The translations under genes and the position numbers were made by a program. A DNA stretch of 64,000 bases, taken from Owenweeksia sp. (GTDB lineage: Bacteria > Bacteroidota > Bacteroidia > Flavobacteriales > Schleiferiaceae). Where the stretch lies: contig NZNV01000006.1 in assembly GCA_002695025.1 (NCBI GenBank), positions 62,001-126,000 of the forward strand. Direction: 5' to 3'. Below, piece by piece: positions 1 through 64,000 of the stretch. The notes under the pieces were generated by a model. That model did no database searches. It was not told the DNA's origin and saw only the letters and a program-made list of their open reading frames with translations. Position 1 is the stretch's first letter. Every line of letters begins with the position of its first letter.

Positions 1-305
1 CGGATTATTACCTGGGGCAGTCCCAATTGCTGGGCATTGATTTTAACTCAGAAGACAATACGTATACCGTGCAGAACGGTTCTGTACCCGGCAGTCCTTT
101 TGGAACCGGAGGTACGTATCGTTTCCAGCTCAATGACGAAGGATTTACCACCGGTTTGCAAATGGTAACCGCTGCTCAGGATACCCTGGATGTGGACTTG
201 CTGAACATGGTGCGCAGTATTGACCCGGTAATGGGTTTCAGCCATGTTCGCAGTGCCTGTGGTGATTCGTACGCTTCCTATCAATATACCTTTAAAAGGA
301 AATAG
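1..305 (+). CDS. C-terminal part of an unidentified protein, probably outer-membrane or secreted
   Basis: The reading frame is open from base 3 to a stop at 303-305, so the gene begins outside the window; the in-window TTG at 27 is not a convincing start. The visible ~100 residues are rich in Gly, Asn, Thr and aromatics, as in beta-rich secreted or surface lipoproteins. It contains two cysteine-free repeats of polar beta segments and one Cys near the end. It lies 2 bp upstream of a secreted protein with a starch-binding-type fold, so both probably belong to one carbohydrate or surface-binding operon. I do not recognise the family. Confidence 0.6.
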   Translation, partial: DYYLGQSQLLGIDFNSEDNTYTVQNGSVPGSPFGTGGTYRFQLNDEGFTTGLQMVTAAQDTLDVDLLNMVRSIDPVMGFSHVRSACGDSYASYQYTFKRK

Positions 306-307
306 AC

Positions 308-1168
308 ATGAAGAAGTTAGTTTATATATGGAGCTTATGCCTGGCAACCACCGGCCTTTTTGCCCAGGTAAGTACTATTCCTGCTGAAGATATTAACCCT
401 GAAGAGTCACTGAAGATTATTGTGGATCTCACCCAAATGGATGGCTCCAAGGATTATATTAAGAATCTGCAGGACGATGCCGCCAGTGGAAAGGATATCT
501 ATATGTGGACCTGGTCTCCCTATGAGTTCCCGGCCGGCCACCCAAAAGCCAACGGAACCGGAGCTCAGGCGTGGAAAAGCAGTAACGAGTTGCTGAAGAT
601 GACCAAGGAAGGCCCGGGGGTATACAGTTATACCTTGATACCCACAGAGTTTTACGAGGTAGATGCGGCTACGGTGTACAATAATGACATTTCCTTTTTG
701 GTAAAACCCAAGGATGGTGGCGGTTATGGTGATCCTGACCGCAAATCAGATGACCTGAAAGTGACCATTGACCCGCCCAATACCGAGCGGCCGTCCTTTT
801 ATAGCTTCCCCGCTTTTTCTACTACTGATGACCTGATGACATTGGTCTATGAAAATGCACGCGATACTACACCTACCATGCAAAACCTGGATCCGGATGA
901 TTGCTATTTCTATCCCCAGATCACTCTGTCAGACAGTACTACTTTTTTACTGGAGCCCTCTATTTTCAACGCGGGCAACAATCCTAAACTGAAGATGGAC
1001 TATGTGGGAGATAATACATTTAGGAAGCAGTTACAGCCCAGGGACTTCTTTAACGTTCCTCCCGGGAAAACGATTATACAGTTTAAGGCGGCCATCATCC
1101 GCAAACAATATTTATCCGCGGCAGACCGCAGTACCTCAGCTATTGATATGAGTATGCTTTGCCCGTGA
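308..1168 (+). CDS. Secreted protein resembling SusE/SusF-associated carbohydrate-binding modules
   Basis: A 286-residue protein with a clear signal peptide (MKKL, hydrophobic core, cleavage after LFAQ near residue 20). The mature part has a Trp/Tyr-rich stretch (YMWTWSPYEFP near 65) and then a WKSSNELLKMTKEGPGVYS block. In my reading this resembles the starch-binding-like domains of Bacteroidota polysaccharide-utilisation loci. It follows the previous gene by 2 bp and is closed by a terminator at 1200-1236, so it ends an operon whose start is off the left edge. The periplasmic or surface location is well supported by the signal; the carbohydrate role is inference from fold-like pattern only. 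Confidence 0.6.
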   Translation: MKKLVYIWSLCLATTGLFAQVSTIPAEDINPEESLKIIVDLTQMDGSKDYIKNLQDDAASGKDIYMWTWSPYEFPAGHPKANGTGAQAWKSSNELLKMTKEGPGVYSYTLIPTEFYEVDAATVYNNDISFLVKPKDGGGYGDPDRKSDDLKVTIDPPNTERPSFYSFPAFSTTDDLMTLVYENARDTTPTMQNLDPDDCYFYPQITLSDSTTFLLEPSIFNAGNNPKLKMDYVGDNTFRKQLQPRDFFNVPPGKTIIQFKAAIIRKQYLSAADRSTSAIDMSMLCP

Positions 1169-1199
1169 TTGAACTTTAAGTCTGAGAGGTTGAAAGAGA

Positions 1200-1236
1200 A
1201 CCCCGTAAAGGCCATTCGGTCTTGCGGGGTTTTTTG
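1200..1236 (+). terminator. Intrinsic terminator of the left-edge operon
   Basis: The inverted repeat ACCCCG...CGGGGT (with extra AAG/CTT pairing) is followed by a run of T. The T-run is shared with the -33 element of the next promoter. Confidence 0.8.
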
Positions 1237-1265
1237 TTTTATCTCCAACGGAATAGCCTAAATTT
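1233..1265 (+). promoter_or_regulatory. Bacteroidota-type promoter for the ABC exporter
   Basis: TTTG at 1233-1236, a 21-bp spacer and TAAATTTG at 1258-1265 match the Bacteroidota -33/-7 consensus (TTTG and TAnnTTTG). The box ends only 6 nt before the ATG at 1272, so the transcript should be leaderless or nearly so. Confidence 0.65.
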
Positions 1266-1271
1266 GCCGCA

Positions 1272-3092
1272 ATGAAACCTTTCTGGAGAATAATGCGATA
1301 TGCCCGGCCTTACCGGTCCAATATCGTTTTTAATGTAGTGTTCAACCTGCTTTCCATTATTTTTTCCCTGGCCTCTATTGGTTTGGTGATACCGGTACTG
1401 GGCATCATCTTCAACCAGGCAGATAGTGTTGGCGAGAAGGCTGAATTTGATGGTAATTTGATGGACTATGTGCGGGATTATCTCAATTATGAGATTGGCG
1501 CCAGGTTCCACGAATTAGGTCAGGCTGAGGCCTTGTTGTACGTATGTATATGGGTAGTGGCTGCCTTTTTTCTTAAAAACCTCTTTAATTACCTGGCGTT
1601 ATTCAGCATCACTCCTCTACGGAACGGTATAACCCGTGATCTCCGGGCAGAGTTGCACCATAAAATACTGGCCTTGCCCATTTCCTTCTTTACCGAACAA
1701 CGCAAGGGAGATATCATCTCGCGTATGACCTCGGACCTCAAAGAGATAGAATGGTCAGTGCTGATGACCATTGAGATGTTTTTCCGCGAGCCCATCATGA
1801 TCATAGCCTCACTGGTTATCCTCATCTGGATGAGCCCGGCCCTAACCGTTTTTGTATTTATACTATTGCCCGTAGTATCCCTGATCGTTACTACCATCGG
1901 CAAAAGCCTGAAACGCTCTTCGGCCAGGGCCCAGCATAAAATGGGGGAATTGATGTCGCAGACCGAAGAAAACGTAACCGGCCTCAAGGTGATCAAGGCC
2001 TTTAACGCTGAAGAGCTGAAGAGTAACCTTTTCCAGCGCACCATTGACCAGTATTTCCGCATTATGAACAGCGTTATGCGTAAGAACGACCTCGCCTCAC
2101 CCGTAAGTGAGTTCCTGGGAGCGGTGGTAATGTCCGTGATCATCTGGTACGGGGGCACCCTGGTACTGGCCGAAGATGGCTTTACGGCCGAGCAATTCAT
2201 TGCTTATGTATTGTTCTTTTACCAGGTTATTCCTCCGGCCAAGGCACTTTCCAAGGCTTCGTACCACATACAAAGAGGTAATGCCGCCAGTGAACGGGTT
2301 ATTGAAATACTGGATGCCGATAACCCTATTAAGGATAAACCCGGAGCCTTGCCCGTGCATGATTTTGAGAGATCCCTCAAGCTGGAAAAAGTAAGCTTCG
2401 CCTACGGTGAAAAAGATATTTTGAAGGAAGTGGACCTGGAAATCCCTAAAGGGCGAATGGTGGCCCTGGTTGGCCAGTCCGGTAGTGGCAAGACCACCCT
2501 TACCAACCTGGTGCCGCGCTTTTACGACATTAGCCGTGGCTCCATTACCCTGGATGGAAAAGAGATCCGGGATCTGAAGATAAAGGACCTGCGTTCCCTG
2601 ATGGGCATCGTTACCCAGGAGTCATTGCTGTTCAATGAGAGTGTGTTTTACAACATTGCACTGGGTAAGCCGGAAGCCAGCATGGAAGAGGTTATCCAGG
2701 CCGCTAAAATTGCCAATGCCCACGAGTTTATTGAGAAACTGGAAAATGGCTATCATACCAATATCGGTGATGCCGGAGGCAAGTTGAGCGGAGGGCAGAA
2801 GCAACGTTTGAGTATTGCCCGGGCAGTGCTTAAAAATCCACCCATCCTGATATTGGATGAGGCAACTTCTGCTTTGGATACCGAATCCGAAAAGCTGGTA
2901 CAGGAAGCCCTTTATAAGCTTATGGAAAATCGAACCTCACTGGTTATAGCGCACCGGCTGAGTACTATTCAGCATGCCAATGAGATCATTGTAATGGACC
3001 AGGGGAGGATTGCCGAACGCGGTTCGCACCAGGAACTGATGGCCAGGGATGGAATGTACCGCAGGCTGGTGGAAATGCAAAAATTTGACTAA
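1272..3092 (+). CDS. ABC exporter, lipid A/multidrug type (MsbA-like)
   Basis: This is a 606-residue half-transporter of the inner membrane with the membrane domain first (about residues 1-340, six hydrophobic segments) and the ATPase domain second. Walker A GQSGSGKTT is near residue 400, signature LSGGQKQR near 504, Walker B ILILDEATSALD near 525, and the H-loop is in VIAHRLST. Length and order fit the MsbA/multidrug exporter family, which flips lipids or drugs outward as a homodimer using ATP. The exact substrate cannot be read from sequence. The downstream epimerase gene starts 5 bp after its stop, so they are probably cotranscribed. Confidence 0.9.
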   Translation: MKPFWRIMRYARPYRSNIVFNVVFNLLSIIFSLASIGLVIPVLGIIFNQADSVGEKAEFDGNLMDYVRDYLNYEIGARFHELGQAEALLYVCIWVVAAFFLKNLFNYLALFSITPLRNGITRDLRAELHHKILALPISFFTEQRKGDIISRMTSDLKEIEWSVLMTIEMFFREPIMIIASLVILIWMSPALTVFVFILLPVVSLIVTTIGKSLKRSSARAQHKMGELMSQTEENVTGLKVIKAFNAEELKSNLFQRTIDQYFRIMNSVMRKNDLASPVSEFLGAVVMSVIIWYGGTLVLAEDGFTAEQFIAYVLFFYQVIPPAKALSKASYHIQRGNAASERVIEILDADNPIKDKPGALPVHDFERSLKLEKVSFAYGEKDILKEVDLEIPKGRMVALVGQSGSGKTTLTNLVPRFYDISRGSITLDGKEIRDLKIKDLRSLMGIVTQESLLFNESVFYNIALGKPEASMEEVIQAAKIANAHEFIEKLENGYHTNIGDAGGKLSGGQKQRLSIARAVLKNPPILILDEATSALDTESEKLVQEALYKLMENRTSLVIAHRLSTIQHANEIIVMDQGRIAERGSHQELMARDGMYRRLVEMQKFD

Positions 3093-3097
3093 ACGTA

Positions 3098-3499
3098 ATG
3101 GATAAGATCGAGCATATCGGAATTGCGGTAGAGAGCCTGGAAAGGTCTAATGAACTGTTTACTAAACTTTTTGGAGAGCCTCCTTATAAGGAAGAAGGCG
3201 TGGCCAGTGAAAGCGTAAAGACCTCCTTTTTTAAGAGCGGTCCCAATAAGATCGAATTACTGGAAGCTACCCATCCGGATAGTCCTATTGCCAGGTTCAT
3301 AGCCAAAAAGGGAGAAGGAGTACACCACATAGCATTTGCCGTAGACGATATCAAAGCCGAAATGAAGCGCCTGGAAGCCGAAGGTTTTCAGCTACTGAAT
3401 ACCGAACCCAAGGAAGGGGCCGATAATAAGTGGGTAGCCTTTTTACACCCTAAAACTACGAATGGTGTGCTGATAGAACTTTGTCAAGATCGTGGATAG
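3098..3499 (+). CDS. mce: Methylmalonyl-CoA epimerase
   Basis: A 133-residue vicinal-oxygen-chelate fold protein. Expected metal ligands are visible: His in KIEHIGIAV near the N-terminus, Glu in IELLE, His in VHHIAFAVDD and Glu in LIELCQ at the C-terminus. It interconverts (R)- and (S)-methylmalonyl-CoA in propionyl-CoA or succinyl-CoA metabolism. Length is standard for the family. It follows the ABC exporter by 5 bp and its last 44 bp overlap, tail to tail, the end of the HAD hydrolase gene on the other strand. Confidence 0.92.
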   Translation: MDKIEHIGIAVESLERSNELFTKLFGEPPYKEEGVASESVKTSFFKSGPNKIELLEATHPDSPIARFIAKKGEGVHHIAFAVDDIKAEMKRLEAEGFQLLNTEPKEGADNKWVAFLHPKTTNGVLIELCQDRG

Positions 3500-4076
3500 A
3501 ATCTTCCAGCGGATCAAAATGCCAGGTATGGATACCCAGTTTTTTGGCCGTTGAAGTATTCTTTTTACCGTCATCCACGTAAAAAGTCTCCTCTGCCTCC
3601 AAGTCATTATCTTCCAACACCATCTTAAAAATGTCCGGGCTGGGTTTCCGTTTCCCGATCTCGTAACTGTAGTACACCTTCTCAAATTGCTGGACAAACA
3701 TACCGTAGTCATAAGGTCCTGCTACAGATTTGATCTCTGAAATATGCAGATCGTTGGTGTTGCTGAGTAAGAAAAGCCGGTAATCACGCTTCCACTTTTT
3801 AAGGCTGTCAATGATCTCACCGGGCAATGCGGTGTAAAGCATCGCGTTCCAGGCTTTGGCCAGGTCACCGGGAAAGATCTTTTTGCGGAAAAAGTGCGGC
3901 TGTAACTTCTTCAGGAAGTCGGCTGTCTCAATTCCTCCTGTTTCATATTTGTGGAAGAGCTTTTTCTGATCTTTAAGGCTATCCAGTGCCCCTAGCTTAC
4001 GGAAGCTTTCCCAGGTCTTATGTTCATCCAGTGGGATAAGTACGGCACCGAAGTCGAAGATGATGTTCTTGATCAT
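3456..4076 (-). CDS. HAD-superfamily hydrolase (YihX-like)
   Basis: 206 residues. Motif I is FDFGAVL with the nucleophile Asp8. Motif II is LLSNTND (Ser/Asn), the conserved Lys is in GKRKPSPDIF and motif IV is FYVDDGKKN. The DFG form of motif I is normal in the YihX-like group, which are small-molecule phosphatases (alpha-D-glucose-1-phosphate in E. coli). A helical cap lies between motifs I and II. The 3' end overlaps the mce gene by 44 bp in convergent orientation. A perfect -7 box lies 4 nt upstream of the ATG, supporting this start. Substrate is unknown. Confidence 0.85.
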   Translation of the reverse strand: MIKNIIFDFGAVLIPLDEHKTWESFRKLGALDSLKDQKKLFHKYETGGIETADFLKKLQPHFFRKKIFPGDLAKAWNAMLYTALPGEIIDSLKKWKRDYRLFLLSNTNDLHISEIKSVAGPYDYGMFVQQFEKVYYSYEIGKRKPSPDIFKMVLEDNDLEAEETFYVDDGKKNTSTAKKLGIHTWHFDPLEDSIHDLDKVLSAHHS

Positions 4077-4080
4077 GCCT

Positions 4081-4088
4081 CAAATGTA
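4081..4088 (-). promoter_or_regulatory. -7 promoter box for the HAD hydrolase
   Basis: TACATTTG on the minus strand is a perfect TAnnTTTG match 4 nt upstream of the ATG at 4076. I see no clear TTTG at -33. Confidence 0.5.
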
Positions 4089-4125
4089 AAAAAATGCGGG
4101 TTTGGGTTGGGTTATTTATCCGGAC

Positions 4126-4686
4126 TTATTCCCGGTAAAACCGGGTGGCCTTCAGGAAGCTGTCGTATGCCTTTTCTGCTCCGCTCATTACAGGTGTTCT
4201 CCATTCTTCCACTGGTGTGGTGTGGTGGGTAAAAGCCTCCCGGAAGGAAGACCACATGGCCCCGGTTTTGGTTCCGTAGGCTCCGTAGAAATGCAAGGGA
4301 AAATCAGAGCCTTGCTGTTCCCTGAGTTTTTTATGGATCATAGCCCCGCCCAGGGTAGAGCCTTCCAGAACATAGAATGCACCCCAGCATTCTTTATCAG
4401 ACAATAAAGCGGGTGGGGTTTCATCCAGCTCCGCCTCATCGATGCCCAGCTCCCGGAGGTCCTTTAGTAAAAGGCTACGCTTATTCAGGCGTTCGGAAGC
4501 TTTGAGCTCCGTATGACTGGTGATGGTTCGGCAATTTTCCAGTACGGGTTCCAGTGCGGAGTGCGCTCTCCACAAGCGCTTTATCAACAAGGTATACTCC
4601 CTTCGGGAAAAGTCAGGGCGCATAAGAGCACCGGAATTCATAGCAGCTTCTACTTCATCATGAAGTGGCTGCGTATGCTCTTTCAA
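4126..4686 (-). CDS. Biliverdin-producing heme oxygenase (BphO type)
   Basis: About 186 residues, all-helical heme oxygenase. The proximal heme ligand is His9 in THE motif TQPLHDEVE, and the distal-helix signature GAFYVLEGSTLGG is at 102-114. It opens heme to biliverdin, the chromophore of the phytochrome encoded immediately upstream. The start is uncertain. TTG at 4686 is the only ordinary start codon near the N-terminus, but the in-frame codons upstream (back to an ATT at 4722, 2 bp after the phytochrome stop) also encode a plausible helix, so the protein may be 12 residues longer and translationally coupled. The last gene of a two-gene operon. Confidence 0.88.
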   Translation of the reverse strand: MKEHTQPLHDEVEAAMNSGALMRPDFSRREYTLLIKRLWRAHSALEPVLENCRTITSHTELKASERLNKRSLLLKDLRELGIDEAELDETPPALLSDKECWGAFYVLEGSTLGGAMIHKKLREQQGSDFPLHFYGAYGTKTGAMWSSFREAFTHHTTPVEEWRTPVMSGAEKAYDSFLKATRFYRE

Positions 4687-4724
4687 CTTGGCCAGCAGCC
4701 GGTGGTTTGGGGAACGGGTAATGG

Positions 4725-6437
4725 CTAAACGGGTTTAATTCGGTTGCGCTCTTCGGCAATATCCTTGGCTATTCTTCCTTCCGCCTCTGATTTTTCAAGG
4801 CCCTTGAGATTATCGGATAATGTCCTGTTCTTTTCTTCCAGTTCGGCTATCCGCTCTAACAGGCGGGAGTTCAGTTGGATATGAGAAGTGGAAGTAGTGC
4901 TTCTTTCCTTGCCCTGGAATACGGTGATGATATTCTGGATAAGTTGCATGCGCAACTCCTTACCAAACTGTAGTTCGTCCGGTTCCCACTTAAAAGCGCG
5001 GTTACGGATCACTTCGGTCCAGGCTTCAAAAGAATGCCTTGGAGCCAGTGATTGGGTGCCATCACTGGAAGCTTTATCGATGGGTTTCCCTGCCCATTCT
5101 ATCTTCTGGTGTTGGGGCTTGCGGAAGAGGATCAGATATTCGTCCATCTCCTTGGAAAGCTGGATGCTGAGCATACCGGCCGGATCAACAGCTTCATGAG
5201 ATGAGAGTTTAAAATCCTCAAAAATATTGGTAGTATGCTGTATGCCGCCACCTCTAACGCTTATTTCACGGATGAGGTTGCTTACCCAATCTTTACGCAG
5301 GGAGGGATGGCTGGTACTTAGCTGGCCTTCAAATTGTAGCGCATAATAATCAGCATGGAAGGCACTCAGTAATCGTGGAGTGTTCATGTCCAGTGTGTGA
5401 TGAAGGTCGCTAGTGGCCATGAGAGTATTTACTAAAGTCTGTGCCGTTTTCAGCCGGTCCCGGAAACCTTTGAATTGCTGGTCAAACAGCTTGGCCTCCA
5501 CACGGTGCGAGAACATACGGCCTATAAACTGGCAGGCTCTGCGCTGATACAGGTTTAGCCGTACAGGTGCTTCTGTGTGGTGGCACAATATCATTCCCCA
5601 TAGTTTATCCTTTAGTACAATGGATATGGAGAAGGAGGCTTTCACACCCATGTTCTTAAGGTACTGGATGTGCATTGGGCTTACGCTACGAAGGAATGAA
5701 TTGGTCATGTCCAAGGGCTTGCCATCTTGCTTCCTTACGGGAGGGTAAATAGCACTGGACGTATCATCCACATCGTAAATACCCCGGGTTCGGGACTTTA
5801 AATACAATTTGCGCGCCTGGGCGGGAATATCGGTATTTGGAAACTTCAGTCCCAGGTAGGGAGGCAGATCTTCCTCTTTTTCTTCGGCAATAACCTCTCC
5901 GTGGCCTTCCTCGTCAAAACGGTATACCATCAAACGGTTGAAACGGGTGATCTCTTTTACTTTGGCGATTACCTTTTGCGACATTTCCTCAATGGAGTCA
6001 TACTCACGGATCTCACTCAAAATATTTTCCACCAGGTCAGAGTAATGAAAGAACGAATGATCACGTTGCTTGGGATCATCCTTTTCTATTTCCAGAACCC
6101 AGTAACCATCCGATTGATGCACGGTAAGCAGGTAGGGCGACTTACGCAGTTCAAAGCTCAGAGAATGCAGATCATCCAGGTGCTCATTCTTTGCGAGGTT
6201 ATTCACGTATTCCAAAAAGGAATAAGGGAAATAATATTCAATGCAGTTCCCCACCAGTTCATGGGCAGGAACTTCCAGTAGCTCTATAATATTTTCACTG
6301 GCCTGAACAATTTCAAGGCCCTTCCTTTCCAGCACCAACAGGTAACCTATCGATTGGATATTTCCAATAATATGGATCGGTTCCTGATCACAATTTTCAA
6401 GGTTTGGTGTTTGGTACTTGAGAGGTGTTGCTGACAT
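4725..6437 (-). CDS. Bacteriophytochrome photosensory module without a kinase domain
   Basis: 570 residues in PAS-GAF-PHY order. Cys16 in ENCDQEPIHIIGNIQ is the biliverdin-attaching Cys of bacteriophytochromes. The GAF domain has PNTDIP (200-205, Asp203), His256 in SPMHIQYLKNMGV and CHH at 285-287. The PHY tongue has PRHSF at 466-470. After PHY only a predicted coiled coil follows (about 525-570, rich in Glu/Lys/Leu heptads); no HisKA, HATPase, GGDEF or other output domain is present. The protein should reversibly sense red/far-red light in the cytoplasm. Heme oxygenase follows directly, so the pair makes its own chromophore. The output partner is not visible here. Confidence 0.9.
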   Translation of the reverse strand: MSATPLKYQTPNLENCDQEPIHIIGNIQSIGYLLVLERKGLEIVQASENIIELLEVPAHELVGNCIEYYFPYSFLEYVNNLAKNEHLDDLHSLSFELRKSPYLLTVHQSDGYWVLEIEKDDPKQRDHSFFHYSDLVENILSEIREYDSIEEMSQKVIAKVKEITRFNRLMVYRFDEEGHGEVIAEEKEEDLPPYLGLKFPNTDIPAQARKLYLKSRTRGIYDVDDTSSAIYPPVRKQDGKPLDMTNSFLRSVSPMHIQYLKNMGVKASFSISIVLKDKLWGMILCHHTEAPVRLNLYQRRACQFIGRMFSHRVEAKLFDQQFKGFRDRLKTAQTLVNTLMATSDLHHTLDMNTPRLLSAFHADYYALQFEGQLSTSHPSLRKDWVSNLIREISVRGGGIQHTTNIFEDFKLSSHEAVDPAGMLSIQLSKEMDEYLILFRKPQHQKIEWAGKPIDKASSDGTQSLAPRHSFEAWTEVIRNRAFKWEPDELQFGKELRMQLIQNIITVFQGKERSTTSTSHIQLNSRLLERIAELEEKNRTLSDNLKGLEKSEAEGRIAKDIAEERNRIKPV

Positions 6438-6751
6438 TTATCTTAAAATTTCAAGCCTTAAAATTAGGAAAAGAATTAGAGAATCTAATAGGATTATGAG
6501 GATTTCCCGATTTATAGTCCTTTCTGTTCTATCCTGTTTTTCTGGGAGGAAGTAAAAGACTCGTGACCTGGAATTCAATACCGCTATCTGAAAGTGCTTT
6601 TGAAGTTTTGCCAGGCTCTGATTCAGAGCGTCCTGGGCTGATAAGTCCTGTTGATTTGTAAAAGTTGAGGATCGCAAAAATTGTGGGCTTTCATTTTTCA
6701 GTCTAAGATGATCTGTCCTTCTTAACTTAGGGTAATTTTAATAGCTGACGT
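6438..6751. other. 314-bp divergent intergenic region between phytochrome and methyltransferase
   Basis: This stretch separates two divergent genes and must hold both promoters. I see no perfect TAnnTTTG box; TAATTTTA at about 6732 is a partial match for the plus-strand gene. A nested hairpin lies at 6611-6636 (CCAGG/CCTGG outside, CTCTGA/TCAGAG inside). A 79-codon minus-strand frame (6438-6677, TTG start) ends right at the phytochrome ATG. Its C-terminal half is AT-driven and low complexity, and I do not accept it as a gene. Confidence 0.5.
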
Positions 6752-7387
6752 ATGATAGACCATTGCTGTGATGCCAATAAGCAGTTTAACGCCCGGGAAG
6801 CACGTTCCAAAGTGAGGTCGTTCCGGAAAAAGGGAGCCAGGAAAGCAACCCTACAGCTTATCCAGTTGATGCGTAAAGGGGTTTCGGAAGGAGATAGTTT
6901 GCTCGATATCGGAGGAGGCGTAGGTGTTATTGGTCTGGAGCTAAAAGGAGTGGAATGGTATACTTCCGTAGATGCCTCACGCTCCTACCAGGCAGAGGCT
7001 AAAAAACTTTACGCAGACCGGGCCTGGCCGAAAGAGCAACTTCACTTTATTACCGCTGACTTTGTGGAGGTAGCTGAACATATAGCTACACATGATCATG
7101 TTACCCTGGATAAGGTAATTTGTTGTTATCCTGAAATGAAAAGTCTTTTACGAGCTGCATGCGGGAAGGCCGATAAACAGTTGGGGCTGGTATACCCCCA
7201 GGTCAGCTGGCTGGCTAAAGCCGGACGGTGGTTGGCGAATGTATACTTGCGTATGACAGGATCTGCTTTTCGGGCCTATATACATGCTCCTGCCCAGGTA
7301 AGAGCCGTAATGCATGAAAGCGGTTATACTTTAGAGGAAAAACAGGCCTGTTTCCCTTGGTGGATAGAGGTTTGGAAGAAAAGCTAG
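6752..7387 (+). CDS. SAM-dependent methyltransferase
   Basis: 211 residues with class I methyltransferase motif I LLDIGGGVGVIGLEL (about 50-64), an acidic end to strand beta 2 (SVDAS) and a motif around DKVICCYPEM. The N-terminus has CC (residues 5-6) and a basic helix (ARSKVRSFRKKGARK). The overall pattern resembles the Mg-protoporphyrin O-methyltransferase/UbiE-like group, but nothing here makes chlorophyll, so the substrate is unknown. Transcribed divergently from the phytochrome operon. The gene ends before a hairpin shared with the tRNA gene on the other strand. Confidence 0.75.
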   Translation: MIDHCCDANKQFNAREARSKVRSFRKKGARKATLQLIQLMRKGVSEGDSLLDIGGGVGVIGLELKGVEWYTSVDASRSYQAEAKKLYADRAWPKEQLHFITADFVEVAEHIATHDHVTLDKVICCYPEMKSLLRAACGKADKQLGLVYPQVSWLAKAGRWLANVYLRMTGSAFRAYIHAPAQVRAVMHESGYTLEEKQACFPWWIEVWKKS

Positions 7388-7477
7388 GGTGGAACTATTT
7401 CACTGAACCTTCACGGTTTTCTTTAGTGGCTCCCGACCACTTTTTAGCAGGTTTCTCGCGCTTTGGGCTAAAACAAT

Positions 7478-7503
7478 AAAACCCCACCCAAAGGTGAGGT
7501 TTT
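7478..7503. terminator. Bidirectional hairpin terminator
   Basis: AAAACCCCACC and GGTGAGGTTTT form an 11-bp arm with one mismatch and flanking A/T runs. It can serve the methyltransferase (plus) and the tRNA (minus). Confidence 0.7.
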
Positions 7504-7509
7504 ATCGTG

Positions 7510-7583
7510 TGGGCCCTCGGGGGCTCGAACCCCGGACCAAATGATTATGAGTCATCTACTCTAACCAACTGAGCTAAGGGCCC
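7510..7583 (-). tRNA. tRNA with anticodon CAT, probably tRNA-Ile2 (lysidine type)
   Basis: The minus strand folds as a 74-nt tRNA. Acceptor arm GGGCCCT/AGGGCCC, D-arm AGCTCAGTTGGTTAGAGT, anticodon loop CTCATAA and T-arm GGGGTTCGAGCCCC are visible; CCA is not encoded. CAT anticodons occur in Met and in minor Ile tRNAs. The anticodon stem GATGA/TCATT and variable loop TTGGTC follow the E. coli tRNA-Ile2 pattern more than elongator tRNA-Met, so Ile2 (C34 modified by TilS) is preferred. Confidence 0.85.
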
Positions 7584-7756
7584 AAAATGGGCTGCGAATT
7601 TAGTTTTTTTTTACCATTCCACATAAAAGTAAATCTTTAAAGAGATTATACCCGGGTTTGGTGAAAGTATAAGCACTTTAGTCATCTTTGTTTAAATTTC
7701 CAGCCATCAAAAGGAAGGTGCCGAAAGAGATTTTCGGCCCTTCAGATAAAGAAAGA

Positions 7757-10582
7757 ATGAGTTTGAAAAAGGGGAGCGGCCACTTATTATACGCAGTGGT
7801 TCTGGTTCTTTCGGTTAGTATTTCAAAGGCCCAGTCCATAGAGGGGCAGCCTGCCTTTGTAAATTATTCTGTAGAAGATGGGTTGCCAAGTGCGGAAGTA
7901 TATGACGTTCTTCAAGACCGCAATGGTTACATCTGGGTAGCTACCGATAAAGGGGTTTGCCAATTTGATGGTACCCGTTTTAAGGTCTTTACTACCAGGG
8001 AAGGGCTTACCGATAATAGCATATTAAGGTTATATGAGGATTCCAAAGGCAGGTTATGGTTCATGGGGTATAACCGCACTATATCCTACCTGCAGGGCGA
8101 TTCTATTTACCCTTTAAAGAGTAATGATCAGATTCTGGAAGCTACTGAACGGTTTCTGGTTTTTTTAGGTAATACCTTCATTGTCAATAACGACAGCATT
8201 ATTGTAATAAGCATTTCTTGCGATGCCATTGTAATTACTCCATCAGGCAGAGTAGACGTTTATACCCGCAATGAACACCATAAAATATTCGAGTCACACC
8301 GGCATTGGTCGAAAAAGGACAGGGTGCTTATCAGTAGCATTTTTCCTGAAGTGTCAGAGGCTGAATTAAACGGTATATGTGGTTATCAATATTGTAAGAG
8401 CAGAGGTAAGATCCGGAGTTTTACCAAGGATTCTCAACGGGCTTTTATTTCCCCATTTGGCTTGGCGGTGGGCTCGGGTTATGACCCTGATCAATACAAG
8501 ATATTGCTCAAAAACTACTTTATTACCGGTTTTTGCTTTGACAGAGACGGGGGGTATTGGGTCACTACACTTTCCAATGGAATATATTACCTGCCTAACC
8601 CCAATGTCCTTAAATATGAGTTTAAAAGTACAGGGGATAAAAACCGGAATTTCTCGTTTGTGTACCAGGACTCCATGATCATAGGTTTTATAACCGCTCA
8701 GGAGGCCTATCGTTATGTTCCTGATTCTTCAAGTTTTAAGAGCTATGAAAAGGAAATTCAATACTTTGATATACCCGAGTATTACAGGAAGGAAGAGGGC
8801 TTAAAATTTGAATTTAAGCTAGACCTGGATATAATGCCTCAAGAGGAAAGAAATATCCTGGCTCCCAGAGAAATGATGGGGATTTATAATTCATTGGAGA
8901 TCAATGATAGCACCATTATAGTGTTCTTCAGTTCATCCAAAATGCTCAGAGGAAAGATTGATGGAGCGTACATTCATGACTTCTGTGTTTCGGAAATCTA
9001 CCCCAAAACTTATAAGATTCTAAAGACCCATGATGATCAGATATGGCTGGGAAGTATCAGAGGCCTTTATAGATTTAATGACTATGATAATACCATAAAC
9101 CCTGTGCGGAATAGTCCGCTCTTTGAAATGCGTATTCAAGATATGGTGGAAACCAACTACCACAGGATGGTCATGGCCACACAAGGCAGTGGTTTATTGA
9201 TATGGGATCGTGCAAAAGACTCGGTTATTCAGATAACGGAAAGGGAAGGATTACTCAGCCATTCCATAAACCGTTTATTATATCAGCCCGATAGCAACAG
9301 GATATGGATAGCTACCAGTGAGGGTATAAATTGGGTATCGCTTTCTGAAAATGGTGCATACAGTATTGGTAATGCACTGGATAAAAGTGATGGCCTTACA
9401 TCCCTGGATATCCGGCAAATTTACTTTTACAGAGGAGAGCTCTTTGCCAGTACGGGTATGATCATCATAAAGATACCTCAGTTTAATTTTATCAGGGAAA
9501 AACAACCACCTTCCTTTATTCTGAAAGATGTAGTTGCTGGCGGTAAAAGCAGGAAGGTGAACGGTACTTTAAAGTTGGCCTATTATGAGAACGATGTGGC
9601 CATTAGCTTCCAGGGTATATCCCTTCGGTCTCGGGGCAATATAAAGTACCGTTACCGGATGGAGGGGGTGAGTGATTCGTGGCTTGAAACTCAGGAAACC
9701 ACGGTTAACTATGGTTCTCTGCCAAAGGGTAAGTACAGCTTCACCGTTAAGGCTATTGATATTAATGGGGTGGAAAGTGAGCCCCAAAGCATAAGTATTG
9801 AGATAACGCCACCTTTATGGGAAACCTGGTGGTTCAGGACCTTACTGGTGTTACTCGGGGCTATCATCCTGTACCTTGTTGTTAGAAGCATTATCAATCG
9901 GTATAAGTACCAGGCGCAGATGGAAGTAAGACTGAATGAATTACGCTCCCTCTCTTTGCGGGCCCGTATGAACCCCCATTTTATTTTTAACTCCTTAAAT
10001 TCTGTTCAGAATTACATTCTCAAGAATCAGCGCGAAGAGGCCAATCATTTTCTTGTAGTGTTTTCACGTCTTATACGGTTGGTGCTACAAAATTCTGATT
10101 CATTGGAAGTTCCTTTAAAAAAGGAATTGGAAATGATCCGGTTATATATAGATCTGGAGAAAAAGCGCTTGCGAAAGGATTTTACGTTTGAGGAGAATAT
10201 TGACCCGCAGATAGATATGGATAACTGCATGATCCCTTCTCTTTTGATCCAGCCTTTTATAGAAAACGCTATCTGGCACGGCAATATCCATCTTCATGAT
10301 GAAGGAAGAATAAGTTTGAGCCTACAGCTGGAAAAGGAAAACCTCAAGGTTGAAGTACAGGATAATGGAATTGGCCGCAGGGCGGCTGAAAAGAAGAAGG
10401 TTAAAAATCACTCATCCTACGCTACATCTATCACACAAAAGAGGATCAAACTTTTGATGGAAGGCAATGAAGATACCCTTATCTCTTTCAGTGATGCTTA
10501 TCCCGGCCAGGAATACGTGGGCACCAAAGTAGTATTTATGATTCCGTATAAAACCGTAATGCAACCAAAGGACGGTGTTTAA
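7757..10582 (+). CDS. Two-component propeller sensor histidine kinase (LytS-type kinase), paralog 1
   Basis: 941 residues from the ATG at 7757, which is chosen over the in-frame TTG at 7688. It starts a good signal peptide (MSLKKGSGH, hydrophobic core, SKAQ), and a CATCTTTG promoter-like box covers the TTG. Order: signal peptide; periplasmic beta-propeller repeats (NYSVEDGLPSAEVYDVLQD, IWVATDKGV and similar); a Y_Y_Y Ig-like domain; one transmembrane helix (WWFRTLLVLLGAIILYL); then the PF06580-type kinase with phospho-His in MNPHFIFNSLNSVQNYI and an HATPase (DNGIG). It should sense an extracytoplasmic ligand. It has no response regulator directly after it; a close paralog follows 168 bp later. 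Confidence 0.88.
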   Translation: MSLKKGSGHLLYAVVLVLSVSISKAQSIEGQPAFVNYSVEDGLPSAEVYDVLQDRNGYIWVATDKGVCQFDGTRFKVFTTREGLTDNSILRLYEDSKGRLWFMGYNRTISYLQGDSIYPLKSNDQILEATERFLVFLGNTFIVNNDSIIVISISCDAIVITPSGRVDVYTRNEHHKIFESHRHWSKKDRVLISSIFPEVSEAELNGICGYQYCKSRGKIRSFTKDSQRAFISPFGLAVGSGYDPDQYKILLKNYFITGFCFDRDGGYWVTTLSNGIYYLPNPNVLKYEFKSTGDKNRNFSFVYQDSMIIGFITAQEAYRYVPDSSSFKSYEKEIQYFDIPEYYRKEEGLKFEFKLDLDIMPQEERNILAPREMMGIYNSLEINDSTIIVFFSSSKMLRGKIDGAYIHDFCVSEIYPKTYKILKTHDDQIWLGSIRGLYRFNDYDNTINPVRNSPLFEMRIQDMVETNYHRMVMATQGSGLLIWDRAKDSVIQITEREGLLSHSINRLLYQPDSNRIWIATSEGINWVSLSENGAYSIGNALDKSDGLTSLDIRQIYFYRGELFASTGMIIIKIPQFNFIREKQPPSFILKDVVAGGKSRKVNGTLKLAYYENDVAISFQGISLRSRGNIKYRYRMEGVSDSWLETQETTVNYGSLPKGKYSFTVKAIDINGVESEPQSISIEITPPLWETWWFRTLLVLLGAIILYLVVRSIINRYKYQAQMEVRLNELRSLSLRARMNPHFIFNSLNSVQNYILKNQREEANHFLVVFSRLIRLVLQNSDSLEVPLKKELEMIRLYIDLEKKRLRKDFTFEENIDPQIDMDNCMIPSLLIQPFIENAIWHGNIHLHDEGRISLSLQLEKENLKVEVQDNGIGRRAAEKKKVKNHSSYATSITQKRIKLLMEGNEDTLISFSDAYPGQEYVGTKVVFMIPYKTVMQPKDGV

Positions 10583-10750
10583 GGTAGCTCGCTTTCTTGC
10601 GGTTCAATTCTCTTGTTCACCCCGCCACGGGGTGGAATAAATTCCTTTGCAGCATCCTCGCTAAAAGTTAGGTTATTTTAGGTGTGTTTAATTAAATTGC
10701 CGCATCAGCCTTGAGGTTTAGCTGAGAAGGAAGCGTTTAAAATTCTTTAT

Positions 10751-13561
10751 GTGTTAGGGGAGATAAAGAGTCTTTGGAAGAGGAGAATATGTTGGGGAGT
10801 ATTTTGCCTGGTCTATACCCTTGGTCTTAAGGCTCAGGAAATTTACAACTCTCCGGCCCTGGTACATTACTCTACGGAGCATGGGTTGCCCAGTGCAGAG
10901 GTGTATGACATGCTTCAGGATAAGCAAGGTTATATATGGGCAGCTACTGATAAAGGCGTGAGCCGCTTTGACGGAACCGAGTTTGTTACGTACACCACCA
11001 GGGATGGGCTTACAGATAATACCGTCCTCCGTATGTGGGAGGATGAAAAAGGCCGCCTCTGGTTTATTACCTACAATCGTAAACTCTGCTTCAAGTATAA
11101 GGGCAAAATCTACACCTACAAATACAATGATATTTTAAAAGAAGCCTGTAACAGGCTTTACGTAGGGCATATAATAACCGGTTTTTTTATTGATGCTGAT
11201 GACAATCTTACTCTGGCTATGACCAGCGGCCGGGTTATTACCCTTGATCATAATGGCCATGTAGAGGTATATGAACCCGGCACTCAACCTTACCAGGGTA
11301 TTACCAACTGGAGTGATTTTGAGAAGACCAGAATACGGAAGGTAATGCAGGGAGTTACGGATGCTCAGATAAACAAACCAGGTGCCGTATACAGCCTTAC
11401 CCGTGGGCGGCTTCGCTTTTTCTATGATGATGAAAACTGGTTGACCTGCTCCCCTTTTGGCGTAAGCTATGCCAACATGAATTCCGATACCGTACAAACC
11501 CTTTTAGAAGATCAATTTGTAACGGGGTTTTGCAGCGATAATGAAGGCGGTAAATGGTTTTGCACGTTGGGCAACGGGATCTATTATCAGCCTAATCCGC
11601 GATTGGTAACGTATTCCATGTCCGAGGAAAGGCGCAGTAATTACAATGCTTCCTTTTTCTACCAGGACTCAGCTTTTCTGGCCTATCTGTCTCCGCAAAA
11701 GATTTTCAGATACCAGCCGGCAGATGCCTCCTTCCAAAAATATGAAAAGGATATAGACTACTTTAAGATACCTCTTGAGTCCAGAAGGGAAGGCCTCAAG
11801 TTTGAATGGATTCTTCGGGTTGATATCATCCCGGAAGAAGAAAAGGTAATAATCAATAACCAGGAAAAGATTGGTTTATACGCTTTTCAGGAGGTCCATG
11901 ATAGCATCATCCTTATATCCATGAGTTCTTCCTTTATGCTTAAGGCTACACTGGGCAATGGGTATATTCATAATTACCGGCACATGGAGTATTACCCCCG
12001 GATATTCAGGATAATAACTACCTATGATCAACAGGTGTGGCTGGGCACTATATGGGGGCTTTATCATTTTGACGCCAGAAAAGATACGCTCCACCCTGTG
12101 CTAAAGCATAATCCATTGTTCCAGTCGCGAATACAGGATATTGCGGAAACCAATGACAGCATGATGGTGCTGGCTACCCGGGGTAGGGGGGTGCTCATCT
12201 GGGACCGGAAAAAGGACTCGGTTATTCAGATTGATAATAATAATGGACTGTTATCCAACTCCACCAATCAGCTTTTGTATGAAAAGGAAACGGATGTGAT
12301 ATGGGTGGCTACCAGTGCAGGTGTCAGCTGTATCAGGCATTCTCCTTCCGGGCATTATTATTTGCAGAATGTGCTGGATGCCAGCGATGGCTTAACGGGT
12401 TTGGATATAAGACAAATAGCGTTTAATGACGGCTATCTTTTTGCCGGAACGGGTAATAACGTGATCAGGTTACCCAAAAGCGACCTGAAGCGACCAAAAG
12501 ATGCACCTATATTTTTCCTGGAAAAGCTGGAAGCGGGGGGGCAGAAACAAAAAATGCGCAGCCAGTACAAGCTCCCCTATAAGTCCAATGATCTTACCAT
12601 AAGTTTTCAGGGTATTTCTTTTAGCTCAAGGGGAAACCTTAAGTACCTCTATAAAATGGAGGGTGTGGATAATGAATGGCATGAGACCAAGGAAACCCGT
12701 GTGAATTACGGCTCCCTGCCGGCCGGTACCTACAACTTTATGGCTAAAGCCTTAAATACCCAGGGCGTTGAAAGTCCTTCCAGGAAAATCGTTATCGAAA
12801 TAGTACCCCCTTTATGGAAAACCTGGTGGTTCAGTACCTTACTGCTTATAGCAGGCGCCACCGTTATTTACCTTATTGTAAGGAGTATTATAAACCGCTA
12901 TAAGTACCAGGCGCAGATGGAAAGAAGGCTGAACGAATTGCGTTCTCTTTCCCTGAGGGCCCGTATGAATCCCCATTTTATTTTTAACTCCCTGAATTCG
13001 GTTCAGAATTACATTCTTAAAAATCAACGGGAAGAAGCTAATCATTACCTGGTGGTTTTTTCGCGCCTCATAAGGCTGGTATTGCAAAATTCTGATTCGC
13101 TGGAAGTGTCACTCCAAAAGGAATTGGAAATGATACGCCTATACATAGACCTGGAAAAAAAGCGTTTAAGAAAAGACTTTGCTTTTAAAGAGGATATTGA
13201 TCCTCGTATAGATATAGAAAACTGCATGATACCTTCCCTTCTCCTTCAGCCGTTCATAGAAAATGCTATATGGCATGGCAATATTCACCTAAGGGAAGAT
13301 GGTGAGATCAGGCTTGAGTTAAAGCTTTCCGGAGATCGCCTGGAAATTGAGATCACTGACAATGGTATTGGACGAAAGGCGGCAGAGAAAAAAAAGGTAA
13401 AAGAGCATACTTCTTTTGCTACCTCCATTACCCAAAAAAGGATAAATCTGCTGGTCGAAGAGAATACCGATACCACCATTCGGATAAATGATGTCTCTAC
13501 ATGGCAGGAATATGTGGGCACCAGGGTAACGTTTAATATTCCCTATAAAACTTTACGATGA
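10751..13561 (+). CDS. Two-component propeller sensor histidine kinase (LytS-type kinase), paralog 2
   Basis: 936 residues, same order as the upstream paralog: signal peptide (GVFCLVYTLGLKAQ), propeller repeats, Y_Y_Y domain, one transmembrane helix (WWFSTLLLIAGATVIYL), phospho-His in MNPHFIFNSLNSVQNYI and an HATPase domain. The kinase halves are nearly identical while the sensor halves differ more, so the pair is a tandem duplication. The start is GTG at 10751; no ATG precedes the signal peptide and there is no Shine-Dalgarno sequence. Its stop overlaps the LytTR regulator start by 4 bp (ATGA), which marks that regulator as its partner. Confidence 0.88.
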   Translation: MLGEIKSLWKRRICWGVFCLVYTLGLKAQEIYNSPALVHYSTEHGLPSAEVYDMLQDKQGYIWAATDKGVSRFDGTEFVTYTTRDGLTDNTVLRMWEDEKGRLWFITYNRKLCFKYKGKIYTYKYNDILKEACNRLYVGHIITGFFIDADDNLTLAMTSGRVITLDHNGHVEVYEPGTQPYQGITNWSDFEKTRIRKVMQGVTDAQINKPGAVYSLTRGRLRFFYDDENWLTCSPFGVSYANMNSDTVQTLLEDQFVTGFCSDNEGGKWFCTLGNGIYYQPNPRLVTYSMSEERRSNYNASFFYQDSAFLAYLSPQKIFRYQPADASFQKYEKDIDYFKIPLESRREGLKFEWILRVDIIPEEEKVIINNQEKIGLYAFQEVHDSIILISMSSSFMLKATLGNGYIHNYRHMEYYPRIFRIITTYDQQVWLGTIWGLYHFDARKDTLHPVLKHNPLFQSRIQDIAETNDSMMVLATRGRGVLIWDRKKDSVIQIDNNNGLLSNSTNQLLYEKETDVIWVATSAGVSCIRHSPSGHYYLQNVLDASDGLTGLDIRQIAFNDGYLFAGTGNNVIRLPKSDLKRPKDAPIFFLEKLEAGGQKQKMRSQYKLPYKSNDLTISFQGISFSSRGNLKYLYKMEGVDNEWHETKETRVNYGSLPAGTYNFMAKALNTQGVESPSRKIVIEIVPPLWKTWWFSTLLLIAGATVIYLIVRSIINRYKYQAQMERRLNELRSLSLRARMNPHFIFNSLNSVQNYILKNQREEANHYLVVFSRLIRLVLQNSDSLEVSLQKELEMIRLYIDLEKKRLRKDFAFKEDIDPRIDIENCMIPSLLLQPFIENAIWHGNIHLREDGEIRLELKLSGDRLEIEITDNGIGRKAAEKKKVKEHTSFATSITQKRINLLVEENTDTTIRINDVSTWQEYVGTRVTFNIPYKTLR

Positions 13562-14274
13562 TGGAAATAAATGTTGTGTTAATAGATGATGAAGAGGCTG
13601 CTGTGGAAAATTTGAGCTATATCCTCCAGGAGTATTGCCCCGAAGTTCAGATCCTGGCTACGGAAACCTCATTGGCCGGAGGTATTCGCTGTATTAAACG
13701 TCATAAACCAGATCTGGTTTTCCTGGATATTTCCATGCCTCCGGAGGGTGATGGTTTTGATCTGCTCAACGCTTTTCCCAATCGCGATTTTCACGTGATA
13801 TTTATTACTGCTCATGAAGATCACAGCTTAAAAGCCATTAAAAAGCACGCTTTTGATTACATATTAAAACCAGTGGATTACCAGGAAGTAGTGTCCAGTA
13901 TTGAGCAATTCAAGCTGTGGCTTAAGAGATCCAGGGCTAATGAAGAGGAGCATCCGGGTACTATTAAGTTGAGTACCAGCGAGGGGGTGCACATCCTTAA
14001 GCCAGATCAGGTTTTGTATTGCAAAGCCAACGGGAGTTATACCACGGTGACTCTTTCGGACGGAGGATCTATACTGGTTTCGAAAACCCTCAAAACCCTG
14101 GAAGATTATCTTCCTCAAAAAGGATTCATCAGGATCCACAGATCATATATTGTGAATATGGCCAAGGTAACCCGACTTCTTAAAAGAGATGGAGGAGCCC
14201 TGGAAGTAACGGATGGTACACTCATCCCGGTCTCTGAAAATTACCGTGAAGGGCTGCAGGAATTGTTTTCCTGA
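13558..14274 (+). CDS. LytTR-family response regulator
   Basis: 238 residues. The receiver domain has the acidic pair in LIDDEE, phospho-acceptor Asp in FLDISMP (about residue 58) and Lys in ILKPVDY. The LytTR DNA-binding domain follows (about 138-236, with SYTTVTLSDG, FIRIHRSYIVN and IPVSENYREGL). It acts in the cytoplasm as a DNA-binding activator phosphorylated by the overlapping kinase gene, with which it is translationally coupled. Because the two kinases have almost the same catalytic halves, it may serve both. Its targets are not evident in the window. Confidence 0.92.
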   Translation: MMEINVVLIDDEEAAVENLSYILQEYCPEVQILATETSLAGGIRCIKRHKPDLVFLDISMPPEGDGFDLLNAFPNRDFHVIFITAHEDHSLKAIKKHAFDYILKPVDYQEVVSSIEQFKLWLKRSRANEEEHPGTIKLSTSEGVHILKPDQVLYCKANGSYTTVTLSDGGSILVSKTLKTLEDYLPQKGFIRIHRSYIVNMAKVTRLLKRDGGALEVTDGTLIPVSENYREGLQELFS

Positions 14275-14440
14275 GAAGTAAGTCAATTCAAAGAATGTTT
14301 TCACAAAGTAAAATGGGTCATTCACATTTTTTGTAGGAATCACAAAACAGGCTTAAGTATATTTAACCTGTCAAAGCGCTTAAGAGCCCAGAATATTTAA
14401 AATTTAAAACCTGCTAAATTTTAAATGCTTTCCTCGAACT

Positions 14441-14560
14441 GGAAAGGTCAGGATCGAAAGATGAGCTAACTGCTTATCATGAAAATGGAGACTCATGAGA
14501 TACTCTGACCCTTCCCTAACCTAACAGAAAAAGTCACTCTCGCGGAGTGGCTTTTTTTTT
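14441..14560 (+). ncRNA. Candidate structured RNA ending in an intrinsic terminator
   Basis: Between convergent genes, GGAAAGGTCAG (14441-14451) pairs with CTGACCCTTCC (14505-14515): 10 of 11 pairs with one A-C mismatch. Inside is a 7-bp hairpin GATGAGC/GCTTATC (14460-14466/14472-14478, one G-U, loop TAACT) and a weaker ATGA/TCAT hairpin (14479-14496), giving a three-way junction. A strong terminator follows at 14531-14560. CTTTCC at 14428-14433 could instead pair with GGAAAG at 14441-14446, giving an alternative fold. No coding frame explains the pairing. It may be an independent small RNA or the 3' end of the LytTR mRNA. I do not match it to a known RNA family. Confidence 0.4.
14531..14560. 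terminator. Strong hairpin terminator, convergent genes
   Basis: AAGTCACTC and GAGTGGCTT pair (one G-U) around a short loop and are followed by nine or more T on the plus strand, with A-rich sequence before it that can serve the minus-strand hemJ. Confidence 0.85.
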
Positions 14561-15107
14561 ATGAGTTATTACCCTGCTGCTCTCTCTTCTTGCGGTAAAG
14601 CTTAGCTGCCATAAAGAATAAAATACCAAGGGCTACCAATACTACCAGGCCCAACCATAAGCCTTGCAGGTTTTTCCATACCGCCAGCATTACAATGGCT
14701 ATCAGTATGAGAGTAGGGAGTTCGTTAAACAAACGGAAACGAAAGCTGGTCCAGTTGGATGGTGCGGTTTCAAGGGTTTTCATAATGCTCCCGCAGGTAA
14801 AATGATAAAAGACCAGGGCCACTACCAAAAACAATTTTATATGCATCCAGGGCATCTGTAGCCATGCCGGGTTCAGGATGAGCATGCCTGTGCCACCAAT
14901 AAGGGTTAATACCATGGCCGGGGTTTGGATAATACTGTAAAGGCGACCTTCCATCAGCTGGTATTGCTTTCGTAATATCAAGGAGGCCTCATCGCCTTTT
15001 TCCCATGCTTCGCGGTGGTATACAAACAAGCGTACCAGGTAGAAAATACCAGCAAACCAGCTCACAAAACCTATGATGTGCAATGCCTTAAAAAATAAGT
15101 ATCCCAT
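14559..15107 (-). CDS. hemJ: Protoporphyrinogen IX oxidase, HemJ/CopD family
   Basis: 182 residues from the ATG at 15107, a polytopic inner-membrane protein of about five helices. The N-terminus MGYLFFKALHIIGFVSWFAG with its conserved His, then YLVRLFVYH, is characteristic of HemJ, which oxidises protoporphyrinogen IX in heme synthesis. The start is set by a perfect -7 box (TATCTTTG, 15112-15119) just 4 nt upstream; this excludes the 13-residue upstream extension to 15146. HemJ is known to be heme-associated and to replace HemG/HemY in many Bacteroidota; enzymatic role is inferred from family. Confidence 0.85.
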   Translation of the reverse strand: MGYLFFKALHIIGFVSWFAGIFYLVRLFVYHREAWEKGDEASLILRKQYQLMEGRLYSIIQTPAMVLTLIGGTGMLILNPAWLQMPWMHIKLFLVVALVFYHFTCGSIMKTLETAPSNWTSFRFRLFNELPTLILIAIVMLAVWKNLQGLWLGLVVLVALGILFFMAAKLYRKKREQQGNNS

Positions 15108-15111
15108 GCCG

Positions 15112-15138
15112 CAAAGATAACCACAGAGCATTGGCAAA
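15112..15138 (-). promoter_or_regulatory. Promoter of hemJ
   Basis: On the minus strand TTTG (15135-15138) is followed, after a short 15-bp spacer, by a perfect -7 box TATCTTTG (15112-15119), 4 nt before the ATG. The transcript would be leaderless. Confidence 0.5.
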
Positions 15139-15219
15139 TTAACCATAGTCCATAAACCCTTGACACCTGCCAGTTGTAGGTTTAATTTATAGTATTTTCA
15201 CGGCCATTTTGCTCGGAAG

Positions 15220-16401
15220 ATGAACAGAACTGAAGTATGTATTGTCGGGGCTGGCCCGGCTGGCACTACCGTATCCCACTTTCTTTCCAAAAAGAAAATT
15301 CCCCATGTATTACTGGATAAGTCTGTATTTCCCAGGGATAAGATTTGTGGTGACGGGGTTACCGTGGATGTGATGAACACTCTTAAACGTATCAGCCCCG
15401 GATTTCTGGAAGAATTTATTGAAGAGTGCGATATGCTGCCCTGTTGGGGGTTTTGTTTCAGAGATGTGAATGGGAAGGAATTACGCTATGACTTCAAGGA
15501 TGCAGGCTTCCCGTATGCTCCCATCTTTACCTCGAGAAGGATGGAGATGGATAATTTCCTGGTGGGGAAGTTAAATCCGGAATACTGCCAATTTATGCCG
15601 GAAACTTTAGTGGAGGGTATAAGCAGAACGCCAGATGACGTAACTATTACCTATAGAAATAAAGAAGGGGAGAGCTCTGTACAAGCTAAAATGGTGATTG
15701 GTGCAGAGGGTGAAAAACCGGTAGTCACCAGGTATCTGGGCCTGGATCACTATCGTGAAAGGAAACACCTTCTAGGGGCTATAAGGGTGTACTATAAAAA
15801 TGTAAAAGGATTTAACTCCGGCAATCATCTGGAGTTCTTTTTTGATAAGAACATTATGCCCGGTTATTTCTGGGCTTTTCCCTTGAACAATAATGAGGCT
15901 AATGTTGGCGTGGGTATGTTGAGCAGTTCTATCGCTGCACGTAAATTCAATCTTAAAGCAGCGTTTTTTGAGATGATTGAGCAACACCCGCTTCTTAGTG
16001 AAATGTTTTCAGAAGCAGAAGCCCTGGAAAAACCAAAGGGCTGGGGACTGCCTTCTATTACTCCTCAAAGAATTATTGCGGGAGAAAGATATGCATTGGT
16101 GGGTGACGCTGCGGGTATGATAGACCCATTTAACGGAAAAGGGATTGGTCCGGGAATGGTTTCAGCCAGAATATGTTCAGAACATATTGAGGAGGCCCTT
16201 CTTACTAAGAATTACCAAATGATGCCTTATCAGGAACACATGTACCGCTATTACAATACTGAAATTAAGGTTGGATATACCTTGCAGAAATCACTTCGGT
16301 ATCCGTGGGCACTGAATTCTGCAATAAGTGTTTTAAACCTTCCGGCTATTAAAAGATGGTCGCAAAATAAGGTGGTAAACGCCTGGAAAGGCTGGATGTA
16401 A
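15220..16401 (+). CDS. FAD-dependent oxidoreductase, geranylgeranyl reductase family
   Basis: 393 residues. The Rossmann FAD motif VGAGPAGTTVSHFL is near residues 9-22, followed by the FPRDKICGDGV segment that is typical of this family, and the second FAD motif ALVGDAAGMIDPFNGKGIGPGM is near 290-311. Family members saturate isoprenoid chains or act on other lipophilic substrates with NADPH; here the substrate is unknown. There is no signal peptide, so it is cytoplasmic or membrane-peripheral. The next gene starts 10 bp downstream, suggesting cotranscription. Confidence 0.82.
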   Translation: MNRTEVCIVGAGPAGTTVSHFLSKKKIPHVLLDKSVFPRDKICGDGVTVDVMNTLKRISPGFLEEFIEECDMLPCWGFCFRDVNGKELRYDFKDAGFPYAPIFTSRRMEMDNFLVGKLNPEYCQFMPETLVEGISRTPDDVTITYRNKEGESSVQAKMVIGAEGEKPVVTRYLGLDHYRERKHLLGAIRVYYKNVKGFNSGNHLEFFFDKNIMPGYFWAFPLNNNEANVGVGMLSSSIAARKFNLKAAFFEMIEQHPLLSEMFSEAEALEKPKGWGLPSITPQRIIAGERYALVGDAAGMIDPFNGKGIGPGMVSARICSEHIEEALLTKNYQMMPYQEHMYRYYNTEIKVGYTLQKSLRYPWALNSAISVLNLPAIKRWSQNKVVNAWKGWM

Positions 16402-16411
16402 AAAGAATCGT

Positions 16412-17284
16412 ATGCGAAACGTAGTTTTAGGATTACTGGTATTTATAATGGCGCCAACCCTCCTGGCGCAAAAGTCTTCCCAATCCTTATTATGGAAAAT
16501 AGAAGGTAAAAAAGGTAAGCCATCCTATATTTTTGGAACCTATCACCTGGTGGGGAGTGACTATCTGAAAAGTCATACCAAGGTTGAGAAGGCCTATGAA
16601 GGCTCCGATAAGGTGATGGTGGAGATGGTAGCCGATTCCGCTTCGCTCATGCAACTGAGCCTGTTGAGTACCATGCCGGAGAAGTCACTTAAAAAGCTGG
16701 TAGGTGAAAAGGATTACCAACTTCTGAAAAAGCAGATCGAGCCGCTTATCGGTTATGACCTGGGCATATTTGATAATCTTAAACCCAATATGATCGCCAC
16801 GATGTACGTGGTTACCATTGCCCAACAAAATACTCCTGCAGAGTTCCAATACGGAGGAATTCCCATTGATATGTATTTTGCCCAAAACGGTGAAGAGCAA
16901 GGAAAGGAAGTAATTGCCCTGGAAACAGTTACCGAACAGGCCAATATCCTGTTCAATAGTGAAACTCCGGAAGAGCAGGCCAGCCAGCTGGTGGACCTTG
17001 TAAAGGATTCTACCGGAACAAGGGATATGGCCGCCCTGGTGCTGAAGGCTTACCAGGAGGAAGATATTCAAACCATGTTAGAGGCAACGGATGAAAGGGG
17101 TGATGCCTATGGAAATATGGATATCCTTTTAAATGACCGTAACCTGAAGTGGGTGGATACCCTTAAGGAGGTCCTGCCGGATGGAGGTGTGTTTATTGCA
17201 GTGGGGGCCTTGCATCTTCCTGGTAAAAAGGGACTTATCCAGCTGCTGAAAAAGGAAGGTTATATACTCAGTCCTGTGCAATAG
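16412..17284 (+). CDS. TraB/GumN family protein (Tiki-like metalloprotease fold)
   Basis: 290 residues with a signal peptide (MRNVVLGLLVFIMAPTLLAQ). The first conserved block SLLWKIEGKKGKPSYIFGTYHL carries the GTxH motif and the last block VFIAVGALHLPGKKGLIQLL carries the GxxH motif, the two hallmark metal-binding ends of TraB/GumN/Tiki proteins. Predicted to be periplasmic. Family members include Wnt-inactivating metalloproteases in animals; bacterial roles are mostly unknown. It probably shares a transcript with the upstream flavoprotein (10-bp gap). Confidence 0.85.
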   Translation: MRNVVLGLLVFIMAPTLLAQKSSQSLLWKIEGKKGKPSYIFGTYHLVGSDYLKSHTKVEKAYEGSDKVMVEMVADSASLMQLSLLSTMPEKSLKKLVGEKDYQLLKKQIEPLIGYDLGIFDNLKPNMIATMYVVTIAQQNTPAEFQYGGIPIDMYFAQNGEEQGKEVIALETVTEQANILFNSETPEEQASQLVDLVKDSTGTRDMAALVLKAYQEEDIQTMLEATDERGDAYGNMDILLNDRNLKWVDTLKEVLPDGGVFIAVGALHLPGKKGLIQLLKKEGYILSPVQ

Positions 17285-17392
17285 GTGCTGAGCCCCACGT
17301 GTTAAACCAGGAAATTAACAATCCTGTGAATAATAATTTTCCGGGCCCCTACTTATTTTTCGTTCCTTTAAAATTCTCATTTTTAAGCATTA

Positions 17393-18634
17393 ATGAAAGG
17401 AAAGGCAGTACATTTCACAAATGATAATGGTGATAAGCTATCAGGTATATTGGAGCTGCCAGTAGAGCGCAAACCGGCTCATTTCGCCATTTTTGCCCAT
17501 TGTTTTACCTGCAGTAAAGATCTACGTGCCGCAAGGAATATTACCCTGGCTCTGTCTCAGAAGGGATTTGGAGTATTGCGCTTTGATTTTACCGGCTTGG
17601 GAGAGTCTGAAGGTGATTTTGAAGACACCAATTTCACGTCCAATTTAAATGATATTGCTGCTGCAGCCGCTTTCCTGGAGGAGAATTATACGAGTCCGAG
17701 CCTGCTGGTGGGGCACTCTTTGGGAGGAACGGCCGTATTGATGGCCGGTAGCCAGATGGAATCTGTAAAAGCTATTGCTGCTATCGGGGCGCCTTGCGAG
17801 CCGGATCATGTTTTAAAGTTGTTGAAAGAAGACATTGATAACATCCGCAAAGAAGGTAAGGCCACGGTAAAGTTAGCGGGCCGGGAATTTTCCATAAAGA
17901 GTCATTTTGTGGAAGATCTTGAAGCCCAGGGGATGCAGCGTATACTGGAAGATATGCGAGGTAAAGCCTTACTGGTAATGCACTCGCCCCAGGATGAAAC
18001 GGTAGAGGTGATCAACGCCAGAGCTATTTATGAATCAGCCCATCATCCCAAGAGTTTTGTGAGCCTGGATGGAGCGGATCACTTACTGAGTGATAAAGCA
18101 GATTCGCTTTATGCGGGAGACCTTATTGCCAGTTGGGTGCAGCGGTATTTGCCGGCCATGGAAACCCCAGGCGATGAAGAGCACTCCGAAGAACAGGTGA
18201 TGGCAAGGCTGGGAGAAGGCCCCTTCCTTACGGAAATACTGGCAGGACATCATCACCTGCTGGCCGATGAACCGGAGAGTGTGGGAGGGCAGGACCTGGG
18301 TCCTTCACCTTATGATCTTCTTACCGCGGGTTTGGGAGCGTGTACCGCCATGACCATTAAAATGTACAGCAATCGCAAGGAATGGGACTTACAAGAAGTT
18401 ATTGTTCACCTGAACTATAACAATGATTACCTGGAAGATTGTGAAAACTGCGAAAATGAAGAGCGGAAGATAGGCCGCTTTGAACGGATCATAGAGCTAA
18501 AAGGTAAGCTGGACGAGAAACAGAGAAAACGTATACTGTCCATAGCCAATAAATGTCCTGTTCATAAAACACTGGAGCAGGGCATTACCATAGAAACCCG
18601 GCTGAAAGAGGTGGATGCGGAAAAGGGTGAATAA
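17393..18634 (+). CDS. Bifunctional alpha/beta hydrolase and OsmC-family protein
   Basis: 413 residues, two fused domains. Residues about 1-255 are an alpha/beta hydrolase with nucleophile elbow GHSLGG (about 108-113), acid in MHSPQDETV and His in DGADHLL. Residues about 270-410 are an OsmC/Ohr domain with a first Cys in GLGACTAMTIKMYSNRK and a second in NKCPVHKTLEQ, the redox pair used to reduce organic hydroperoxides. This fusion is widespread in proteobacteria and Bacteroidota, but its substrate is not established. Cytoplasmic, with its own transcription unit. Confidence 0.9.
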   Translation: MKGKAVHFTNDNGDKLSGILELPVERKPAHFAIFAHCFTCSKDLRAARNITLALSQKGFGVLRFDFTGLGESEGDFEDTNFTSNLNDIAAAAAFLEENYTSPSLLVGHSLGGTAVLMAGSQMESVKAIAAIGAPCEPDHVLKLLKEDIDNIRKEGKATVKLAGREFSIKSHFVEDLEAQGMQRILEDMRGKALLVMHSPQDETVEVINARAIYESAHHPKSFVSLDGADHLLSDKADSLYAGDLIASWVQRYLPAMETPGDEEHSEEQVMARLGEGPFLTEILAGHHHLLADEPESVGGQDLGPSPYDLLTAGLGACTAMTIKMYSNRKEWDLQEVIVHLNYNNDYLEDCENCENEERKIGRFERIIELKGKLDEKQRKRILSIANKCPVHKTLEQGITIETRLKEVDAEKGE

Positions 18635-18666
18635 ACTTTTAACATTAGTTACCAGCACTTTACAAA

Positions 18667-18700
18667 TTGGTAATATTAATTTAAGAATTAGTTAAATTTG
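18667..18700 (+). promoter_or_regulatory. Promoter of the degenerate HAD-like gene
   Basis: TTG at 18667-18669, a 23-bp spacer and a perfect -7 box TAAATTTG at 18693-18700. The box covers the TTG at 18698, which therefore cannot be the start codon. Confidence 0.55.
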
Positions 18701-18730
18701 GAATTCACAACACACCGGCACAAAAGAAAG

Positions 18731-19387
18731 TTGAAACTGGTAATTTTTGATCTTCCTGCGGTTATTGATTACAGGAAAGAAGATCTCCGACCCCTTCTGC
18801 AAGAGGCCATAGAAGAGAACCTTGGGCAAAAGGTTTCCATGGAGTTTCTCCGCTGGGAGGAAAACTGCTCTGGTGTGCTTCTCGATGTTTTTAAGAGAAT
18901 AGCGGAACGCTTCCCCACCAATGAAGAGTTTGAAGCCATAAAGTCTTCCTTTAACATCAAACTCAGGTCGCATTTTATGAAGCGGGAAAACCTCTACGAT
19001 GTGCGGCACGGTGTGCAGAGTATACTCATGCAACTGCAAACGCTACCGGACTGGCATTACTGTATCGTATCGGATTATTGGCAGGAGCCTACGCAGTTTA
19101 TATTGGAAAGTTGCGGGATATACCGCAAAAACATAGACCTCTATACGGCTGATGATGCCCTCAGTAGTCAGGATCTTGTAAATAAGGTCATCCTCAAGCG
19201 GCAGGTGAATAAGTCTTTCCGTGAAATATTCCTCATCAGTGATCAGGCTAGCTTACCGGTAACATCCAGGCAGCCGGTACATTTCATCTCCCTCAAGATG
19301 CTCAGCCGTAATGCTCTGAATCATTTTGCCTATCCCAAATTCGCTGATCTTTTTAAACGTGTAGAACGCCTGCCCAGGGTCAACTAA
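18731..19387 (+). CDS. HAD-like protein with an altered catalytic motif
   Basis: About 218 residues from TTG 18731 (preceded by AAAGAAAG), chosen because the earlier TTG at 18698 lies inside the promoter box. The N-terminus KLVIFDLPAVID resembles HAD motif I, but the second, acid/base Asp is replaced by Pro (DLP instead of DxD). Later blocks CIVSDYWQEPTQFILESCGI (motif II-like Ser) and EIFLISDQASLPV (motif IV-like) fit the fold. Classical phosphatase activity is therefore doubtful. The middle is rich in charged helices, like a cap domain. Function unknown; cytoplasmic. A weakly expressed start codon is likely. Confidence 0.6.
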   Translation: MKLVIFDLPAVIDYRKEDLRPLLQEAIEENLGQKVSMEFLRWEENCSGVLLDVFKRIAERFPTNEEFEAIKSSFNIKLRSHFMKRENLYDVRHGVQSILMQLQTLPDWHYCIVSDYWQEPTQFILESCGIYRKNIDLYTADDALSSQDLVNKVILKRQVNKSFREIFLISDQASLPVTSRQPVHFISLKMLSRNALNHFAYPKFADLFKRVERLPRVN

Positions 19388-19435
19388 ATCGTTTCCTCTT
19401 GCGTTGTGAATCCGTACCTTTCTTAAAAAGTGAAG

Positions 19436-20833
19436 ATGCCGGATAACCCCATGCCATCCTACGAACTGGTCTGTAATGCTCAAAGAACTTTCTTTGGGGC
19501 TGGACATACTTTCCCTTATGCTTTCCGTAAGGCACAACTCAAAAATCTGAAGCGGGCCGTTAAAGAATATGAGGCTGATATAGAGAAGGCCATATTTGCG
19601 GATTTCGGAAAGCCTTATATGGAAACCTATGTGACGGAAACAGGCTTCCTATATGCCGAAATAGATGCTGCACTGGATAACCTGAAAAGCTGGATGCGTA
19701 CGGAACGTGTCCAAACCCCGCTGGTATTATGGCCATCCCAAAGTAAAATAATAAGTCAACCTAAAGGCGTTACGCTCATCATAGGCCCCTGGAACTATCC
19801 ATTTCAGTTGTTGTTGGCACCCCTGGTGGCGGCTATTGCTGCCGGCAATACTGCCGTGCTGAAACCATCTGAACTTACACCGCATACGGCCCAGGTGGTA
19901 GAAGACATTATAAGCCAAACCTTTGATCGGGAGTATATTACCGTAATACAGGGAGCGGGTACGGAAGTGTTGCCTCCCTTGATCACGAACTTCCGTTTTG
20001 ACCATATATTCTTTACAGGGAGTGTTCCTGTTGGCCGGAAAATAGCTGAAATGGCAGCTTCACAACTGAGTCCTGTAACACTGGAGCTTGGAGGTAAAAG
20101 TCCTGGGATAGTGGATGCCTCAGCGGATATTGCGGTGGCAGCCAGGCGAATAGCCTTCGGGAAATGGATAAATGCCGGGCAAACCTGTGTTGCCCCGGAC
20201 TATATTCTGGTGCACCGTTCCGTGGAAAAAGCCTTTATGGAGGCCCTGAAAAAGAACATTAATGCGTTTTATGGCCCGGATCCGCTGACGAATGATGAGG
20301 GTTATACCGGAATAATCAACAAAAAAAGATTTGAAACGCTCAAGAGTTACCTTAAGCAGGGAACGGTCATTTTTGGCGGGAAAACCGATGAGGATACACT
20401 TCGGATGGAGCCCACCCTATTAACCGATGTTCACCTGGACTCGCCTGTAATGCAAGAGGAGATCTTCGGGCCGGTGTTGCCGGTGCTGGTGTTTAACAAT
20501 ATTGCTGAAGCCCGGCAAATAATCCTGAAAAATCCCAACCCTTTGGCCTTGTATGTTTTTACCGGGGATAAGGCTATAGAGCGATCATTTACCCAAGAGC
20601 TTTCTTTTGGAGGTGGAGCGATAAACAATACCGTTATGCACCTCGGTAACCCGCACCTGCCCTTTGGCGGTATAGGGAACAGTGGGTTTGGGAATTACCA
20701 CGGTAAGGCAGGCTTTGATACTTTTTCGCACCAAAAGTCGGTAATGAAAACCTCTACCTGGCCGGACCCTTCCTTTAAATATCCACCCTACAAAGGATTT
20801 GCCGGTAAATTGGTACGCTGGTTATTGCGATAA
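19436..20833 (+). CDS. Aldehyde dehydrogenase, class 3-like
   Basis: About 465 residues. The NAD-binding region has IIGPWNYPFQL (about 111), GNTAVLKPSE and FTGSVPVG, with general base Glu in TLELGGKSPG and catalytic Cys in NAGQTCVAPDY (about 243). Length and the WNYPF motif fit the class 3/fatty aldehyde dehydrogenase group that oxidises medium or long aldehydes with NAD(P). ATG 19436 is chosen; GTG 19430 and ATG 19451 are alternatives. The last 12 bp overlap the convergent DUF748 gene. A partial -7 box (TACCTTTC) is 13 nt upstream. Confidence 0.9.
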   Translation: MPDNPMPSYELVCNAQRTFFGAGHTFPYAFRKAQLKNLKRAVKEYEADIEKAIFADFGKPYMETYVTETGFLYAEIDAALDNLKSWMRTERVQTPLVLWPSQSKIISQPKGVTLIIGPWNYPFQLLLAPLVAAIAAGNTAVLKPSELTPHTAQVVEDIISQTFDREYITVIQGAGTEVLPPLITNFRFDHIFFTGSVPVGRKIAEMAASQLSPVTLELGGKSPGIVDASADIAVAARRIAFGKWINAGQTCVAPDYILVHRSVEKAFMEALKKNINAFYGPDPLTNDEGYTGIINKKRFETLKSYLKQGTVIFGGKTDEDTLRMEPTLLTDVHLDSPVMQEEIFGPVLPVLVFNNIAEARQIILKNPNPLALYVFTGDKAIERSFTQELSFGGGAINNTVMHLGNPHLPFGGIGNSGFGNYHGKAGFDTFSHQKSVMKTSTWPDPSFKYPPYKGFAGKLVRWLLR

Positions 20834-21958
20834 TCCCTCCTTTTTAGGGTCCGTATCCTTCTTATCGGACTTTAGAAAATCAAACAATCCTTTCTTTTCA
20901 TCGGCCTGCCCTTTTTCCACTGTTTCAATATTTACGGATTGGTCTACCTGGGAATTGAAAGCTTTAATAAAGGCATTGCGGAGTACATTGCCGATGGTAG
21001 GCAATAAGCCTACTTTGGAATCACGGGTGTTGCCGGAAAACGGAACTTTGGTAGCAAACTGGTCTTTCTTCTGGTTTTCAAAAAGCTCCAGCACCGTTCC
21101 TACTACAACTTCCCACACTTTACGCCAGAATGAAGTTTCCTTATTCTTCAGGTCTATTACCCGTACACCTTTCAGTATAGGCTTTACATAACCCTCGTAT
21201 TCGCCATTTTTCATGGCTACCTCCGAGGAAAGATACATCTGCCCTTCTTTAAAATTAAAATACGCATAGGCCTCTGTAAAGTCCTTGAGGTAGGTGAGAT
21301 CCATATGGTCCAATTGCACAGAAAGATCAAAATCTGGTGTTTGCTTGAGTGGATTGATGGCCATTTCGCAATTCAGTTTCCCGCTGCCGCTGGTGCCTGC
21401 ATCCAAAATAACCCGGGAGGGTAGCAGCTCATTGCTTTCATTGACGTTACCCAAGTTGGTAGCCAGTGCCTGTATATTAAATACACCCAGGTCTACCTGG
21501 GGCTGGCTGGTATTGTCAATATAATGCACTTCCCCGTTCATGATCTGGAAACGGTTGATCTGTAGTGGAATAAGATCTTTAACCGTCTGCACCCAGTCGT
21601 TGTCCCCACCTGCCTGAACACTTTCTCCCACTACCATAAAATTGAGGCGTGGCGACTCCAGTATAATCTCCCCTACAATGCTCCCCTTAAAAAGGGCACT
21701 CCATTGAATGGAAATATCAATGGCGGCTGTTGAGAAGAAGGGCATTTGGTTTTCTCCGTCTACCTTAACAATGTCCATTGAGTCTATACGGTAAGCCCCC
21801 CGATAAAGGTGGATGTCTACATCTTCAATGTGGCCTTTATAACCTTTCAGGTTTCCCAGTGCTTTGTTAGCGTAGTAGAGGGCTACCGGCTCCAGGGCAA
21901 AATTGAGGATTACCAAAAACAGGACGATCCCCAGTACAATTTTCCAGAATCTGCTCAT
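20822..21958 (-). CDS. DUF748/AsmA-like envelope protein
   Basis: 378 residues with one N-terminal membrane anchor (FWKIVLGIVLFLVILNFAL) and a long periplasmic beta-rich region. The repeating pattern of IDISIQWSALFKGSIVGEI and LPSRVILDAGTSGSGKLNCEM, and the late segment KLNC...PDFDLSVQLDHMDL, match DUF748, a relative of the AsmA/TamB lipid-transport repeat proteins. It is probably involved in envelope or phospholipid homeostasis. It is the last gene of a minus-strand block, 14 bp after the MscS gene, and may be cotranscribed with it. Confidence 0.8.
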   Translation of the reverse strand: MSRFWKIVLGIVLFLVILNFALEPVALYYANKALGNLKGYKGHIEDVDIHLYRGAYRIDSMDIVKVDGENQMPFFSTAAIDISIQWSALFKGSIVGEIILESPRLNFMVVGESVQAGGDNDWVQTVKDLIPLQINRFQIMNGEVHYIDNTSQPQVDLGVFNIQALATNLGNVNESNELLPSRVILDAGTSGSGKLNCEMAINPLKQTPDFDLSVQLDHMDLTYLKDFTEAYAYFNFKEGQMYLSSEVAMKNGEYEGYVKPILKGVRVIDLKNKETSFWRKVWEVVVGTVLELFENQKKDQFATKVPFSGNTRDSKVGLLPTIGNVLRNAFIKAFNSQVDQSVNIETVEKGQADEKKGLFDFLKSDKKDTDPKKEGLSQ

Positions 21959-21972
21959 AAGGGTGCAGGTTT

Positions 21973-22929
21973 TTACTCGTTGCTATCCCCGGAAGCATCA
22001 TCTGCTTTGCCGGAAGAACCACCCAGTGTATTGCTATAAGTTTTGAAAATATCTTTAAAGTTCACATCACCAAAATCCAGTGTGCGTATGGGGAATGGAA
22101 TGCTAATGCCGTTTTCATCAAAGGCTTGTTTAATGGCAATAATACCTTTGTCCACCATATCCCGGTACTCAAATTGCTTGTTGGTAAACGTCATCCAATA
22201 ACGGATGGTAAAATTGATGGAACTGTCGCCAAACTCGGTGTAAAAAATGGTAACATCACCTTGTATACCTTCAATTTTTTCAACGGCTTCTTTGGCTACT
22301 TTTTTGGCAAACGGCAGGTCCTGGCCATAAGTAACACCTACTTCGAGGTCAATTCTCCTTTTACCCAGTACCGAGTAATTGATGATGGGTTTTTTAAAGA
22401 CCTCCGCATTGGGTATCATCACCAACTGACCTTGTAAAGTCTCAATTTGTGTAGTACGCAGGTGAATACTTACCACCTTTCCAAAAAAATCGTTGGTTTC
22501 AATGAGGTCATTTACCTGGAAGGGCCTCCGGATGCTCATCATAGTACCGGCAATAAAGTTGGAGGCAATATCCTGGAAGGCAAAACCCAGGGCCAATCCA
22601 ATAACGCCAGCTCCGGCAAGCAGTGAGGTTACGGCCCCATCCAGCTCCAGCACAGAAAGTGCAATGAAGGTGCCCAGGGCTAATATGATAATATAAAGGA
22701 TGCTGCTGATCAGCTTTCTCAGGCTGAGGTTGTCCGTGATCTTACCTGTAAGGCGGTAAACCACTTTTTTAAGAAGCTTGCCAATACCGGCAAATACCAA
22801 CAGGATAATTATGGAAATAACCAGGTTAGGCAGCATTTTCACCGCCAGTTCCAGCCAGGTTTCCATTTTTTCGGTCAGGAGATCATAAGCCTTATTGATG
22901 CCAAAGTCAATACTTGCCAGACTTTTCAT
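21973..22929 (-). CDS. Mechanosensitive ion channel, MscS family
   Basis: 318 residues with three or four N-terminal helices and the pore-lining helix segment LLAGAGVIGLALGFAFQDIASNFIAG (about 95-120, Gly/Ala ridge). The cytoplasmic beta domain follows with RPFQVNDLIE and the VMIPNAEVF block. It opens under membrane tension to release solutes on osmotic downshock. The short length fits the minimal MscS type. It sits between a small charged protein and DUF748 in a minus-strand envelope-stress block, 18 bp downstream of the preceding gene. Confidence 0.92.
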   Translation of the reverse strand: MKSLASIDFGINKAYDLLTEKMETWLELAVKMLPNLVISIIILLVFAGIGKLLKKVVYRLTGKITDNLSLRKLISSILYIIILALGTFIALSVLELDGAVTSLLAGAGVIGLALGFAFQDIASNFIAGTMMSIRRPFQVNDLIETNDFFGKVVSIHLRTTQIETLQGQLVMIPNAEVFKKPIINYSVLGKRRIDLEVGVTYGQDLPFAKKVAKEAVEKIEGIQGDVTIFYTEFGDSSINFTIRYWMTFTNKQFEYRDMVDKGIIAIKQAFDENGISIPFPIRTLDFGDVNFKDIFKTYSNTLGGSSGKADDASGDSNE

Positions 22930-22947
22930 TTTTGAAAGCGCTAAAGT

Positions 22948-23268
22948 TTATTCTTTTGGGTCGCCCTCTGCGGTTTCTGCAGCGGATGCATTCATTTTTT
23001 GGGTCAGTATTTCACTGATAAAGTCAATGCCCATATTAATGGCCATGTTCTTTACCCTTTCCTTGGGGCTTATGCCTGCTTCTCCGCTTTTTCGTACTAT
23101 GTCCATCACCGTTTGAAAAGCGTGTATTCCGGATTCAATGGTGGAAATACCGTGTTTCATTACCTCCACATCGGCCAGGAGTTTTTGCTTTTGAATCTCC
23201 TTTTCGAGCCGAAGTTCACGGATGTAGGCATCCAACTGTCGTTTATTCTTTATGCTCTTCTTTCTCAC
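22948..23268 (-). CDS. Small charged helical protein of unknown function
   Basis: About 106 residues from GTG 23268. The longer frame back to 23319 would overlap the holin-like gene by 77 bp, whereas GTG 23268 overlaps by 26 bp. The sequence is a Lys/Glu-rich helix (RELRLEKEIQKQKLLADVEVMKHG), then GISPKERVKNMAINMGIDFISEIL and an acidic tail. It has no signal peptide. It lies between a holin-like YqjE-type protein and MscS, where Bacteroidota commonly have small YqjD/ElaB-like or related proteins. I do not recognise a named family. The start codon is uncertain. Confidence 0.6.
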   Translation of the reverse strand: MRKKSIKNKRQLDAYIRELRLEKEIQKQKLLADVEVMKHGISTIESGIHAFQTVMDIVRKSGEAGISPKERVKNMAINMGIDFISEILTQKMNASAAETAEGDPKE

Positions 23269-23611
23269 GGAGGTGTTTGAATATATGCTTAACAGCAGTA
23301 TTGATAAAGGGTTTTTCAAGAAGGTGTTTTCGGAAAATCACCATGATGATAAAGAGGAGAATATAACCCAGTGAAGTTACGCCAAACCCCAACAGGTAAC
23401 TGCCAAATACCTTAGAGAGGTAGAGGCCGGCAAAAATGCCGATAAGAGAAGTGGAAATACAACCGAAAACCAGAAGAAATACAAAGGTGAAAAGGCTGCC
23501 AATTATTTTGCTGCCTTCTTCAATAGCCTCGTATTTAGCATGTTCCACCTCAAGTTTTACATATTGTTTGAGGTGTTCGGTTAGTTGTTTGATATGTTTG
23601 GAAAGGTCCAT
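23243..23611 (-). CDS. Phage-holin-family/YqjE-like membrane protein
   Basis: 122 residues from ATG 23611 (the TTG at 23623 is less likely). An amphipathic N-terminal helix (HIKQLTEHLKQYVKLEVEHAKYEAIEEG) is followed by two transmembrane helices (LFTFVFLLVFGCISTSLIG and LLGFGVTSLGYILLFIIMVIF), the Phage_holin_3_6/YqjE layout. Despite the name, these chromosomal proteins are not lysis proteins and seem to act in stress response at the inner membrane. It follows a YtxH gene after a hairpin at 23623-23646. Confidence 0.85.
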   Translation of the reverse strand: MDLSKHIKQLTEHLKQYVKLEVEHAKYEAIEEGSKIIGSLFTFVFLLVFGCISTSLIGIFAGLYLSKVFGSYLLGFGVTSLGYILLFIIMVIFRKHLLEKPFINTAVKHIFKHLREKEEHKE

Positions 23612-23622
23612 GGTATAAAACA

Positions 23623-23646
23623 AATGCCGGCTGAAAGGCCGGCATT
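23623..23646 (-). terminator. Hairpin between the ytxH and holin-like genes
   Basis: AATGCCGGC and GCCGGCATT form a perfect 9-bp stem with a 6-nt loop. On the minus strand it is followed by TTGTTTTAT, so it is a weak terminator or attenuator inside the stress block. Confidence 0.55.
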
Positions 23647-23665
23647 AAAAACTTTTCATAAGCCC

Positions 23666-23902
23666 TTAGGCTTTTACACTACCATTTTTGATCACTCTTT
23701 CGGCAGATTCTTTCACTTCCTTAAGAGAGGCAATGGTTTTGTTGGCGGCATCATTGATAGCGTCTTTAGCTTCATTAGCCTTATCACCCAAAAGATTACG
23801 GGTATCCTTTCCACTTGCAGGGGCCAGGAGTATTCCGGCAGCGAAACCTACCGCTGCGCCAACAAGGGTTCCCAAAATTACATTTCCTGATTGCTTACTC
23901 AT
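23666..23902 (-). CDS. YtxH-domain protein
   Basis: 78 residues. The glycine/alanine-rich membrane segment NVILGTLVGAAVGFAAGILLAPASGKDTR is the YtxH hallmark, followed by a helix with DKANEAKDAINDAANK. Family members are small inner-membrane-anchored proteins induced by general stress in Bacillus and common in Bacteroidota. It begins a minus-strand series with the holin-like protein, separated from it by a hairpin. Confidence 0.88.
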   Translation of the reverse strand: MSKQSGNVILGTLVGAAVGFAAGILLAPASGKDTRNLLGDKANEAKDAINDAANKTIASLKEVKESAERVIKNGSVKA

Positions 23903-23937
23903 TTTGATATTGTATTTAAGATTAACGAAAAATTTAG

Positions 23938-24279
23938 TTAGTATTTTTTATTCAAACTACTCTTTGAATCTACATTCTGCAAAAAACGGTCAACGGTTTC
24001 GTCAGCATTTTCTCCAAAGGGTGTTTTCAAAATCCCTTTATTTCCATCTTCAGCTTCTAATCCTATAACCATCAGAGACTGTGAATTGTTCTCACGATCT
24101 ACGATGCGATGCAACTCTATGATAGAAATTTTATCAGAGCTGTATTCACGGTTATCGGCATCATGGATGGTGTGTTCATCCTTAACCGAAAATTTTTCCT
24201 TAAAGCCTTTCTTTTCGAGGTCTCTTTCAACCTGGCTTACGGAAGAATAAGGGTCTTTTCTGGGGCTATTTAATTCCAT
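23938..24279 (-). CDS. Small conserved Bacteroidota protein, often mislabelled phosphoribosylpyrophosphate synthetase
   Basis: 113 residues, cytoplasmic. The pattern of an N-terminal helix (YSSVSQVERDLEKKGFKEKF), a middle beta block (ISIIELHRIVDREN), then LMVIGLEAEDGNKGILKTPFGENAD resembles a ~100-residue Bacteroidota family commonly named phosphoribosylpyrophosphate synthetase. No catalytic motif of that enzyme is present, so the name should not be used. Found here between a coiled-coil lipoprotein and the YtxH gene; 6 bp separates it from the lipoprotein gene, which is upstream. Function unknown. Confidence 0.6.
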   Translation of the reverse strand: MELNSPRKDPYSSVSQVERDLEKKGFKEKFSVKDEHTIHDADNREYSSDKISIIELHRIVDRENNSQSLMVIGLEAEDGNKGILKTPFGENADETVDRFLQNVDSKSSLNKKY

Positions 24280-24285
24280 AACTGA

Positions 24286-24759
24286 TTATTCAACATAAAC
24301 TTCAAACCACTCTTTGATCTCTTCATCAATCTGCTTCATTTCATCTTCTAGCTGCTCCAGTCCACTTTTTGCAGATATTTTCATCTTTTCATAGGATGCA
24401 CCGGATTTCTCTTTCAGAGAGTCCAGCCGCATTTCCAGGTCCCCACGCAAACGCTCAAGATCGGTTTGCAATTCTCTTGATTTTTCAAGCGCCTGCCCGT
24501 TAAGTTCCTCCGCCTCGTTTACGGTTTTATCGTGCAGTTTGTTCAGCCTGTCCTTAACGTAAGATAAGTTTTCATTAAGGCGATTTTTCAGTTCAATACG
24601 GCTGGTTTCGGAGAAAGCTTCGGAAGAAGAATTCACATCTCCAGCGGTACTTTGTGTGTATTCCTGCTGAGAATTAGTATTCCCGAACTCATTCGTACAC
24701 GCCAAGCCAAGGCTTGTAATGATTAAGATGTTAAAAAAGGTTTTGATTTTAAAAAACAT
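24286..24759 (-). CDS. Lipoprotein with a long coiled coil
   Basis: 157 residues. A signal peptide ends in a lipobox-like SLGLAC (Cys21), so a lipid anchor is likely. A Ser/Thr/Gln linker (about 22-50) is followed by an almost continuous helix (about 55-150) with heptads (ELNGQALEKSRELQTDLERL) and Lys/Glu charge alternation. The family is unknown to me. It lies 11 bp downstream of dps and 6 bp upstream of the next small gene, so it is probably part of the same stress operon. Confidence 0.7.
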   Translation of the reverse strand: MFFKIKTFFNILIITSLGLACTNEFGNTNSQQEYTQSTAGDVNSSSEAFSETSRIELKNRLNENLSYVKDRLNKLHDKTVNEAEELNGQALEKSRELQTDLERLRGDLEMRLDSLKEKSGASYEKMKISAKSGLEQLEDEMKQIDEEIKEWFEVYVE

Positions 24760-24770
24760 GGTAATTAATT

Positions 24771-25292
24771 TTACCTCTCAATGAAACTGCGCAGCATCCA
24801 GGCGGCTTTTTCATGAATGGTTAATCGTGACACCATCATGTCAACGGTCACTTCATCACTGATTTCATCCGCTGTTTTGAGCGTTTCACGGAGTTTTAAA
24901 ATTAGACTTTCGTGAGTTTCAAGTAAATCTGCTGACATTTCCAGGTCAGACAATCCACTTTTGGCTTCCTTTACATTACTGATCTTTTGAAAGATGCTGA
25001 AAGTTCCGGGAGCCTCAAATCCTAAAGCCCTGATTCTTTCGGCAATGTCATCGATAGCCTCAAACAGCTCGGTGTACTGCTGTTCAGTCAGGTCATGCAA
25101 TGATTTAAAAAGAGTTCCTTTAACATTCCAGTGATAGTAATGTGTTTTAAGCATCAGCAGATAGCTGTCTGCTAAGACTTCGGAGAGTTTATCCGCAACA
25201 CTTTTACGATCATTCTCTTCGAGCCCGGTGTGGAGCTCAATTTTCCGGTGAGAATTTGGAAATTTCACTTCTTTTAATTCTACTTTTTCCAT
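24771..25292 (-). CDS. dps: Dps-family DNA-protecting ferritin-like protein
   Basis: 173 residues. The ferroxidase-site helix reads HYYHWNVKGTLFKSLHDLTEQQYTELFEAIDDIAERI, with the His, His-Asp and Glu residues of the Dps inter-subunit site. It forms a dodecameric shell that stores iron and uses hydrogen peroxide to oxidise it, protecting DNA. First gene of the minus-strand stress block. A near-consensus -7 box (TAAACTTG, 25298-25305) lies 5 nt before the ATG, so its message is almost leaderless. Confidence 0.92.
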   Translation of the reverse strand: MEKVELKEVKFPNSHRKIELHTGLEENDRKSVADKLSEVLADSYLLMLKTHYYHWNVKGTLFKSLHDLTEQQYTELFEAIDDIAERIRALGFEAPGTFSIFQKISNVKEAKSGLSDLEMSADLLETHESLILKLRETLKTADEISDEVTVDMMVSRLTIHEKAAWMLRSFIER

Positions 25293-25297
25293 TTGAG

Positions 25298-25305
25298 CAA
25301 GTTTA
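25298..25305 (-). promoter_or_regulatory. -7-like promoter box of dps
   Basis: TAAACTTG on the minus strand differs from TAnnTTTG at one base and ends 5 nt before the start codon. Confidence 0.4.
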
Positions 25306-25496
25306 AATTCAATTCAGGTGTTAGTGTTAGCGATATTATTTGGTAAGTAATGCTTCCCTTTATAGCAGAACCGTGCCGGAAAAAAGGGTTGAATTTATAA
25401 GAATCTGAAAATTAGACAGTTGATTTAAAAAGTGGAATGCTGTTTAAACTATATGCCCTTCATTTTATTTCTTTTTGAAAGGAAGCTTTTTTCAAA

Positions 25497-25772
25497 ATGG
25501 AAAAGACCGCTTATATACTACATATCCGTGGAAAGGTCCAGGGTGTTTTTTATCGCAAAAGTACCCGGGAAACCGCTGAACGCTTGGGTTTGACCGGCTG
25601 GGTGCGCAATGAACCTGATGGTGCCGTAACCGCTGAAGCCGAAGGCCCGGAAGAGCAGCTTCAGGAATTTATAGCCTGGTGTAAGCAGGGCCCTCCCGCA
25701 GCGCGCGTGCAGGATGTAGAGGTAAAAGACTCTGTGGTTAAGGGGTATTCCTCTTTTGAGGTTATCCGGTAG
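25497..25772 (+). CDS. acyP: Acylphosphatase
   Basis: 91 residues. The catalytic Arg is in IRGKVQGVFYRKSTRE and the catalytic Asn is in GWVRNEPDGAV, the two diagnostic residues. It hydrolyses acyl-phosphate bonds such as acetyl phosphate; cytoplasmic. It lies divergently from dps. The rbfA promoter box is located just downstream of its end, so the two genes are separately started. Confidence 0.93.
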   Translation: MEKTAYILHIRGKVQGVFYRKSTRETAERLGLTGWVRNEPDGAVTAEAEGPEEQLQEFIAWCKQGPPAARVQDVEVKDSVVKGYSSFEVIR

Positions 25773-25784
25773 TGTCCGCTTTTG

Positions 25785-25792
25785 TAGATTTG
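25785..25792 (+). promoter_or_regulatory. -7 promoter box of rbfA
   Basis: A perfect TAGATTTG, 5 nt upstream of the ATG at 25798; TTTG at 25755-25758 is a possible but distant -33 element (26-bp spacer). Confidence 0.5.
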
Positions 25793-25797
25793 CAGTA

Positions 25798-26157
25798 ATG
25801 GATTCAAATCGATTAAAAAAGGTAAACCGGCTTTTGCAGCAGGACCTTGCCGAGGTGCTTCGCGGTATTGCTCAGCAACATTTTAAAGGTGTATTGATCA
25901 CGGTATCTATTGTTAAGGTTACCCCGGATCTTGGCCTGGCACGTATTGCCCTGAGCGTTTTTCCCGCTACCTCCCAGGATGAGATTATGAAGTGGATACG
26001 TGAGCAAAAAGGCTATATCAAAGATCAGTTGGTACACCGCCTTAAAGGACAATTGCGGGTAATGCCCGATCTTGAATTTTTTCTGGATGACAGCCTAGAC
26101 TACAGGGACAATATAGATCGTCTCCTAAGGGGCGAGGGTGAAAGTCCGATCAATTGA
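25798..26157 (+). CDS. rbfA: Ribosome-binding factor A
   Basis: About 119 residues from ATG 25798. The longer frame back to 25756 runs through the -7 box and the end of acyP, so it is rejected. Typical features are RLKKVNRLLQQDLAEVL at the start, the KH-like VSIVKVTPDLGLARIALSVF strand region and the ending FFLDDSLDYRDNIDRLL. RbfA helps maturation of the 30S subunit and processing of 16S rRNA. Its stop overlaps the start of the next gene by 4 bp (TTGA). Confidence 0.93.
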   Translation: MDSNRLKKVNRLLQQDLAEVLRGIAQQHFKGVLITVSIVKVTPDLGLARIALSVFPATSQDEIMKWIREQKGYIKDQLVHRLKGQLRVMPDLEFFLDDSLDYRDNIDRLLRGEGESPIN

Positions 26158-27377
26158 ACCTGACCACGCATATAGCCCGCAGGTACTTTTTTTCACGTAA
26201 ATCAAGGAATGCGGTCAATATCATTTCGGCCGTATCCATGTTGGGCATTATGGTGGGTACTGCAGCTCTTATCATTGTGTTGAGTGCCTTCAACGGACTG
26301 GAGTCCCTGGTAAAGGGGTTCTATGAAACCTTTGATCCCGATCTCAAAGCGTCCCTGGTGGAAGGAAAATACTTTGATGCTTCGTCAGCTATTACCAATA
26401 GTGTAAAGTCAGTGGATGGCGTTGAAGATGTAAGTGTGGTATTGGAAGACCGTGTTTTACTCACCTTCATGGATAAGGAATATATCGCCACACTGAAGGG
26501 TGTGGATGATCATTATACTGAGGTGAGTGAGGTAAAGGATGCTGTGGTGGCCGGAGCATACAACCTTAAGGAAGAACAGGAGGTGCCTACCACTTTACTG
26601 GGTGCCGGAGTGGCTTATTTTCTGGGCTACAGTCGCGTGGATTTTGAGTCGCCTATCTCGGCTTTCGTGCCTCGCGAAAAAACGGGGCTGGATTTTAGCA
26701 CGGCCTTTGCCACAGACCTCTTATATCCGGCCGGAGTATTCTCAATTCAACCCGATTTTGACGAGAAATATGCCATTACTTCCATAACATTTGCCCGTGA
26801 CCTGATAGGCCGGGCAGAGGCTGCTACTTCTTTGGAATTCAAACTAAAGGAAGGTGCTAACGCGTTCCGGGTAAAGTCCGCAATATCCGAGAAACTGGGC
26901 TCACGTTTTAAAGTACAGGACCGTGATGAGCAACAGGAGGTCTTTTTTAAAGTGATGAAAAGTGAGAACCTTTTCACCTTTATAGTATTTGCACTTATCC
27001 TGGCCATTTCCACCTTTACCATTATGGGTAGCCTTACCATGCTGATGCTGGACAAAAAGGACAATCTTTTTACCCTTTGGGCTATGGGCGCTTCATTGGA
27101 AACACTGCGGCATATCTTTTTCAAGGAAGGGCTGATGATAAGCTTGGTGGGGGCTTTTACGGGACTTTTCCTGGGCACACTCATTATTGTGTTGCAGGAA
27201 CATTTTGGCATTCTTTCCCTGGGCCCCGGTTACGTTATTGACTCCTATCCGGTACGGCTTAAGTGGACGGATATCGTACTGGTCTCAGTAACCGTTTTCA
27301 GCCTGAGTAGCATTGCCTCCTGGCTTACCTCCCGCAGGCTGAGCTATGAGTTGTTCGGTGCTGTGCAAACGGTTTAG
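26154..27377 (+). CDS. FtsX/LolC-E-type ABC transporter permease
   Basis: 407 residues. TTG start overlaps the rbfA stop. N-terminal RRYFFSRKSRNAVNIISAVSMLGI with a first transmembrane helix is the LolC/LolE hallmark, followed by a large periplasmic domain (about 45-265) and three helices at the C-terminus (FTFIVFALILAISTFTIMG, MISLVGAFTGLFLGTL, TDIVLVSVTVFSLSSIASW). It is probably the membrane component of a lipoprotein-releasing (Lol) system of the outer-membrane route. No ATPase partner is adjacent. Its end overlaps the convergent dusB by 4 bp. Confidence 0.88.
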   Translation: MNLTTHIARRYFFSRKSRNAVNIISAVSMLGIMVGTAALIIVLSAFNGLESLVKGFYETFDPDLKASLVEGKYFDASSAITNSVKSVDGVEDVSVVLEDRVLLTFMDKEYIATLKGVDDHYTEVSEVKDAVVAGAYNLKEEQEVPTTLLGAGVAYFLGYSRVDFESPISAFVPREKTGLDFSTAFATDLLYPAGVFSIQPDFDEKYAITSITFARDLIGRAEAATSLEFKLKEGANAFRVKSAISEKLGSRFKVQDRDEQQEVFFKVMKSENLFTFIVFALILAISTFTIMGSLTMLMLDKKDNLFTLWAMGASLETLRHIFFKEGLMISLVGAFTGLFLGTLIIVLQEHFGILSLGPGYVIDSYPVRLKWTDIVLVSVTVFSLSSIASWLTSRRLSYELFGAVQTV

Positions 27378-28372
27378 GCTACCGGGCTGAATACTCCCTG
27401 GAAGCGGCTTTCGATCTCGTCCAGCAAGGCAAAAATAGCCTCGGGTTCTTCGGTAGTGACCAGTTGTGTGCGGTATTCTTTAAAGTGGGGAATGCCTTTG
27501 AAGTAATTGGTGTAATGTCTGCGGGTTTCAAATACCCCCAGTTTTTCACCTTTCCACTCCAATGCCATTTTCAAATGTTTCCTACACGCATCCACCCTTT
27601 GTGACATGGTGGGAGGATCCAGTTTTTCACCGGTTTCCAGAAAATGTTTGATCTCGTTGAATACCCATGGGTAACCGATGCTGGCCCGGCCTATCATGAT
27701 CCCATCTATACCGTAGCGGTTTTTCATTTCCAGGGCTTTTTCCGGAGAGTCTACATCACCGTTGCCAAATACCGGGATCTTCATACGGGGGTTGTTCTTT
27801 ACTGCGGCAATCAACGTCCAGTCCGCTTCACCTTTATACATCTGCTTGCGGGTACGTCCGTGAATGGAAATCGCCTTTATGCCTACATCCTGTAAGCGCT
27901 CTGCCACTTCTACAATGTATTTGGTGTTCTCATCCCACCCCAGCCGCGTTTTTACGGTAACTGGCTTATTAACGGCTTTTACGATCTCGCTGGTCATAGA
28001 AACCATTTTGGGTATATCCTGCAGGATACCTGCTCCGGCTCCTTTACAGGCCACATTCTTTACCGGGCAGCCGTAATTGATGTCAATAATATCAGGATTA
28101 GCTTCTTCGGTAATGGCTGCTGCTTCACGCATAGAGGCTATTTCATTACCGAATATCTGGATGCCAATGGGACGCTCGTATTCAAAAATGTCCAGTTTCT
28201 GAACACTCTTCGCGGCATCGCGTATCAAGCCTTCAGAAGATATGAACTCGGTATACATTACATCCGCACCATGTTCTTTGCAGAGCGCCCTGAAAGGTGG
28301 ATCGCTTACATCTTCCATGGGGGCCAGTAACAGGGGAAATTCTCCTACTTCTATATCATCGATCTTAACCAA
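27374..28372 (-). CDS. dusB: tRNA-dihydrouridine synthase
   Basis: 332 residues, TIM-barrel flavoenzyme. FMN-binding N-terminus FPLLLAPMEDVSDPPFRALC, catalytic Cys in the GCPVKNVACKGAGAGIL block, and KTRLGWDE and HGRTRKQMYKGEADW motifs are clear. It reduces specific uridines of tRNA to dihydrouridine with NADPH. Length is normal for DusB. The promoter box is 25 nt upstream. Its end overlaps the convergent permease gene by 4 bp. Confidence 0.92.
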   Translation of the reverse strand: MVKIDDIEVGEFPLLLAPMEDVSDPPFRALCKEHGADVMYTEFISSEGLIRDAAKSVQKLDIFEYERPIGIQIFGNEIASMREAAAITEEANPDIIDINYGCPVKNVACKGAGAGILQDIPKMVSMTSEIVKAVNKPVTVKTRLGWDENTKYIVEVAERLQDVGIKAISIHGRTRKQMYKGEADWTLIAAVKNNPRMKIPVFGNGDVDSPEKALEMKNRYGIDGIMIGRASIGYPWVFNEIKHFLETGEKLDPPTMSQRVDACRKHLKMALEWKGEKLGVFETRRHYTNYFKGIPHFKEYRTQLVTTEEPEAIFALLDEIESRFQGVFSPVA

Positions 28373-28397
28373 ACTATTCCTCTTATTTTTGACGCTG

Positions 28398-28405
28398 CAA
28401 AAATA
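28398..28405 (-). promoter_or_regulatory. -7 promoter box of dusB
   Basis: A perfect TATTTTTG on the minus strand, 25 nt upstream of the ATG at 28372. Confidence 0.5.
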
Positions 28406-28424
28406 CTAAATCTCATTCGGCTCT

Positions 28425-29375
28425 ATGCGAGGTAGTTTAATAGGTCAAAGTCCGTGGTATCAGTTGTTCATGATCTTTGTGCTGGCAGTGGCCGGTACTT
28501 TTGTTTTTCTGGCCATCGGTGTGGTACTGATGCCCGCTTTCTTTCCCTATGCTGTAGAGGACATGATGGCGTTACTCCAGGAGCCCGGCAACCCGGGTGG
28601 GGTAGAGGTTATGAAATTCCTGCAGGGTTTCAACACCCTGGGAACTTTCCTGGTACCTGGTCTTCTGGGTGCCTATCTTTTGTCGCGTTATCCTTCGGAT
28701 TACCTGCAGATCAATGATTTCCCCCGTAAAGGGATGGTTGTGGTAGTCATGATACTGGTATTAACGTTAAGCGGAACCATCATCTCAGATTCCTTGTACC
28801 GCTTTAGTTCGGAGCTCACCTTTCCTGATTTTTTAGGCTGGCTGGAAGAGTATACCCGCAGCAGTGAGGCACAAATATCAGAACAGATCAAGGGCTTCCT
28901 GCAAATGCATAGCTTCATGGATTTCCTGAAAGTATTTGTCATTATGGCCCTGCTTCCGGCTGTATGTGAAGAAACCCTGTTCCGGGGTGTGGTACAGCCT
29001 TTATTCATCAAGGGCTTTCGCAATGTGCCTATTGGCATCCTGGTAACCTCCCTCACCTTTGCTGCCTTACACATGCAGTTCAACAGCTTTCTTTCCATTA
29101 TGGCTTTATCCGTAGTGTTGGGTTACCTGAAGCTATGGAGTAAAAGCCTGTGGGTTCCGGTGTTAATGCACCTGATCAATAACGGGGCTATTGTTATAGC
29201 CGTATACTTTTTTGATGTTCCGGTAGATGAGTTCAACGATACCAGTTCCGAATGGCAGAGCATTTACTTTTGGCCGGGAATACTGATATTCATAGGAACT
29301 CTCGTTGGCCTGCGTTATCTCATGAAAAAATACCCACCAGCCGCTTATGATGATCATGCCGTGGAGCAAGACTAA
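28425..29375 (+). CDS. CPBP-family intramembrane metalloprotease
   Basis: 316 residues with six to eight hydrophobic segments. The CAAX-protease/bacteriocin-processing (CPBP, ABI) motifs are present: CEETLFRGVVQPLF (EExxxR, about 184-197), the FAALHMQFNSF block (conserved His) and HLINNGAIV (third motif). Members cleave membrane or lipidated peptides or act in bacteriocin immunity; here the substrate is unknown. Inner membrane. Its end overlaps the convergent exbD copy by 4 bp. Confidence 0.88.
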   Translation: MRGSLIGQSPWYQLFMIFVLAVAGTFVFLAIGVVLMPAFFPYAVEDMMALLQEPGNPGGVEVMKFLQGFNTLGTFLVPGLLGAYLLSRYPSDYLQINDFPRKGMVVVVMILVLTLSGTIISDSLYRFSSELTFPDFLGWLEEYTRSSEAQISEQIKGFLQMHSFMDFLKVFVIMALLPAVCEETLFRGVVQPLFIKGFRNVPIGILVTSLTFAALHMQFNSFLSIMALSVVLGYLKLWSKSLWVPVLMHLINNGAIVIAVYFFDVPVDEFNDTSSEWQSIYFWPGILIFIGTLVGLRYLMKKYPPAAYDDHAVEQD

Positions 29376-29932
29376 AGATCCACGGGCTCAGCTTCAGAGA
29401 TCTTCATCGGAAAAAGTTCCTGCACCTGTCCCTGTTGAGCGGAATTTAATTCGTTAAAGCCCTGGCCGAATAGCTTTCTGGCTTCCCGGTTACGCAGCTC
29501 GTTGTAAGCAGCCGTCAATTCATTTTGTACCGCCACGTATAGGCGGTAAGGGGTTTCACGGTCGTTCTGGATGGAAACAACGGCTTTTTGCGGGTTTACG
29601 GAGAGGTTATCCAGTCCGATACCTTCACAATAAGAACAGCTGCCGTCTCCGTTGTTGTCCAGAAAATCAACGGTAGCCTGGCGCAATTCATGTAGTTTGA
29701 TTTCCTGGTCCTGTACCATAAGCTGTCCCCGGGCATTGATGAGTACGTTGAGGAGGTTGCGTTTATGGATGATACCTTCAGAGGGCTTTTCAGAGATGGG
29801 AGGAAGCTTGCGTTGTATGCCTCCGTCCACATCCATGGTTGTGGTTACCAAAAAGAAGATAAGCAGCAGGAAGGCAATATCTGCCATTGAGCCGGCATTG
29901 ATCTCGGGAACTATTCTTTTTCTCCAGGCCAT
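29372..29932 (-). CDS. ExbD/TolR-family protein, extra copy with a CxxC pair
   Basis: 186 residues. The N-terminal block REINAGSMADIAFLLLIFF-like (here PEINAGSMADIAFLL) with one transmembrane helix and its conserved Asp is the proton-using ExbD signature, and the periplasmic domain contains NNGDGSCSYCEG (CxxC). The end MKISEAEPVDL is nearly the same as the ExbD at 30522-31094, so this is a recent duplicate. A terminator upstream (29986-30014) separates it from the main operon, so it has its own transcription. Interaction partner is presumably the ExbB nearby. Confidence 0.88.
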   Translation of the reverse strand: MAWRKRIVPEINAGSMADIAFLLLIFFLVTTTMDVDGGIQRKLPPISEKPSEGIIHKRNLLNVLINARGQLMVQDQEIKLHELRQATVDFLDNNGDGSCSYCEGIGLDNLSVNPQKAVVSIQNDRETPYRLYVAVQNELTAAYNELRNREARKLFGQGFNELNSAQQGQVQELFPMKISEAEPVDL

Positions 29933-29985
29933 AGGTAAAGGATTTATAATACAACGGCCCTGGGCAGAAAGATAGTATGAGGGGA

Positions 29986-30014
29986 AACAAAAAAGGCCGC
30001 TTTTCAGCGGCCTT
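29986..30014 (-). terminator. Terminator after the second ExbD gene
   Basis: AAGGCCGC and GCGGCCTT form a perfect 8-bp stem, followed on the minus strand by a run TTTTTTGTTT. It ends the exbB/exbD operon before the third exbD. Confidence 0.85.
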
Positions 30015-30041
30015 CGGAGAATCTATAATTTAAGCACTTTC

Positions 30042-30518
30042 TTAGTCTCCATACACCTCTCCCTTACGGGTAGAGTAGTTGATCTTAAGGGTGTTTGCTT
30101 TACGCAATTCCTGTTTGATATCGGTGATCAGTCCCATTTTCACGTCTTCATCCGCTTTAATGGAAACGGTCATCAGTGGGCGTTCAGCTTCGTTGATAGC
30201 CTCACGCTCTGTGATCACATATTGCTGAATTTCATTCACCCGGGCAAAAGCATCATTGAGCTGAACACGGGGTTCAGATCCCACCTGTGGGATGTATTGC
30301 TTTTTAGGTTTACCCACGTAAATGTAGGTAACCAGTGATTTACGTTCCAGCTTTTTGATCTCCGTTGCGTTAGGCTTGATGTTTTCTACCAAGAGGGTAA
30401 CTTCACGCATTACCGTGGTTACCATGAAGAAGAACAAAAGCATGAAAACGATATCCGGCAGTGATGCTGTTGAAATGGCGGGAGTACCGCCTCCGGTTTT
30501 CTTTTTAAACTTTGACAT
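30042..30518 (-). CDS. ExbD/TolR-family protein, second type
   Basis: 158 residues. One transmembrane helix with conserved Asp in ISTASLPDIVFMLLFFFMVTT. It differs from the neighbouring ExbDs: no CxxC, a shorter periplasmic domain with KPNATEIKKLERKSLVTYIYVGKPKK and QVGSEPRVQLNDAFARV. It begins 3 bp after the longer ExbD gene, so both are made together; Bacteroidota energisers often use two different ExbDs. It transmits the proton motive force through ExbB to TonB- or gliding-type complexes. Confidence 0.88.
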   Translation of the reverse strand: MSKFKKKTGGGTPAISTASLPDIVFMLLFFFMVTTVMREVTLLVENIKPNATEIKKLERKSLVTYIYVGKPKKQYIPQVGSEPRVQLNDAFARVNEIQQYVITEREAINEAERPLMTVSIKADEDVKMGLITDIKQELRKANTLKINYSTRKGEVYGD

Positions 30519-30521
30519 ATT

Positions 30522-31094
30522 CTAGCCTCCTAAGTTTACAGGTTCTGCTTCTGAGATCTTTTGTGGGTACATATCCTGGACCTCATTTTGCTGATCCTCG
30601 CTGAGGTTGTCATAGCTGATGCCGAATTTACGCTGAGCCTCGCGTTCACGAAGTTCATTGTAAGCGGCTGCCAGTTCGTTCTGAACAGCTATGTACAACT
30701 TATAGGACGTTCCCCGGTCGTTTACCAGGGATACAATGGCTTTCCCGGGATTATCTGAAGACTCAGGGTTACGGGCGCCCTGGCAATACTGGCAGGAGCC
30801 GTCACCATTGTTATCCAGGAATCGTACCGTTGCAGCGCGCAGGTCTTTGATATCCATGTATTCATCCTCTACCAGAAGCCGGTCATTGGCGTTTACCAAC
30901 ACCGTAAAAATGTTCTTCTTCTTAATAGGGGGCGGGTCCTGGATCTGCTCCGGGTCCCATGGCGGCAATTTCCGGTTAATTCCTGAATCCACATCCATTG
31001 TAGTGGTAACCAGGAAGAAGATCAACAACAGGAAAGCGATATCTGCCATCGAACCTGCGTTGATTTCCGGTATTGCCCTGCTGTTTCTTGCCAT
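30522..31094 (-). CDS. ExbD/TolR-family protein with CxxC
   Basis: 190 residues. NSRAIPEINAGSMADIAFLL with a single transmembrane helix and conserved Asp, a Pro-rich linker (PPWDPEQIQDPPPIKKK) and periplasmic NNGDGSCQYCQGARNP with two Cys two residues apart. The Cys pair could form a disulfide in the periplasm. It starts 1 bp after the small membrane protein gene and belongs to the operon exbB, small membrane protein, exbD, exbD. A near duplicate lies at 29372-29932. Confidence 0.9.
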   Translation of the reverse strand: MARNSRAIPEINAGSMADIAFLLLIFFLVTTTMDVDSGINRKLPPWDPEQIQDPPPIKKKNIFTVLVNANDRLLVEDEYMDIKDLRAATVRFLDNNGDGSCQYCQGARNPESSDNPGKAIVSLVNDRGTSYKLYIAVQNELAAAYNELREREAQRKFGISYDNLSEDQQNEVQDMYPQKISEAEPVNLGG

Positions 31095-31095
31095 A

Positions 31096-31422
31096 TTATT
31101 TAAATAAACGGGTTACTTCAACGTAAAGTATGCTCAGTATAGCAAGTCCGGCCAGGATGTAGAAAACCATTAAACCGGCACCAACCTGACGGGAGGTTTC
31201 CTCGGTAATTTCCATGCTGGCGAACTTAGGGTTCGAAGCTACATCGGTACCGGTGCTAAGGGCAAAAGCCACTGCTATAAGCACAATCAGCCCAACAACC
31301 CCAATCAGCGCGCTTTTGGCGCCTCCCGGGTTTTTAGCGATGCGACCGATGGCAAAGACCAGGATCATCACGATACAGATCCCGATCAATGCATAGGTTG
31401 CGTATAATCCGAAATCAATCAT
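31096..31422 (-). CDS. Small membrane protein of the ExbB/ExbD operon
   Basis: 108 residues with three hydrophobic segments (YALIGICIVMILVFAIGRI, ALIGVVGLIVLIAVAFAL, LMVFYILAGLAILSILYVEV). Its helix-loop pattern and the STGTDVASNPKFASMEIT loop recur in Bacteroidota exbB-exbD operons, but no function is known to me. It starts 10 bp after exbB and ends 1 bp before exbD, so it is almost surely part of the same complex or its assembly. Confidence 0.8.
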   Translation of the reverse strand: MIDFGLYATYALIGICIVMILVFAIGRIAKNPGGAKSALIGVVGLIVLIAVAFALSTGTDVASNPKFASMEITEETSRQVGAGLMVFYILAGLAILSILYVEVTRLFK

Positions 31423-31432
31423 ATTTTATTTC

Positions 31433-32269
31433 TTAGGCGTTGTGTGATTTGTACTTTACCAGTACATCGATCAGGGAGATGGAAGCATCCTCCATAGTGT
31501 TCACGATAGAGTCGATCTTCGCAATAATATAGTTGTAGAAGATCTGCAGGATGATCGCAACGATCAAACCGAATACCGTGGTCAAAAGGGCCACTTTAAT
31601 ACCACCTGCTACCAGTGATGGAGAAATATCACCCGCTGCTTCAATAGCGTCAAAGGCCTCGATCATACCGATTACCGTACCCATGAACCCAAGCATAGGG
31701 GCCAGAGCGATAAACAGAGAGATCCAGGAAACGTTACGCTCCAGAAGACCCATTTGTACAGAACCGTAGGAAATGATGGATTTTTCAACCACATCAATAC
31801 CTTCATCCATGCGGTCAAGACCCTGGTAGAAGATGCTGGCTACGGGACCACGGGTGTTACGGCAAACTTCTTTAGCTGCTTCCACACCACCGGTTTGAAG
31901 AGCGCTTTCGATTTCGTCCAGTAATTTTTTGGAGTTTGGAGTAGCCATGTTGAGGTAAATGATACGCTCAATACAAATAGCCAAACCTAAAATAAGGGTG
32001 ATCAGTACGATACCCATGAAGGAAGGTCCACCTTCAATGAACTTTTCCTTTAATACCTGATGGAAGGATTGATCAACTTCCACTTCCTCTTCTTCGGCTG
32101 GAGCCGCTGGCTCGGTTTTGTCAACGGTTGTAGCGGGTTCGCTTTGAGCCTGGGCGGCAGTATCAGTCTGCTCGGTGGCAGCCGTATCAGCGTCATCCTG
32201 GGCAAAGAGGGTAACAGTTCCAAAGGCCATAAACATGCATACAGCCAAGATCGAAAGTGCTTTTTTCAT
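31433..32269 (-). CDS. exbB: ExbB/TolQ/MotA-family proton channel protein
   Basis: 278 residues. An N-terminal signal-like segment (MKKALSILAVCMFMAFG...FAQ) and a Glu/Ala/Thr-rich linker (about 25-65) are extensions typical of Bacteroidota ExbB. The MotA/TolQ/ExbB core follows with helices FMGIVLITLILGLAICIERII, WISLFIALAPMLGFMGTVIGMI and GGIKVALLTTVFGLIVAIIL. It forms the pentameric proton-conducting stator with ExbD. First gene of the operon, with a promoter box about 48 nt upstream. Confidence 0.93.
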   Translation of the reverse strand: MKKALSILAVCMFMAFGTVTLFAQDDADTAATEQTDTAAQAQSEPATTVDKTEPAAPAEEEEVEVDQSFHQVLKEKFIEGGPSFMGIVLITLILGLAICIERIIYLNMATPNSKKLLDEIESALQTGGVEAAKEVCRNTRGPVASIFYQGLDRMDEGIDVVEKSIISYGSVQMGLLERNVSWISLFIALAPMLGFMGTVIGMIEAFDAIEAAGDISPSLVAGGIKVALLTTVFGLIVAIILQIFYNYIIAKIDSIVNTMEDASISLIDVLVKYKSHNA

Positions 32270-32316
32270 TACTTGCTAGTTTGTTAAAAATTTCGGTGAA
32301 AATAAAAAACTCATCA

Positions 32317-32324
32317 CAAAGCTA
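32317..32324 (-). promoter_or_regulatory. -7 promoter box of the exbB operon
   Basis: A perfect TAGCTTTG on the minus strand, 47 nt upstream of the exbB ATG; no clear -33 TTTG. A small hairpin CGGCC-TTT-GGCCG lies further upstream at 32358-32370. Confidence 0.5.
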
Positions 32325-32484
32325 AAGTATTCTCTGCATCTTTTTTGTGTTATGATGCGGCCTTTGGCCGTAATGAACTCAAAATAGCATGCGCGCATAG
32401 TATTTTATAATGCTTCCTTAAAATTGACGATGTGATTAAATAGACAAAGAAACGTTAAAACGCTGCCTTCATTGCAATTTTTTT

Positions 32485-32492
32485 TACTTTTG
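32485..32492 (+). promoter_or_regulatory. -7 promoter box of tRNA-Ser
   Basis: A perfect TACTTTTG, 15 nt upstream of the mature tRNA 5' end, a good distance for a short precursor. Confidence 0.55.
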
Positions 32493-32507
32493 CCAACCCA
32501 AATTACT

Positions 32508-32598
32508 GGAGAGGTGGCCGAGTGGTCGAAGGCGCACGCCTGGAAAGTGTGTATACGTCACAAGCGTATCGAGGGTTCGAATCCCTCTCTCTCCGCCA
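32508..32598 (+). tRNA. tRNA-Ser (anticodon GGA)
   Basis: 91 nt with long variable arm (class II). Acceptor GGAGAGG against TCTCTCC (one G-U), D-arm GGCCGAGTGGTCGAAGGC, anticodon loop CTGGAAA giving GGA, variable arm with GTGTGTATACGTCACAAGCGTAT, T-arm GAGGGTTCGAATCCCTC, discriminator G and an encoded CCA. GGA reads UCC/UCU serine codons. Confidence 0.95.
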
Positions 32599-32604
32599 GA
32601 AAGA

Positions 32605-32638
32605 AAAGCCCGATGCTGATGCACCGGGCTTTTTTTTT
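32605..32638 (+). terminator. Terminator of the tRNA-Ser transcript
   Basis: AAAGCCCG pairs with CGGGCTTT (8 bp, 12-nt loop), followed by a T-run. Confidence 0.88.
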
Positions 32639-32662
32639 GAAATGGAGGTGAAACTGTAATGA

Positions 32663-33646
32663 TCAGGTTTTGGTATAAGGCTTGATCTGAAGGATGCGCT
32701 TATTGAAATTTATAGTGATTATACCAGAAGCCATCAGGTCATAGCCTATGAGACCATCCGCGCGAAAACCAAATGCCCGGAGTTTCTTTAGATCGGTGGC
32801 CAGCATTTTTACTTCACTTAGGTTCAAACCGATCTTAATTTGGTTGAGCTGTCTTATTTCCAGGTCGGAGCGGTAACCATCAGTACTAAAAAGTTTTTGA
32901 CTGCTTACGGGTTTGGTGTAAATACTGTCCTGATCCAGTATGCTTTTATCGAGCAGCAGAACCTCAGAACCGCTGTCAAATAGAAGGTTATAGGGGCGAT
33001 GGTTGATCCGGGCTTCCAATTGTATAAAGGCGCCTTTGTATGTAAAGGGCATGGAAATAATTCCCGACTGGGGAACCGGGCCTTGTTTATGCAGTCGTGT
33101 TCCGTTCTGGTCAATTCTGAAGATCCGCAATACTTGATGCTGTAAATCAATTTCCAGTTCCTCACCTTTAAAAAGATTGATACCCAAGAGGCCAAGTATC
33201 TTAACATTACGTTTTCTTTCGATGTGACTCAGGTCCATCACATCGGCCATTTGGTGCTTGAAGCTAAGCTCTTTCAGTTTCAAATTAGCCACAGAACGTA
33301 TCCTGACGTCACGTATGATGCCATTCACACCAGTGGCTTGTCGGGTAGGGTCGGTATGGTAATCTTTAAAATGAGTTTCATTTAAAACGAGGCAGGGTGC
33401 ACCGGTATCGAATATGAAGTAGCCGCTGGTTCCGTCAGCTTCACCTTTGATCAGGATCAGCTTATGAAGCTTGTAAATGGGCACAGTATAATGGGTAGTA
33501 AGCTCATTTTCAACTGCAGGCCATGAAATTTCACTTCTGTAGCTGGAGCAACTGCTCAGGATCAAGCTGAAGAGTGCTATGAATACGGCTGCGTTTTGAG
33601 GTTCAAAACTTCGTGAAGTTGTTTTTTTATTTATCGCTGATCTCAT
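32663..33646 (-). CDS. Lipoprotein aspartyl protease (retropepsin-like, two-domain)
   Basis: 327 residues from ATG 33646. The frame is open back to 33832 but the extra part covers a hairpin and the operator/promoter, so it is rejected. The signal ends in LILSSC (Cys33, lipobox), so a lipid anchor is likely. Catalytic motif 1 is DTG at 80-82 (FIFDTGAPCLVL), motif 2 is DSG at 224-226 (LLFDSGSEVLLL). Having both Asp in one chain suggests a monomeric pepsin-like arrangement from a fused pair of retropepsin domains. Its promoter shares the operator pair of the neighbouring regulon. Substrate unknown. Confidence 0.8.
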   Translation of the reverse strand: MRSAINKKTTSRSFEPQNAAVFIALFSLILSSCSSYRSEISWPAVENELTTHYTVPIYKLHKLILIKGEADGTSGYFIFDTGAPCLVLNETHFKDYHTDPTRQATGVNGIIRDVRIRSVANLKLKELSFKHQMADVMDLSHIERKRNVKILGLLGINLFKGEELEIDLQHQVLRIFRIDQNGTRLHKQGPVPQSGIISMPFTYKGAFIQLEARINHRPYNLLFDSGSEVLLLDKSILDQDSIYTKPVSSQKLFSTDGYRSDLEIRQLNQIKIGLNLSEVKMLATDLKKLRAFGFRADGLIGYDLMASGIITINFNKRILQIKPYTKT

Positions 33647-33673
33647 CGTAACTATCTGTTTTATAGGTTTTAT

Positions 33674-33740
33674 GAGGCAAAGAAAGATCAGTGGGGCAGC
33701 CTGGGAGTTTGGAATTTCAGTAGATAGGTGCGGTATTACA
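33674..33740 (-). promoter_or_regulatory. Activator-type promoter with two 13-bp half-sites (aspartyl protease gene)
   Basis: Half-sites GTTTGGAATTTCA (33707-33719) and GTGCGGTATTACA (33728-33740), 21 bp apart start to start, with a GAGGCAAA core (33674-33681; TTTGCCTC on the minus strand) at the -7 position. Same geometry as the elements at 34626-34692 and 36510-36576. The -7 box is imperfect (TTTCTTTG), as expected for an activator-dependent promoter. Confidence 0.6.
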
Positions 33741-33799
33741 TACCCGTACCAGGTAACCGTTTTTCTATGGATAAGAGTGATGGGGTTTAAATCCAGAAA

Positions 33800-33825
33800 C
33801 GCCCGGAACATGTTTGTTCCGGGCG
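33800..33825 (-). terminator. Hairpin after the first DUF4386 gene
   Basis: CGCCCGGAAC and GTTCCGGGCG form a perfect 10-bp stem with a 6-nt loop, 53 nt beyond the stop of the DUF4386 gene. The following T content on the minus strand is modest, so this may be a weak terminator or a 3' stabiliser. Confidence 0.5.
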
Positions 33826-33878
33826 GATCCAAATACCTATTATTGGTGTAGGCTACTTAGTTACTTGATGGATGCTTT

Positions 33879-34580
33879 TCAGGCTTTGGTTTTTCCTCCT
33901 TTGATGATCAGCCAAAGGGCAAAACCCAATTCTCCTATGGTCATCGGAATGGCCAGGATGCTCTCCAATAGGGTTAATGAACCGGAAACCTCCGGGACTA
34001 TGGCATAGAGCGTATGAAGAAGTGTATAGCTCACCCCTGCAATCATCAACAATATACCCCAGGCATTGTGAATATGATCAGCTAAAAGACTGAGGTACCC
34101 CAATACCACTAGATGGAGCCCGAAAATGATCAGGCCATGTGACCAGATGTTCTCAAAGGAATTGATACAATTGAGAATATCGGTGGGTCTTTCGGCCATT
34201 CCAACTTCCGAAAGCTGCTCATTCAATAGCGTTAAGATCTGGGGTAGATTGAAGATAGCCACACCTAAGATAGCCGTATATAACACCCTCAGAAATGAAC
34301 TTAAAAATGACAAACCTTTGTGGGTTGTGGCAAAGAAGTGATAGAGAGCCCAGGCTACAAGAGCATCCAGGAGGAAGATGATGGTCCATCCCAATAATTC
34401 TGCTCTGAAAAGACCGGTTGAAGATTGCAGGTTACTTACTGTGGCCGGGGCATTATCCGCTACTACCAAGCTACCATGTAAATAACCGTAGGTGAGTCCG
34501 GCTACTATGGCCATTATCAATAGCGATATTCCGGCAGTAAGTGCAGAAGCGCGTTGTGAAATACGTTTGGACTTTTTCAT
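33879..34580 (-). CDS. DUF4386 integral membrane protein, copy 1
   Basis: 233 residues, six predicted helices. Features of DUF4386 include an N-terminal ISQRASALTAGISLLIMAIVAGL, WTIIFLLDALVAWALYHFFATTHK, the block YTAILGVAIFNLPQIL and the C-terminal helix FGLHLVVLGYLSLL. DUF4386 proteins are multipass inner-membrane proteins of unknown function. A second copy lies at 34740-35456. Its promoter carries the same operator pair as the aspartyl protease and oxidoreductase genes, suggesting a common regulator. Confidence 0.85.
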   Translation of the reverse strand: MKKSKRISQRASALTAGISLLIMAIVAGLTYGYLHGSLVVADNAPATVSNLQSSTGLFRAELLGWTIIFLLDALVAWALYHFFATTHKGLSFLSSFLRVLYTAILGVAIFNLPQILTLLNEQLSEVGMAERPTDILNCINSFENIWSHGLIIFGLHLVVLGYLSLLADHIHNAWGILLMIAGVSYTLLHTLYAIVPEVSGSLTLLESILAIPMTIGELGFALWLIIKGGKTKA

Positions 34581-34625
34581 AGTTTCAAAGAGTTAGCTTG
34601 CTGAAGCAGTTCGGTTTTTAATTCT

Positions 34626-34692
34626 GAGGCAAAACTACCGGCAACCGGAAGAGTGGGAGTCCGGCTTTTCATTAAAAAGGTTCGGAATTATA
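34626..34692 (-). promoter_or_regulatory. Activator-type promoter with two 13-bp half-sites (DUF4386 copy 1)
   Basis: Half-sites GTCCGGCTTTTCA (34659-34671) and GTTCGGAATTATA (34680-34692), 21 bp apart, with a perfect -7 box TAGTTTTG on the minus strand (34630-34637). The proximal half-site lies where the -33 element would be. A further sequence GTTCGGTTTTTAA at 34609-34621, in the leader, also fits the half-site but is not at the 21-bp spacing. Confidence 0.65.
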
Positions 34693-34739
34693 AGTTGGCG
34701 ACCAGAAATATTTTGCACCTGAATTAAGGGTTCCAGGAA

Positions 34740-35456
34740 TTAAAGAGTGTGGATAGGTTTACCAGGGCTGGATTTTCGGATCCCTTTGATCAGCAACCAA
34801 AGGGTAAGCGAAAATTCTCCCACGATGCTGGGAATAACCACGATCATTTCAAATATCCCTTTGTGATTAGCATAATTCGCCAAGAGAAACTGCGCGAAAC
34901 TGTCGATGAGATAACCGAGAGCAGCAATTTGTAAAAGCGGGCCCAAAATCCACGGAAAATAACATGATCTGAATACGAGATAACCCAGTATCAGCAAGTG
35001 CAGGCCAAAAAACACGAGCCCCAGCAACCAGGTGTAGTTGAAAGCTTTAAGCAGCATCATTACCTGCGCCTGAATATGGCTTTCGTCAAGTACCTGCAGG
35101 TAATCCGCCCCGCTAAGCAGGTGAATAATACCAAATAAATTGAAAATGGCTACGGCAAATACGGCCCCATTGACCAATCGCAACCAGGCTGAAAGCATGG
35201 CTAAATATTTATGGGTTGGTCGTAACAAAAGGTACAGCGGGTAGGCCATTAGAACATCGGTAATGATCATGATGATGAAGCCAACCGTGCCTAAACGGAA
35301 CTGTGAGAGGTTGTTGGTAATATTCTCTGTGGTAGCTACAGCATCTCCGTCTACCAGCAGACCTTCCAATACAAAGAAGTTGGCAAAAAAACCGGTGCTG
35401 AAAATAATCAGGTATCCCAGGCCAGCTATTCTGGCTATATTTTTTAATGATCTCAT
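34740..35456 (-). CDS. DUF4386 integral membrane protein, copy 2
   Basis: 238 residues, six predicted helices, same family as the previous gene (IARIAGLGYLIIFSTGFFANFFV, GTVGFIIMIITDVLMAYPLYLLL, FGLHLLILGYLVF). It lies 11 bp after the oxidoreductase gene and so is probably translated from the same mRNA. DUF4386 function is unknown. A paralog pair with a local regulator suggests a role in a specific membrane stress or redox response, which is inference. Confidence 0.85.
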   Translation of the reverse strand: MRSLKNIARIAGLGYLIIFSTGFFANFFVLEGLLVDGDAVATTENITNNLSQFRLGTVGFIIMIITDVLMAYPLYLLLRPTHKYLAMLSAWLRLVNGAVFAVAIFNLFGIIHLLSGADYLQVLDESHIQAQVMMLLKAFNYTWLLGLVFFGLHLLILGYLVFRSCYFPWILGPLLQIAALGYLIDSFAQFLLANYANHKGIFEMIVVIPSIVGEFSLTLWLLIKGIRKSSPGKPIHTL

Positions 35457-35467
35457 TTTTAGTTGTT

Positions 35468-36460
35468 TTATGGTTGAACGTTGATGATAACGTTGCCTTT
35501 TTTGTGGCCGGCATCCACATAAGTATGGGCTTCGGCTACTTTTTCCAGGGGGTACTGACGGTCTATCACGGTTTTGAGGTGTCCCGCTGTAACAATTCGG
35601 ATCACTTCTTGAAGCATTTCCCGTAGCTCACGATCTGAACGAAGGCCGGTAGCGGCAAACTTTGCTTTTTTGCGACCAAATCTGGAGGTCCACAGCATTT
35701 GAAATAAAAGTGGGAATTGTAAAACCGGGGAAATATACTGGCCCTTTTCAGTCAGTACCTTTTTGCACTCTTTAAAACTCCTTTTGCCCAGGGTATCGTA
35801 GATCACATCATAAGTTTGCCCGGTGGTGGTAAAATCCTGTTTGGTATAGTCTATTATATGGTGAGCTCCTAAAGATTTTACCAGTCCGATATTCCGGGTG
35901 CTGCAAACAGCGGTTACCTCCGCGCCAAAGTATTTGGCCAGCTGAACGGCAGCTGTCCCCAGGCTTCCCGAGGCACCATTGATCAGTACTTTCTGACCCG
36001 GTTTTACTTGTGCTATTTCTTTCAGGAAGTTATACGAGGTAAGATGGCCGTCCGTAAAGGCAGCAGCTTCAGTATAGCTGATACTGTCAGGTTTTTTAAG
36101 GATCACCCCGTTTTCAGGAACAGCCACAAACTCTGCATTGGTACTGAAGCCAAGGGTGGTCTCACCAAAAACGGCATCTCCTACCACTAAAGAAGAAACC
36201 TGGTTTCCCACGGCTTCCACCACACCGGCAAAACCGGTTCCTGGTATAGGATGTTTGGGTGTGCGCAACCCGGTAAATAATCTTCCGAAGTAGGGGGTGC
36301 CCGTACGCATCATGGTGTCGGCTTTGGTAACAGTGGTAGCGTGTATTTTGACCAGAACCTCATTACTTTTTATAGTGGGTGTATTCACATCCTGGAGTTG
36401 CAGAACTGCAGGAGAACCATAACCTGTGGCAACTATGGCCTTCATCTTTTTTGCTTGCAT
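35468..36460 (-). CDS. Zinc-less NAD(P)-dependent oxidoreductase, quinone reductase/MDR family
   Basis: About 330 residues from ATG 36460 (track start 36505 precedes the promoter). Medium-chain dehydrogenase/reductase fold. The N-terminal GroES part MKAIVATGYGSPAVLQLQDV and the NAD(P)-binding NGASGSLGTAAVQLAKYFGA are typical, while the zinc-binding Cys/His of alcohol dehydrogenases are absent, so it is probably a quinone- or alkenal-reductase type enzyme. The first gene of an operon with DUF4386 copy 2. The promoter has the shared operator pair. Next to it lies the TPR/AraC regulator gene. Confidence 0.85.
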   Translation of the reverse strand: MQAKKMKAIVATGYGSPAVLQLQDVNTPTIKSNEVLVKIHATTVTKADTMMRTGTPYFGRLFTGLRTPKHPIPGTGFAGVVEAVGNQVSSLVVGDAVFGETTLGFSTNAEFVAVPENGVILKKPDSISYTEAAAFTDGHLTSYNFLKEIAQVKPGQKVLINGASGSLGTAAVQLAKYFGAEVTAVCSTRNIGLVKSLGAHHIIDYTKQDFTTTGQTYDVIYDTLGKRSFKECKKVLTEKGQYISPVLQFPLLFQMLWTSRFGRKKAKFAATGLRSDRELREMLQEVIRIVTAGHLKTVIDRQYPLEKVAEAHTYVDAGHKKGNVIINVQP

Positions 36461-36509
36461 GTTATTATGAAGTCTTAATGTTTGATATGCCTGTCCTTCA
36501 GGCATTGAC

Positions 36510-36576
36510 GAGGCAAAAGAAGGGCGGCAAGCGGATGCGTCCGTTCGGTATTGAAAGGAAGGGGTTCGGGATTATA
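36510..36576 (-). promoter_or_regulatory. Activator-type promoter with two 13-bp half-sites (oxidoreductase operon)
   Basis: Half-sites GTTCGGTATTGAA (36543-36555) and GTTCGGGATTATA (36564-36576), 21 bp apart, with the GAGGCAAA core at 36510-36517 (minus -7 region TTCTTTTG). Geometry is identical to the two other elements. A perfect inverted repeat ATGCCTG/CAGGCAT (36487-36505) lies between the element and the gene. Confidence 0.65.
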
Positions 36577-36621
36577 AATACAAACTGAAAAGGCCGGTTT
36601 TACGGGCGAAGAAAGGCGGAA

Positions 36622-38406
36622 TCAGGCTTTGCTGGCTTTCAGGAATTCCTTGGGTGTCATGCCCACTTCCTTTTTGAAGTAAGTGTTGAAAACCGTTTTA
36701 GAGTTAAAGCCACTTTCATACGCCAGGCCAATCAGTGAAATGTGGGAGTTGGAAGGGTTTGTAGCAAGACCTTTAAAAGTCTCTACCCGGTAGTGATTGA
36801 TAAACTCATTGAAGTTCTTTCCTAGTTTTTCATTCAGCAACCATGAAAGTTGGTTAGGGTGAATTTGTAACTGCTGGGCCAGGCTGCGTAAGCTAAGTTG
36901 CGGGTTGAGAAAGGGTTCTTCCTCGGAGATATGTTGTAAAAGGAGAGCCTGGTAATCCCTGGCGGTTTGTTCATCCAGTAAGGGCGGTTTTTTACGTGCA
37001 AATGTATGCTCCGGTAATATACCGTACATTTTCACCCTGAACTCCTGATAGCGCGGATCACGCTTCAATGGCCCGGCTAATGGATCACTGAATCCCAGGA
37101 GTAGAATGGATGATTTAAGTTCCATAGCTTTTTGAAGCCAGTTAAAGGCCTCGTCATTTTTGCCCTTTTGGGCATAAGCCTGGAACAGGTAGGAATGCTG
37201 CTGGAAGGCCATGGGATTTTGTGACTCTTCGAGGAGTTGATTGAAGGACGTTTTTACTTGGTTCTCCATGCCTCCAATAATGTGAGCCAGTGCCGTGATG
37301 CCCAGCTTATCACCGGGAACGATGATCTCAGCAGGCTGAGCATGGATGAAGTCCAGTGCTTCCCCGGAACGGTTCAATATCAGCAGGCAATAGCACTTGG
37401 TGATGATTGCGGGAATGTTTTTAGGGTTGTGATGGAGGCATTGTTCCAGCAGGTCCAAAGCATCCTCCACTTTTCCGGTGCGGTATAAGTAATAGGCTTT
37501 ATAGAAAAGGGTTTCCTGGTTAAGCGGATCTATTTCCAGGGCTTTGCTCAAATGCTCCCATGATTTTTGCGTTTCGTCAGCCAGGATGTATAAAAATGAC
37601 ATAAACTGCTGTGCCTCGGGATAGTTAGGCATATATTCCACCGCTTTTAGGCCGTGCTGAAAGGCCTCCTGGAAATCAGCGTTCGTAAAAAAGGAAATGT
37701 TGGCCAGTTGATAATGCGCTCCGGCATGCCGGGGGTTCAGTGCCAGTGCTTTTTGGGTATAGTCACTGGTTTTTTGCCAGGCCTCTACATAGGGCATAAA
37801 GCCGGTAGTGGCCATAAAGCCGTAAGCATCGGCCAGCCCTACATAGGATTCTACATGATGAGGGTCCAGCGCCAACACTTTTTCCCAGAGGTCTATGGCC
37901 ATCTCAGCATCCTGCGGGTTCCATTTATTAAAATGATAACGTGCCCGCAAGGAATATTCGTAAGCATCCAGGTTGTCGGTCTGTTTTTCCACCAGATGGT
38001 CACTGATCTCAAAGTGCCCGAATTGTTCCCGGAGCTTATCCGCTATAATCAGGCTGATCTCATCCTGGGTCTCAAAAATATTTTCCAGTTTGCGGTCCCA
38101 GGTCTCAGACCAGAAATGAAAATCCTCTTCGGCTTGTATAAGCTGGGCTGTAATACGTAGCATGGTCCCTGATACCCGCACACTGCCTTCCAGTATGATA
38201 GCCACACCGAGCTGACTGGCCACCTCTTTAAGTGGAAATGATTTATTCTTAAAATAAAAGGAGGAGGTGCGCGAGGTGACCTTCAGGTTTTCGATCCGCG
38301 AAAGTGCGGTAATGATCTCTTCGGTAATTCCGTCACTGAAATACTCGTTCTCCTTATCGGAACTCATATTTACAAAGGGTAGAACGGCAATGGTATGAGC
38401 GGTCAT
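36622..38406 (-). CDS. TolB/TPR-AraC hybrid transcriptional regulator
   Basis: 594 residues from ATG 38406 (the in-frame TTG at 38415 is less likely). Order: an N-terminal domain HTIAVLPFVNMSSDKENEYFSDGITEEI of the FlgO/TolB-like type often fused to adenylate cyclases or regulators; a long TPR array (about 170-460); and a C-terminal AraC DNA-binding domain with LRSLAQQLQIHPNQLSWLLNEKLGKNFNEFINHYRV and LIGLAYESGFNSKTVFNTYFKK. No signal peptide and no receiver, so it acts in the cytoplasm and senses something through the TPR/TolB part. The best candidate to bind the repeated half-sites of this block. Confidence 0.85.
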   Translation of the reverse strand: MTAHTIAVLPFVNMSSDKENEYFSDGITEEIITALSRIENLKVTSRTSSFYFKNKSFPLKEVASQLGVAIILEGSVRVSGTMLRITAQLIQAEEDFHFWSETWDRKLENIFETQDEISLIIADKLREQFGHFEISDHLVEKQTDNLDAYEYSLRARYHFNKWNPQDAEMAIDLWEKVLALDPHHVESYVGLADAYGFMATTGFMPYVEAWQKTSDYTQKALALNPRHAGAHYQLANISFFTNADFQEAFQHGLKAVEYMPNYPEAQQFMSFLYILADETQKSWEHLSKALEIDPLNQETLFYKAYYLYRTGKVEDALDLLEQCLHHNPKNIPAIITKCYCLLILNRSGEALDFIHAQPAEIIVPGDKLGITALAHIIGGMENQVKTSFNQLLEESQNPMAFQQHSYLFQAYAQKGKNDEAFNWLQKAMELKSSILLLGFSDPLAGPLKRDPRYQEFRVKMYGILPEHTFARKKPPLLDEQTARDYQALLLQHISEEEPFLNPQLSLRSLAQQLQIHPNQLSWLLNEKLGKNFNEFINHYRVETFKGLATNPSNSHISLIGLAYESGFNSKTVFNTYFKKEVGMTPKEFLKASKA

Positions 38407-38446
38407 TTTGGTCAATTGAAAAGCAATTCCCTGATGATGAGCGCTT

Positions 38447-38454
38447 CAAATGTA
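38447..38454 (-). promoter_or_regulatory. -7 promoter box of the TPR-AraC regulator
   Basis: A perfect TACATTTG on the minus strand, 40 nt upstream of the ATG. The half-site pair of its neighbours is not evident here. Confidence 0.5.
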
Positions 38455-38494
38455 TCTATTATTGGGGTAATCAGACCTATTATATGAAGCCGGA

Positions 38495-38530
38495 AAACAA
38501 AAAAAGCAGCCCTGCACTCGTGGGCTGCTT
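38495..38530 (-). terminator. Terminator downstream of the ammonium transporter
   Basis: AAGCAGCCC pairs with GGGCTGCTT (9 bp, 9-nt loop), followed on the minus strand by TTTTTTTGTTTT. It ends transcription coming from amt, about 290 nt beyond the amt stop. Confidence 0.85.
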
Positions 38531-38818
38531 CCTCGTTCTATGAAAGTTTCAACAAAATCATACTAAGTACCGGGAATGGACTGTGACGATTCCCGTTGTG
38601 CCCCTGTTGAATAGAGCGGAAAAATTTAAAGACTGGCAGAAAGGCATCTGTAATGCCCTGTTCCGGGTTCTGATGAGACAAATGCAGATGTCTCATGGTG
38701 TATGAAAGATAGATGTAGTTTCAGATAGATTGCACTCCTTATTGATTATCTGAAATACCCGGCTCAAGAACCTGCCTTTCGCCAATCTTTAGGGTTTGTT
38801 TGTCATAGGCGTCTCATT
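38531..38818 (-). ncRNA. Structured, non-coding 3' region of amt or candidate small RNA
   Basis: A 288-nt stretch without a coding frame between the amt stop and the terminator. It has three clear hairpins: CGGGAAT/ATTCCCG (38571-38595), GGCAT/ATGCC (38643-38657) and ATGAGACA/TGTCTCAT (38673-38696), then the terminator. The density of perfect stems is unusual for a 3' UTR. Together with 38407-38494 (regulator promoter side) this covers the 412-bp gap, where I see no protein gene. Confidence 0.35.
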
Positions 38819-40030
38819 TTAAATATATTGTTCATTATGTTGACTGCGGTCCAGGCCAAATTCTTCGGCCATTTCATCCACGCGAATACTTGTAATAAAA
38901 TTGGTAAGCCGGTACAGCACTATGGAAGTCACAAAAACAAAGGCTGAAACCCCTACCAGTGCCACCAGATGTTTCAGGAAGGTTTCCCATTCCCCGTACA
39001 CCAAACCCACCTCGCGGGCAAAGATGCCGGTGGCCAGCATACCTACCATTCCGCCAATACCGTGGGAAGGGAATACGTCCAGCGTGTCATCCAATTCGGT
39101 TTTTGACTTATAGCGTACGGCACCATAACATATCGTGGAAGCAATAGCGCCAATCAGCAGGCTTTGTGATATGGTTACAAAGCCCGCTGCCGGAGTAATG
39201 GCTACAAGCCCTACCACTGCTCCGATACAGGCGCCTAAAGCTGAAATTTTGTTTCCCCTCCTTACGTCCAGTAAAACCCATACTACCATGGAAATGGCAC
39301 TGGCAGTATTGGTAGTGGCAAAGGCCATAGCTGCCTCACCGTTGGCGCTGAAGGAGGAGCCGGCATTAAAACCGAACCATCCAAACCACAGCATGGCGGT
39401 GCCCAGTACTACAAAAGGAATATTTACGGGATTAGACGCTTCACGTTTTTTACGCTTGCCCAGTACTAAAGCTCCAGCCAGTGCAGCAATTCCTGCGGAC
39501 ATGTGTACCACGGTGCCTCCGGCATAATCAAGCACTCCCCAGGTACGGAGCAGCCCTTCCGGGTGCCAGGTCATGTGGCAGAGTGGGGCGTAAATGAATA
39601 AGGAGAACAGTAGCAGAAAAATGAGGTAACCGTTGAAATTAACCCGTTCTGAAAAACTTCCTGAAATAAGAGCCGGGGTGATAATGGCAAACTTCAGTTG
39701 GAACATGGCAAAGAGGATGAGGGGCAATCCGGGAGAGAGGGCCGCATGGGTTGCAGCGTCTACATTGTGAAACATGAAGAAGGTGCGGGGATCGCCTATT
39801 ATTCCGCCCAGGCTGTTGCCAAAGGCAAGGCTGAAGCCTACCACTACCCATATAATACTTACCGCACCAAGTGCAATAAAACTCTGCAAAATGGTGCTTA
39901 TGATATTTTTCTTATTTACCATGCCTCCGTAAAAGAAGGAAAGACCGGGGGTCATGAAAAATACCAGGCAGGTAGCGGCCAGCATCCAGGCTATATCGGC
40001 TCCGTTAGGTATGGTCATTTCTTCGATCAT
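38819..40030 (-). CDS. amt: Ammonium transporter
   Basis: 403 residues, eleven transmembrane helices. The family blocks DIAWMLAATCLVFFMTPGLSFFYGGMV, twin-site His in GGTVVHMSAGIAALAGA and in FPSHGIGGMVGML, and FGWFGFNAGSSF are present. It conducts ammonium or ammonia across the inner membrane, a trimer in relatives. No GlnK/PII gene is adjacent, unlike the usual amtB-glnK pair. An Lrp/AsnC-type regulator is divergently transcribed 165 bp away. The N-terminus starts without a separate cleavable signal. Confidence 0.94.
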   Translation of the reverse strand: MIEEMTIPNGADIAWMLAATCLVFFMTPGLSFFYGGMVNKKNIISTILQSFIALGAVSIIWVVVGFSLAFGNSLGGIIGDPRTFFMFHNVDAATHAALSPGLPLILFAMFQLKFAIITPALISGSFSERVNFNGYLIFLLLFSLFIYAPLCHMTWHPEGLLRTWGVLDYAGGTVVHMSAGIAALAGALVLGKRKKREASNPVNIPFVVLGTAMLWFGWFGFNAGSSFSANGEAAMAFATTNTASAISMVVWVLLDVRRGNKISALGACIGAVVGLVAITPAAGFVTISQSLLIGAIASTICYGAVRYKSKTELDDTLDVFPSHGIGGMVGMLATGIFAREVGLVYGEWETFLKHLVALVGVSAFVFVTSIVLYRLTNFITSIRVDEMAEEFGLDRSQHNEQYI

Positions 40031-40071
40031 GGCTTGTAAAGTGTTTTCAATATTTGGATTGAATACATGAA

Positions 40072-40079
40072 CAAAACTA
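40072..40079 (-). promoter_or_regulatory. -7 promoter box of amt
   Basis: A perfect TAGTTTTG on the minus strand, 41 nt upstream of the ATG; no clear TTTG at -33. Confidence 0.5.
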
Positions 40080-40121
40080 AATTTCCGCTTAGTATTGGTG
40101 AAGAAAATTCAGAACTTTATT

Positions 40122-40129
40122 TATTTTTG
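40122..40129 (+). promoter_or_regulatory. -7 promoter box of the Lrp-type regulator
   Basis: A perfect TATTTTTG, 66 nt upstream of the ATG; TTG at 40095-40097 is a possible -33 element, with a long 24-bp spacer. Confidence 0.4.
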
Positions 40130-40195
40130 TGAGAATAATTTACTATTGAATCGTATTCGTTGATTTATTTTTAATAAACCCTTTATTTTTCAGCT

Positions 40196-40675
40196 ATGGC
40201 TTACGAAATCGATAAAATTGACCGCCAGATCCTCACATTATTGATCGAGGATGCAAGGATGCCGTACACCGATATTGCCAAAAAGATCAACGTATCCGCA
40301 GGAACCGTGCATGGCCGTGTAAAGAAGATGGAGCGCAGAAGGTTGATCACCGGAGCTACCCTGACTGTAGATTACAATGTAGTGGGTTATAGCTTTACGG
40401 CTAATGTGGGTCTTATACTGAGCCGCACCCTGGATTCAGAGAAGGTGATCAAAGAACTGGTGAAAATACCGGAGATCACTGTGGCTAACCTTTCCACCGG
40501 GAAGTTTTCCATTTTCTGTAAGATACGCTGCCGCGATACCAAGCATGCGCGGGAAGTGATTTTTAAGATCAATAGTATACCTGGGGTCATGCGCACCGAA
40601 AGTATGATCAGCCTGGATGAACCTATCAACGATAAAAAACGCCTCTTCCGCAGTATTTTTGATCTGCCGGATTAG
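40196..40675 (+). CDS. Lrp/AsnC-family transcriptional regulator
   Basis: 159 residues. The N-terminal winged helix MAYEIDKIDRQILTLLIEDARMPYTDIAKKINVSAGTVHGRVKKMERRRLI is characteristic, followed by the RAM domain with GYSFTANVGLIL and VANLSTGKFSIFCKIRCRDT. It binds DNA as oligomers and responds to an amino acid or related ligand. Divergent placement from amt suggests control of ammonium or amino-acid metabolism, which is inference. Confidence 0.92.
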   Translation: MAYEIDKIDRQILTLLIEDARMPYTDIAKKINVSAGTVHGRVKKMERRRLITGATLTVDYNVVGYSFTANVGLILSRTLDSEKVIKELVKIPEITVANLSTGKFSIFCKIRCRDTKHAREVIFKINSIPGVMRTESMISLDEPINDKKRLFRSIFDLPD

Positions 40676-40821
40676 TATTTTCCGCAATAAACGGCTGTTG
40701 GTGCTCATCATTGAGCGCTCTATTTTCCCATTCGGGCTCCTCATAGCCTCATCCATCTGAAAAACCTTGACGGAAGCGGATATAGCAACTAGGTTCGTGG
40801 GTATATTCAAACTATACCTAC

Positions 40822-42633
40822 ATGAAAAAACCAGTCTTCATCACCGTATTACTACTGCCCCTTTTATACGCGGGCGCCCAGGATGTTACAAGGTATAAGC
40901 GGCTGAGGAAAACAGACAAAGAGCTTAACCAGATACTACAGGATTGGAACGTGCCGGGCTTTGCCGTAGCGGTGGTAGAAAAGGATAAGATCATCTATTC
41001 GGCCGGCTACGGCTACCGTGATTTCGAGAATAAGAAACCGGTTACGGTAAATACGCTTTTTCCCATTGGCTCCAGCACCAAGGCCTTTACCGCTACCCTT
41101 CTCGGACAATTGGAAGCCCAGGGAGAGCTGGAACTAACGGACCGCCCGGCTCAATACCTCCCCGGTTTTCACTTTTACAATGAGGGGATGGATCGTGAAA
41201 TAAGCCTTCTTAAAATACTGAGCCATCAAACGGGCCTGCCCCGTCATGATTATTCCTGGTACTACTTTCCTTCCGGATCCAGGGAGGAACTGGTGGAGAG
41301 GATTGCCCACCAGGAGCCTACGGCCAAAGTGGGGGAGCAATGGCAGTACAATAATTTTATGTATCTGCTGGCTGGTTCGGTGGCCGAACAGCTTAAGGGC
41401 AGTAGCTGGGAGGAACAGGTAGATGAACGAATTTTTACGCCTTTGGAGATGGGTCGCTCCAATACTTCTATTGTGGAGATGGCACAGGATGATGATGCCG
41501 CAAAGGGCTATACTGCCCACCTGGACCGCGATCCCGAACGGGTCAATTATTATGATATAAAGGGAATGAGCCCGGCCGGTGCCATTAATAGCAGTGTAAT
41601 GGAAATGTCTCATTGGCTGATGACCTGGATCAATGGAGGTGTCTACCAGGGGAAAGAAGTGTTCTCATCAGCTTTTTATGAAAGAGCCATCAACCCTCAA
41701 ATAATGATGGGGGGCAGCCCGGGAGCCAGGCATCCGGATATTCATTTATCATCCTACGGCCTGGGTTGGTTTATAACCTCCTACCGAGGACATTACCGGG
41801 TGGAACACGGAGGTAATATTGATGGATTTTCCTCCAGCGTGGCCTTTTACCCCAGTGATAGTATTGGGATAGTAGTGCTGGTCAATGAAAATTACTCTGC
41901 CCTGCCGGACATTATCCGGAATACTATTGCGGATAAGCTGTTGGATCTGGAACCCGGAAACTGGAGCGAGGAAAGGCTTAAGGGCTACCGCGCTGCCCTG
42001 AAAAGCAGCCAGCAGGATACCACGCAAGAAAAAGATATGCTGCGCAAACCGGGTACCGTGCCCTCACATCCTTTAGAAGCCTTTACCGGAAAGTTTGGTC
42101 ACCCTGGATACGGCACGCTGGAAATAAAACTGGTGAATGATACATTGCTGGCTTCCACCTGCTATACCGATATGCAGCTTCGCCACTACCATTATAACGT
42201 TTTTGATGTAAGAGTTACCCGTAAGGGAGAAGATACTAACGCTTACGATAGTGGCCTGAAGTTCAATTTCCAGGTTTCGGAAAGGGGTGAAATAGAATCA
42301 TTCAGCAGCGGATTGCAGGAAGGTCTGGACCCTATCCGTTTTGATAGAGCGCCCCTGGAAGAGGCTTTGGAAACCGAGGAAATGATGGCCTATGCCGGTA
42401 ACTATTCCTTGCACGGGATGGTCTTTAAAATATTCCTGGCCAAGGATTCTGCCCTGCACATGGAGGTTCCAGGGCAACCGGAATACACCCTGGTTCCGTA
42501 TAAGGCCGATGAATTTAATATTGAAGGACTTAAGGGATACGGCTTGCGGTTTATACGCAATGAGGAAAGCCTGATCCATAAGGTTTTGCTAATGCAACCG
42601 AATGGTACCTTTGAAGCTGAACGTAAAGACTGA
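40822..42633 (+). CDS. Serine hydrolase, class C beta-lactamase-like, with C-terminal domains
   Basis: 603 residues with a signal peptide (VFITVLLLPLLYAGAQ). The beta-lactamase fold has SxxK in FPIGSSTKAF (about 73-82), YxN in QYNNFMY and HGG in VEHGGNIDGF. The C-terminal ~200 residues have the DUF3471-like end (AYDSGLKFNFQVSERGEIESF, EMMAYAGNYS). Members include D-aminopeptidases and esterases in the periplasm; true beta-lactamase function is uncertain. A kinase/regulator pair follows 14 bp later and may share the mRNA, making this hydrolase a possible output. Confidence 0.85.
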   Translation: MKKPVFITVLLLPLLYAGAQDVTRYKRLRKTDKELNQILQDWNVPGFAVAVVEKDKIIYSAGYGYRDFENKKPVTVNTLFPIGSSTKAFTATLLGQLEAQGELELTDRPAQYLPGFHFYNEGMDREISLLKILSHQTGLPRHDYSWYYFPSGSREELVERIAHQEPTAKVGEQWQYNNFMYLLAGSVAEQLKGSSWEEQVDERIFTPLEMGRSNTSIVEMAQDDDAAKGYTAHLDRDPERVNYYDIKGMSPAGAINSSVMEMSHWLMTWINGGVYQGKEVFSSAFYERAINPQIMMGGSPGARHPDIHLSSYGLGWFITSYRGHYRVEHGGNIDGFSSSVAFYPSDSIGIVVLVNENYSALPDIIRNTIADKLLDLEPGNWSEERLKGYRAALKSSQQDTTQEKDMLRKPGTVPSHPLEAFTGKFGHPGYGTLEIKLVNDTLLASTCYTDMQLRHYHYNVFDVRVTRKGEDTNAYDSGLKFNFQVSERGEIESFSSGLQEGLDPIRFDRAPLEEALETEEMMAYAGNYSLHGMVFKIFLAKDSALHMEVPGQPEYTLVPYKADEFNIEGLKGYGLRFIRNEESLIHKVLLMQPNGTFEAERKD

Positions 42634-42647
42634 TCCTGACAAAGCCT

Positions 42648-43772
42648 ATGGGCGCTTCGGTTAAACATTCCGATACTTCATTATACCAGCTTTGGCGGGC
42701 AGAGAATGGTAAACATCTGCCTGCCATCCTGCTGCTTGCCCTGGGCGTACCTTTCCTGCTTACCGTGGCGTCATTGGTTATGGGAGACTTTGATGCCGGT
42801 TTCCTGGAGGAGTTTTTCTTTTGGATACTGCCCATTGAATTATTCCTGATCCCGTGCGTTATCGTAAACGCCATTTTCTTTATCCGGTACTTTTGGGATA
42901 AGCCCCGTAACCCGGAATGGAAGTCCTTGTCACTTAAAATACTGGGCACCCTGGTAGGTAGTATCTTGGCCACCACCGTTACCGAGTCCATAGTATATTT
43001 AAGAGGTGTAGAGGACGATGACTACATCCAACTGGGTGGAAAACAGCTTTCACCGGTATTGACCAATTATATAGAATATACGGTTGTAGCGTTGATAGTA
43101 GCGATCCCGATTTTTATTGTGCAGGCCAGGCGCAAGGCCATACTCTTTAAACTGAGAGAGCGTGAATTTGAAGTGCAGCGCCTTAACGAGATGAAGACAA
43201 AGGCTGAATTATCGGCCCTGCAAGCCAAGATAAATCCCCATTTCCTTTACAATGCCCTTAACTCCATATTAAGCCTTATAAGAAGCCAGCCGGAAGAGGC
43301 AGAAAAGATGGTGATCAATCTCTCCCGGCTCTTTCGGTATAGCCTGTCCACCCAGGAGAGACATGAATGGACCGTAGAGGATGAAATGGAAATGGTGCGC
43401 ACCTACCTGGAAATCGAGAAGGTGCGATTTTCCGATAAGCTGGAGGTTAAGGAAGAAATTGAGGAGGCAGCGCGTCACTATTCCATCCCTCGTTTCCTGA
43501 TTCAGCCACTGATCGAAAATGCCATAAAACACGGTACTTCAAAGGTGAAACACGGCAAATTAACCTTTGAAGCCAGCCGGAATGCAAATGATCTTATCCT
43601 CAGGTTTTACGACAATGGCCCTCCCTTCCCGGAAAATTTCGCACAAGGCTATGGCCTGCAAAGCACGTATGAAAAACTGGAGCTCTTGTTCAAAGGGCAG
43701 TATGACATTACTTTCCATAATGGTGAAAACAAGTATGTACAAATCCACCTGAAAAAAGAAGAAAATGCCTGA
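42648..43772 (+). CDS. LytS/YehU-type sensor histidine kinase
   Basis: 374 residues. Four transmembrane segments (about 25-165) end in a coiled coil, and the PF06580 kinase has phospho-His in KINPHFLYNALNSILSLI. The HATPase shows FYDNGPPFPENFAQGYGLQST. There is no periplasmic sensor domain, so it senses a membrane or intramembrane signal. It overlaps the response regulator by 8 bp, so the two are translationally coupled. 14 bp downstream of the serine hydrolase. Confidence 0.9.
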   Translation: MGASVKHSDTSLYQLWRAENGKHLPAILLLALGVPFLLTVASLVMGDFDAGFLEEFFFWILPIELFLIPCVIVNAIFFIRYFWDKPRNPEWKSLSLKILGTLVGSILATTVTESIVYLRGVEDDDYIQLGGKQLSPVLTNYIEYTVVALIVAIPIFIVQARRKAILFKLREREFEVQRLNEMKTKAELSALQAKINPHFLYNALNSILSLIRSQPEEAEKMVINLSRLFRYSLSTQERHEWTVEDEMEMVRTYLEIEKVRFSDKLEVKEEIEEAARHYSIPRFLIQPLIENAIKHGTSKVKHGKLTFEASRNANDLILRFYDNGPPFPENFAQGYGLQSTYEKLELLFKGQYDITFHNGENKYVQIHLKKEENA

Positions 43773-44538
43773 ACCGTATAAAACCCTGATCATAGAGGAT
43801 GAGGAGCCGGCCCGCGAGCGCCTGAAAAGACTTTTGGCACATACAGATGATGTGAAACTTATAGGTGAGGCGGGTGATGGCGAGGAGGGATTAAAGCTGA
43901 TTGAGGGGCTACGCCCGGATCTGGTATTCCTGGACATTGAAATGCCGGTTTACAATGCCTTTGAAATGCTGAACCGGGTTAAGCACATGCCCTTGATCAT
44001 CTTTATCACGGCTTATGATCAGTTTGCCCTGAAGGCCTTTGAGGAAAATTCAGTGGATTACCTGCTTAAACCGGTGGAAGAGGAAAGGCTGCATAAGGCT
44101 CTGGGTAAACTCCAATCCCTGAAGGCACGTGGAGAGGGTGGTGCATCCTGGAAAAAACAGTTGCAGGATATGTTGCTACAGTTGAAAAAGCCCCAAAAGG
44201 TGAACGCTCTAAGTGTGCAAAAAGGGGAGGTTATAAGGCTGGTACGTACGGCAGATATCACCCACCTGGAGGCGGAAGATAAGTACGTGTGTATTTATGA
44301 TATTGGTGGAGAAAAACACCTTACCGGCCATAGCCTTGCTGGCTTGAAAGAACAACTGGGAGAGGCTTTTCTCCAAATACACCGTTCCTGCATCATTAAT
44401 ACCGATCATATAACCGAGATCAGCAAGAGTTTTAAAGGCCGTTTGCACTTTACCCTTGGCGGAAAGGCCGGAAAAAAATGGACGGTCAGTTCAGGGGTTA
44501 CCTACTCCAAAGCTTTACGGGAACACTTTAACATCTGA
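43765..44538 (+). CDS. LytTR-family response regulator
   Basis: 257 residues. Receiver: acidic pair in LIIEDEEPA, phospho-acceptor in LVFLDIEMPV (about 55) and Lys in YLLKPVEEERL. A flexible linker with KARGEGGASW precedes the LytTR domain with KGEVIRLVRTADITHLEAEDKYVCIYD and LQIHRSCIINTDHI. Partner of the overlapping kinase. The gene ends 5 bp before the convergent KAS gene. Confidence 0.92.
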   Translation: MPEPYKTLIIEDEEPARERLKRLLAHTDDVKLIGEAGDGEEGLKLIEGLRPDLVFLDIEMPVYNAFEMLNRVKHMPLIIFITAYDQFALKAFEENSVDYLLKPVEEERLHKALGKLQSLKARGEGGASWKKQLQDMLLQLKKPQKVNALSVQKGEVIRLVRTADITHLEAEDKYVCIYDIGGEKHLTGHSLAGLKEQLGEAFLQIHRSCIINTDHITEISKSFKGRLHFTLGGKAGKKWTVSSGVTYSKALREHFNI

Positions 44539-44543
44539 AAGCT

Positions 44544-45614
44544 CTACACCCTGTAGCAGAAAGCGTTGATGTTCATGCCGGAACCTACCGATGCAAAAAG
44601 CAGGATGTCGCCCTTATGCACGGAATGGCCCTCTAACTTGTGCCTGCGTACACGATCAAAAAGCGTGGGTATGGTAGCCACCGAGCTATTGCCCAGTTCA
44701 TGCACGCTCATAGGCATGATGCCTTCCGGGATCTCGTTGATCTTATAGAGGCGGTAAAGCCGTTTGATCACGCCTTCGTCCAGCTTTTCATTGGCCTGGT
44801 GGATGAATATCGTACTCACATCATGGATGTCAATATCCGCTTTTTCCAGGCACATTTTCATGGCTTGTGGAACCTGGCTAAGGGCATACTCATACACTTT
44901 ACGCCCTTTCATTTTAATGTAGCGTATGCGCGGGTCAGATTCCGGGAAATTGGATTTGCCCAGGTATAGGTAATCTACTTCTTCCGTGGTGTGCGACATG
45001 GTAGCCGAGGAAAGGATGCCACATTCATTATCACAATCCTGGTATTCCACTACTGCTGCACCCGCTCCATCCGAAAAGATCATACTGTCCCGGTCGTAAC
45101 CGTCCAATACCCTGGAAAGGGTTTCGGCACCTATTACCAGGGCTCTTTTAGCAATCCCTGCCTTAAAATAGGCATCGGCCTGTATAACGCCCTGCACCCA
45201 GCCGGGGCAGCCAAAAAGAATATCGTAGGGTATACAGAAAGGGTTCTTAATACCCAGCTGATGCTTTACGCGGGAAGCCAATGCCGGCAGGATGTCAGTC
45301 TGGATGGTATGTTTACGGACATCCCCAAAGTTGTGGGCGAAAATAATCTGGTCAATGGTTTCCGGGTCGATACCGGAATCCTCAATAGCCCTGCGTGCTG
45401 CAATCACCCCAATGTCTGAAGTGTGGAGATCCTGTGTAACGTATCTCCGTTCCTTGATACCGGTAATGTTTTGAAATTTCTCAGTGATTTCCGTAGGCGG
45501 GGAGCCTATAGGTTCCTGGTTCTCTGTAAAGAAACGATGATTCAGGAAATCACTGTTGCGTTGTACTAATTCCGGTATGTAACTACCGGTTCCGGTTATA
45601 ACCGTTCTTTTCAT
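44544..45614 (-). CDS. 3-oxoacyl-ACP synthase III-like protein
   Basis: 356 residues, thiolase fold. The catalytic triad of FabH-like enzymes is visible: Cys in ILFGCPGWVQGV (about 130), His in IFIHQANEKL (about 269) and Asn in HELGNSSVATIPTLFD. It condenses an acyl-CoA with malonyl-ACP or a related acyl carrier. Bacteroidota have several such paralogs and this one, with the long N-terminal insert ENQEPIGSPPTEITEKF, may serve specialised lipid or polyketide synthesis rather than primary fatty acid synthesis. A full promoter is upstream. Confidence 0.87.
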   Translation of the reverse strand: MKRTVITGTGSYIPELVQRNSDFLNHRFFTENQEPIGSPPTEITEKFQNITGIKERRYVTQDLHTSDIGVIAARRAIEDSGIDPETIDQIIFAHNFGDVRKHTIQTDILPALASRVKHQLGIKNPFCIPYDILFGCPGWVQGVIQADAYFKAGIAKRALVIGAETLSRVLDGYDRDSMIFSDGAGAAVVEYQDCDNECGILSSATMSHTTEEVDYLYLGKSNFPESDPRIRYIKMKGRKVYEYALSQVPQAMKMCLEKADIDIHDVSTIFIHQANEKLDEGVIKRLYRLYKINEIPEGIMPMSVHELGNSSVATIPTLFDRVRRHKLEGHSVHKGDILLFASVGSGMNINAFCYRV

Positions 45615-45632
45615 AGAATACGCTTAAAGGGC

Positions 45633-45662
45633 CAAAAGTAGACAGTGAAGTCGGTACACAAA
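45633..45662 (-). promoter_or_regulatory. Promoter of the KAS III-like gene
   Basis: TTTG (45659-45662), 18-bp spacer and TACTTTTG (45633-45640) on the minus strand: a complete Bacteroidota -33/-7 promoter 18 nt upstream of the ATG. Confidence 0.7.
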
Positions 45663-45779
45663 AGAAAAGGTCTTTATTTCGGTCCGGATTAATGGTTTTT
45701 TTAAAAAAGGATCATAAAGGTTATAAATTTCTCAAAACTCAAGCTGGGAATTCAAGTAACTTTAAAAAATTCTGAAATC

Positions 45780-46745
45780 CTAATACCCGGACCCTGATTG
45801 GCTCTTGTTATTATCGCTCTCCTTTTGTTTGCGCATTTCCTCGCTTACCTGGTTGGCCGCAATAAAGGAGGTAGTCATCTGCGAAAGCATATCGCTGGCA
45901 GCCGTTGGGGTATTGGGTAGCAATATCAGGTTACTTTGAGTGTGCTCACTTACCGCCTGCAGGGTGTCATAATGCTGGGTGATCACAATGAGGGCTGAGG
46001 CTTCCTGCGAATTGATCCCCACTTTATTAAGTACTTCAACGGATTCTTCCAGCCCCTTGGCAATTTCACGCCTTTGGTCGGCAATACCCTGACCCTGGAG
46101 GCGCTTGCTTTCCGCTTCAGCGGTAGCTTTGGCCACAATGCGGATGCGTTCAGCTTCCCCTTCGTACTCAGCGGCTACTTTCTGACGTTCAGCAGCGTTG
46201 ATCTTGTTCATGGCGTCCTTCACCTGCTCATCAGGGTCAATGTCCGTAACCAGGGCTTTAATGATGCCATAACCGTAGTCGTTCATGGCTTCTTCCAATT
46301 CTCCTTTAATGGCAATGGCTATGTCATCCTTCTTTTCAAAAACATCATCCAGTTTCAACTTGGGTACTTCTGCCCGTACCACGTCAAAAACGTAGCTGGT
46401 GATTTGGTTCTGCGGACTTTCCAGTTTGTAAAAGGCCTCGTATACCTTTTCCTTAAGGACTACGTATTGCACTGAAACCTTGATCTTTACAAAAACGTCA
46501 TCCTTGGTCTTGGTTTCCACCAAAACGTCCAGCTGCTGGATGCGCAGGTTTACCCTGCCCGCAATCTGATCGATGAAGGGAATTCGCAGTTGAAAGCCCG
46601 GGTGACGGATGCTGTGGAATTTTCCAAACCGCTCTACCACCGCCATTTGTTGTTGCTTTACAATGAATACCCCCAGCAGTATGAGGATCAGAATGGGTAT
46701 CCCCATGAGGAGAGCCACAGGTACGGATAATGATTCCATGGTCAA
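45780..46745 (-). CDS. SPFH/Band 7 (stomatin-like) membrane protein
   Basis: 321 residues. N-terminal transmembrane segment (VALLMGIPILILILLGVFIV), then the SPFH core AVVERFGKFHSIRHPGFQLRIPFIDQIAGRVNLRIQQLD and the coiled-coil AERQKVAAEYEGEAERIRIVAKATAEAESKRL. It forms inner-membrane oligomeric rings tied to membrane microdomains or protease control. No NfeD partner is adjacent. The start is ATG at 46745 or 46739. Confidence 0.9.
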   Translation of the reverse strand: MTMESLSVPVALLMGIPILILILLGVFIVKQQQMAVVERFGKFHSIRHPGFQLRIPFIDQIAGRVNLRIQQLDVLVETKTKDDVFVKIKVSVQYVVLKEKVYEAFYKLESPQNQITSYVFDVVRAEVPKLKLDDVFEKKDDIAIAIKGELEEAMNDYGYGIIKALVTDIDPDEQVKDAMNKINAAERQKVAAEYEGEAERIRIVAKATAEAESKRLQGQGIADQRREIAKGLEESVEVLNKVGINSQEASALIVITQHYDTLQAVSEHTQSNLILLPNTPTAASDMLSQMTTSFIAANQVSEEMRKQKESDNNKSQSGSGY

Positions 46746-46794
46746 TGAGTTTGTAAACTGAAAAGTAATTAAAGATGGCGAGATATGGTGGAAA

Positions 46795-46818
46795 TAAAAA
46801 AGCCCCTGAAAAGTCAGG
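46795..46818 (-). terminator. Terminator overlapping the HxlR stop codon
   Basis: CCTGA and TCAGG form a short stem followed on the minus strand by GGCTTTTTT. The stem starts within the last codons of the hxlR-like gene. Confidence 0.55.
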
Positions 46819-47173
46819 AACTAAACTCTTCCTTTATTTTTTCGCGGTGATTCATTCCCCAGTGGCGTAGGGCCTCAAGAACATCCTGCAGTGTTTTGCC
46901 GTATTCGGTTATGGAATATTCCACCGTTACGGGGAAAGTATCATGAACGGTCCTCTTAACCAGGTGGTTTATTTCAAGATCCCGTAATTCCTTGGATAAC
47001 ATGCGATCCGTTATACCGGGAACATCCCGGGAGATCTCGGAAAAGCGTTTGGTGCCAAAAAACAGTGCGCCAATGATGGGGATCTTCCATTTTCCACTTA
47101 AAATATCCAGCGCATCCCTTACAGGAAGCACCATGTTGGTTTGGCATTCACTGGGGTTGTGAGTTCTCGTCAT
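46814..47173 (-). CDS. HxlR-family transcriptional regulator
   Basis: About 119 residues from ATG 47173, chosen over the longer frame to 47275, whose extra part runs through the operator. The winged helix is complete: CQTNMVLPVRDALDILSGKWKIPIIGALFFG, SEISRDVPGITDRMLSKELRDLEINHLVKRTV and EYSITEYGKTLQDVL. The Cys near the N-terminus is the position used for redox or aldehyde sensing in family members such as YodB. It is divergent from the DoxX gene across a visible operator. Confidence 0.9.
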   Translation of the reverse strand: MTRTHNPSECQTNMVLPVRDALDILSGKWKIPIIGALFFGTKRFSEISRDVPGITDRMLSKELRDLEINHLVKRTVHDTFPVTVEYSITEYGKTLQDVLEALRHWGMNHREKIKEEFSS

Positions 47174-47200
47174 GCTTACAAAGGTTACATTATACACTAA

Positions 47201-47253
47201 ACTATACAATAGGTAAGTGCTATACGGGAGTATAGTACTTACAAAAGTATAGT
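47201..47253. promoter_or_regulatory. Candidate HxlR operator
   Basis: An imperfect inverted repeat GTAAGTGCTATAC-GGGA-GTATAGTACTTAC (47213-47242; 13-bp arms, one mismatch) is flanked by single half-sites ACTATAC (47201-47207) and GTATAGT (47247-47253). It lies in the divergent hxlR-doxX region, with the last half-site at the -33 position of doxX. Confidence 0.7.
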
Positions 47254-47262
47254 AATTCCCGG

Positions 47263-47270
47263 TAGGTTTG
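47263..47270 (+). promoter_or_regulatory. -7 promoter box of the DoxX gene
   Basis: A perfect TAGGTTTG, 15 nt upstream of the ATG, next to the operator. Confidence 0.55.
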
Positions 47271-47285
47271 CTCAAAATTTAAACT

Positions 47286-47648
47286 ATGAAAAACAAGATA
47301 ATCTATTGGGGTAGCACAGGCCTCTTATCCGTAATGATGGTGATGAGTGCTATGGCTTATTTCACTAATCCGGAGGTAAAGGAAGGCTTTAACCAGATTG
47401 GTTATCCTGGCTATTTTCGCGTGGAACTGGGCATTGCCAAGATCATAGGCGTAGTGGTGTTGCTTATTCCGTCATTGCCCCTAAAGGTAAAAGAGTGGGG
47501 CTATGCCGGCTTCGGCATCACTTTCATTTCAGCCTTTATAGCTCATTTTGTAAATGATGACCCGGTATCCGCGATGCTCATGCCGTGGGTGGCGCTGGCC
47601 TTGCTGATTACCTCCAGGGTATACCTGACCAAAAACGCGAGTAAATAA
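47286..47648 (+). CDS. DoxX-family membrane protein
   Basis: 120 residues with four transmembrane helices (KIIYWGSTGLLSVMMVMSAM, KIIGVVVLLIPSL, YAGFGITFISAFIAHFV and MPWVALALLITSRVYL). The GIAKIIGVVVLL block with a conserved aromatic start fits the DoxX-like group of small inner-membrane proteins linked to oxidative stress or quinones. Divergent from an HxlR regulator with an operator between them, so it is the probable regulated target. A terminator follows. Confidence 0.88.
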   Translation: MKNKIIYWGSTGLLSVMMVMSAMAYFTNPEVKEGFNQIGYPGYFRVELGIAKIIGVVVLLIPSLPLKVKEWGYAGFGITFISAFIAHFVNDDPVSAMLMPWVALALLITSRVYLTKNASK

Positions 47649-47649
47649 A

Positions 47650-47676
47650 AAAAGCCCCGGTCAAGGGCTTTTCTCT
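47650..47676 (+). terminator. Terminator of the DoxX gene
   Basis: AAAAGCCC and GGGCTTTT pair (8 bp, 7-nt loop) followed by CTCTTT. Confidence 0.75.
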
Positions 47677-47821
47677 TTAGGGAAACAAGGCCTTAGCCTT
47701 TTTAAGAGCGTGATTTTAGACACCTGGATCAAACATAGGTGGTTGCACGGGTTCCCATGTTAAAATCATTCTGGGCGACTATTTGCCTGATTAAAGGTAG
47801 TTGTGGTTGAGTAAGGGACAA

Positions 47822-49720
47822 TTAGAGCGCACCGGCTTTGATCTCGTCCACCACATCCGGATCCAGGAGCGTGGAAGTATCACCCAGGTTGGAAGTGTCG
47901 CCTTCCGCTACTTTGCGTAATATCCTGCGCATGATCTTACCGGAGCGGGTTTTGGGCAGGCCACTTACAAACTGGATTTTTTCCGGCTTAGCGATCCTGC
48001 CGATCTCGCTCACTACCGCTTCCACGATCTCTGCCCGTACTTTTTCGGGGTTTTCCACCGGTTTATTGGTGATCACGTAAGCATAAATAGCTTGTCCTTT
48101 TACTTCGTGGGGATAGCCTACCACTGCGCTTTCAGATACAATATCGTCCAGGGAGTTAATGGCGTTTTCAATTTCAGCCGTTCCAAAACGATGCCCACTC
48201 ACGTTGATCACATCATCTACACGGCCAATAATACGGTACATGCCGTTCTCATCGCGTTTAGCACCATCCCCGGTAAAGTAGTAACCATCGTAATGTGAGA
48301 AATAGGTGTTCCTGCAACGTTCGTGATCGCCATACGTTGTGCGTAAAATGCTGGGCCAGGGGTGTTTGATGGCCAGATAACCTTCCACCCCGTTCTCGGT
48401 GATCTCCTTTCCTTCCTGGTTTAGCAGTACCGGTTGAATGCCGGGCAGTGGATAGCCGGCATGAGCCGGTTTCATGGGAGAGTGCTGGCCGAGGCCTGAG
48501 ATCATGATGCCCCCGGTTTCGGTTTGCCACCAGGTGTCCACCACCGGGCATTTTTCCTTACCCACGTGAATGTGGTACCACTCCCAGGCTTCCTGGTTGA
48601 TGGGCTCTCCCACCGTTCCGAGAACTTTCAGGGAATAGAGTCCGTAGCTCAACACATGGTCTTCACCGTGAGCCATCAGGGCACGGATGGCCGTGGGGGC
48701 GGTATAAAACTGGTTGACGTTGTGTTTATCACAAACCTGCCAGAAACGACCGGGGCCGGGGTAGGTAGGCACGCCTTCAAACATCACGGTAGTGGCACCG
48801 TTCAAAAGCGGACCATATACAATATAGGTATGACCGGTTATCCAGCCAATATCCGCTGTACACCAGTATATATCGCTTTCATCGTATTGGAATACGTTGG
48901 CAAAACTGTAACCGGCATATACCATATAGCCTCCGCAGGTATGCACCACCCCCTTGGGTTTTCCGGTGCTGCCTGAAGTGTAAAGGATAAAGAGCATATC
49001 CTCGGCATCCATGGGCTCGGCCGGACAGTCCCTGTTCACGGTTTCTATTTCTTCATGCAGCCACACATCGCGGCCTTCCTGCATTTTTACGTTCCATTGG
49101 GTGCGCTCGCTTACAATTACCTTTTCCACGCTGGTACATTGTTTCAAGGCTTCATCCACTACCGCTTTCACGGGAATTTCTTTGGTGCCACGATACAAAC
49201 CGTCAGCGGTCAGTACCATTTTGCAGCTGGAGTCATTGATGCGATCGGCCAATGCGGTAGCCGAAAAGCCGGCAAATACCACGGAGTGTATAGCCCCGAT
49301 GCGGGCGCAGGCCAATACGGCAATGGCCAGGTCCGGGATCATGGGCATATACAGCGCAATGCGATCTCCTTTTGCGGCACCATGTTTTTTCAAAACATTG
49401 GCGTAGCGGCACACTTGCTCGTGTAATTCGCGGTAGGTAAGGCGTACAAAGCGTTCCTTGGGATCATTGGGCTCCCAGATAAGGGCCAGCTTATTGCCGC
49501 GTTTTTCCAGGTGGCGATCCAGGCAATTTTCGGTAATGTTGAGTACCCCGCCCTGGAACCATTTTACCGATGGGGTCCGGAATTCCCATTCCAGGGTTTT
49601 GTCCCATTTTTTCTGCCAATGGTAATGGTCGGCAATACCGGCCCAGAAACCTTCCGGGTCGTCTACACTTTTTTGATATTGTTCTTTGTATTCATCAAAG
49701 GAGTTTATTCTAAAGCCCAT
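47822..49720 (-). CDS. acs: Acetyl-CoA synthetase
   Basis: 632 residues. Adenylate-forming motifs are intact: YTSGSTGKPKG (about 249-259), TWWQTETGG, TGDGA, GRVDDVINVSGHRFGTAEIE and the acetylatable Lys in KTRSGKIMRR near 595. It makes acetyl-CoA from acetate, ATP and CoA. It lies 68 bp downstream of a DUF779 gene that itself follows an aldehyde dehydrogenase, so the three could convert acetaldehyde to acetyl-CoA. A near -7 box TACATTTA lies upstream, so it may also have its own promoter. Confidence 0.95.
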   Translation of the reverse strand: MGFRINSFDEYKEQYQKSVDDPEGFWAGIADHYHWQKKWDKTLEWEFRTPSVKWFQGGVLNITENCLDRHLEKRGNKLALIWEPNDPKERFVRLTYRELHEQVCRYANVLKKHGAAKGDRIALYMPMIPDLAIAVLACARIGAIHSVVFAGFSATALADRINDSSCKMVLTADGLYRGTKEIPVKAVVDEALKQCTSVEKVIVSERTQWNVKMQEGRDVWLHEEIETVNRDCPAEPMDAEDMLFILYTSGSTGKPKGVVHTCGGYMVYAGYSFANVFQYDESDIYWCTADIGWITGHTYIVYGPLLNGATTVMFEGVPTYPGPGRFWQVCDKHNVNQFYTAPTAIRALMAHGEDHVLSYGLYSLKVLGTVGEPINQEAWEWYHIHVGKEKCPVVDTWWQTETGGIMISGLGQHSPMKPAHAGYPLPGIQPVLLNQEGKEITENGVEGYLAIKHPWPSILRTTYGDHERCRNTYFSHYDGYYFTGDGAKRDENGMYRIIGRVDDVINVSGHRFGTAEIENAINSLDDIVSESAVVGYPHEVKGQAIYAYVITNKPVENPEKVRAEIVEAVVSEIGRIAKPEKIQFVSGLPKTRSGKIMRRILRKVAEGDTSNLGDTSTLLDPDVVDEIKAGAL

Positions 49721-49788
49721 GAAGTTCAGTGTTTTTTAAGGAGTACTATTTGCAGAAAGGTAAATGTAACAGAATGCTTTAAAAAGTA

Positions 49789-50163
49789 CTAATTATCGAT
49801 AAAACGGAGTTCGGCCAGATTTTGGCTTTCTTCTTCCGTATACAAGCGTGATTTGATCACAAAGCGAACACCCAATGGTATTTCAAGGGAAAAGCTGGAG
49901 CCCCGGCCTTTGGTTACATCTACCGTTAATTGTGTGTGCTTCCAGTATTGGAACTGGTCATTGCTCATCCAGAATTCGCAGGCAGCAATAGTGCCCAGGC
50001 ATACGTCACTGGAGCCTATTTTGAAATCTCCTTTTTCAAAACACATGGGGGAGGAACCATCACAGCAGCCACCGCTCTGGTGGAACATAAGTTCGCCATA
50101 GCGATCTTTTAACTGTTGTACTACTTCCTCCGCTTCGGGGCTGATCAGTACTCTTGGGGTCAT
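49789..50163 (-). CDS. DUF779 protein
   Basis: 124 residues, cytoplasmic. Typical DUF779 features: TPRVLISPEAEEVVQQLKDRYGELMFHQSGGCCDGSSPMCF with a Cys pair, and CEFWMSNDQFQYWKHTQL. Known repeatedly to be next to aldehyde dehydrogenases, as here (73 bp downstream of one), but its reaction is unknown. A strong hairpin (50183-50215) lies between the two genes. Confidence 0.9.
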   Translation of the reverse strand: MTPRVLISPEAEEVVQQLKDRYGELMFHQSGGCCDGSSPMCFEKGDFKIGSSDVCLGTIAACEFWMSNDQFQYWKHTQLTVDVTKGRGSSFSLEIPLGVRFVIKSRLYTEEESQNLAELRFIDN

Positions 50164-50182
50164 AACAGGGGTTTAAAGAGAT

Positions 50183-50215
50183 ACGATCCGCCACGCTGAA
50201 AGGGTGGCGGATCGT
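50183..50215 (-). repeat. Perfect intercistronic hairpin
   Basis: ACGATCCGCCAC and GTGGCGGATCGT form a perfect 12-bp stem with a 9-nt loop between the aldehyde dehydrogenase stop and the DUF779 start. There is no T-run on either strand, so it is more likely an mRNA stabilising or processing element than a terminator. Confidence 0.7.
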
Positions 50216-50235
50216 TCGAAATCAGATAGGTCCCA

Positions 50236-51762
50236 TCAAAAGAAACCCAGTTTATTCTTATCGTAAGAGATAAGCATGTTCTTGGTCTGGCGATAGTGAT
50301 TCAGCATCATCTTGTGTGTTTCACGGCCAAAGCCAGACTTTTTGTACCCACCGAAAGGGGCGTGGGCCGGATAGGCGTGATAGCAGTTTACCCAAACTCT
50401 TCCTGCCTGTATGGCGCGGGGTACCTGGTAGATCTCATGCGCATCACGCGTCCATACTCCGGCTCCCAATCCGTATAAGGTATCATTGGCAATTTCAAGT
50501 GCTTCTTCTACGGTTTTGAAGGTAGTTACCGAAGTAACGGGACCAAAGATCTCTTCCTGAAAAACACGCATTTTGTTGTGGCCTTTAAAGATGGTAGGCT
50601 GTATATAATAACCTTCCTCCAGCCCACTGTTGAGGTGGTGTTTACCGCCTCCACAAAGCACCTGAGCTCCTTCTTCACGACCTATCTTCATATAGTTGAG
50701 GATCTTTTCATACTGATCATTGGAAGCCTGGGCGCCCATCATGGTTTCAGGATCCAGAGGATTGCCCATCTTAATGGCTTTGGTACGGGCTACCACGCGT
50801 TCCATAAATTGCACGTATATGTCTTCATGTACCAGTATGCGGGAAGGGCAGGTGCATACTTCGCCCTGGTTAAGAGCAAACATTACGGCTCCTTCCACTG
50901 CTTTATCAAAGAACTCATCATCGGCATCTGCCACGGACTTAAAGAATATGTTGGGCGATTTTCCACCCAGTTCCATAGTTACGGGTATCAGGTTTTCTGA
51001 AGCGTATTGCATGATCAGCCGGCCGGTGGTAGTCTCACCGGTAAAAGCCACCTTGGCCACACGGGGAGAAGTAGCCAGGGGTTTGCCTGCTTCAGGACCA
51101 AAGCCGGTCACCACATTAAGCACCCCGGCAGGCAGTATGCCATCAATCAGTTCCAGCAGGCACATAATGCCGGTGGGGGTTTGTTCTGCGGGTTTTACTA
51201 CTACGCAATTTCCGGCAGCCAGGGCGGGTGCTATTTTCCAGCAGGCCATCAAAAGCGGAAAGTTCCAGGGAATGATCTGGCCTACCACCCCAATGGGTTC
51301 CTGCAGGTTAATGCTTACGGTGTGTTCATCGTGCTCGCTCATGGTGCTTTCATCACTGCGTATGACCCCGGCAAAGTAGCGGAAGTGGTCAACACACAGC
51401 GGAAGGTCTGCCGCTTTGGTTTCACGGATGGCCTTACCATTGTCAATGGTTTCAACGGTGGCCAGGTAGTCCAGGTTGTCTTCCATTACCTGGGCTATTT
51501 TAAGCAGCAGGTTGGAGCGGGTAGCCGCAGAAGTCTTACTCCATGAAGGGAAGGCTTGGTGAGCAGCGTCCAGGGCATTCTCAATATCTTCTTTAGTAGA
51601 GCGTGCGGCTTGTGTAAAAACTTGCCCGTTTACGGGTGAAATATTGTCAAAGTATTCTCCGTTTACCGGGCTGGTCCATTTGCCGCCTATATAATTCTCG
51701 TAACGTGGCTTGAATTCCACGGATTTCCCCACAAAGGGAAACGTAGCTGTTGAAATTTCCAT
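50236..51762 (-). CDS. NAD-dependent aldehyde dehydrogenase (AldA/ExaC-like)
   Basis: 508 residues from ATG 51762; the frame extends to 51831 but the upstream part lies in the regulatory region. Motifs: [58 protein letters not shown] with the general base Glu, and catalytic Cys in [11 protein letters not shown] (about 301). It oxidises acetaldehyde or similar aldehydes; with DUF779 and the AraC regulator it resembles the alcohol and aldehyde utilisation clusters of other bacteria. The product acetate could be activated by the nearby acs. Confidence 0.9.
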
Positions 51763-51775
51763 AGTACTTAGTATT

Positions 51776-51850
51776 TTGATTATCCCAATGTTCCGCATAT
51801 TATTCCCGGAGAAGCCGGAGATTTTTATCAATTACTAGCATTATTTTCCC
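51776..51850. promoter_or_regulatory. Candidate AraC-type repeats upstream of the aldehyde dehydrogenase
   Basis: Three related sequences ending in TCCC: GATTATCCC (51778-51786), TATTATTCCC (51798-51807) and TTATTTTCCC (51841-51850). The TCCC blocks are 21 and 43 bp apart, about two and four helical turns. They lie between the divergent dehydrogenase and AraC genes, as expected for an AraC dimer site. Confidence 0.4.
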
Positions 51851-51936
51851 AATGCGCTGTAAGTCTGAGGTTTGGAGAGGGTGTTTTCATATATTAGCAG
51901 GAGAGTGGTAAAACCACCCGGCAAAGCTGCACTCCT

Positions 51937-52851
51937 TTGGAATACATAAACCCATATAAACTCACGGAACTGGATAAGCTCCATTCGCTGGTGGAAAACC
52001 GCACGCGCTTCAGCCTGGATTTTTGTGAGCTGAACGTGTATGAAACACGGCAGAGGGCTAATGACTTTAAACTGAAGTTTGATGGCTTTACCATCACTTC
52101 CATGCTGCGTGGCAAAAAGATCATGCATCTGGATGGGATGGACGATTTTGAATACGTACCGGGTGAAACAGTGCTGGCCCCCAGGGAAACGCTGATGCGC
52201 ATAGATTTTCCGGAGGCGGAGATGAAACAACCCACCCAGTGTACCGCTTTGGTGATTGACAACCGTTACCTTACCGAGCGTCTGGATCATATCAATGAAA
52301 GCTGGAAAGGCGATGCGGCCCGGCAGGAGTGGAGGATCAACCCCAGTGAGCTGTTCATTAAGAATAACCGGGAGCTGGCACAGATCGGCTCGCGATTACT
52401 TAAAGTATTTACCAGTAACGATCCTTTTAAAGAATATCAGGCAGACCTCATACTTCGTGAACTGGTGTTGTGCATGCTACGCCTTCAAAACCTGGGTACT
52501 CTGCGCAAGGATTTCAGGCTTAATGGCAACCGTTCTCCTTTTCATGCGGTGCTCCATTATATTTCGGAGCGCTTGAGCAGCGACATTCGCATTGAAGAGC
52601 TTTGTAATGTGGCTTGTATGAGCAAGTCCAGCTTTTACCGTGCCTTTACCGAAGAGTACGGCATTACTCCGGTGCAGTTGATACTGGAGGAGCGATTGAA
52701 GTACGCCAAGAGCTTGCTGACCGATCATCCTGAGATCAGTATTAAGGAGGTAGCCTATACTTCCGGTTTTAATGATCCCAACTATTTCAGCCGGATGTTC
52801 CGCAAGATAGAAGGGCAATCCCCCAGCGACTTCAGGGGAGAAGTGTTTTAA
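51937..52851 (+). CDS. AraC-family transcriptional regulator
   Basis: 304 residues from TTG 51937; there is no ATG before the conserved N-terminus, and no Shine-Dalgarno sequence. The N-terminal ligand or dimerisation region resembles AraC_N (DFKLKFDGFTITSMLRGKK, YVPGETVLAPRETLMRIDFPEA). The C-terminal AraC domain has IRIEELCNVACMSKSSFYRAFTEEYGITPVQLI and ISIKEVAYTSGFNDPNYFSRMFRKIEGQSPSDF. Divergent from the aldehyde dehydrogenase, so it is the likely activator of that operon. Confidence 0.88.
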   Translation: MEYINPYKLTELDKLHSLVENRTRFSLDFCELNVYETRQRANDFKLKFDGFTITSMLRGKKIMHLDGMDDFEYVPGETVLAPRETLMRIDFPEAEMKQPTQCTALVIDNRYLTERLDHINESWKGDAARQEWRINPSELFIKNNRELAQIGSRLLKVFTSNDPFKEYQADLILRELVLCMLRLQNLGTLRKDFRLNGNRSPFHAVLHYISERLSSDIRIEELCNVACMSKSSFYRAFTEEYGITPVQLILEERLKYAKSLLTDHPEISIKEVAYTSGFNDPNYFSRMFRKIEGQSPSDFRGEVF

Positions 52852-52928
52852 GGAAAAAGAGCAAATCACAATATGGACTTTCCTCTAAAACCTCTTTCGT
52901 TGAACGTTTTTCTATTCCTGGTCTGGTG

Positions 52929-53381
52929 TCAGGCCCTTTCTTCAAAAGGTATCACCTTTCCTTTTTCCACATAATCCTTCAGGCCTTGAAGCAACAATGC
53001 CCAGCAAAAGGATGATCTGCGAAAGTGGGCATTGCACTGTGGCCAGCCGGTATGACGGAATCGCAGGCTTACCCCTTTATCATACTCCTGCAGTTCAAAA
53101 CCAAAACTGGTAGGATTCCAATCCGGGTCTGCCTTGGTCATCTTAATAAAGAACAATTTGTTGAGGACTACCTGGCTAACCTTGCCGTACCAGTTGTATT
53201 CCGGTTCGAAATAGAAATTGTACTCCGCACCTTCTTCAGGCTTGCCACTGCATTGGAGTGGCCACCAGTTCACCAGGTGTTCCGGTTGGGTTATAGCATT
53301 GAACACATTGCTGGCGGGGGCGGATATGATGAGGTCGTGATGGATATCGTAAGTCTGGGTACTTGCTGTGGATGTAGTCAT
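52929..53381 (-). CDS. SRPBCC/AHSA1-like protein
   Basis: 150 residues. The START-like fold is indicated by SAPASNVFNAITQPEHLVNWWP at the N-terminus, the central WYGKVSQVVLNKLFFIKM and the amphipathic C-terminal helix CWALLLQGLKDYVEKG. Family members bind hydrophobic ligands or assist chaperones; often they are paired with ArsR regulators, and an ArsR remnant lies 2 kb away but not in operon. Cytoplasmic. Own transcription unit between convergent and divergent neighbours. Confidence 0.82.
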   Translation of the reverse strand: MTTSTASTQTYDIHHDLIISAPASNVFNAITQPEHLVNWWPLQCSGKPEEGAEYNFYFEPEYNWYGKVSQVVLNKLFFIKMTKADPDWNPTSFGFELQEYDKGVSLRFRHTGWPQCNAHFRRSSFCWALLLQGLKDYVEKGKVIPFEERA

Positions 53382-53534
53382 GATTTGGAATTTAAATATT
53401 TGATTTTAAGAAAGATATGTTATTCTGTTGTAATCTTATCCATTATGGTTAGCCTGCGGGCAGTTTCAGTGAGCTTGGCTTTTTTTTGGGGGATTAAGTA
53501 AAATCCGGGTAAGGATTACGCTCAGGAGTGAAGG

Positions 53535-54389
53535 TTATAGTTTACAGATCATTTCCAATTGTTTGGCTTGCAGTTGTATGTTCCTGGATTTCATGAAGCC
53601 GGTAATGGAAGTACAGTGCACCTCAGTATTCACAACTTTAAGGGAGGGATATTGATTGTGTTCCAGCGTGGTATTCAGTAGTGAGGAGCCGGCCCCCTTC
53701 CTTCTGAAATCCCGGTGAACCGCAATTTGGCTTAGATCACCGGAGGCAATATCGATGATACAGTACCCTACCAGCGACTGGTCTTTAAAGGCCCCAAAAC
53801 CCAAAAATGTACCGGATAAGGGACGGGTTAGGGCGTCAAAATGATTCTGCCAGGAAGGTTGAAAATCCCAAAATGGTTTTACCACTTCCGCATCGGGTAT
53901 CCCGATCTCGGCTACACGGAACTCAGAGGAAGATGCAGAACGTGTAATGTATTCTTTATCCTGGCGGAAGTAATTGAATTCGCGGCTGATCGTAAAGCCC
54001 ATTTTCCGGTACAGGGCAATAGCGGGTTCATTATCCTTAAGCACTTCCAGGAGGTATTGCTGAATACCGTGTTCTTGCAAAACCAGTACCGTGTGCCGGA
54101 GTATCTGTGAAGCATAACCCCGGCCCTGGTATTTTTGCAGGGTCCCGGTTCCGCTGTCGTAGGCGGTTTTTAGTCCGTTGAACATCCCGATCCCATTAAG
54201 GATGAAGGAGACCATCTCGTTTTCTTCAAATATCCCGAAAGACAATTCAGGTTTAAAGCCCCTGCGGTTCAGGAGCGTTTCCAATTCGTGACGATCCCAG
54301 CGGCTGGGGTAATCCTTAAAGGCCTCCTGAAAGGAGTGTCCAATGGAATCCAGGCTGGTTTGCTCCAGGGTTTTTACCGGATTAACCAT
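53535..54389 (-). CDS. GNAT acetyltransferase with two domains
   Basis: 284 residues, two GNAT modules. The first (about 45-145) has TLQKYQGRGYASQILRHTVLVLQEHGIQQY (acetyl-CoA loop QGRGYA). The second (about 170-280) has LSQIAVHRDFRRKGAGSSLLNTTLEH (RRKGAG). Substrate unknown. It starts 17 bp after the M23 peptidase gene, and both may be in one operon. Confidence 0.85.
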   Translation of the reverse strand: MVNPVKTLEQTSLDSIGHSFQEAFKDYPSRWDRHELETLLNRRGFKPELSFGIFEENEMVSFILNGIGMFNGLKTAYDSGTGTLQKYQGRGYASQILRHTVLVLQEHGIQQYLLEVLKDNEPAIALYRKMGFTISREFNYFRQDKEYITRSASSSEFRVAEIGIPDAEVVKPFWDFQPSWQNHFDALTRPLSGTFLGFGAFKDQSLVGYCIIDIASGDLSQIAVHRDFRRKGAGSSLLNTTLEHNQYPSLKVVNTEVHCTSITGFMKSRNIQLQAKQLEMICKL

Positions 54390-54406
54390 AGAATGTATGC
54401 TCTATG

Positions 54407-55378
54407 TTAGTCAATGGTGTTTTCCACTTTTTCGCCCTGAATGGGTGAATAGTCCTTTTTCAGCTCTCCGTTCACCAGTATTTGGTCAAAATAACATTTT
54501 ACCCCGGTAGCTCTATTCATATTCTCTACGTTCTGGATGTGAAAATGCAGGTGCGGTTCCGAAGAATTCCCGGAATTGCCACAAAGGCCCAATACATCAC
54601 CCGTTTTTACTTTTTGCCCTTCCTTCACTTGTAGGGAATGTTGTTTAAAGTGGGCAAAAAAGAGGTACTCATCATGGGCGGTTTTGAGGATAACTGTATT
54701 TCCGGGAACGTAGATAGGGTTGAGGTCCCCGGGTGTATTATCCTTAATACCGTCAACCGCCAGCACTACTTCAGCATCGCAGGGAGCCAGGAGCTCTTTG
54801 CCGAAGGCATAGTAATCTTCATTGCGGGAGCCTTCACCGGAATAGGAACTACCGCTTTCATCGGTAATAACTATATCAAAGGCGCCTTTCTGGGCTTCAC
54901 TTTCTACGTGATAGTTCAGCTCTTCGGTGTCCCCGCCCCATACAATGGTCCATTCTCCTTTAAAAGGAAGTTGCAAGGCTGTCTTATTCCTGCTCAGCTG
55001 AGGAGTGTTTTTCTCTTCAAAAGGTTTTACCAGCATACCGTTTATGCGGGATTCAGCATCTACGGACAGGTTCAGGCTCAGTACTGCGCGTTCAAAAGTG
55101 GTTTTGTATACCGCAAAAGTGCCCCGCTCGTAGCCGGTAAATTCACGTTGCCGGATCTTGCCGGCCTGTTGCTTCAGTCCCTGGAGAAAATCAATAGCCT
55201 CTCCTTCGGGTAGGGCAGATTGCATGCCGGGCGCAAACATGTTGAAAATGGCCAGGAACTCATCCGCATTAAAATGTTGTTCAAAGGCAGCAGACACTTT
55301 TTTAAGGTCTTCGGTTTCAGCCTGTCCAAAAGAGCAGTAGTAACTGAAACCAAGCAATAACAGGATTAATCTTTTCAT
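54407..55378 (-). CDS. M23-family metallopeptidase with a DUF3887-like N-terminal domain
   Basis: 323 residues, signal peptide (ILLLLGFSYYCSFGQ). The N-terminal region (about 20-110) is a small domain of the nuclear-transport-factor-like type (FEQHFNADEFLAIFNMFAPGMQ). The C-terminal M23 peptidase has the first His near RNEDYYAFGKELLAPCDAEVV, the Asp in this block and the HLHFH metal site (PHLHFHIQN). Active in the periplasm, possibly on peptidoglycan peptides; the HxxxD motif is less canonical, so activity is likely but not proven. Confidence 0.85.
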   Translation of the reverse strand: MKRLILLLLGFSYYCSFGQAETEDLKKVSAAFEQHFNADEFLAIFNMFAPGMQSALPEGEAIDFLQGLKQQAGKIRQREFTGYERGTFAVYKTTFERAVLSLNLSVDAESRINGMLVKPFEEKNTPQLSRNKTALQLPFKGEWTIVWGGDTEELNYHVESEAQKGAFDIVITDESGSSYSGEGSRNEDYYAFGKELLAPCDAEVVLAVDGIKDNTPGDLNPIYVPGNTVILKTAHDEYLFFAHFKQHSLQVKEGQKVKTGDVLGLCGNSGNSSEPHLHFHIQNVENMNRATGVKCYFDQILVNGELKKDYSPIQGEKVENTID

Positions 55379-55393
55379 AGCAGGGCTTTATCT

Positions 55394-55648
55394 TCAAGAC
55401 TTGAAATTAGCTAAAATTTTGAAGCTGCTAAGGCTTGACTGCAGCACCCAGAAGCTTTTGAAGTTGAGTGATTTGGAATCCCAGAATTCTTCAAAATAAC
55501 TAATCCATTCCTGCCGATGCATGAACCCATTCTGTCTGAGCATACCATGCGGCTCACGGCCTATGGTGTGAATAGAAATGACACCGGCCTGGTCCAGTAC
55601 CTTAACATGTTTGGATACAACCGGATGGCTCATTGCAATATCAGAAAA
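55394..55648 (-). pseudogene. Remnant of an ArsR-family regulator
   Basis: The frame reads DIAMSHPVVSKHVKVLDQAGVISIHTIGREPH and then EWISYFEEFWDSK, which is the recognition helix, wing and C-terminal end of an ArsR/SmtB repressor. The first ~30 residues (the N-terminal helices) are missing, a TGA stop is immediately upstream in frame, and the C-terminal tail changes to non-homologous residues as if after a frameshift. Its position between M23 and a small membrane protein gene suggests a deletion that removed the gene's front. Unlikely to be functional. Confidence 0.6.
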
Positions 55649-55660
55649 TCAAAGTGTTTT

Positions 55661-56050
55661 TTATCCCTGGCCTTTCCTTCTACTTTTCCGGTGATGGCGT
55701 ATGCTGATAATTGCAAGTACTACAAAAGGAAGGGAACACAACATGATCTTTACATTCAGGCTTACAGTGCCTATCAGGAATATAAACAATAGTAAAATAC
55801 CGACAGAAGCCACGCCTAGCAGGCTTAGCAGCCGGGAAGGTTTGTTTTGGAAAAGGGTGATCAACAAAAGGATCTGTCCGGCCAAAGGAAGTAAAACAAA
55901 AGGGTGGGCAACTGATAAAGGGTCACTAAACAGTTTGGCGAGTATTTCCATTTCGCCCTGCGCCAGGAACATTTTCTGATCGGTTCCCCATTCCAGGTAA
56001 GCCATTAGCGAACTGAGGATGAGCAGTAAATTAAGGATCCGGGTTTTCAT
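55661..56050 (-). CDS. Small membrane protein, four helices
   Basis: 129 residues from ATG 56050. Hydrophobic segments: ILNLLLILSSLMAYLEW, PFVLLPLAGQILLLITLF, LLSLLGVASVGILLLFIFLIG and LNVKIMLCSLPFVVLAIISI. The basic C-terminus (HHRKSRRKG) is cytoplasmic. It resembles the small membrane proteins that often accompany ArsR/AHSA1 genes, but the function is unknown. The neighbour downstream is the ArsR remnant. Confidence 0.7.
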   Translation of the reverse strand: MKTRILNLLLILSSLMAYLEWGTDQKMFLAQGEMEILAKLFSDPLSVAHPFVLLPLAGQILLLITLFQNKPSRLLSLLGVASVGILLLFIFLIGTVSLNVKIMLCSLPFVVLAIISIRHHRKSRRKGQG

Positions 56051-56168
56051 AAACAATGCTTTGATGGTCATACACTAAAGGGGTGCACGCAGCAAAGTAA
56101 AGCTACGGCTTTCTGGTATGGTGATATAGGGACCAAGTTGTAATCGGTTGGAATATATTTAGTATTTT

Positions 56169-56197
56169 TAACTAAGTGTTATTTAGACACTTAGCTA
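56169..56197. promoter_or_regulatory. Inverted repeat in a divergent promoter region
   Basis: CTAAGTGT (56172-56179) and ACACTTAG (56187-56194), a perfect 8-bp pair with a 7-bp spacer, extended to 11-bp arms with one mismatch. It lies in the 290-bp gap between a minus-strand membrane protein and a plus-strand secreted protein, where no coding frame is credible. It looks like a repressor operator. Confidence 0.45.
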
Positions 56198-56341
56198 ATC
56201 CTATACTGTAATTACATGATCCTTAGATTTTTGTCTCGGGATGCGTATGGAAAAGAATGTAGCGGTCTGAATAACAAAAGAATCGCCTATCATACATAGA
56301 ATCTTAAAAGCTACTCTATTTTTAACTCAAAACCATCAATC

Positions 56342-56869
56342 ATGAAACAGAAACAGATCCCCGGGACCTTAAAGGCTTTAACCTTCCTTATTTCCAGTGC
56401 GGCCATTTTTGCCTTTACTTTCCCTGAAGCGGTACCTGCTCCTGAGGAGCGCATCAGTACCATGCAATTCCATGAGCAGGTGTCAACCGTTGTAAGCGGA
56501 GATATCCTCTCGCAGGAGAAGATTGCCAGTATGATGCACGAGGCTGAACTGAGAAAATCAGATGCTGAAACAGCCTCGGAGTACGTGGAGAATTATATGA
56601 ATGCCCATTTTAGAAATAGCATGCTAATGGGTTCCACCAACCGCGTTTCCATTGCAGCTCCAGGTCAACCCGATCAGAATGAAAGTGTAGCCTGTAACCA
56701 AACCGCTCTTGAAGAAGTGATCTCCAGCACGGTGGGTTATTACTATGTATTTGCTACCCGTTGTGATGGCTCTTACAAATACGATTCCGATGACTTTCAG
56801 GGGGGTACTACCCTTTACGTGCGTGCGGAAGCCAGCCCGTGGATACTGGAAGCCTTTATCTTATACTAA
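56342..56869 (+). CDS. Secreted protein of unknown function
   Basis: 175 residues with a signal peptide (KALTFLISSAAIFAFTFPEAVPAP). The first part after it is helical and acidic (STMQFHEQVSTVVSG, ASMMHEAELRKSDAETASEYVENYM), the second part has two Cys (VACNQTALEEV and ATRCDGSYKYDSDD) that may form a disulfide. No family recognised. It is followed by a terminator and probably stands alone; the operator-like inverted repeat upstream may control it. Confidence 0.65.
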   Translation: MKQKQIPGTLKALTFLISSAAIFAFTFPEAVPAPEERISTMQFHEQVSTVVSGDILSQEKIASMMHEAELRKSDAETASEYVENYMNAHFRNSMLMGSTNRVSIAAPGQPDQNESVACNQTALEEVISSTVGYYYVFATRCDGSYKYDSDDFQGGTTLYVRAEASPWILEAFILY

Positions 56870-56891
56870 GCAGTTTGCTTTGTTAAACGTT

Positions 56892-56923
56892 GAAAACCCC
56901 GGCTCCAACCGGGGTTTTCTTTT
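56892..56923 (+). terminator. Strong terminator
   Basis: GAAAACCCCGG and CCGGGGTTTTC form a perfect 11-bp stem followed by TTTT, after the secreted protein gene. Confidence 0.88.
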
Positions 56924-57000
56924 GTGGGTGCCTGATCACATTGATAGCAAAAATGTATTGTAATATAAATACGATTGATTTTATCTATTTTATATGGTGA

Positions 57001-59361
<2,361 letters not shown>

Positions 59362-59379
59362 AAAGCCTGAATGCAGGTA

Positions 59380-59409
59380 ATAAAGCCAGCTCTTAAGAGC
59401 TGGCTTTAT
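59380..59409. terminator. Bidirectional terminator between katG and the hydrolase
   Basis: A perfect 30-bp palindrome (ATAAAGCCAGCTCTT and its complement) flanked by T and A, between convergent genes. Confidence 0.9.
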
Positions 59410-59413
59410 GTTT

Positions 59414-60421
59414 TTATTCCGCCATAAACTTCAGAAGAGGGCTTATGAATTCCGGAAAGCTCTCTATATGCGGGAGGTGGCCAACGTTCTCGATTTCCAC
59501 CAGGCGGGCATTGGGAATGGCCTTCTGGGTTTTCTTCCCTAATTGATCATACAGCCCCATGGTTTCCCGCACTTCTTGGCTTACCAAAGGTTTTCCAAGT
59601 GCTGTGCGGTCACGGGTGCCAATAATAAGCAGGGTGGGCATTTGCAGTTGGTCAAATTCGTACAATACAGGTTGGGTAAATATCATGTCATAGGTAAGTG
59701 CGGCATTCCAGGCAATGCGGTTGTAATCGGAGTTGAGCGTCCATCCCGCCAGCAGGTTTACCCATTCATCATATTTGGGTTTCCACTTCCCATCGTAGTA
59801 ACTGGATTCCTGGTAACTCCTGATCTTCTCGTAATCTTTTTCCAGCTCATTTTTATACCACCATTGCACAGGTTTATAGGGAACCTTTAATTTCCAGTCT
59901 TCCAGCCCTATTGGGTTTTCAAGTACCAGTTTTTTGGTTATACCCGGAAACATCAGGGCAAAGCGCGTGGCCAGCATGCCTCCCATAGAGTGTCCCAGCA
60001 CCGTTGTTTTGGTAACGTTCAAAGTATCCAGGAGGAATTTGGTGTTGAGGGCCAGTTGCTGAAAGGTATAGTGAAAATGGGCGGGCTTGGACGATTTTCC
60101 AAATCCTACCTGGTCCGGAACAATTACCCGGTAGCCTTCCCGGGTAAGAGCCTCGATAGTGGTTTGCCAGTAAGCTCCATTAAAATTTTTACCGTGGAAG
60201 AGCAGAATGTTGCGGCCGTTGTAATTATCAGGCTTTACATCCATATAAGCCATGCTTAGCTTTTGCTGCTGTACATCCAGCTTGATAAACTTAACCGGGT
60301 AGGGATATGAGTAATTACTCAGTTCAATATCCAGCCATTTCAAATCCGGTTGCTGAGCGCTTAACGGATTTAAAAAGATGAGAAAAAGGGCGATAGGGTA
60401 AGTTTTAAGATAGTGTAGCAT
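59414..60421 (-). CDS. Secreted alpha/beta hydrolase
   Basis: About 335 residues from ATG 60421 (the preceding TTG 60427 is possible). Signal peptide (LKTYPIALFLIFLNPLSAQ). The alpha/beta hydrolase elements are NILLFHGKNFNGAYWQ (oxyanion), VLGHSMGGMLATRFA (nucleophile Ser, about 146), the acid region IGTRDRTA, and His in VGHLPHIESFPEF. Periplasmic hydrolase of the haloperoxidase or esterase group; substrate unknown. Confidence 0.85.
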   Translation of the reverse strand: MLHYLKTYPIALFLIFLNPLSAQQPDLKWLDIELSNYSYPYPVKFIKLDVQQQKLSMAYMDVKPDNYNGRNILLFHGKNFNGAYWQTTIEALTREGYRVIVPDQVGFGKSSKPAHFHYTFQQLALNTKFLLDTLNVTKTTVLGHSMGGMLATRFALMFPGITKKLVLENPIGLEDWKLKVPYKPVQWWYKNELEKDYEKIRSYQESSYYDGKWKPKYDEWVNLLAGWTLNSDYNRIAWNAALTYDMIFTQPVLYEFDQLQMPTLLIIGTRDRTALGKPLVSQEVRETMGLYDQLGKKTQKAIPNARLVEIENVGHLPHIESFPEFISPLLKFMAE

Positions 60422-60550
60422 AAACAAGATGAGTTATTCCAATGCTCATTAAACGAAGAGAAAGGCTACAGGTTTAAGGCAAAACTTTCCTGCACTTTAA
60501 ACAGGATGATCCTTGAGGCGTTGGGAGATAGAACCCATAAAAGAAGAATA

Positions 60551-61291
60551 ATGAAAGACAAAGTAATACTGATCACAGGAGCGTCCAGCGGAATAGGAGA
60601 AAGTACGGCAAAGAGACTGGCCGGAGCCGGGGCCAAAGTAGCCTTACTGGCCCGGAGAGGCGACCGCCTGGAAAAACTGAAAAATGAGATAGAAAGTAAG
60701 GGTGGAAAAGCACTGGTTGTGGAGTGTGATGTAACCAGGGCTGAGGACATGAAGAAAGCGGCCGAAAAGACCAGGAAAGAGCTGGGCGGACTGGATGTGC
60801 TAATCAATAATGCCGGATTGATGCCGCTCTCCAAAGTGGAGAAACTGCGCACCGATGAATGGGATCAGATGGTAGATGTAAATATCAAGGGTGTGCTGAA
60901 CGGGGTGGCTGCGGTATTGCCGTATTTAAAGGAGCAAAAATCCGGGCATATTATTAACGTAGCTTCCAGCGCGGCTCACAACTACTTTCCGGGTGGAGCG
61001 GTGTATTGTGCCACCAAGGCTGCAGTTAAGATGTTTACGGAAGGTTTGCGCCAGGAGGTGGCCCCCACTTACGGTATCCGGGTTACATCGGTTGAACCGG
61101 GTTATGTGGATACGGAACTCCAGGATTCCATTAAAGATGATGAAATCAAAAAGGGTATTGAAGATATGGGAAAAAAGATCACTACCCTGGAAGCCGAGGA
61201 TATTGCGGAAGCCATTCACTATGCACTGGCGCAGAATACCCGGGCTAACGTTAATGCGGTGTTTGTAATGCCTACCGAGCAGCAGAAATAG
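60551..61291 (+). CDS. Short-chain dehydrogenase/reductase
   Basis: 246 residues from ATG 60551 (the longer frame from 60506 is not supported). NAD(P)-binding TGASSGIGESTA (about 11-22), NNAG, catalytic Ser-Tyr-Lys in NVASSAAH and YCATKAAVKMF, and the EPGYVDTEL block. Classical SDR of the YdfG-like type that acts on 3-hydroxy acids or serine-like substrates, but the substrate cannot be fixed. It ends 18 bp before the convergent propeller lipoprotein gene. Confidence 0.9.
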   Translation: MKDKVILITGASSGIGESTAKRLAGAGAKVALLARRGDRLEKLKNEIESKGGKALVVECDVTRAEDMKKAAEKTRKELGGLDVLINNAGLMPLSKVEKLRTDEWDQMVDVNIKGVLNGVAAVLPYLKEQKSGHIINVASSAAHNYFPGGAVYCATKAAVKMFTEGLRQEVAPTYGIRVTSVEPGYVDTELQDSIKDDEIKKGIEDMGKKITTLEAEDIAEAIHYALAQNTRANVNAVFVMPTEQQK

Positions 61292-61309
61292 GAGGAGTGC
61301 TTACCTTTC

Positions 61310-62434
61310 TCAGTCCCAGGGAAGTTCTTTGGTGAGATTTACAAAACCGGCTTCGGGCTGGGATGGGTCATACCGGTATAATCCCAGCCATCCGCCACAC
61401 CATATCCGGCCGTCTTTATCCTCAAAGGTGCATTGTACAGCGCGGCTGGCTAAACCTTCTGTTTCGGAAAAGTTGTTAAACGGATACTGTTTGCTGCCGT
61501 TGTAACGGAATACTCCATACCCTTCGGTAGGGAACCATATATTGCCGGACCTATCCTGGTAAAGATCCCAGGCTTCGGGGCCTTCCACGCCATCCTGGGC
61601 GGTAAAGCGGGTAAAGGATTTTCCGTCCCAGCGGCATACGCCATTGTGATGGGTGGCAAACCAGATGTTTCCCTGCTGGTCCTCGAGTACACAGTTCACA
61701 ACATTGTTGCAAAGCCCATCCTTTTCCGAGATGTTTGTGAGGCGTGCCTGATCATCTGAGGCAGAAGGGTCGTAAATAAAGGCTCCGCCATTGGTGGCAA
61801 ACCACATCCGTTCTTTTGAATCCTCCATAATATGATGCACGATGCGGGTACTGGTTACGCCCCGGCTGGGATCAGATACGGTTTCGGGAAGGTTGAAATG
61901 GGTAAACTCTTTACCATCAAAACGGCTTACTCCTTCTAAGGTACCGATCCACAAAACACCCTCTTGATCAAAAGTCATAGTCCAGATATCATTATTGATG
62001 AGTCCGTCCTGCTCCGTGTAATTGGTGAAGCCCTGAGCGGGAACATATTTGGTTAACCCTCCATTGGTGCCAAACCATACATTCCCGTGGCGGTCACCAA
62101 GAATAGCGCGTACGGCCACACCGCCAAAGCCTTGTTGCACGGAAAGATATTGCAGTGAGTCTCCCTGGTAGCGGATGACCCCGTCACCATTGGTGCCAAA
62201 CCACATACTTCCCACCTGGTCCTGGAAGATCCTGCGTACAAAGGGACTGATCTGATTGGCGGGGTCCTGTTGATTAAGGGGGCCAAGGAAGGGAGGGTGG
62301 AGCTGCCGGTTGTAGGTTGCCGTAAGGCTGTCTGCTGAAGTTTGAGCGGAGTGAACCGGGGTCTTATCCTGACCGTTGCAGGCTGTTAAAGTCAATACTA
62401 AGGAGGTTACCAGGGTTACATAAAACCTTTTCAT
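61310..62434 (-). CDS. Two-component-propeller lipoprotein
   Basis: 374 residues from ATG 62434 (the longer frame to 62494 is rejected). The signal VTSLVLTLTAC has a lipobox with Cys near residue 19. The rest is a beta-propeller of repeats like VWFGTNGGL, VLWIGTLEGVSRFDGKEF, NIWFATHHNGVCRW and IWFPTEGYGVFRYNG, the same type as the sensor halves of the propeller kinases, but with no transmembrane or kinase part. It is anchored on the periplasmic side and divergent, 126 bp away, from a membrane-bound OmpR-type regulator. Confidence 0.85.
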   Translation of the reverse strand: MKRFYVTLVTSLVLTLTACNGQDKTPVHSAQTSADSLTATYNRQLHPPFLGPLNQQDPANQISPFVRRIFQDQVGSMWFGTNGDGVIRYQGDSLQYLSVQQGFGGVAVRAILGDRHGNVWFGTNGGLTKYVPAQGFTNYTEQDGLINNDIWTMTFDQEGVLWIGTLEGVSRFDGKEFTHFNLPETVSDPSRGVTSTRIVHHIMEDSKERMWFATNGGAFIYDPSASDDQARLTNISEKDGLCNNVVNCVLEDQQGNIWFATHHNGVCRWDGKSFTRFTAQDGVEGPEAWDLYQDRSGNIWFPTEGYGVFRYNGSKQYPFNNFSETEGLASRAVQCTFEDKDGRIWCGGWLGLYRYDPSQPEAGFVNLTKELPWD

Positions 62435-62548
62435 AGTGATGTGTAATATTGGGATTAAAAGTAGAGTGGAGGCTTCCTGGCTTACGTTAAGCAATGTAAA
62501 TTAATGTAAAATAGGGGGTAAAACATTTCAAATGGCATGGCAATCAGG

Positions 62549-62556
62549 TAGCTTTG
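62549..62556 (+). promoter_or_regulatory. -7 promoter box of the membrane OmpR-type regulator
   Basis: A perfect TAGCTTTG, 4 nt upstream of the ATG; TTTC at 62526-62529 with a 19-bp spacer resembles a -33 element. The message would be leaderless. Confidence 0.5.
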
Positions 62557-62560
62557 TGTC

Positions 62561-63454
62561 ATGCAAATTTCTTTCAGAAAGAAGATCTTCACGCTCTTGT
62601 TGGGTGTGCTTTGCGGCTTACAGCTAACAGCCGGAGAGCAGCCGGATGAAAAGCACATCCGCACAGCCATGCGCCTGTTGGGGCATCAGCTGCTGCTGAG
62701 CGCGGGTGATAGTACATCCAGGGTTTTGCCGGTAGAGAAGGAAGGTAATAGCTATAGGATACGTTTTGCGTCAGATTTTGGCTTTGACCCTGAAGAGTTG
62801 GTAAAACTGATGGATAGTGTGAACCTGCACACGAATTTTGCCCGGCACTACCTGGTTGAAGTTGTTGATTGCGATACCGGGAATGTGGTATACAGTTATG
62901 AGGTAGGAGGTACGGAGGATATTATTCCCTGTAAAGGAAGGAAGCAGGATGTTGGCTGTTATACGGTTGTGCTGAACATCCTGGATGCACCCGGCCCGGT
63001 TACGTCAGCACCGGTTACCGGGCCAAACAGCAAAACTGCGGCTGTAAGAACCAACGCTTTTATCCCTTTAGCTGTGCTCACCGTCCTTCTGTTGATCATC
63101 AGTGTGCTGTGGGTCTATTTTCGTAAAAGTGAGGGGCCTGCAGAAATCCAGGCTAATCTGATACCCCTGGGTGCCTACCGCTACGATGCCACCAATATGG
63201 AGCTACAGCTTAAAGACGAACGAATGGAACTCACCGGAAAAGAGAATGAGTTGCTGTTATTATTGTATCAATCGGCCAACACTACTTTGGAGCGCGAAAC
63301 GATCCTGAACAAGGTATGGGGTGATGAAGGCGTGTACATAGGTCGCACCCTGGATGTGTTCATCTCCAAGTTGCGCAAAAAACTGGAGCATGATCCGGGG
63401 CTCAAAATTGTGAATGTTCGGGGAGTAGGGTATAAGCTGGTGGTGAATGGGTAA
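62561..63454 (+). CDS. Membrane-anchored OmpR-type winged-helix transcription regulator
   Basis: 297 residues. N-terminal signal or anchor (KKIFTLLLGVLCGLQLTAG), a predicted periplasmic domain (about 25-160, with two Cys in VVDCDTGN and DIIPCKGRKQDVGC), one transmembrane helix (FIPLAVLTVLLLIISVLWVYF, about 165-187), then a C-terminal OmpR-type DNA-binding domain (MELTGKENELLLLLYQSANTTLERETILNKVW and DVFISKLRKKLEHDPGLKIVNVRGVGYKLV). The topology is sensor out, DNA binding in, with the DNA-binding domain at the C-terminus, the reverse order of ToxR/CadC. It probably acts together with the divergent propeller lipoprotein. Confidence 0.82.
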   Translation: MQISFRKKIFTLLLGVLCGLQLTAGEQPDEKHIRTAMRLLGHQLLLSAGDSTSRVLPVEKEGNSYRIRFASDFGFDPEELVKLMDSVNLHTNFARHYLVEVVDCDTGNVVYSYEVGGTEDIIPCKGRKQDVGCYTVVLNILDAPGPVTSAPVTGPNSKTAAVRTNAFIPLAVLTVLLLIISVLWVYFRKSEGPAEIQANLIPLGAYRYDATNMELQLKDERMELTGKENELLLLLYQSANTTLERETILNKVWGDEGVYIGRTLDVFISKLRKKLEHDPGLKIVNVRGVGYKLVVNG

Positions 63455-63459
63455 AAGAT

Positions 63460-64000
63460 TCATTGGCTTCTGATATCCTCAGCAACCTCTGATAAATCAT
63501 TATTAAACTGGTGTCCTCCGCTTTCTGTTTCCCGGACAGTGGCCTTCGGTAGTTTTTGCCGGTATATGGATAGGTGGCTGAACGGAACCTCTTCATCATC
63601 CCGACAGTGGTACAGAAAAAGCGGAACATTTTCAGGGAGTTTATTCTCAAAACCCTGGTTCAGTTTTAAGCCTTGTTTCCAATTTTCATCACCGCTCCAA
63701 AAGGGAGCAGCCATAAGGAATATCCCCTTGATGTCCTTTTCAAACCTGTTTTCGGAAAGACATTTGAGTAACATGGAAGCACCTAACGAATGCGCCACCA
63801 GGGTAAGTTCACCGGTAATAGAATGGATCTCTTTACCGATCTGTTGCGGCCAGCCAAAATCCGGTAAGTCTTCATCCGATGCCAAACGGGGATAATGTAC
63901 CTTGTAGTCCGTCCCCAATTCCTTTTGCAGGGAGGCGACCAATTTTTCATCTGCTTCGTAGCCTCCATCGCCTCCGGCCTGGATGAACAATGTGTTTTTA
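63460..64000 (-). CDS. Alpha/beta hydrolase, RBBP9/YdeN-like, cut by the window edge
   Basis: About 180 residues visible; the frame continues past the right edge (the TTG at 63990 is an in-window start only, preceded by coding-like codons for KNT). Features: FIQAGGDGGYEADEKLVASLQ, nucleophile elbow in LVAHSLGASMLLKCL, an aspartate in LYHCRDDEEVPFSHL and a His in ETESGGHQFNND. Small cytoplasmic hydrolase, substrate unknown. It converges with the OmpR-type regulator gene 5 bp away. Confidence 0.8.
   Translation of the reverse strand, partial: KNTLFIQAGGDGGYEADEKLVASLQKELGTDYKVHYPRLASDEDLPDFGWPQQIGKEIHSITGELTLVAHSLGASMLLKCLSENRFEKDIKGIFLMAAPFWSGDENWKQGLKLNQGFENKLPENVPLFLYHCRDDEEVPFSHLSIYRQKLPKATVRETESGGHQFNNDLSEVAEDIRSQ

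Follow-up and report, generated by a model that had tools for sequence, protein, structure and literature searches.

Background

Three promoters in a 64-kb stretch of DNA (the window, meaning the whole stretch that was analysed) carry pairs of short direct repeats and lie beside a gene encoding a regulator with an AraC-type helix-turn-helix (HTH) domain. A sequence-only reading of this DNA had proposed that the regulator controls a small regulon of three transcription units through these sites and that two DUF4386 proteins act in the same response. The locus raises the question of whether the repeats are operators, which protein would bind them and what response they would serve. In this study, the sites were searched for in the window, in the complete genome and in Bacteroidota relatives, and the regulator and its putative targets were analysed by Pfam, structure prediction and fold comparison.

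Results

Half-sites, promoters and genes in the window

The features of the locus, with the supporting evidence in brackets, are as follows.

36622..38406, minus strand: regulator of 594 aa with a CadC-like TolB/FlgO-type alpha-beta domain, a TPR superhelix and a C-terminal AraC HTH
36577..36585, minus strand: operator 1, inverted arm GTTTGTATT, partly decayed, 6/9 to GTTCGGAAT
36564..36576, minus strand: operator 1 (reductase promoter), distal half-site TATAATCCCGAAC (sequence and genome pattern scan)
36543..36555, minus strand: operator 1, proximal half-site TTCAATACCGAAC (sequence and genome pattern scan)
36514..36521, minus strand: -7 element TTCTTTTG of the operator 1 promoter, with TTTG 25 bp from the proximal half-site
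35468..36460, minus strand: predicted zinc-less MDR enone/quinone reductase, ADH_N/ADH_zinc_N_2 (Pfam; conserved operator target)
34740..35456, minus strand: DUF4386 membrane protein b, one transcription unit with the reductase (Pfam; pLDDT 92.7)
34680..34692, minus strand: operator 2 (DUF4386a promoter), distal half-site TATAATTCCGAAC (sequence and genome pattern scan)
34659..34671, minus strand: operator 2, proximal half-site TGAAAAGCCGGAC; upstream inverted arm lost, 3/9
34630..34637, minus strand: -7 element TAGTTTTG of the DUF4386a promoter
33879..34580, minus strand: DUF4386 membrane protein a (Pfam)
33741..33749, minus strand: operator 3, inverted arm GTACGGGTA, partly decayed, 5/9
33728..33740, minus strand: operator 3 (aspartyl protease promoter), distal half-site TGTAATACCGCAC (sequence and genome pattern scan)
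33707..33719, minus strand: operator 3, proximal half-site TGAAATTCCAAAC (sequence and genome pattern scan)
33678..33685, minus strand: -7 element TTTCTTTG of the aspartyl protease promoter
32663..33646, minus strand: lipoprotein-type aspartyl protease (Pfam Asp_protease_2)

All six half-sites were found where they had been reported, in three pairs with starts 21 bp apart; the coding-strand form of the half-site is TnnAATnCCGAAC, and the half-sites of operators 2 and 3 are weaker. The gene assignments (reductase, two DUF4386 proteins, aspartyl protease and TPR-AraC regulator) were likewise borne out by Pfam. Exactly 25 bases lead from the proximal copy to the core GAGGCAAA in all three promoters (33674-33681, 34626-34633 and 36510-36517), as the earlier reading had noted; on the coding strand this core reads TTTGCCTC and supplies the TTTG of the -7 element of Bacteroidota sigma-A promoters, an element with the consensus TAnnTTTG, numbered T-12 to G-5 (PMC6847099). 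Within the window the full consensus is present in operator 2 only. Single half-sites occur at background frequency (allowing up to 2 mismatches, the window contains 73, against 62 +/- 8 expected), and a seventh site that had been suggested at 34609-34621 was dropped because single copies are no commoner than in shuffled DNA. In the window, the scans detected no site ahead of the regulator's own gene, and pair scans detected none at an apparent PF00144-type serine hydrolase gene (40822-42633). A tRNA-Ser (GGA) lies on the plus strand at 32508-32598, just past the protease gene.

Genome-wide and phylum-wide scans for the pair

Searching the complete genome (4.46 Mb) with a pattern that covers all three pairs gave exactly three matches, which share one strand and are those of the three promoters described above, and the reversed pattern, used as a control, gave none. 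Allowing up to 3 mismatches to the consensus pair returned the same three matches, again with 0 in the control. The pair is thus restricted to these promoters, which was the outcome of the whole-genome check that had been suggested. Because the pattern had been fitted to these very sites, independent evidence was sought in relatives. From GTDB genomes, 79 loci that encode relatives of this regulator were taken (1.13 Mb, window excluded), and the half-site derived from the window alone was applied to them unchanged with up to 3 mismatches. As a result, 39 pairs were found, 17 at a spacing of 20 and 22 at a spacing of 21, while the 26 other spacings from 13 to 40 gave 0-4 pairs each in the same loci and shuffled loci gave 0.1 pairs on average. 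The spacing of 21 bp therefore describes the window correctly and does not hold in general, where 20 or 21 bp is seen.

A two-part fixed weight matrix requiring both halves, which replaced a first iteration that had drifted to the strong distal half and lost spacing specificity, recovered sites at spacings 20 and 21 only, with none at 14-19 or 22-31. Most sites lie a few tens of bases 3' of the regulator stop codon and precede the following co-oriented gene. A loose pair pattern was run against 29 genomes that encode the regulator and gave 21 matches, with 0 in the reversed control. By their coordinates, 20 of the 21 coincide with the regulator locus or lie no more than about 10 kb from it; the sole match away from a recorded regulator locus was G454:C326:8808-8841 (L114). 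A strict pattern was present in 4 of 396 genomes of the phylum sample, in 2 of them beside the regulator, and the other 2 matches, inside unrelated coding genes, were rejected as chance. This pattern was too strict, having missed true sites in genomes G162 and G203 that the matrix recovered.

Operator anatomy and promoter geometry

Relatives of the locus define the full operator as a 22-bp palindrome, GTTCGGAATTATAATTCCGAAC, followed 20 or 21 bp on by one direct half-site. The distal half-site belongs to the palindrome, and in the conserved form an inverted half-site is fused to it; the description of the operator as two direct repeats was therefore real as far as it went and incomplete. On average, 6.6 of the 9 bases in the upstream arm can pair with the other arm, against 2.3 at random positions. 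In the window this arm has decayed, matching the consensus at 6, 3 and 5 of 9 positions in operators 1, 2 and 3. Of 48 regulator orthologs, 34 have the palindrome (up to 6 mismatches) in the 300 bp that follow them downstream, and random windows from the same loci contain it only at about the rate expected from overlap with the true site. Three loci (L128, L131 and L132, in genomes G191, G139 and G143) have an intact palindrome (3-4 mismatches) without a recognisable direct copy; the reductase genes there adjoin a more distant regulator relative, with open frames of about 770-790 aa. These palindrome-only cases suggest that the palindrome may represent the operator's older core.

A constant distance of 25 bp from the proximal GAAC to the start of the TTTG in the -7 element was seen in 49 of 55 sites, at repeat spacings 20 and 21 alike, and identifies the proximal copy as the one phased to the promoter. 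In these sites, the T and the A that precede TTTG in the consensus TAnnTTTG are each present in 78%. By the numbering of PMC6847099, the proximal half-site occupies -46 to -34, abutting position -33, and the distal one -67 to -55 when the spacing is 21; the proximal copy abuts the promoter element without covering it. Direct half-sites about two helical turns apart near -35, as for AraC/XylS proteins, were thus found at 20 and 21 bp only. Since -46 to -34 is a class II activator position, the placing of the operator favours activation, without proving it.

Co-occurrence of operator and regulator

The operator (pair or palindrome) was found close by in 45 of the 48 orthologs with enough downstream sequence. 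The reductase was also searched for in 396 Bacteroidota genomes, and 30 reductase loci were examined, the regulator positions near them being taken from the best few scored candidates per genome. The palindrome (up to 4 mismatches) lies upstream of 7 of the 8 reductase genes beside a regulator-family gene and of 0 of the 22 without a neighbouring regulator, none of which has a match better than 7 mismatches. The operator thus follows the regulator, not the target enzyme, and conservation with the regulator across Bacteroidota, the second check that had been suggested, was confirmed. Operator presence and spacing cluster in a tree of 71 regulator rows, on which 16 changes account for the operator class (20, 21 or none) and shuffled labels take 33; the class "none" comprises 26 rows, including orthologs with a palindrome only or no site near (L008 and L037). 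From the ortholog co-occurrence, the reductase contrast, the 29-genome scan and the tree, we infer that the adjacent regulator is much the likeliest binder of the sites. Starred clades of the tree mix Flavobacteriales, Bacteroidales, Cytophagales, Saprospirales and an Ignavibacteriota MAG, and this mixing of orders suggests that the module may have spread by horizontal transfer, or else reflects binning errors in MAGs.

The regulator

Pfam matches in the regulator were to TPR and HTH_18, and its C-terminus holds a two-HTH AraC domain (HTH_18, 56.3 bits with a cut-off of 33.6; HTH_AraC, 32.9 with a cut-off of 26.6). Pfam found only TPR and HTH, with neither histidine kinase or receiver domains nor an OmpR-type winged helix, in place of which the AraC HTH stands, and no membrane segment is apparent. 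AlphaFold gave a confident chain (pLDDT 91.7) with a TolB/FlgO-like alpha-beta domain, a TPR superhelix and the AraC HTH, and the model matched the periplasmic domain of CadC (3ly9) with TMt 0.64 over 322 columns. A HilA/EilA-family model aligned to residues 2-294 with 58.1 of 589 bits, far below its curated cut-off. The regulator accordingly has the TolB/FlgO-like plus TPR arrangement of the CadC/HilA sensor fold; this part was also matched in rhizobial proteins, some of them annotated as adenylate/guanylate cyclases.

The putative targets

The nearest solved structures to the reductase are enone/quinone oxidoreductases (4ida, 1yb5 and 5a3j). It scored 175.8 of 296.8 bits against the PIG3 model TIGR02824, below the curated cut-off, and is a relative, not a member, of the PIG3 NAD(P)H quinone oxidoreductases. 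On the regulator's strand and no more than a few kb past it, the 48 ortholog loci contain the reductase in 42 cases and DUF4386 in 18, which agrees with the proposal that DUF4386 belongs to the same response. The conserved core consists of the regulator, the operator and the zinc-less enone/quinone reductase, often with DUF4386. No relative of the aspartyl protease was found in other regulator loci, and this putative target was found in the window only; of the proposed three-unit regulon, the reductase and DUF4386 recur in the ortholog loci. DUF4386 protein b folds confidently as a helical membrane protein (AlphaFold pLDDT 92.7), and no structural relative of DUF4386 was found in the PDB by sequence or by fold.

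Operators in other loci also stand ahead of beta-lactamase-fold serine hydrolases, an esterase and small secreted proteins. Those ahead of serine hydrolases of the beta-lactamase/PF00144 family include three from Prolixibacteraceae (L004:9825, L012:9821 and L064:11759). A separate regulator clade of about 41% identity (L052:9858, L055:9814 and L065:9797) has the operator ahead of a gene for a roughly 200-aa secreted protein without a Pfam family, in place of the reductase.

Discussion

Proposed mechanism and its alternatives

We consider it very probable that the neighbouring gene product, a cytoplasmic one-component regulator, uses the repeats as its operators and would activate a local reductase/DUF4386/protease response; genome restriction and conservation with the regulator both support the earlier proposal of a small regulon controlled through these sites. 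The AraC-type HTH would read the half-site TATAATTCCGAAC. The palindrome that includes one copy has its centre roughly 65 bp 5' of the predicted start site, and the other, direct copy begins two helical turns (20 or 21 bp) closer to that site and would, at -46 to -34, sit next to RNA polymerase. For the three promoters, transcription is predicted to start near 36509, 34625 and 33673. The CadC-like TolB/TPR domain may take the signal, upon which the regulator would act as a class II activator, binding cooperatively at the palindrome and activating from the phased proximal half-site. The zinc-less enone/quinone reductase, the DUF4386 proteins and, in this organism, the aspartyl protease would be switched on together as one local response, plausibly to reactive electrophiles.

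The same sites could instead serve repression, with the palindrome-bound protein blocking the promoter until a signal releases the block. Palindromes near promoters are common for repressors, palindrome-only variants exist here, and local detoxification-like genes generally resemble repressor-controlled oxidoreductase operons. The proximal half-site, however, only abuts the promoter, its fixed 25 bp to TTTG in 49 of 55 sites is a strict phasing that a repressor would not need, and AraC-type proteins with such a geometry are usually activators; we regard repression as unlikely. It is still less probable that the sites belong to a different transcription factor, conserved with the gene group by happenstance. 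A second AraC-like gene does occur in a few loci, and binding by the regulator is itself deduced, but the operator tracks the regulator across many families and is missing at reductase relatives without it, and no other regulator gene is consistently present among the genes annotated in the loci.

In many loci the palindrome lies 10-60 bp past the regulator stop codon, and its arms could pair as a stem of 9 bp closed by a 4-base loop, as would an RNA hairpin (terminator) of the regulator mRNA. This reading was rejected as highly improbable: no T-run follows, the direct copy and the -7 phasing would be left unexplained, and copies of the element are also present at promoters distant from the regulator, at 34692 and 33740 of the window, in L004, L012 and L064, and in a divergent arrangement in L040. 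Chance likeness of the three promoters, with which the background frequency of single half-sites would agree, has a negligible probability, being refuted by the independent recurrence of pairs at 20/21 bp only in the regulator loci, window excluded.

Comparison with known systems

Activation by the adjacent regulator would have partial parallels elsewhere. At araI1-I2 of Escherichia coli, AraC binds two direct half-sites 21 bp apart, with the proximal one beside -35, and acts as a class II activator. Both this spacing and the proximal copy next to the -35 region are shared, whereas AraC has an arabinose-binding cupin ligand domain, a sigma-70 promoter and no palindrome fused to the distal half-site. 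The AraC-type hybrid two-component systems (HTCS) of Bacteroides have predicted operators of direct repeats averaging 21 bp apart (PMC3878776), and the basic geometry is therefore not new. The likeness to HTCS comprises the AraC HTH, the phylum, the direct repeats of about 21 bp and local regulons (PMC3878776). However, HTCS are membrane-bound sensor kinases controlling polysaccharide loci, while here a TolB/TPR sensor is fused to the HTH without a kinase, and the operator has another motif and a third, inverted half-site. CadC and HilA share the sensor fold, an alpha-beta domain with TPR-like helices, but have a winged helix of OmpR type at the N-terminus, and CadC is a membrane-spanning protein, whereas the present regulator has a C-terminal AraC HTH and no apparent membrane segment. 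The zinc-less MDR reductases (strawberry enone oxidoreductase 4ida, zeta-crystallin 1yb5 and ceQORH 5a3j) are homologous over most of the target length; for the clade described here, which scores under the PIG3 cut-off, an enone/quinone substrate is predicted from homology.

Novelty and significance

No papers on DUF4386, on Bacteroidetes TolB/TPR-AraC proteins or on the site were found, with subscription journals mostly outside the search. The statement that no system of this kind has been described appears to stand for the site and the regulator type, though not for the repeat geometry, known from HTCS. What is new here is the combination of sensor and HTH with an assigned site, the operator of palindrome plus direct repeat, its phylum-wide conservation and the link to DUF4386.

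On balance, we lean towards a Bacteroidota-wide, hitherto undescribed one-component stress system, partly spread horizontally, in which a CadC-like sensor-AraC protein reads a tripartite operator and turns on an enone reductase and DUF4386. TolB/TPR-AraC proteins occur in many Bacteroidota genomes, and the literature found assigns them no site, target or signal. The base-level operator, the promoter geometry and the conserved target set make binding and regulon directly testable in several cultured species, strong sites being present in Prolixibacter, Draconibacterium, Arenibacter and Echinicola, and the motif can be used for regulon annotation in new genomes. DUF4386, for which neither a paper nor a structural relative was found, is now tied to an enone/quinone reductase response. 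If the proposal is true, this regulator family would gain its first binding site, and DUF4386 a first functional context.
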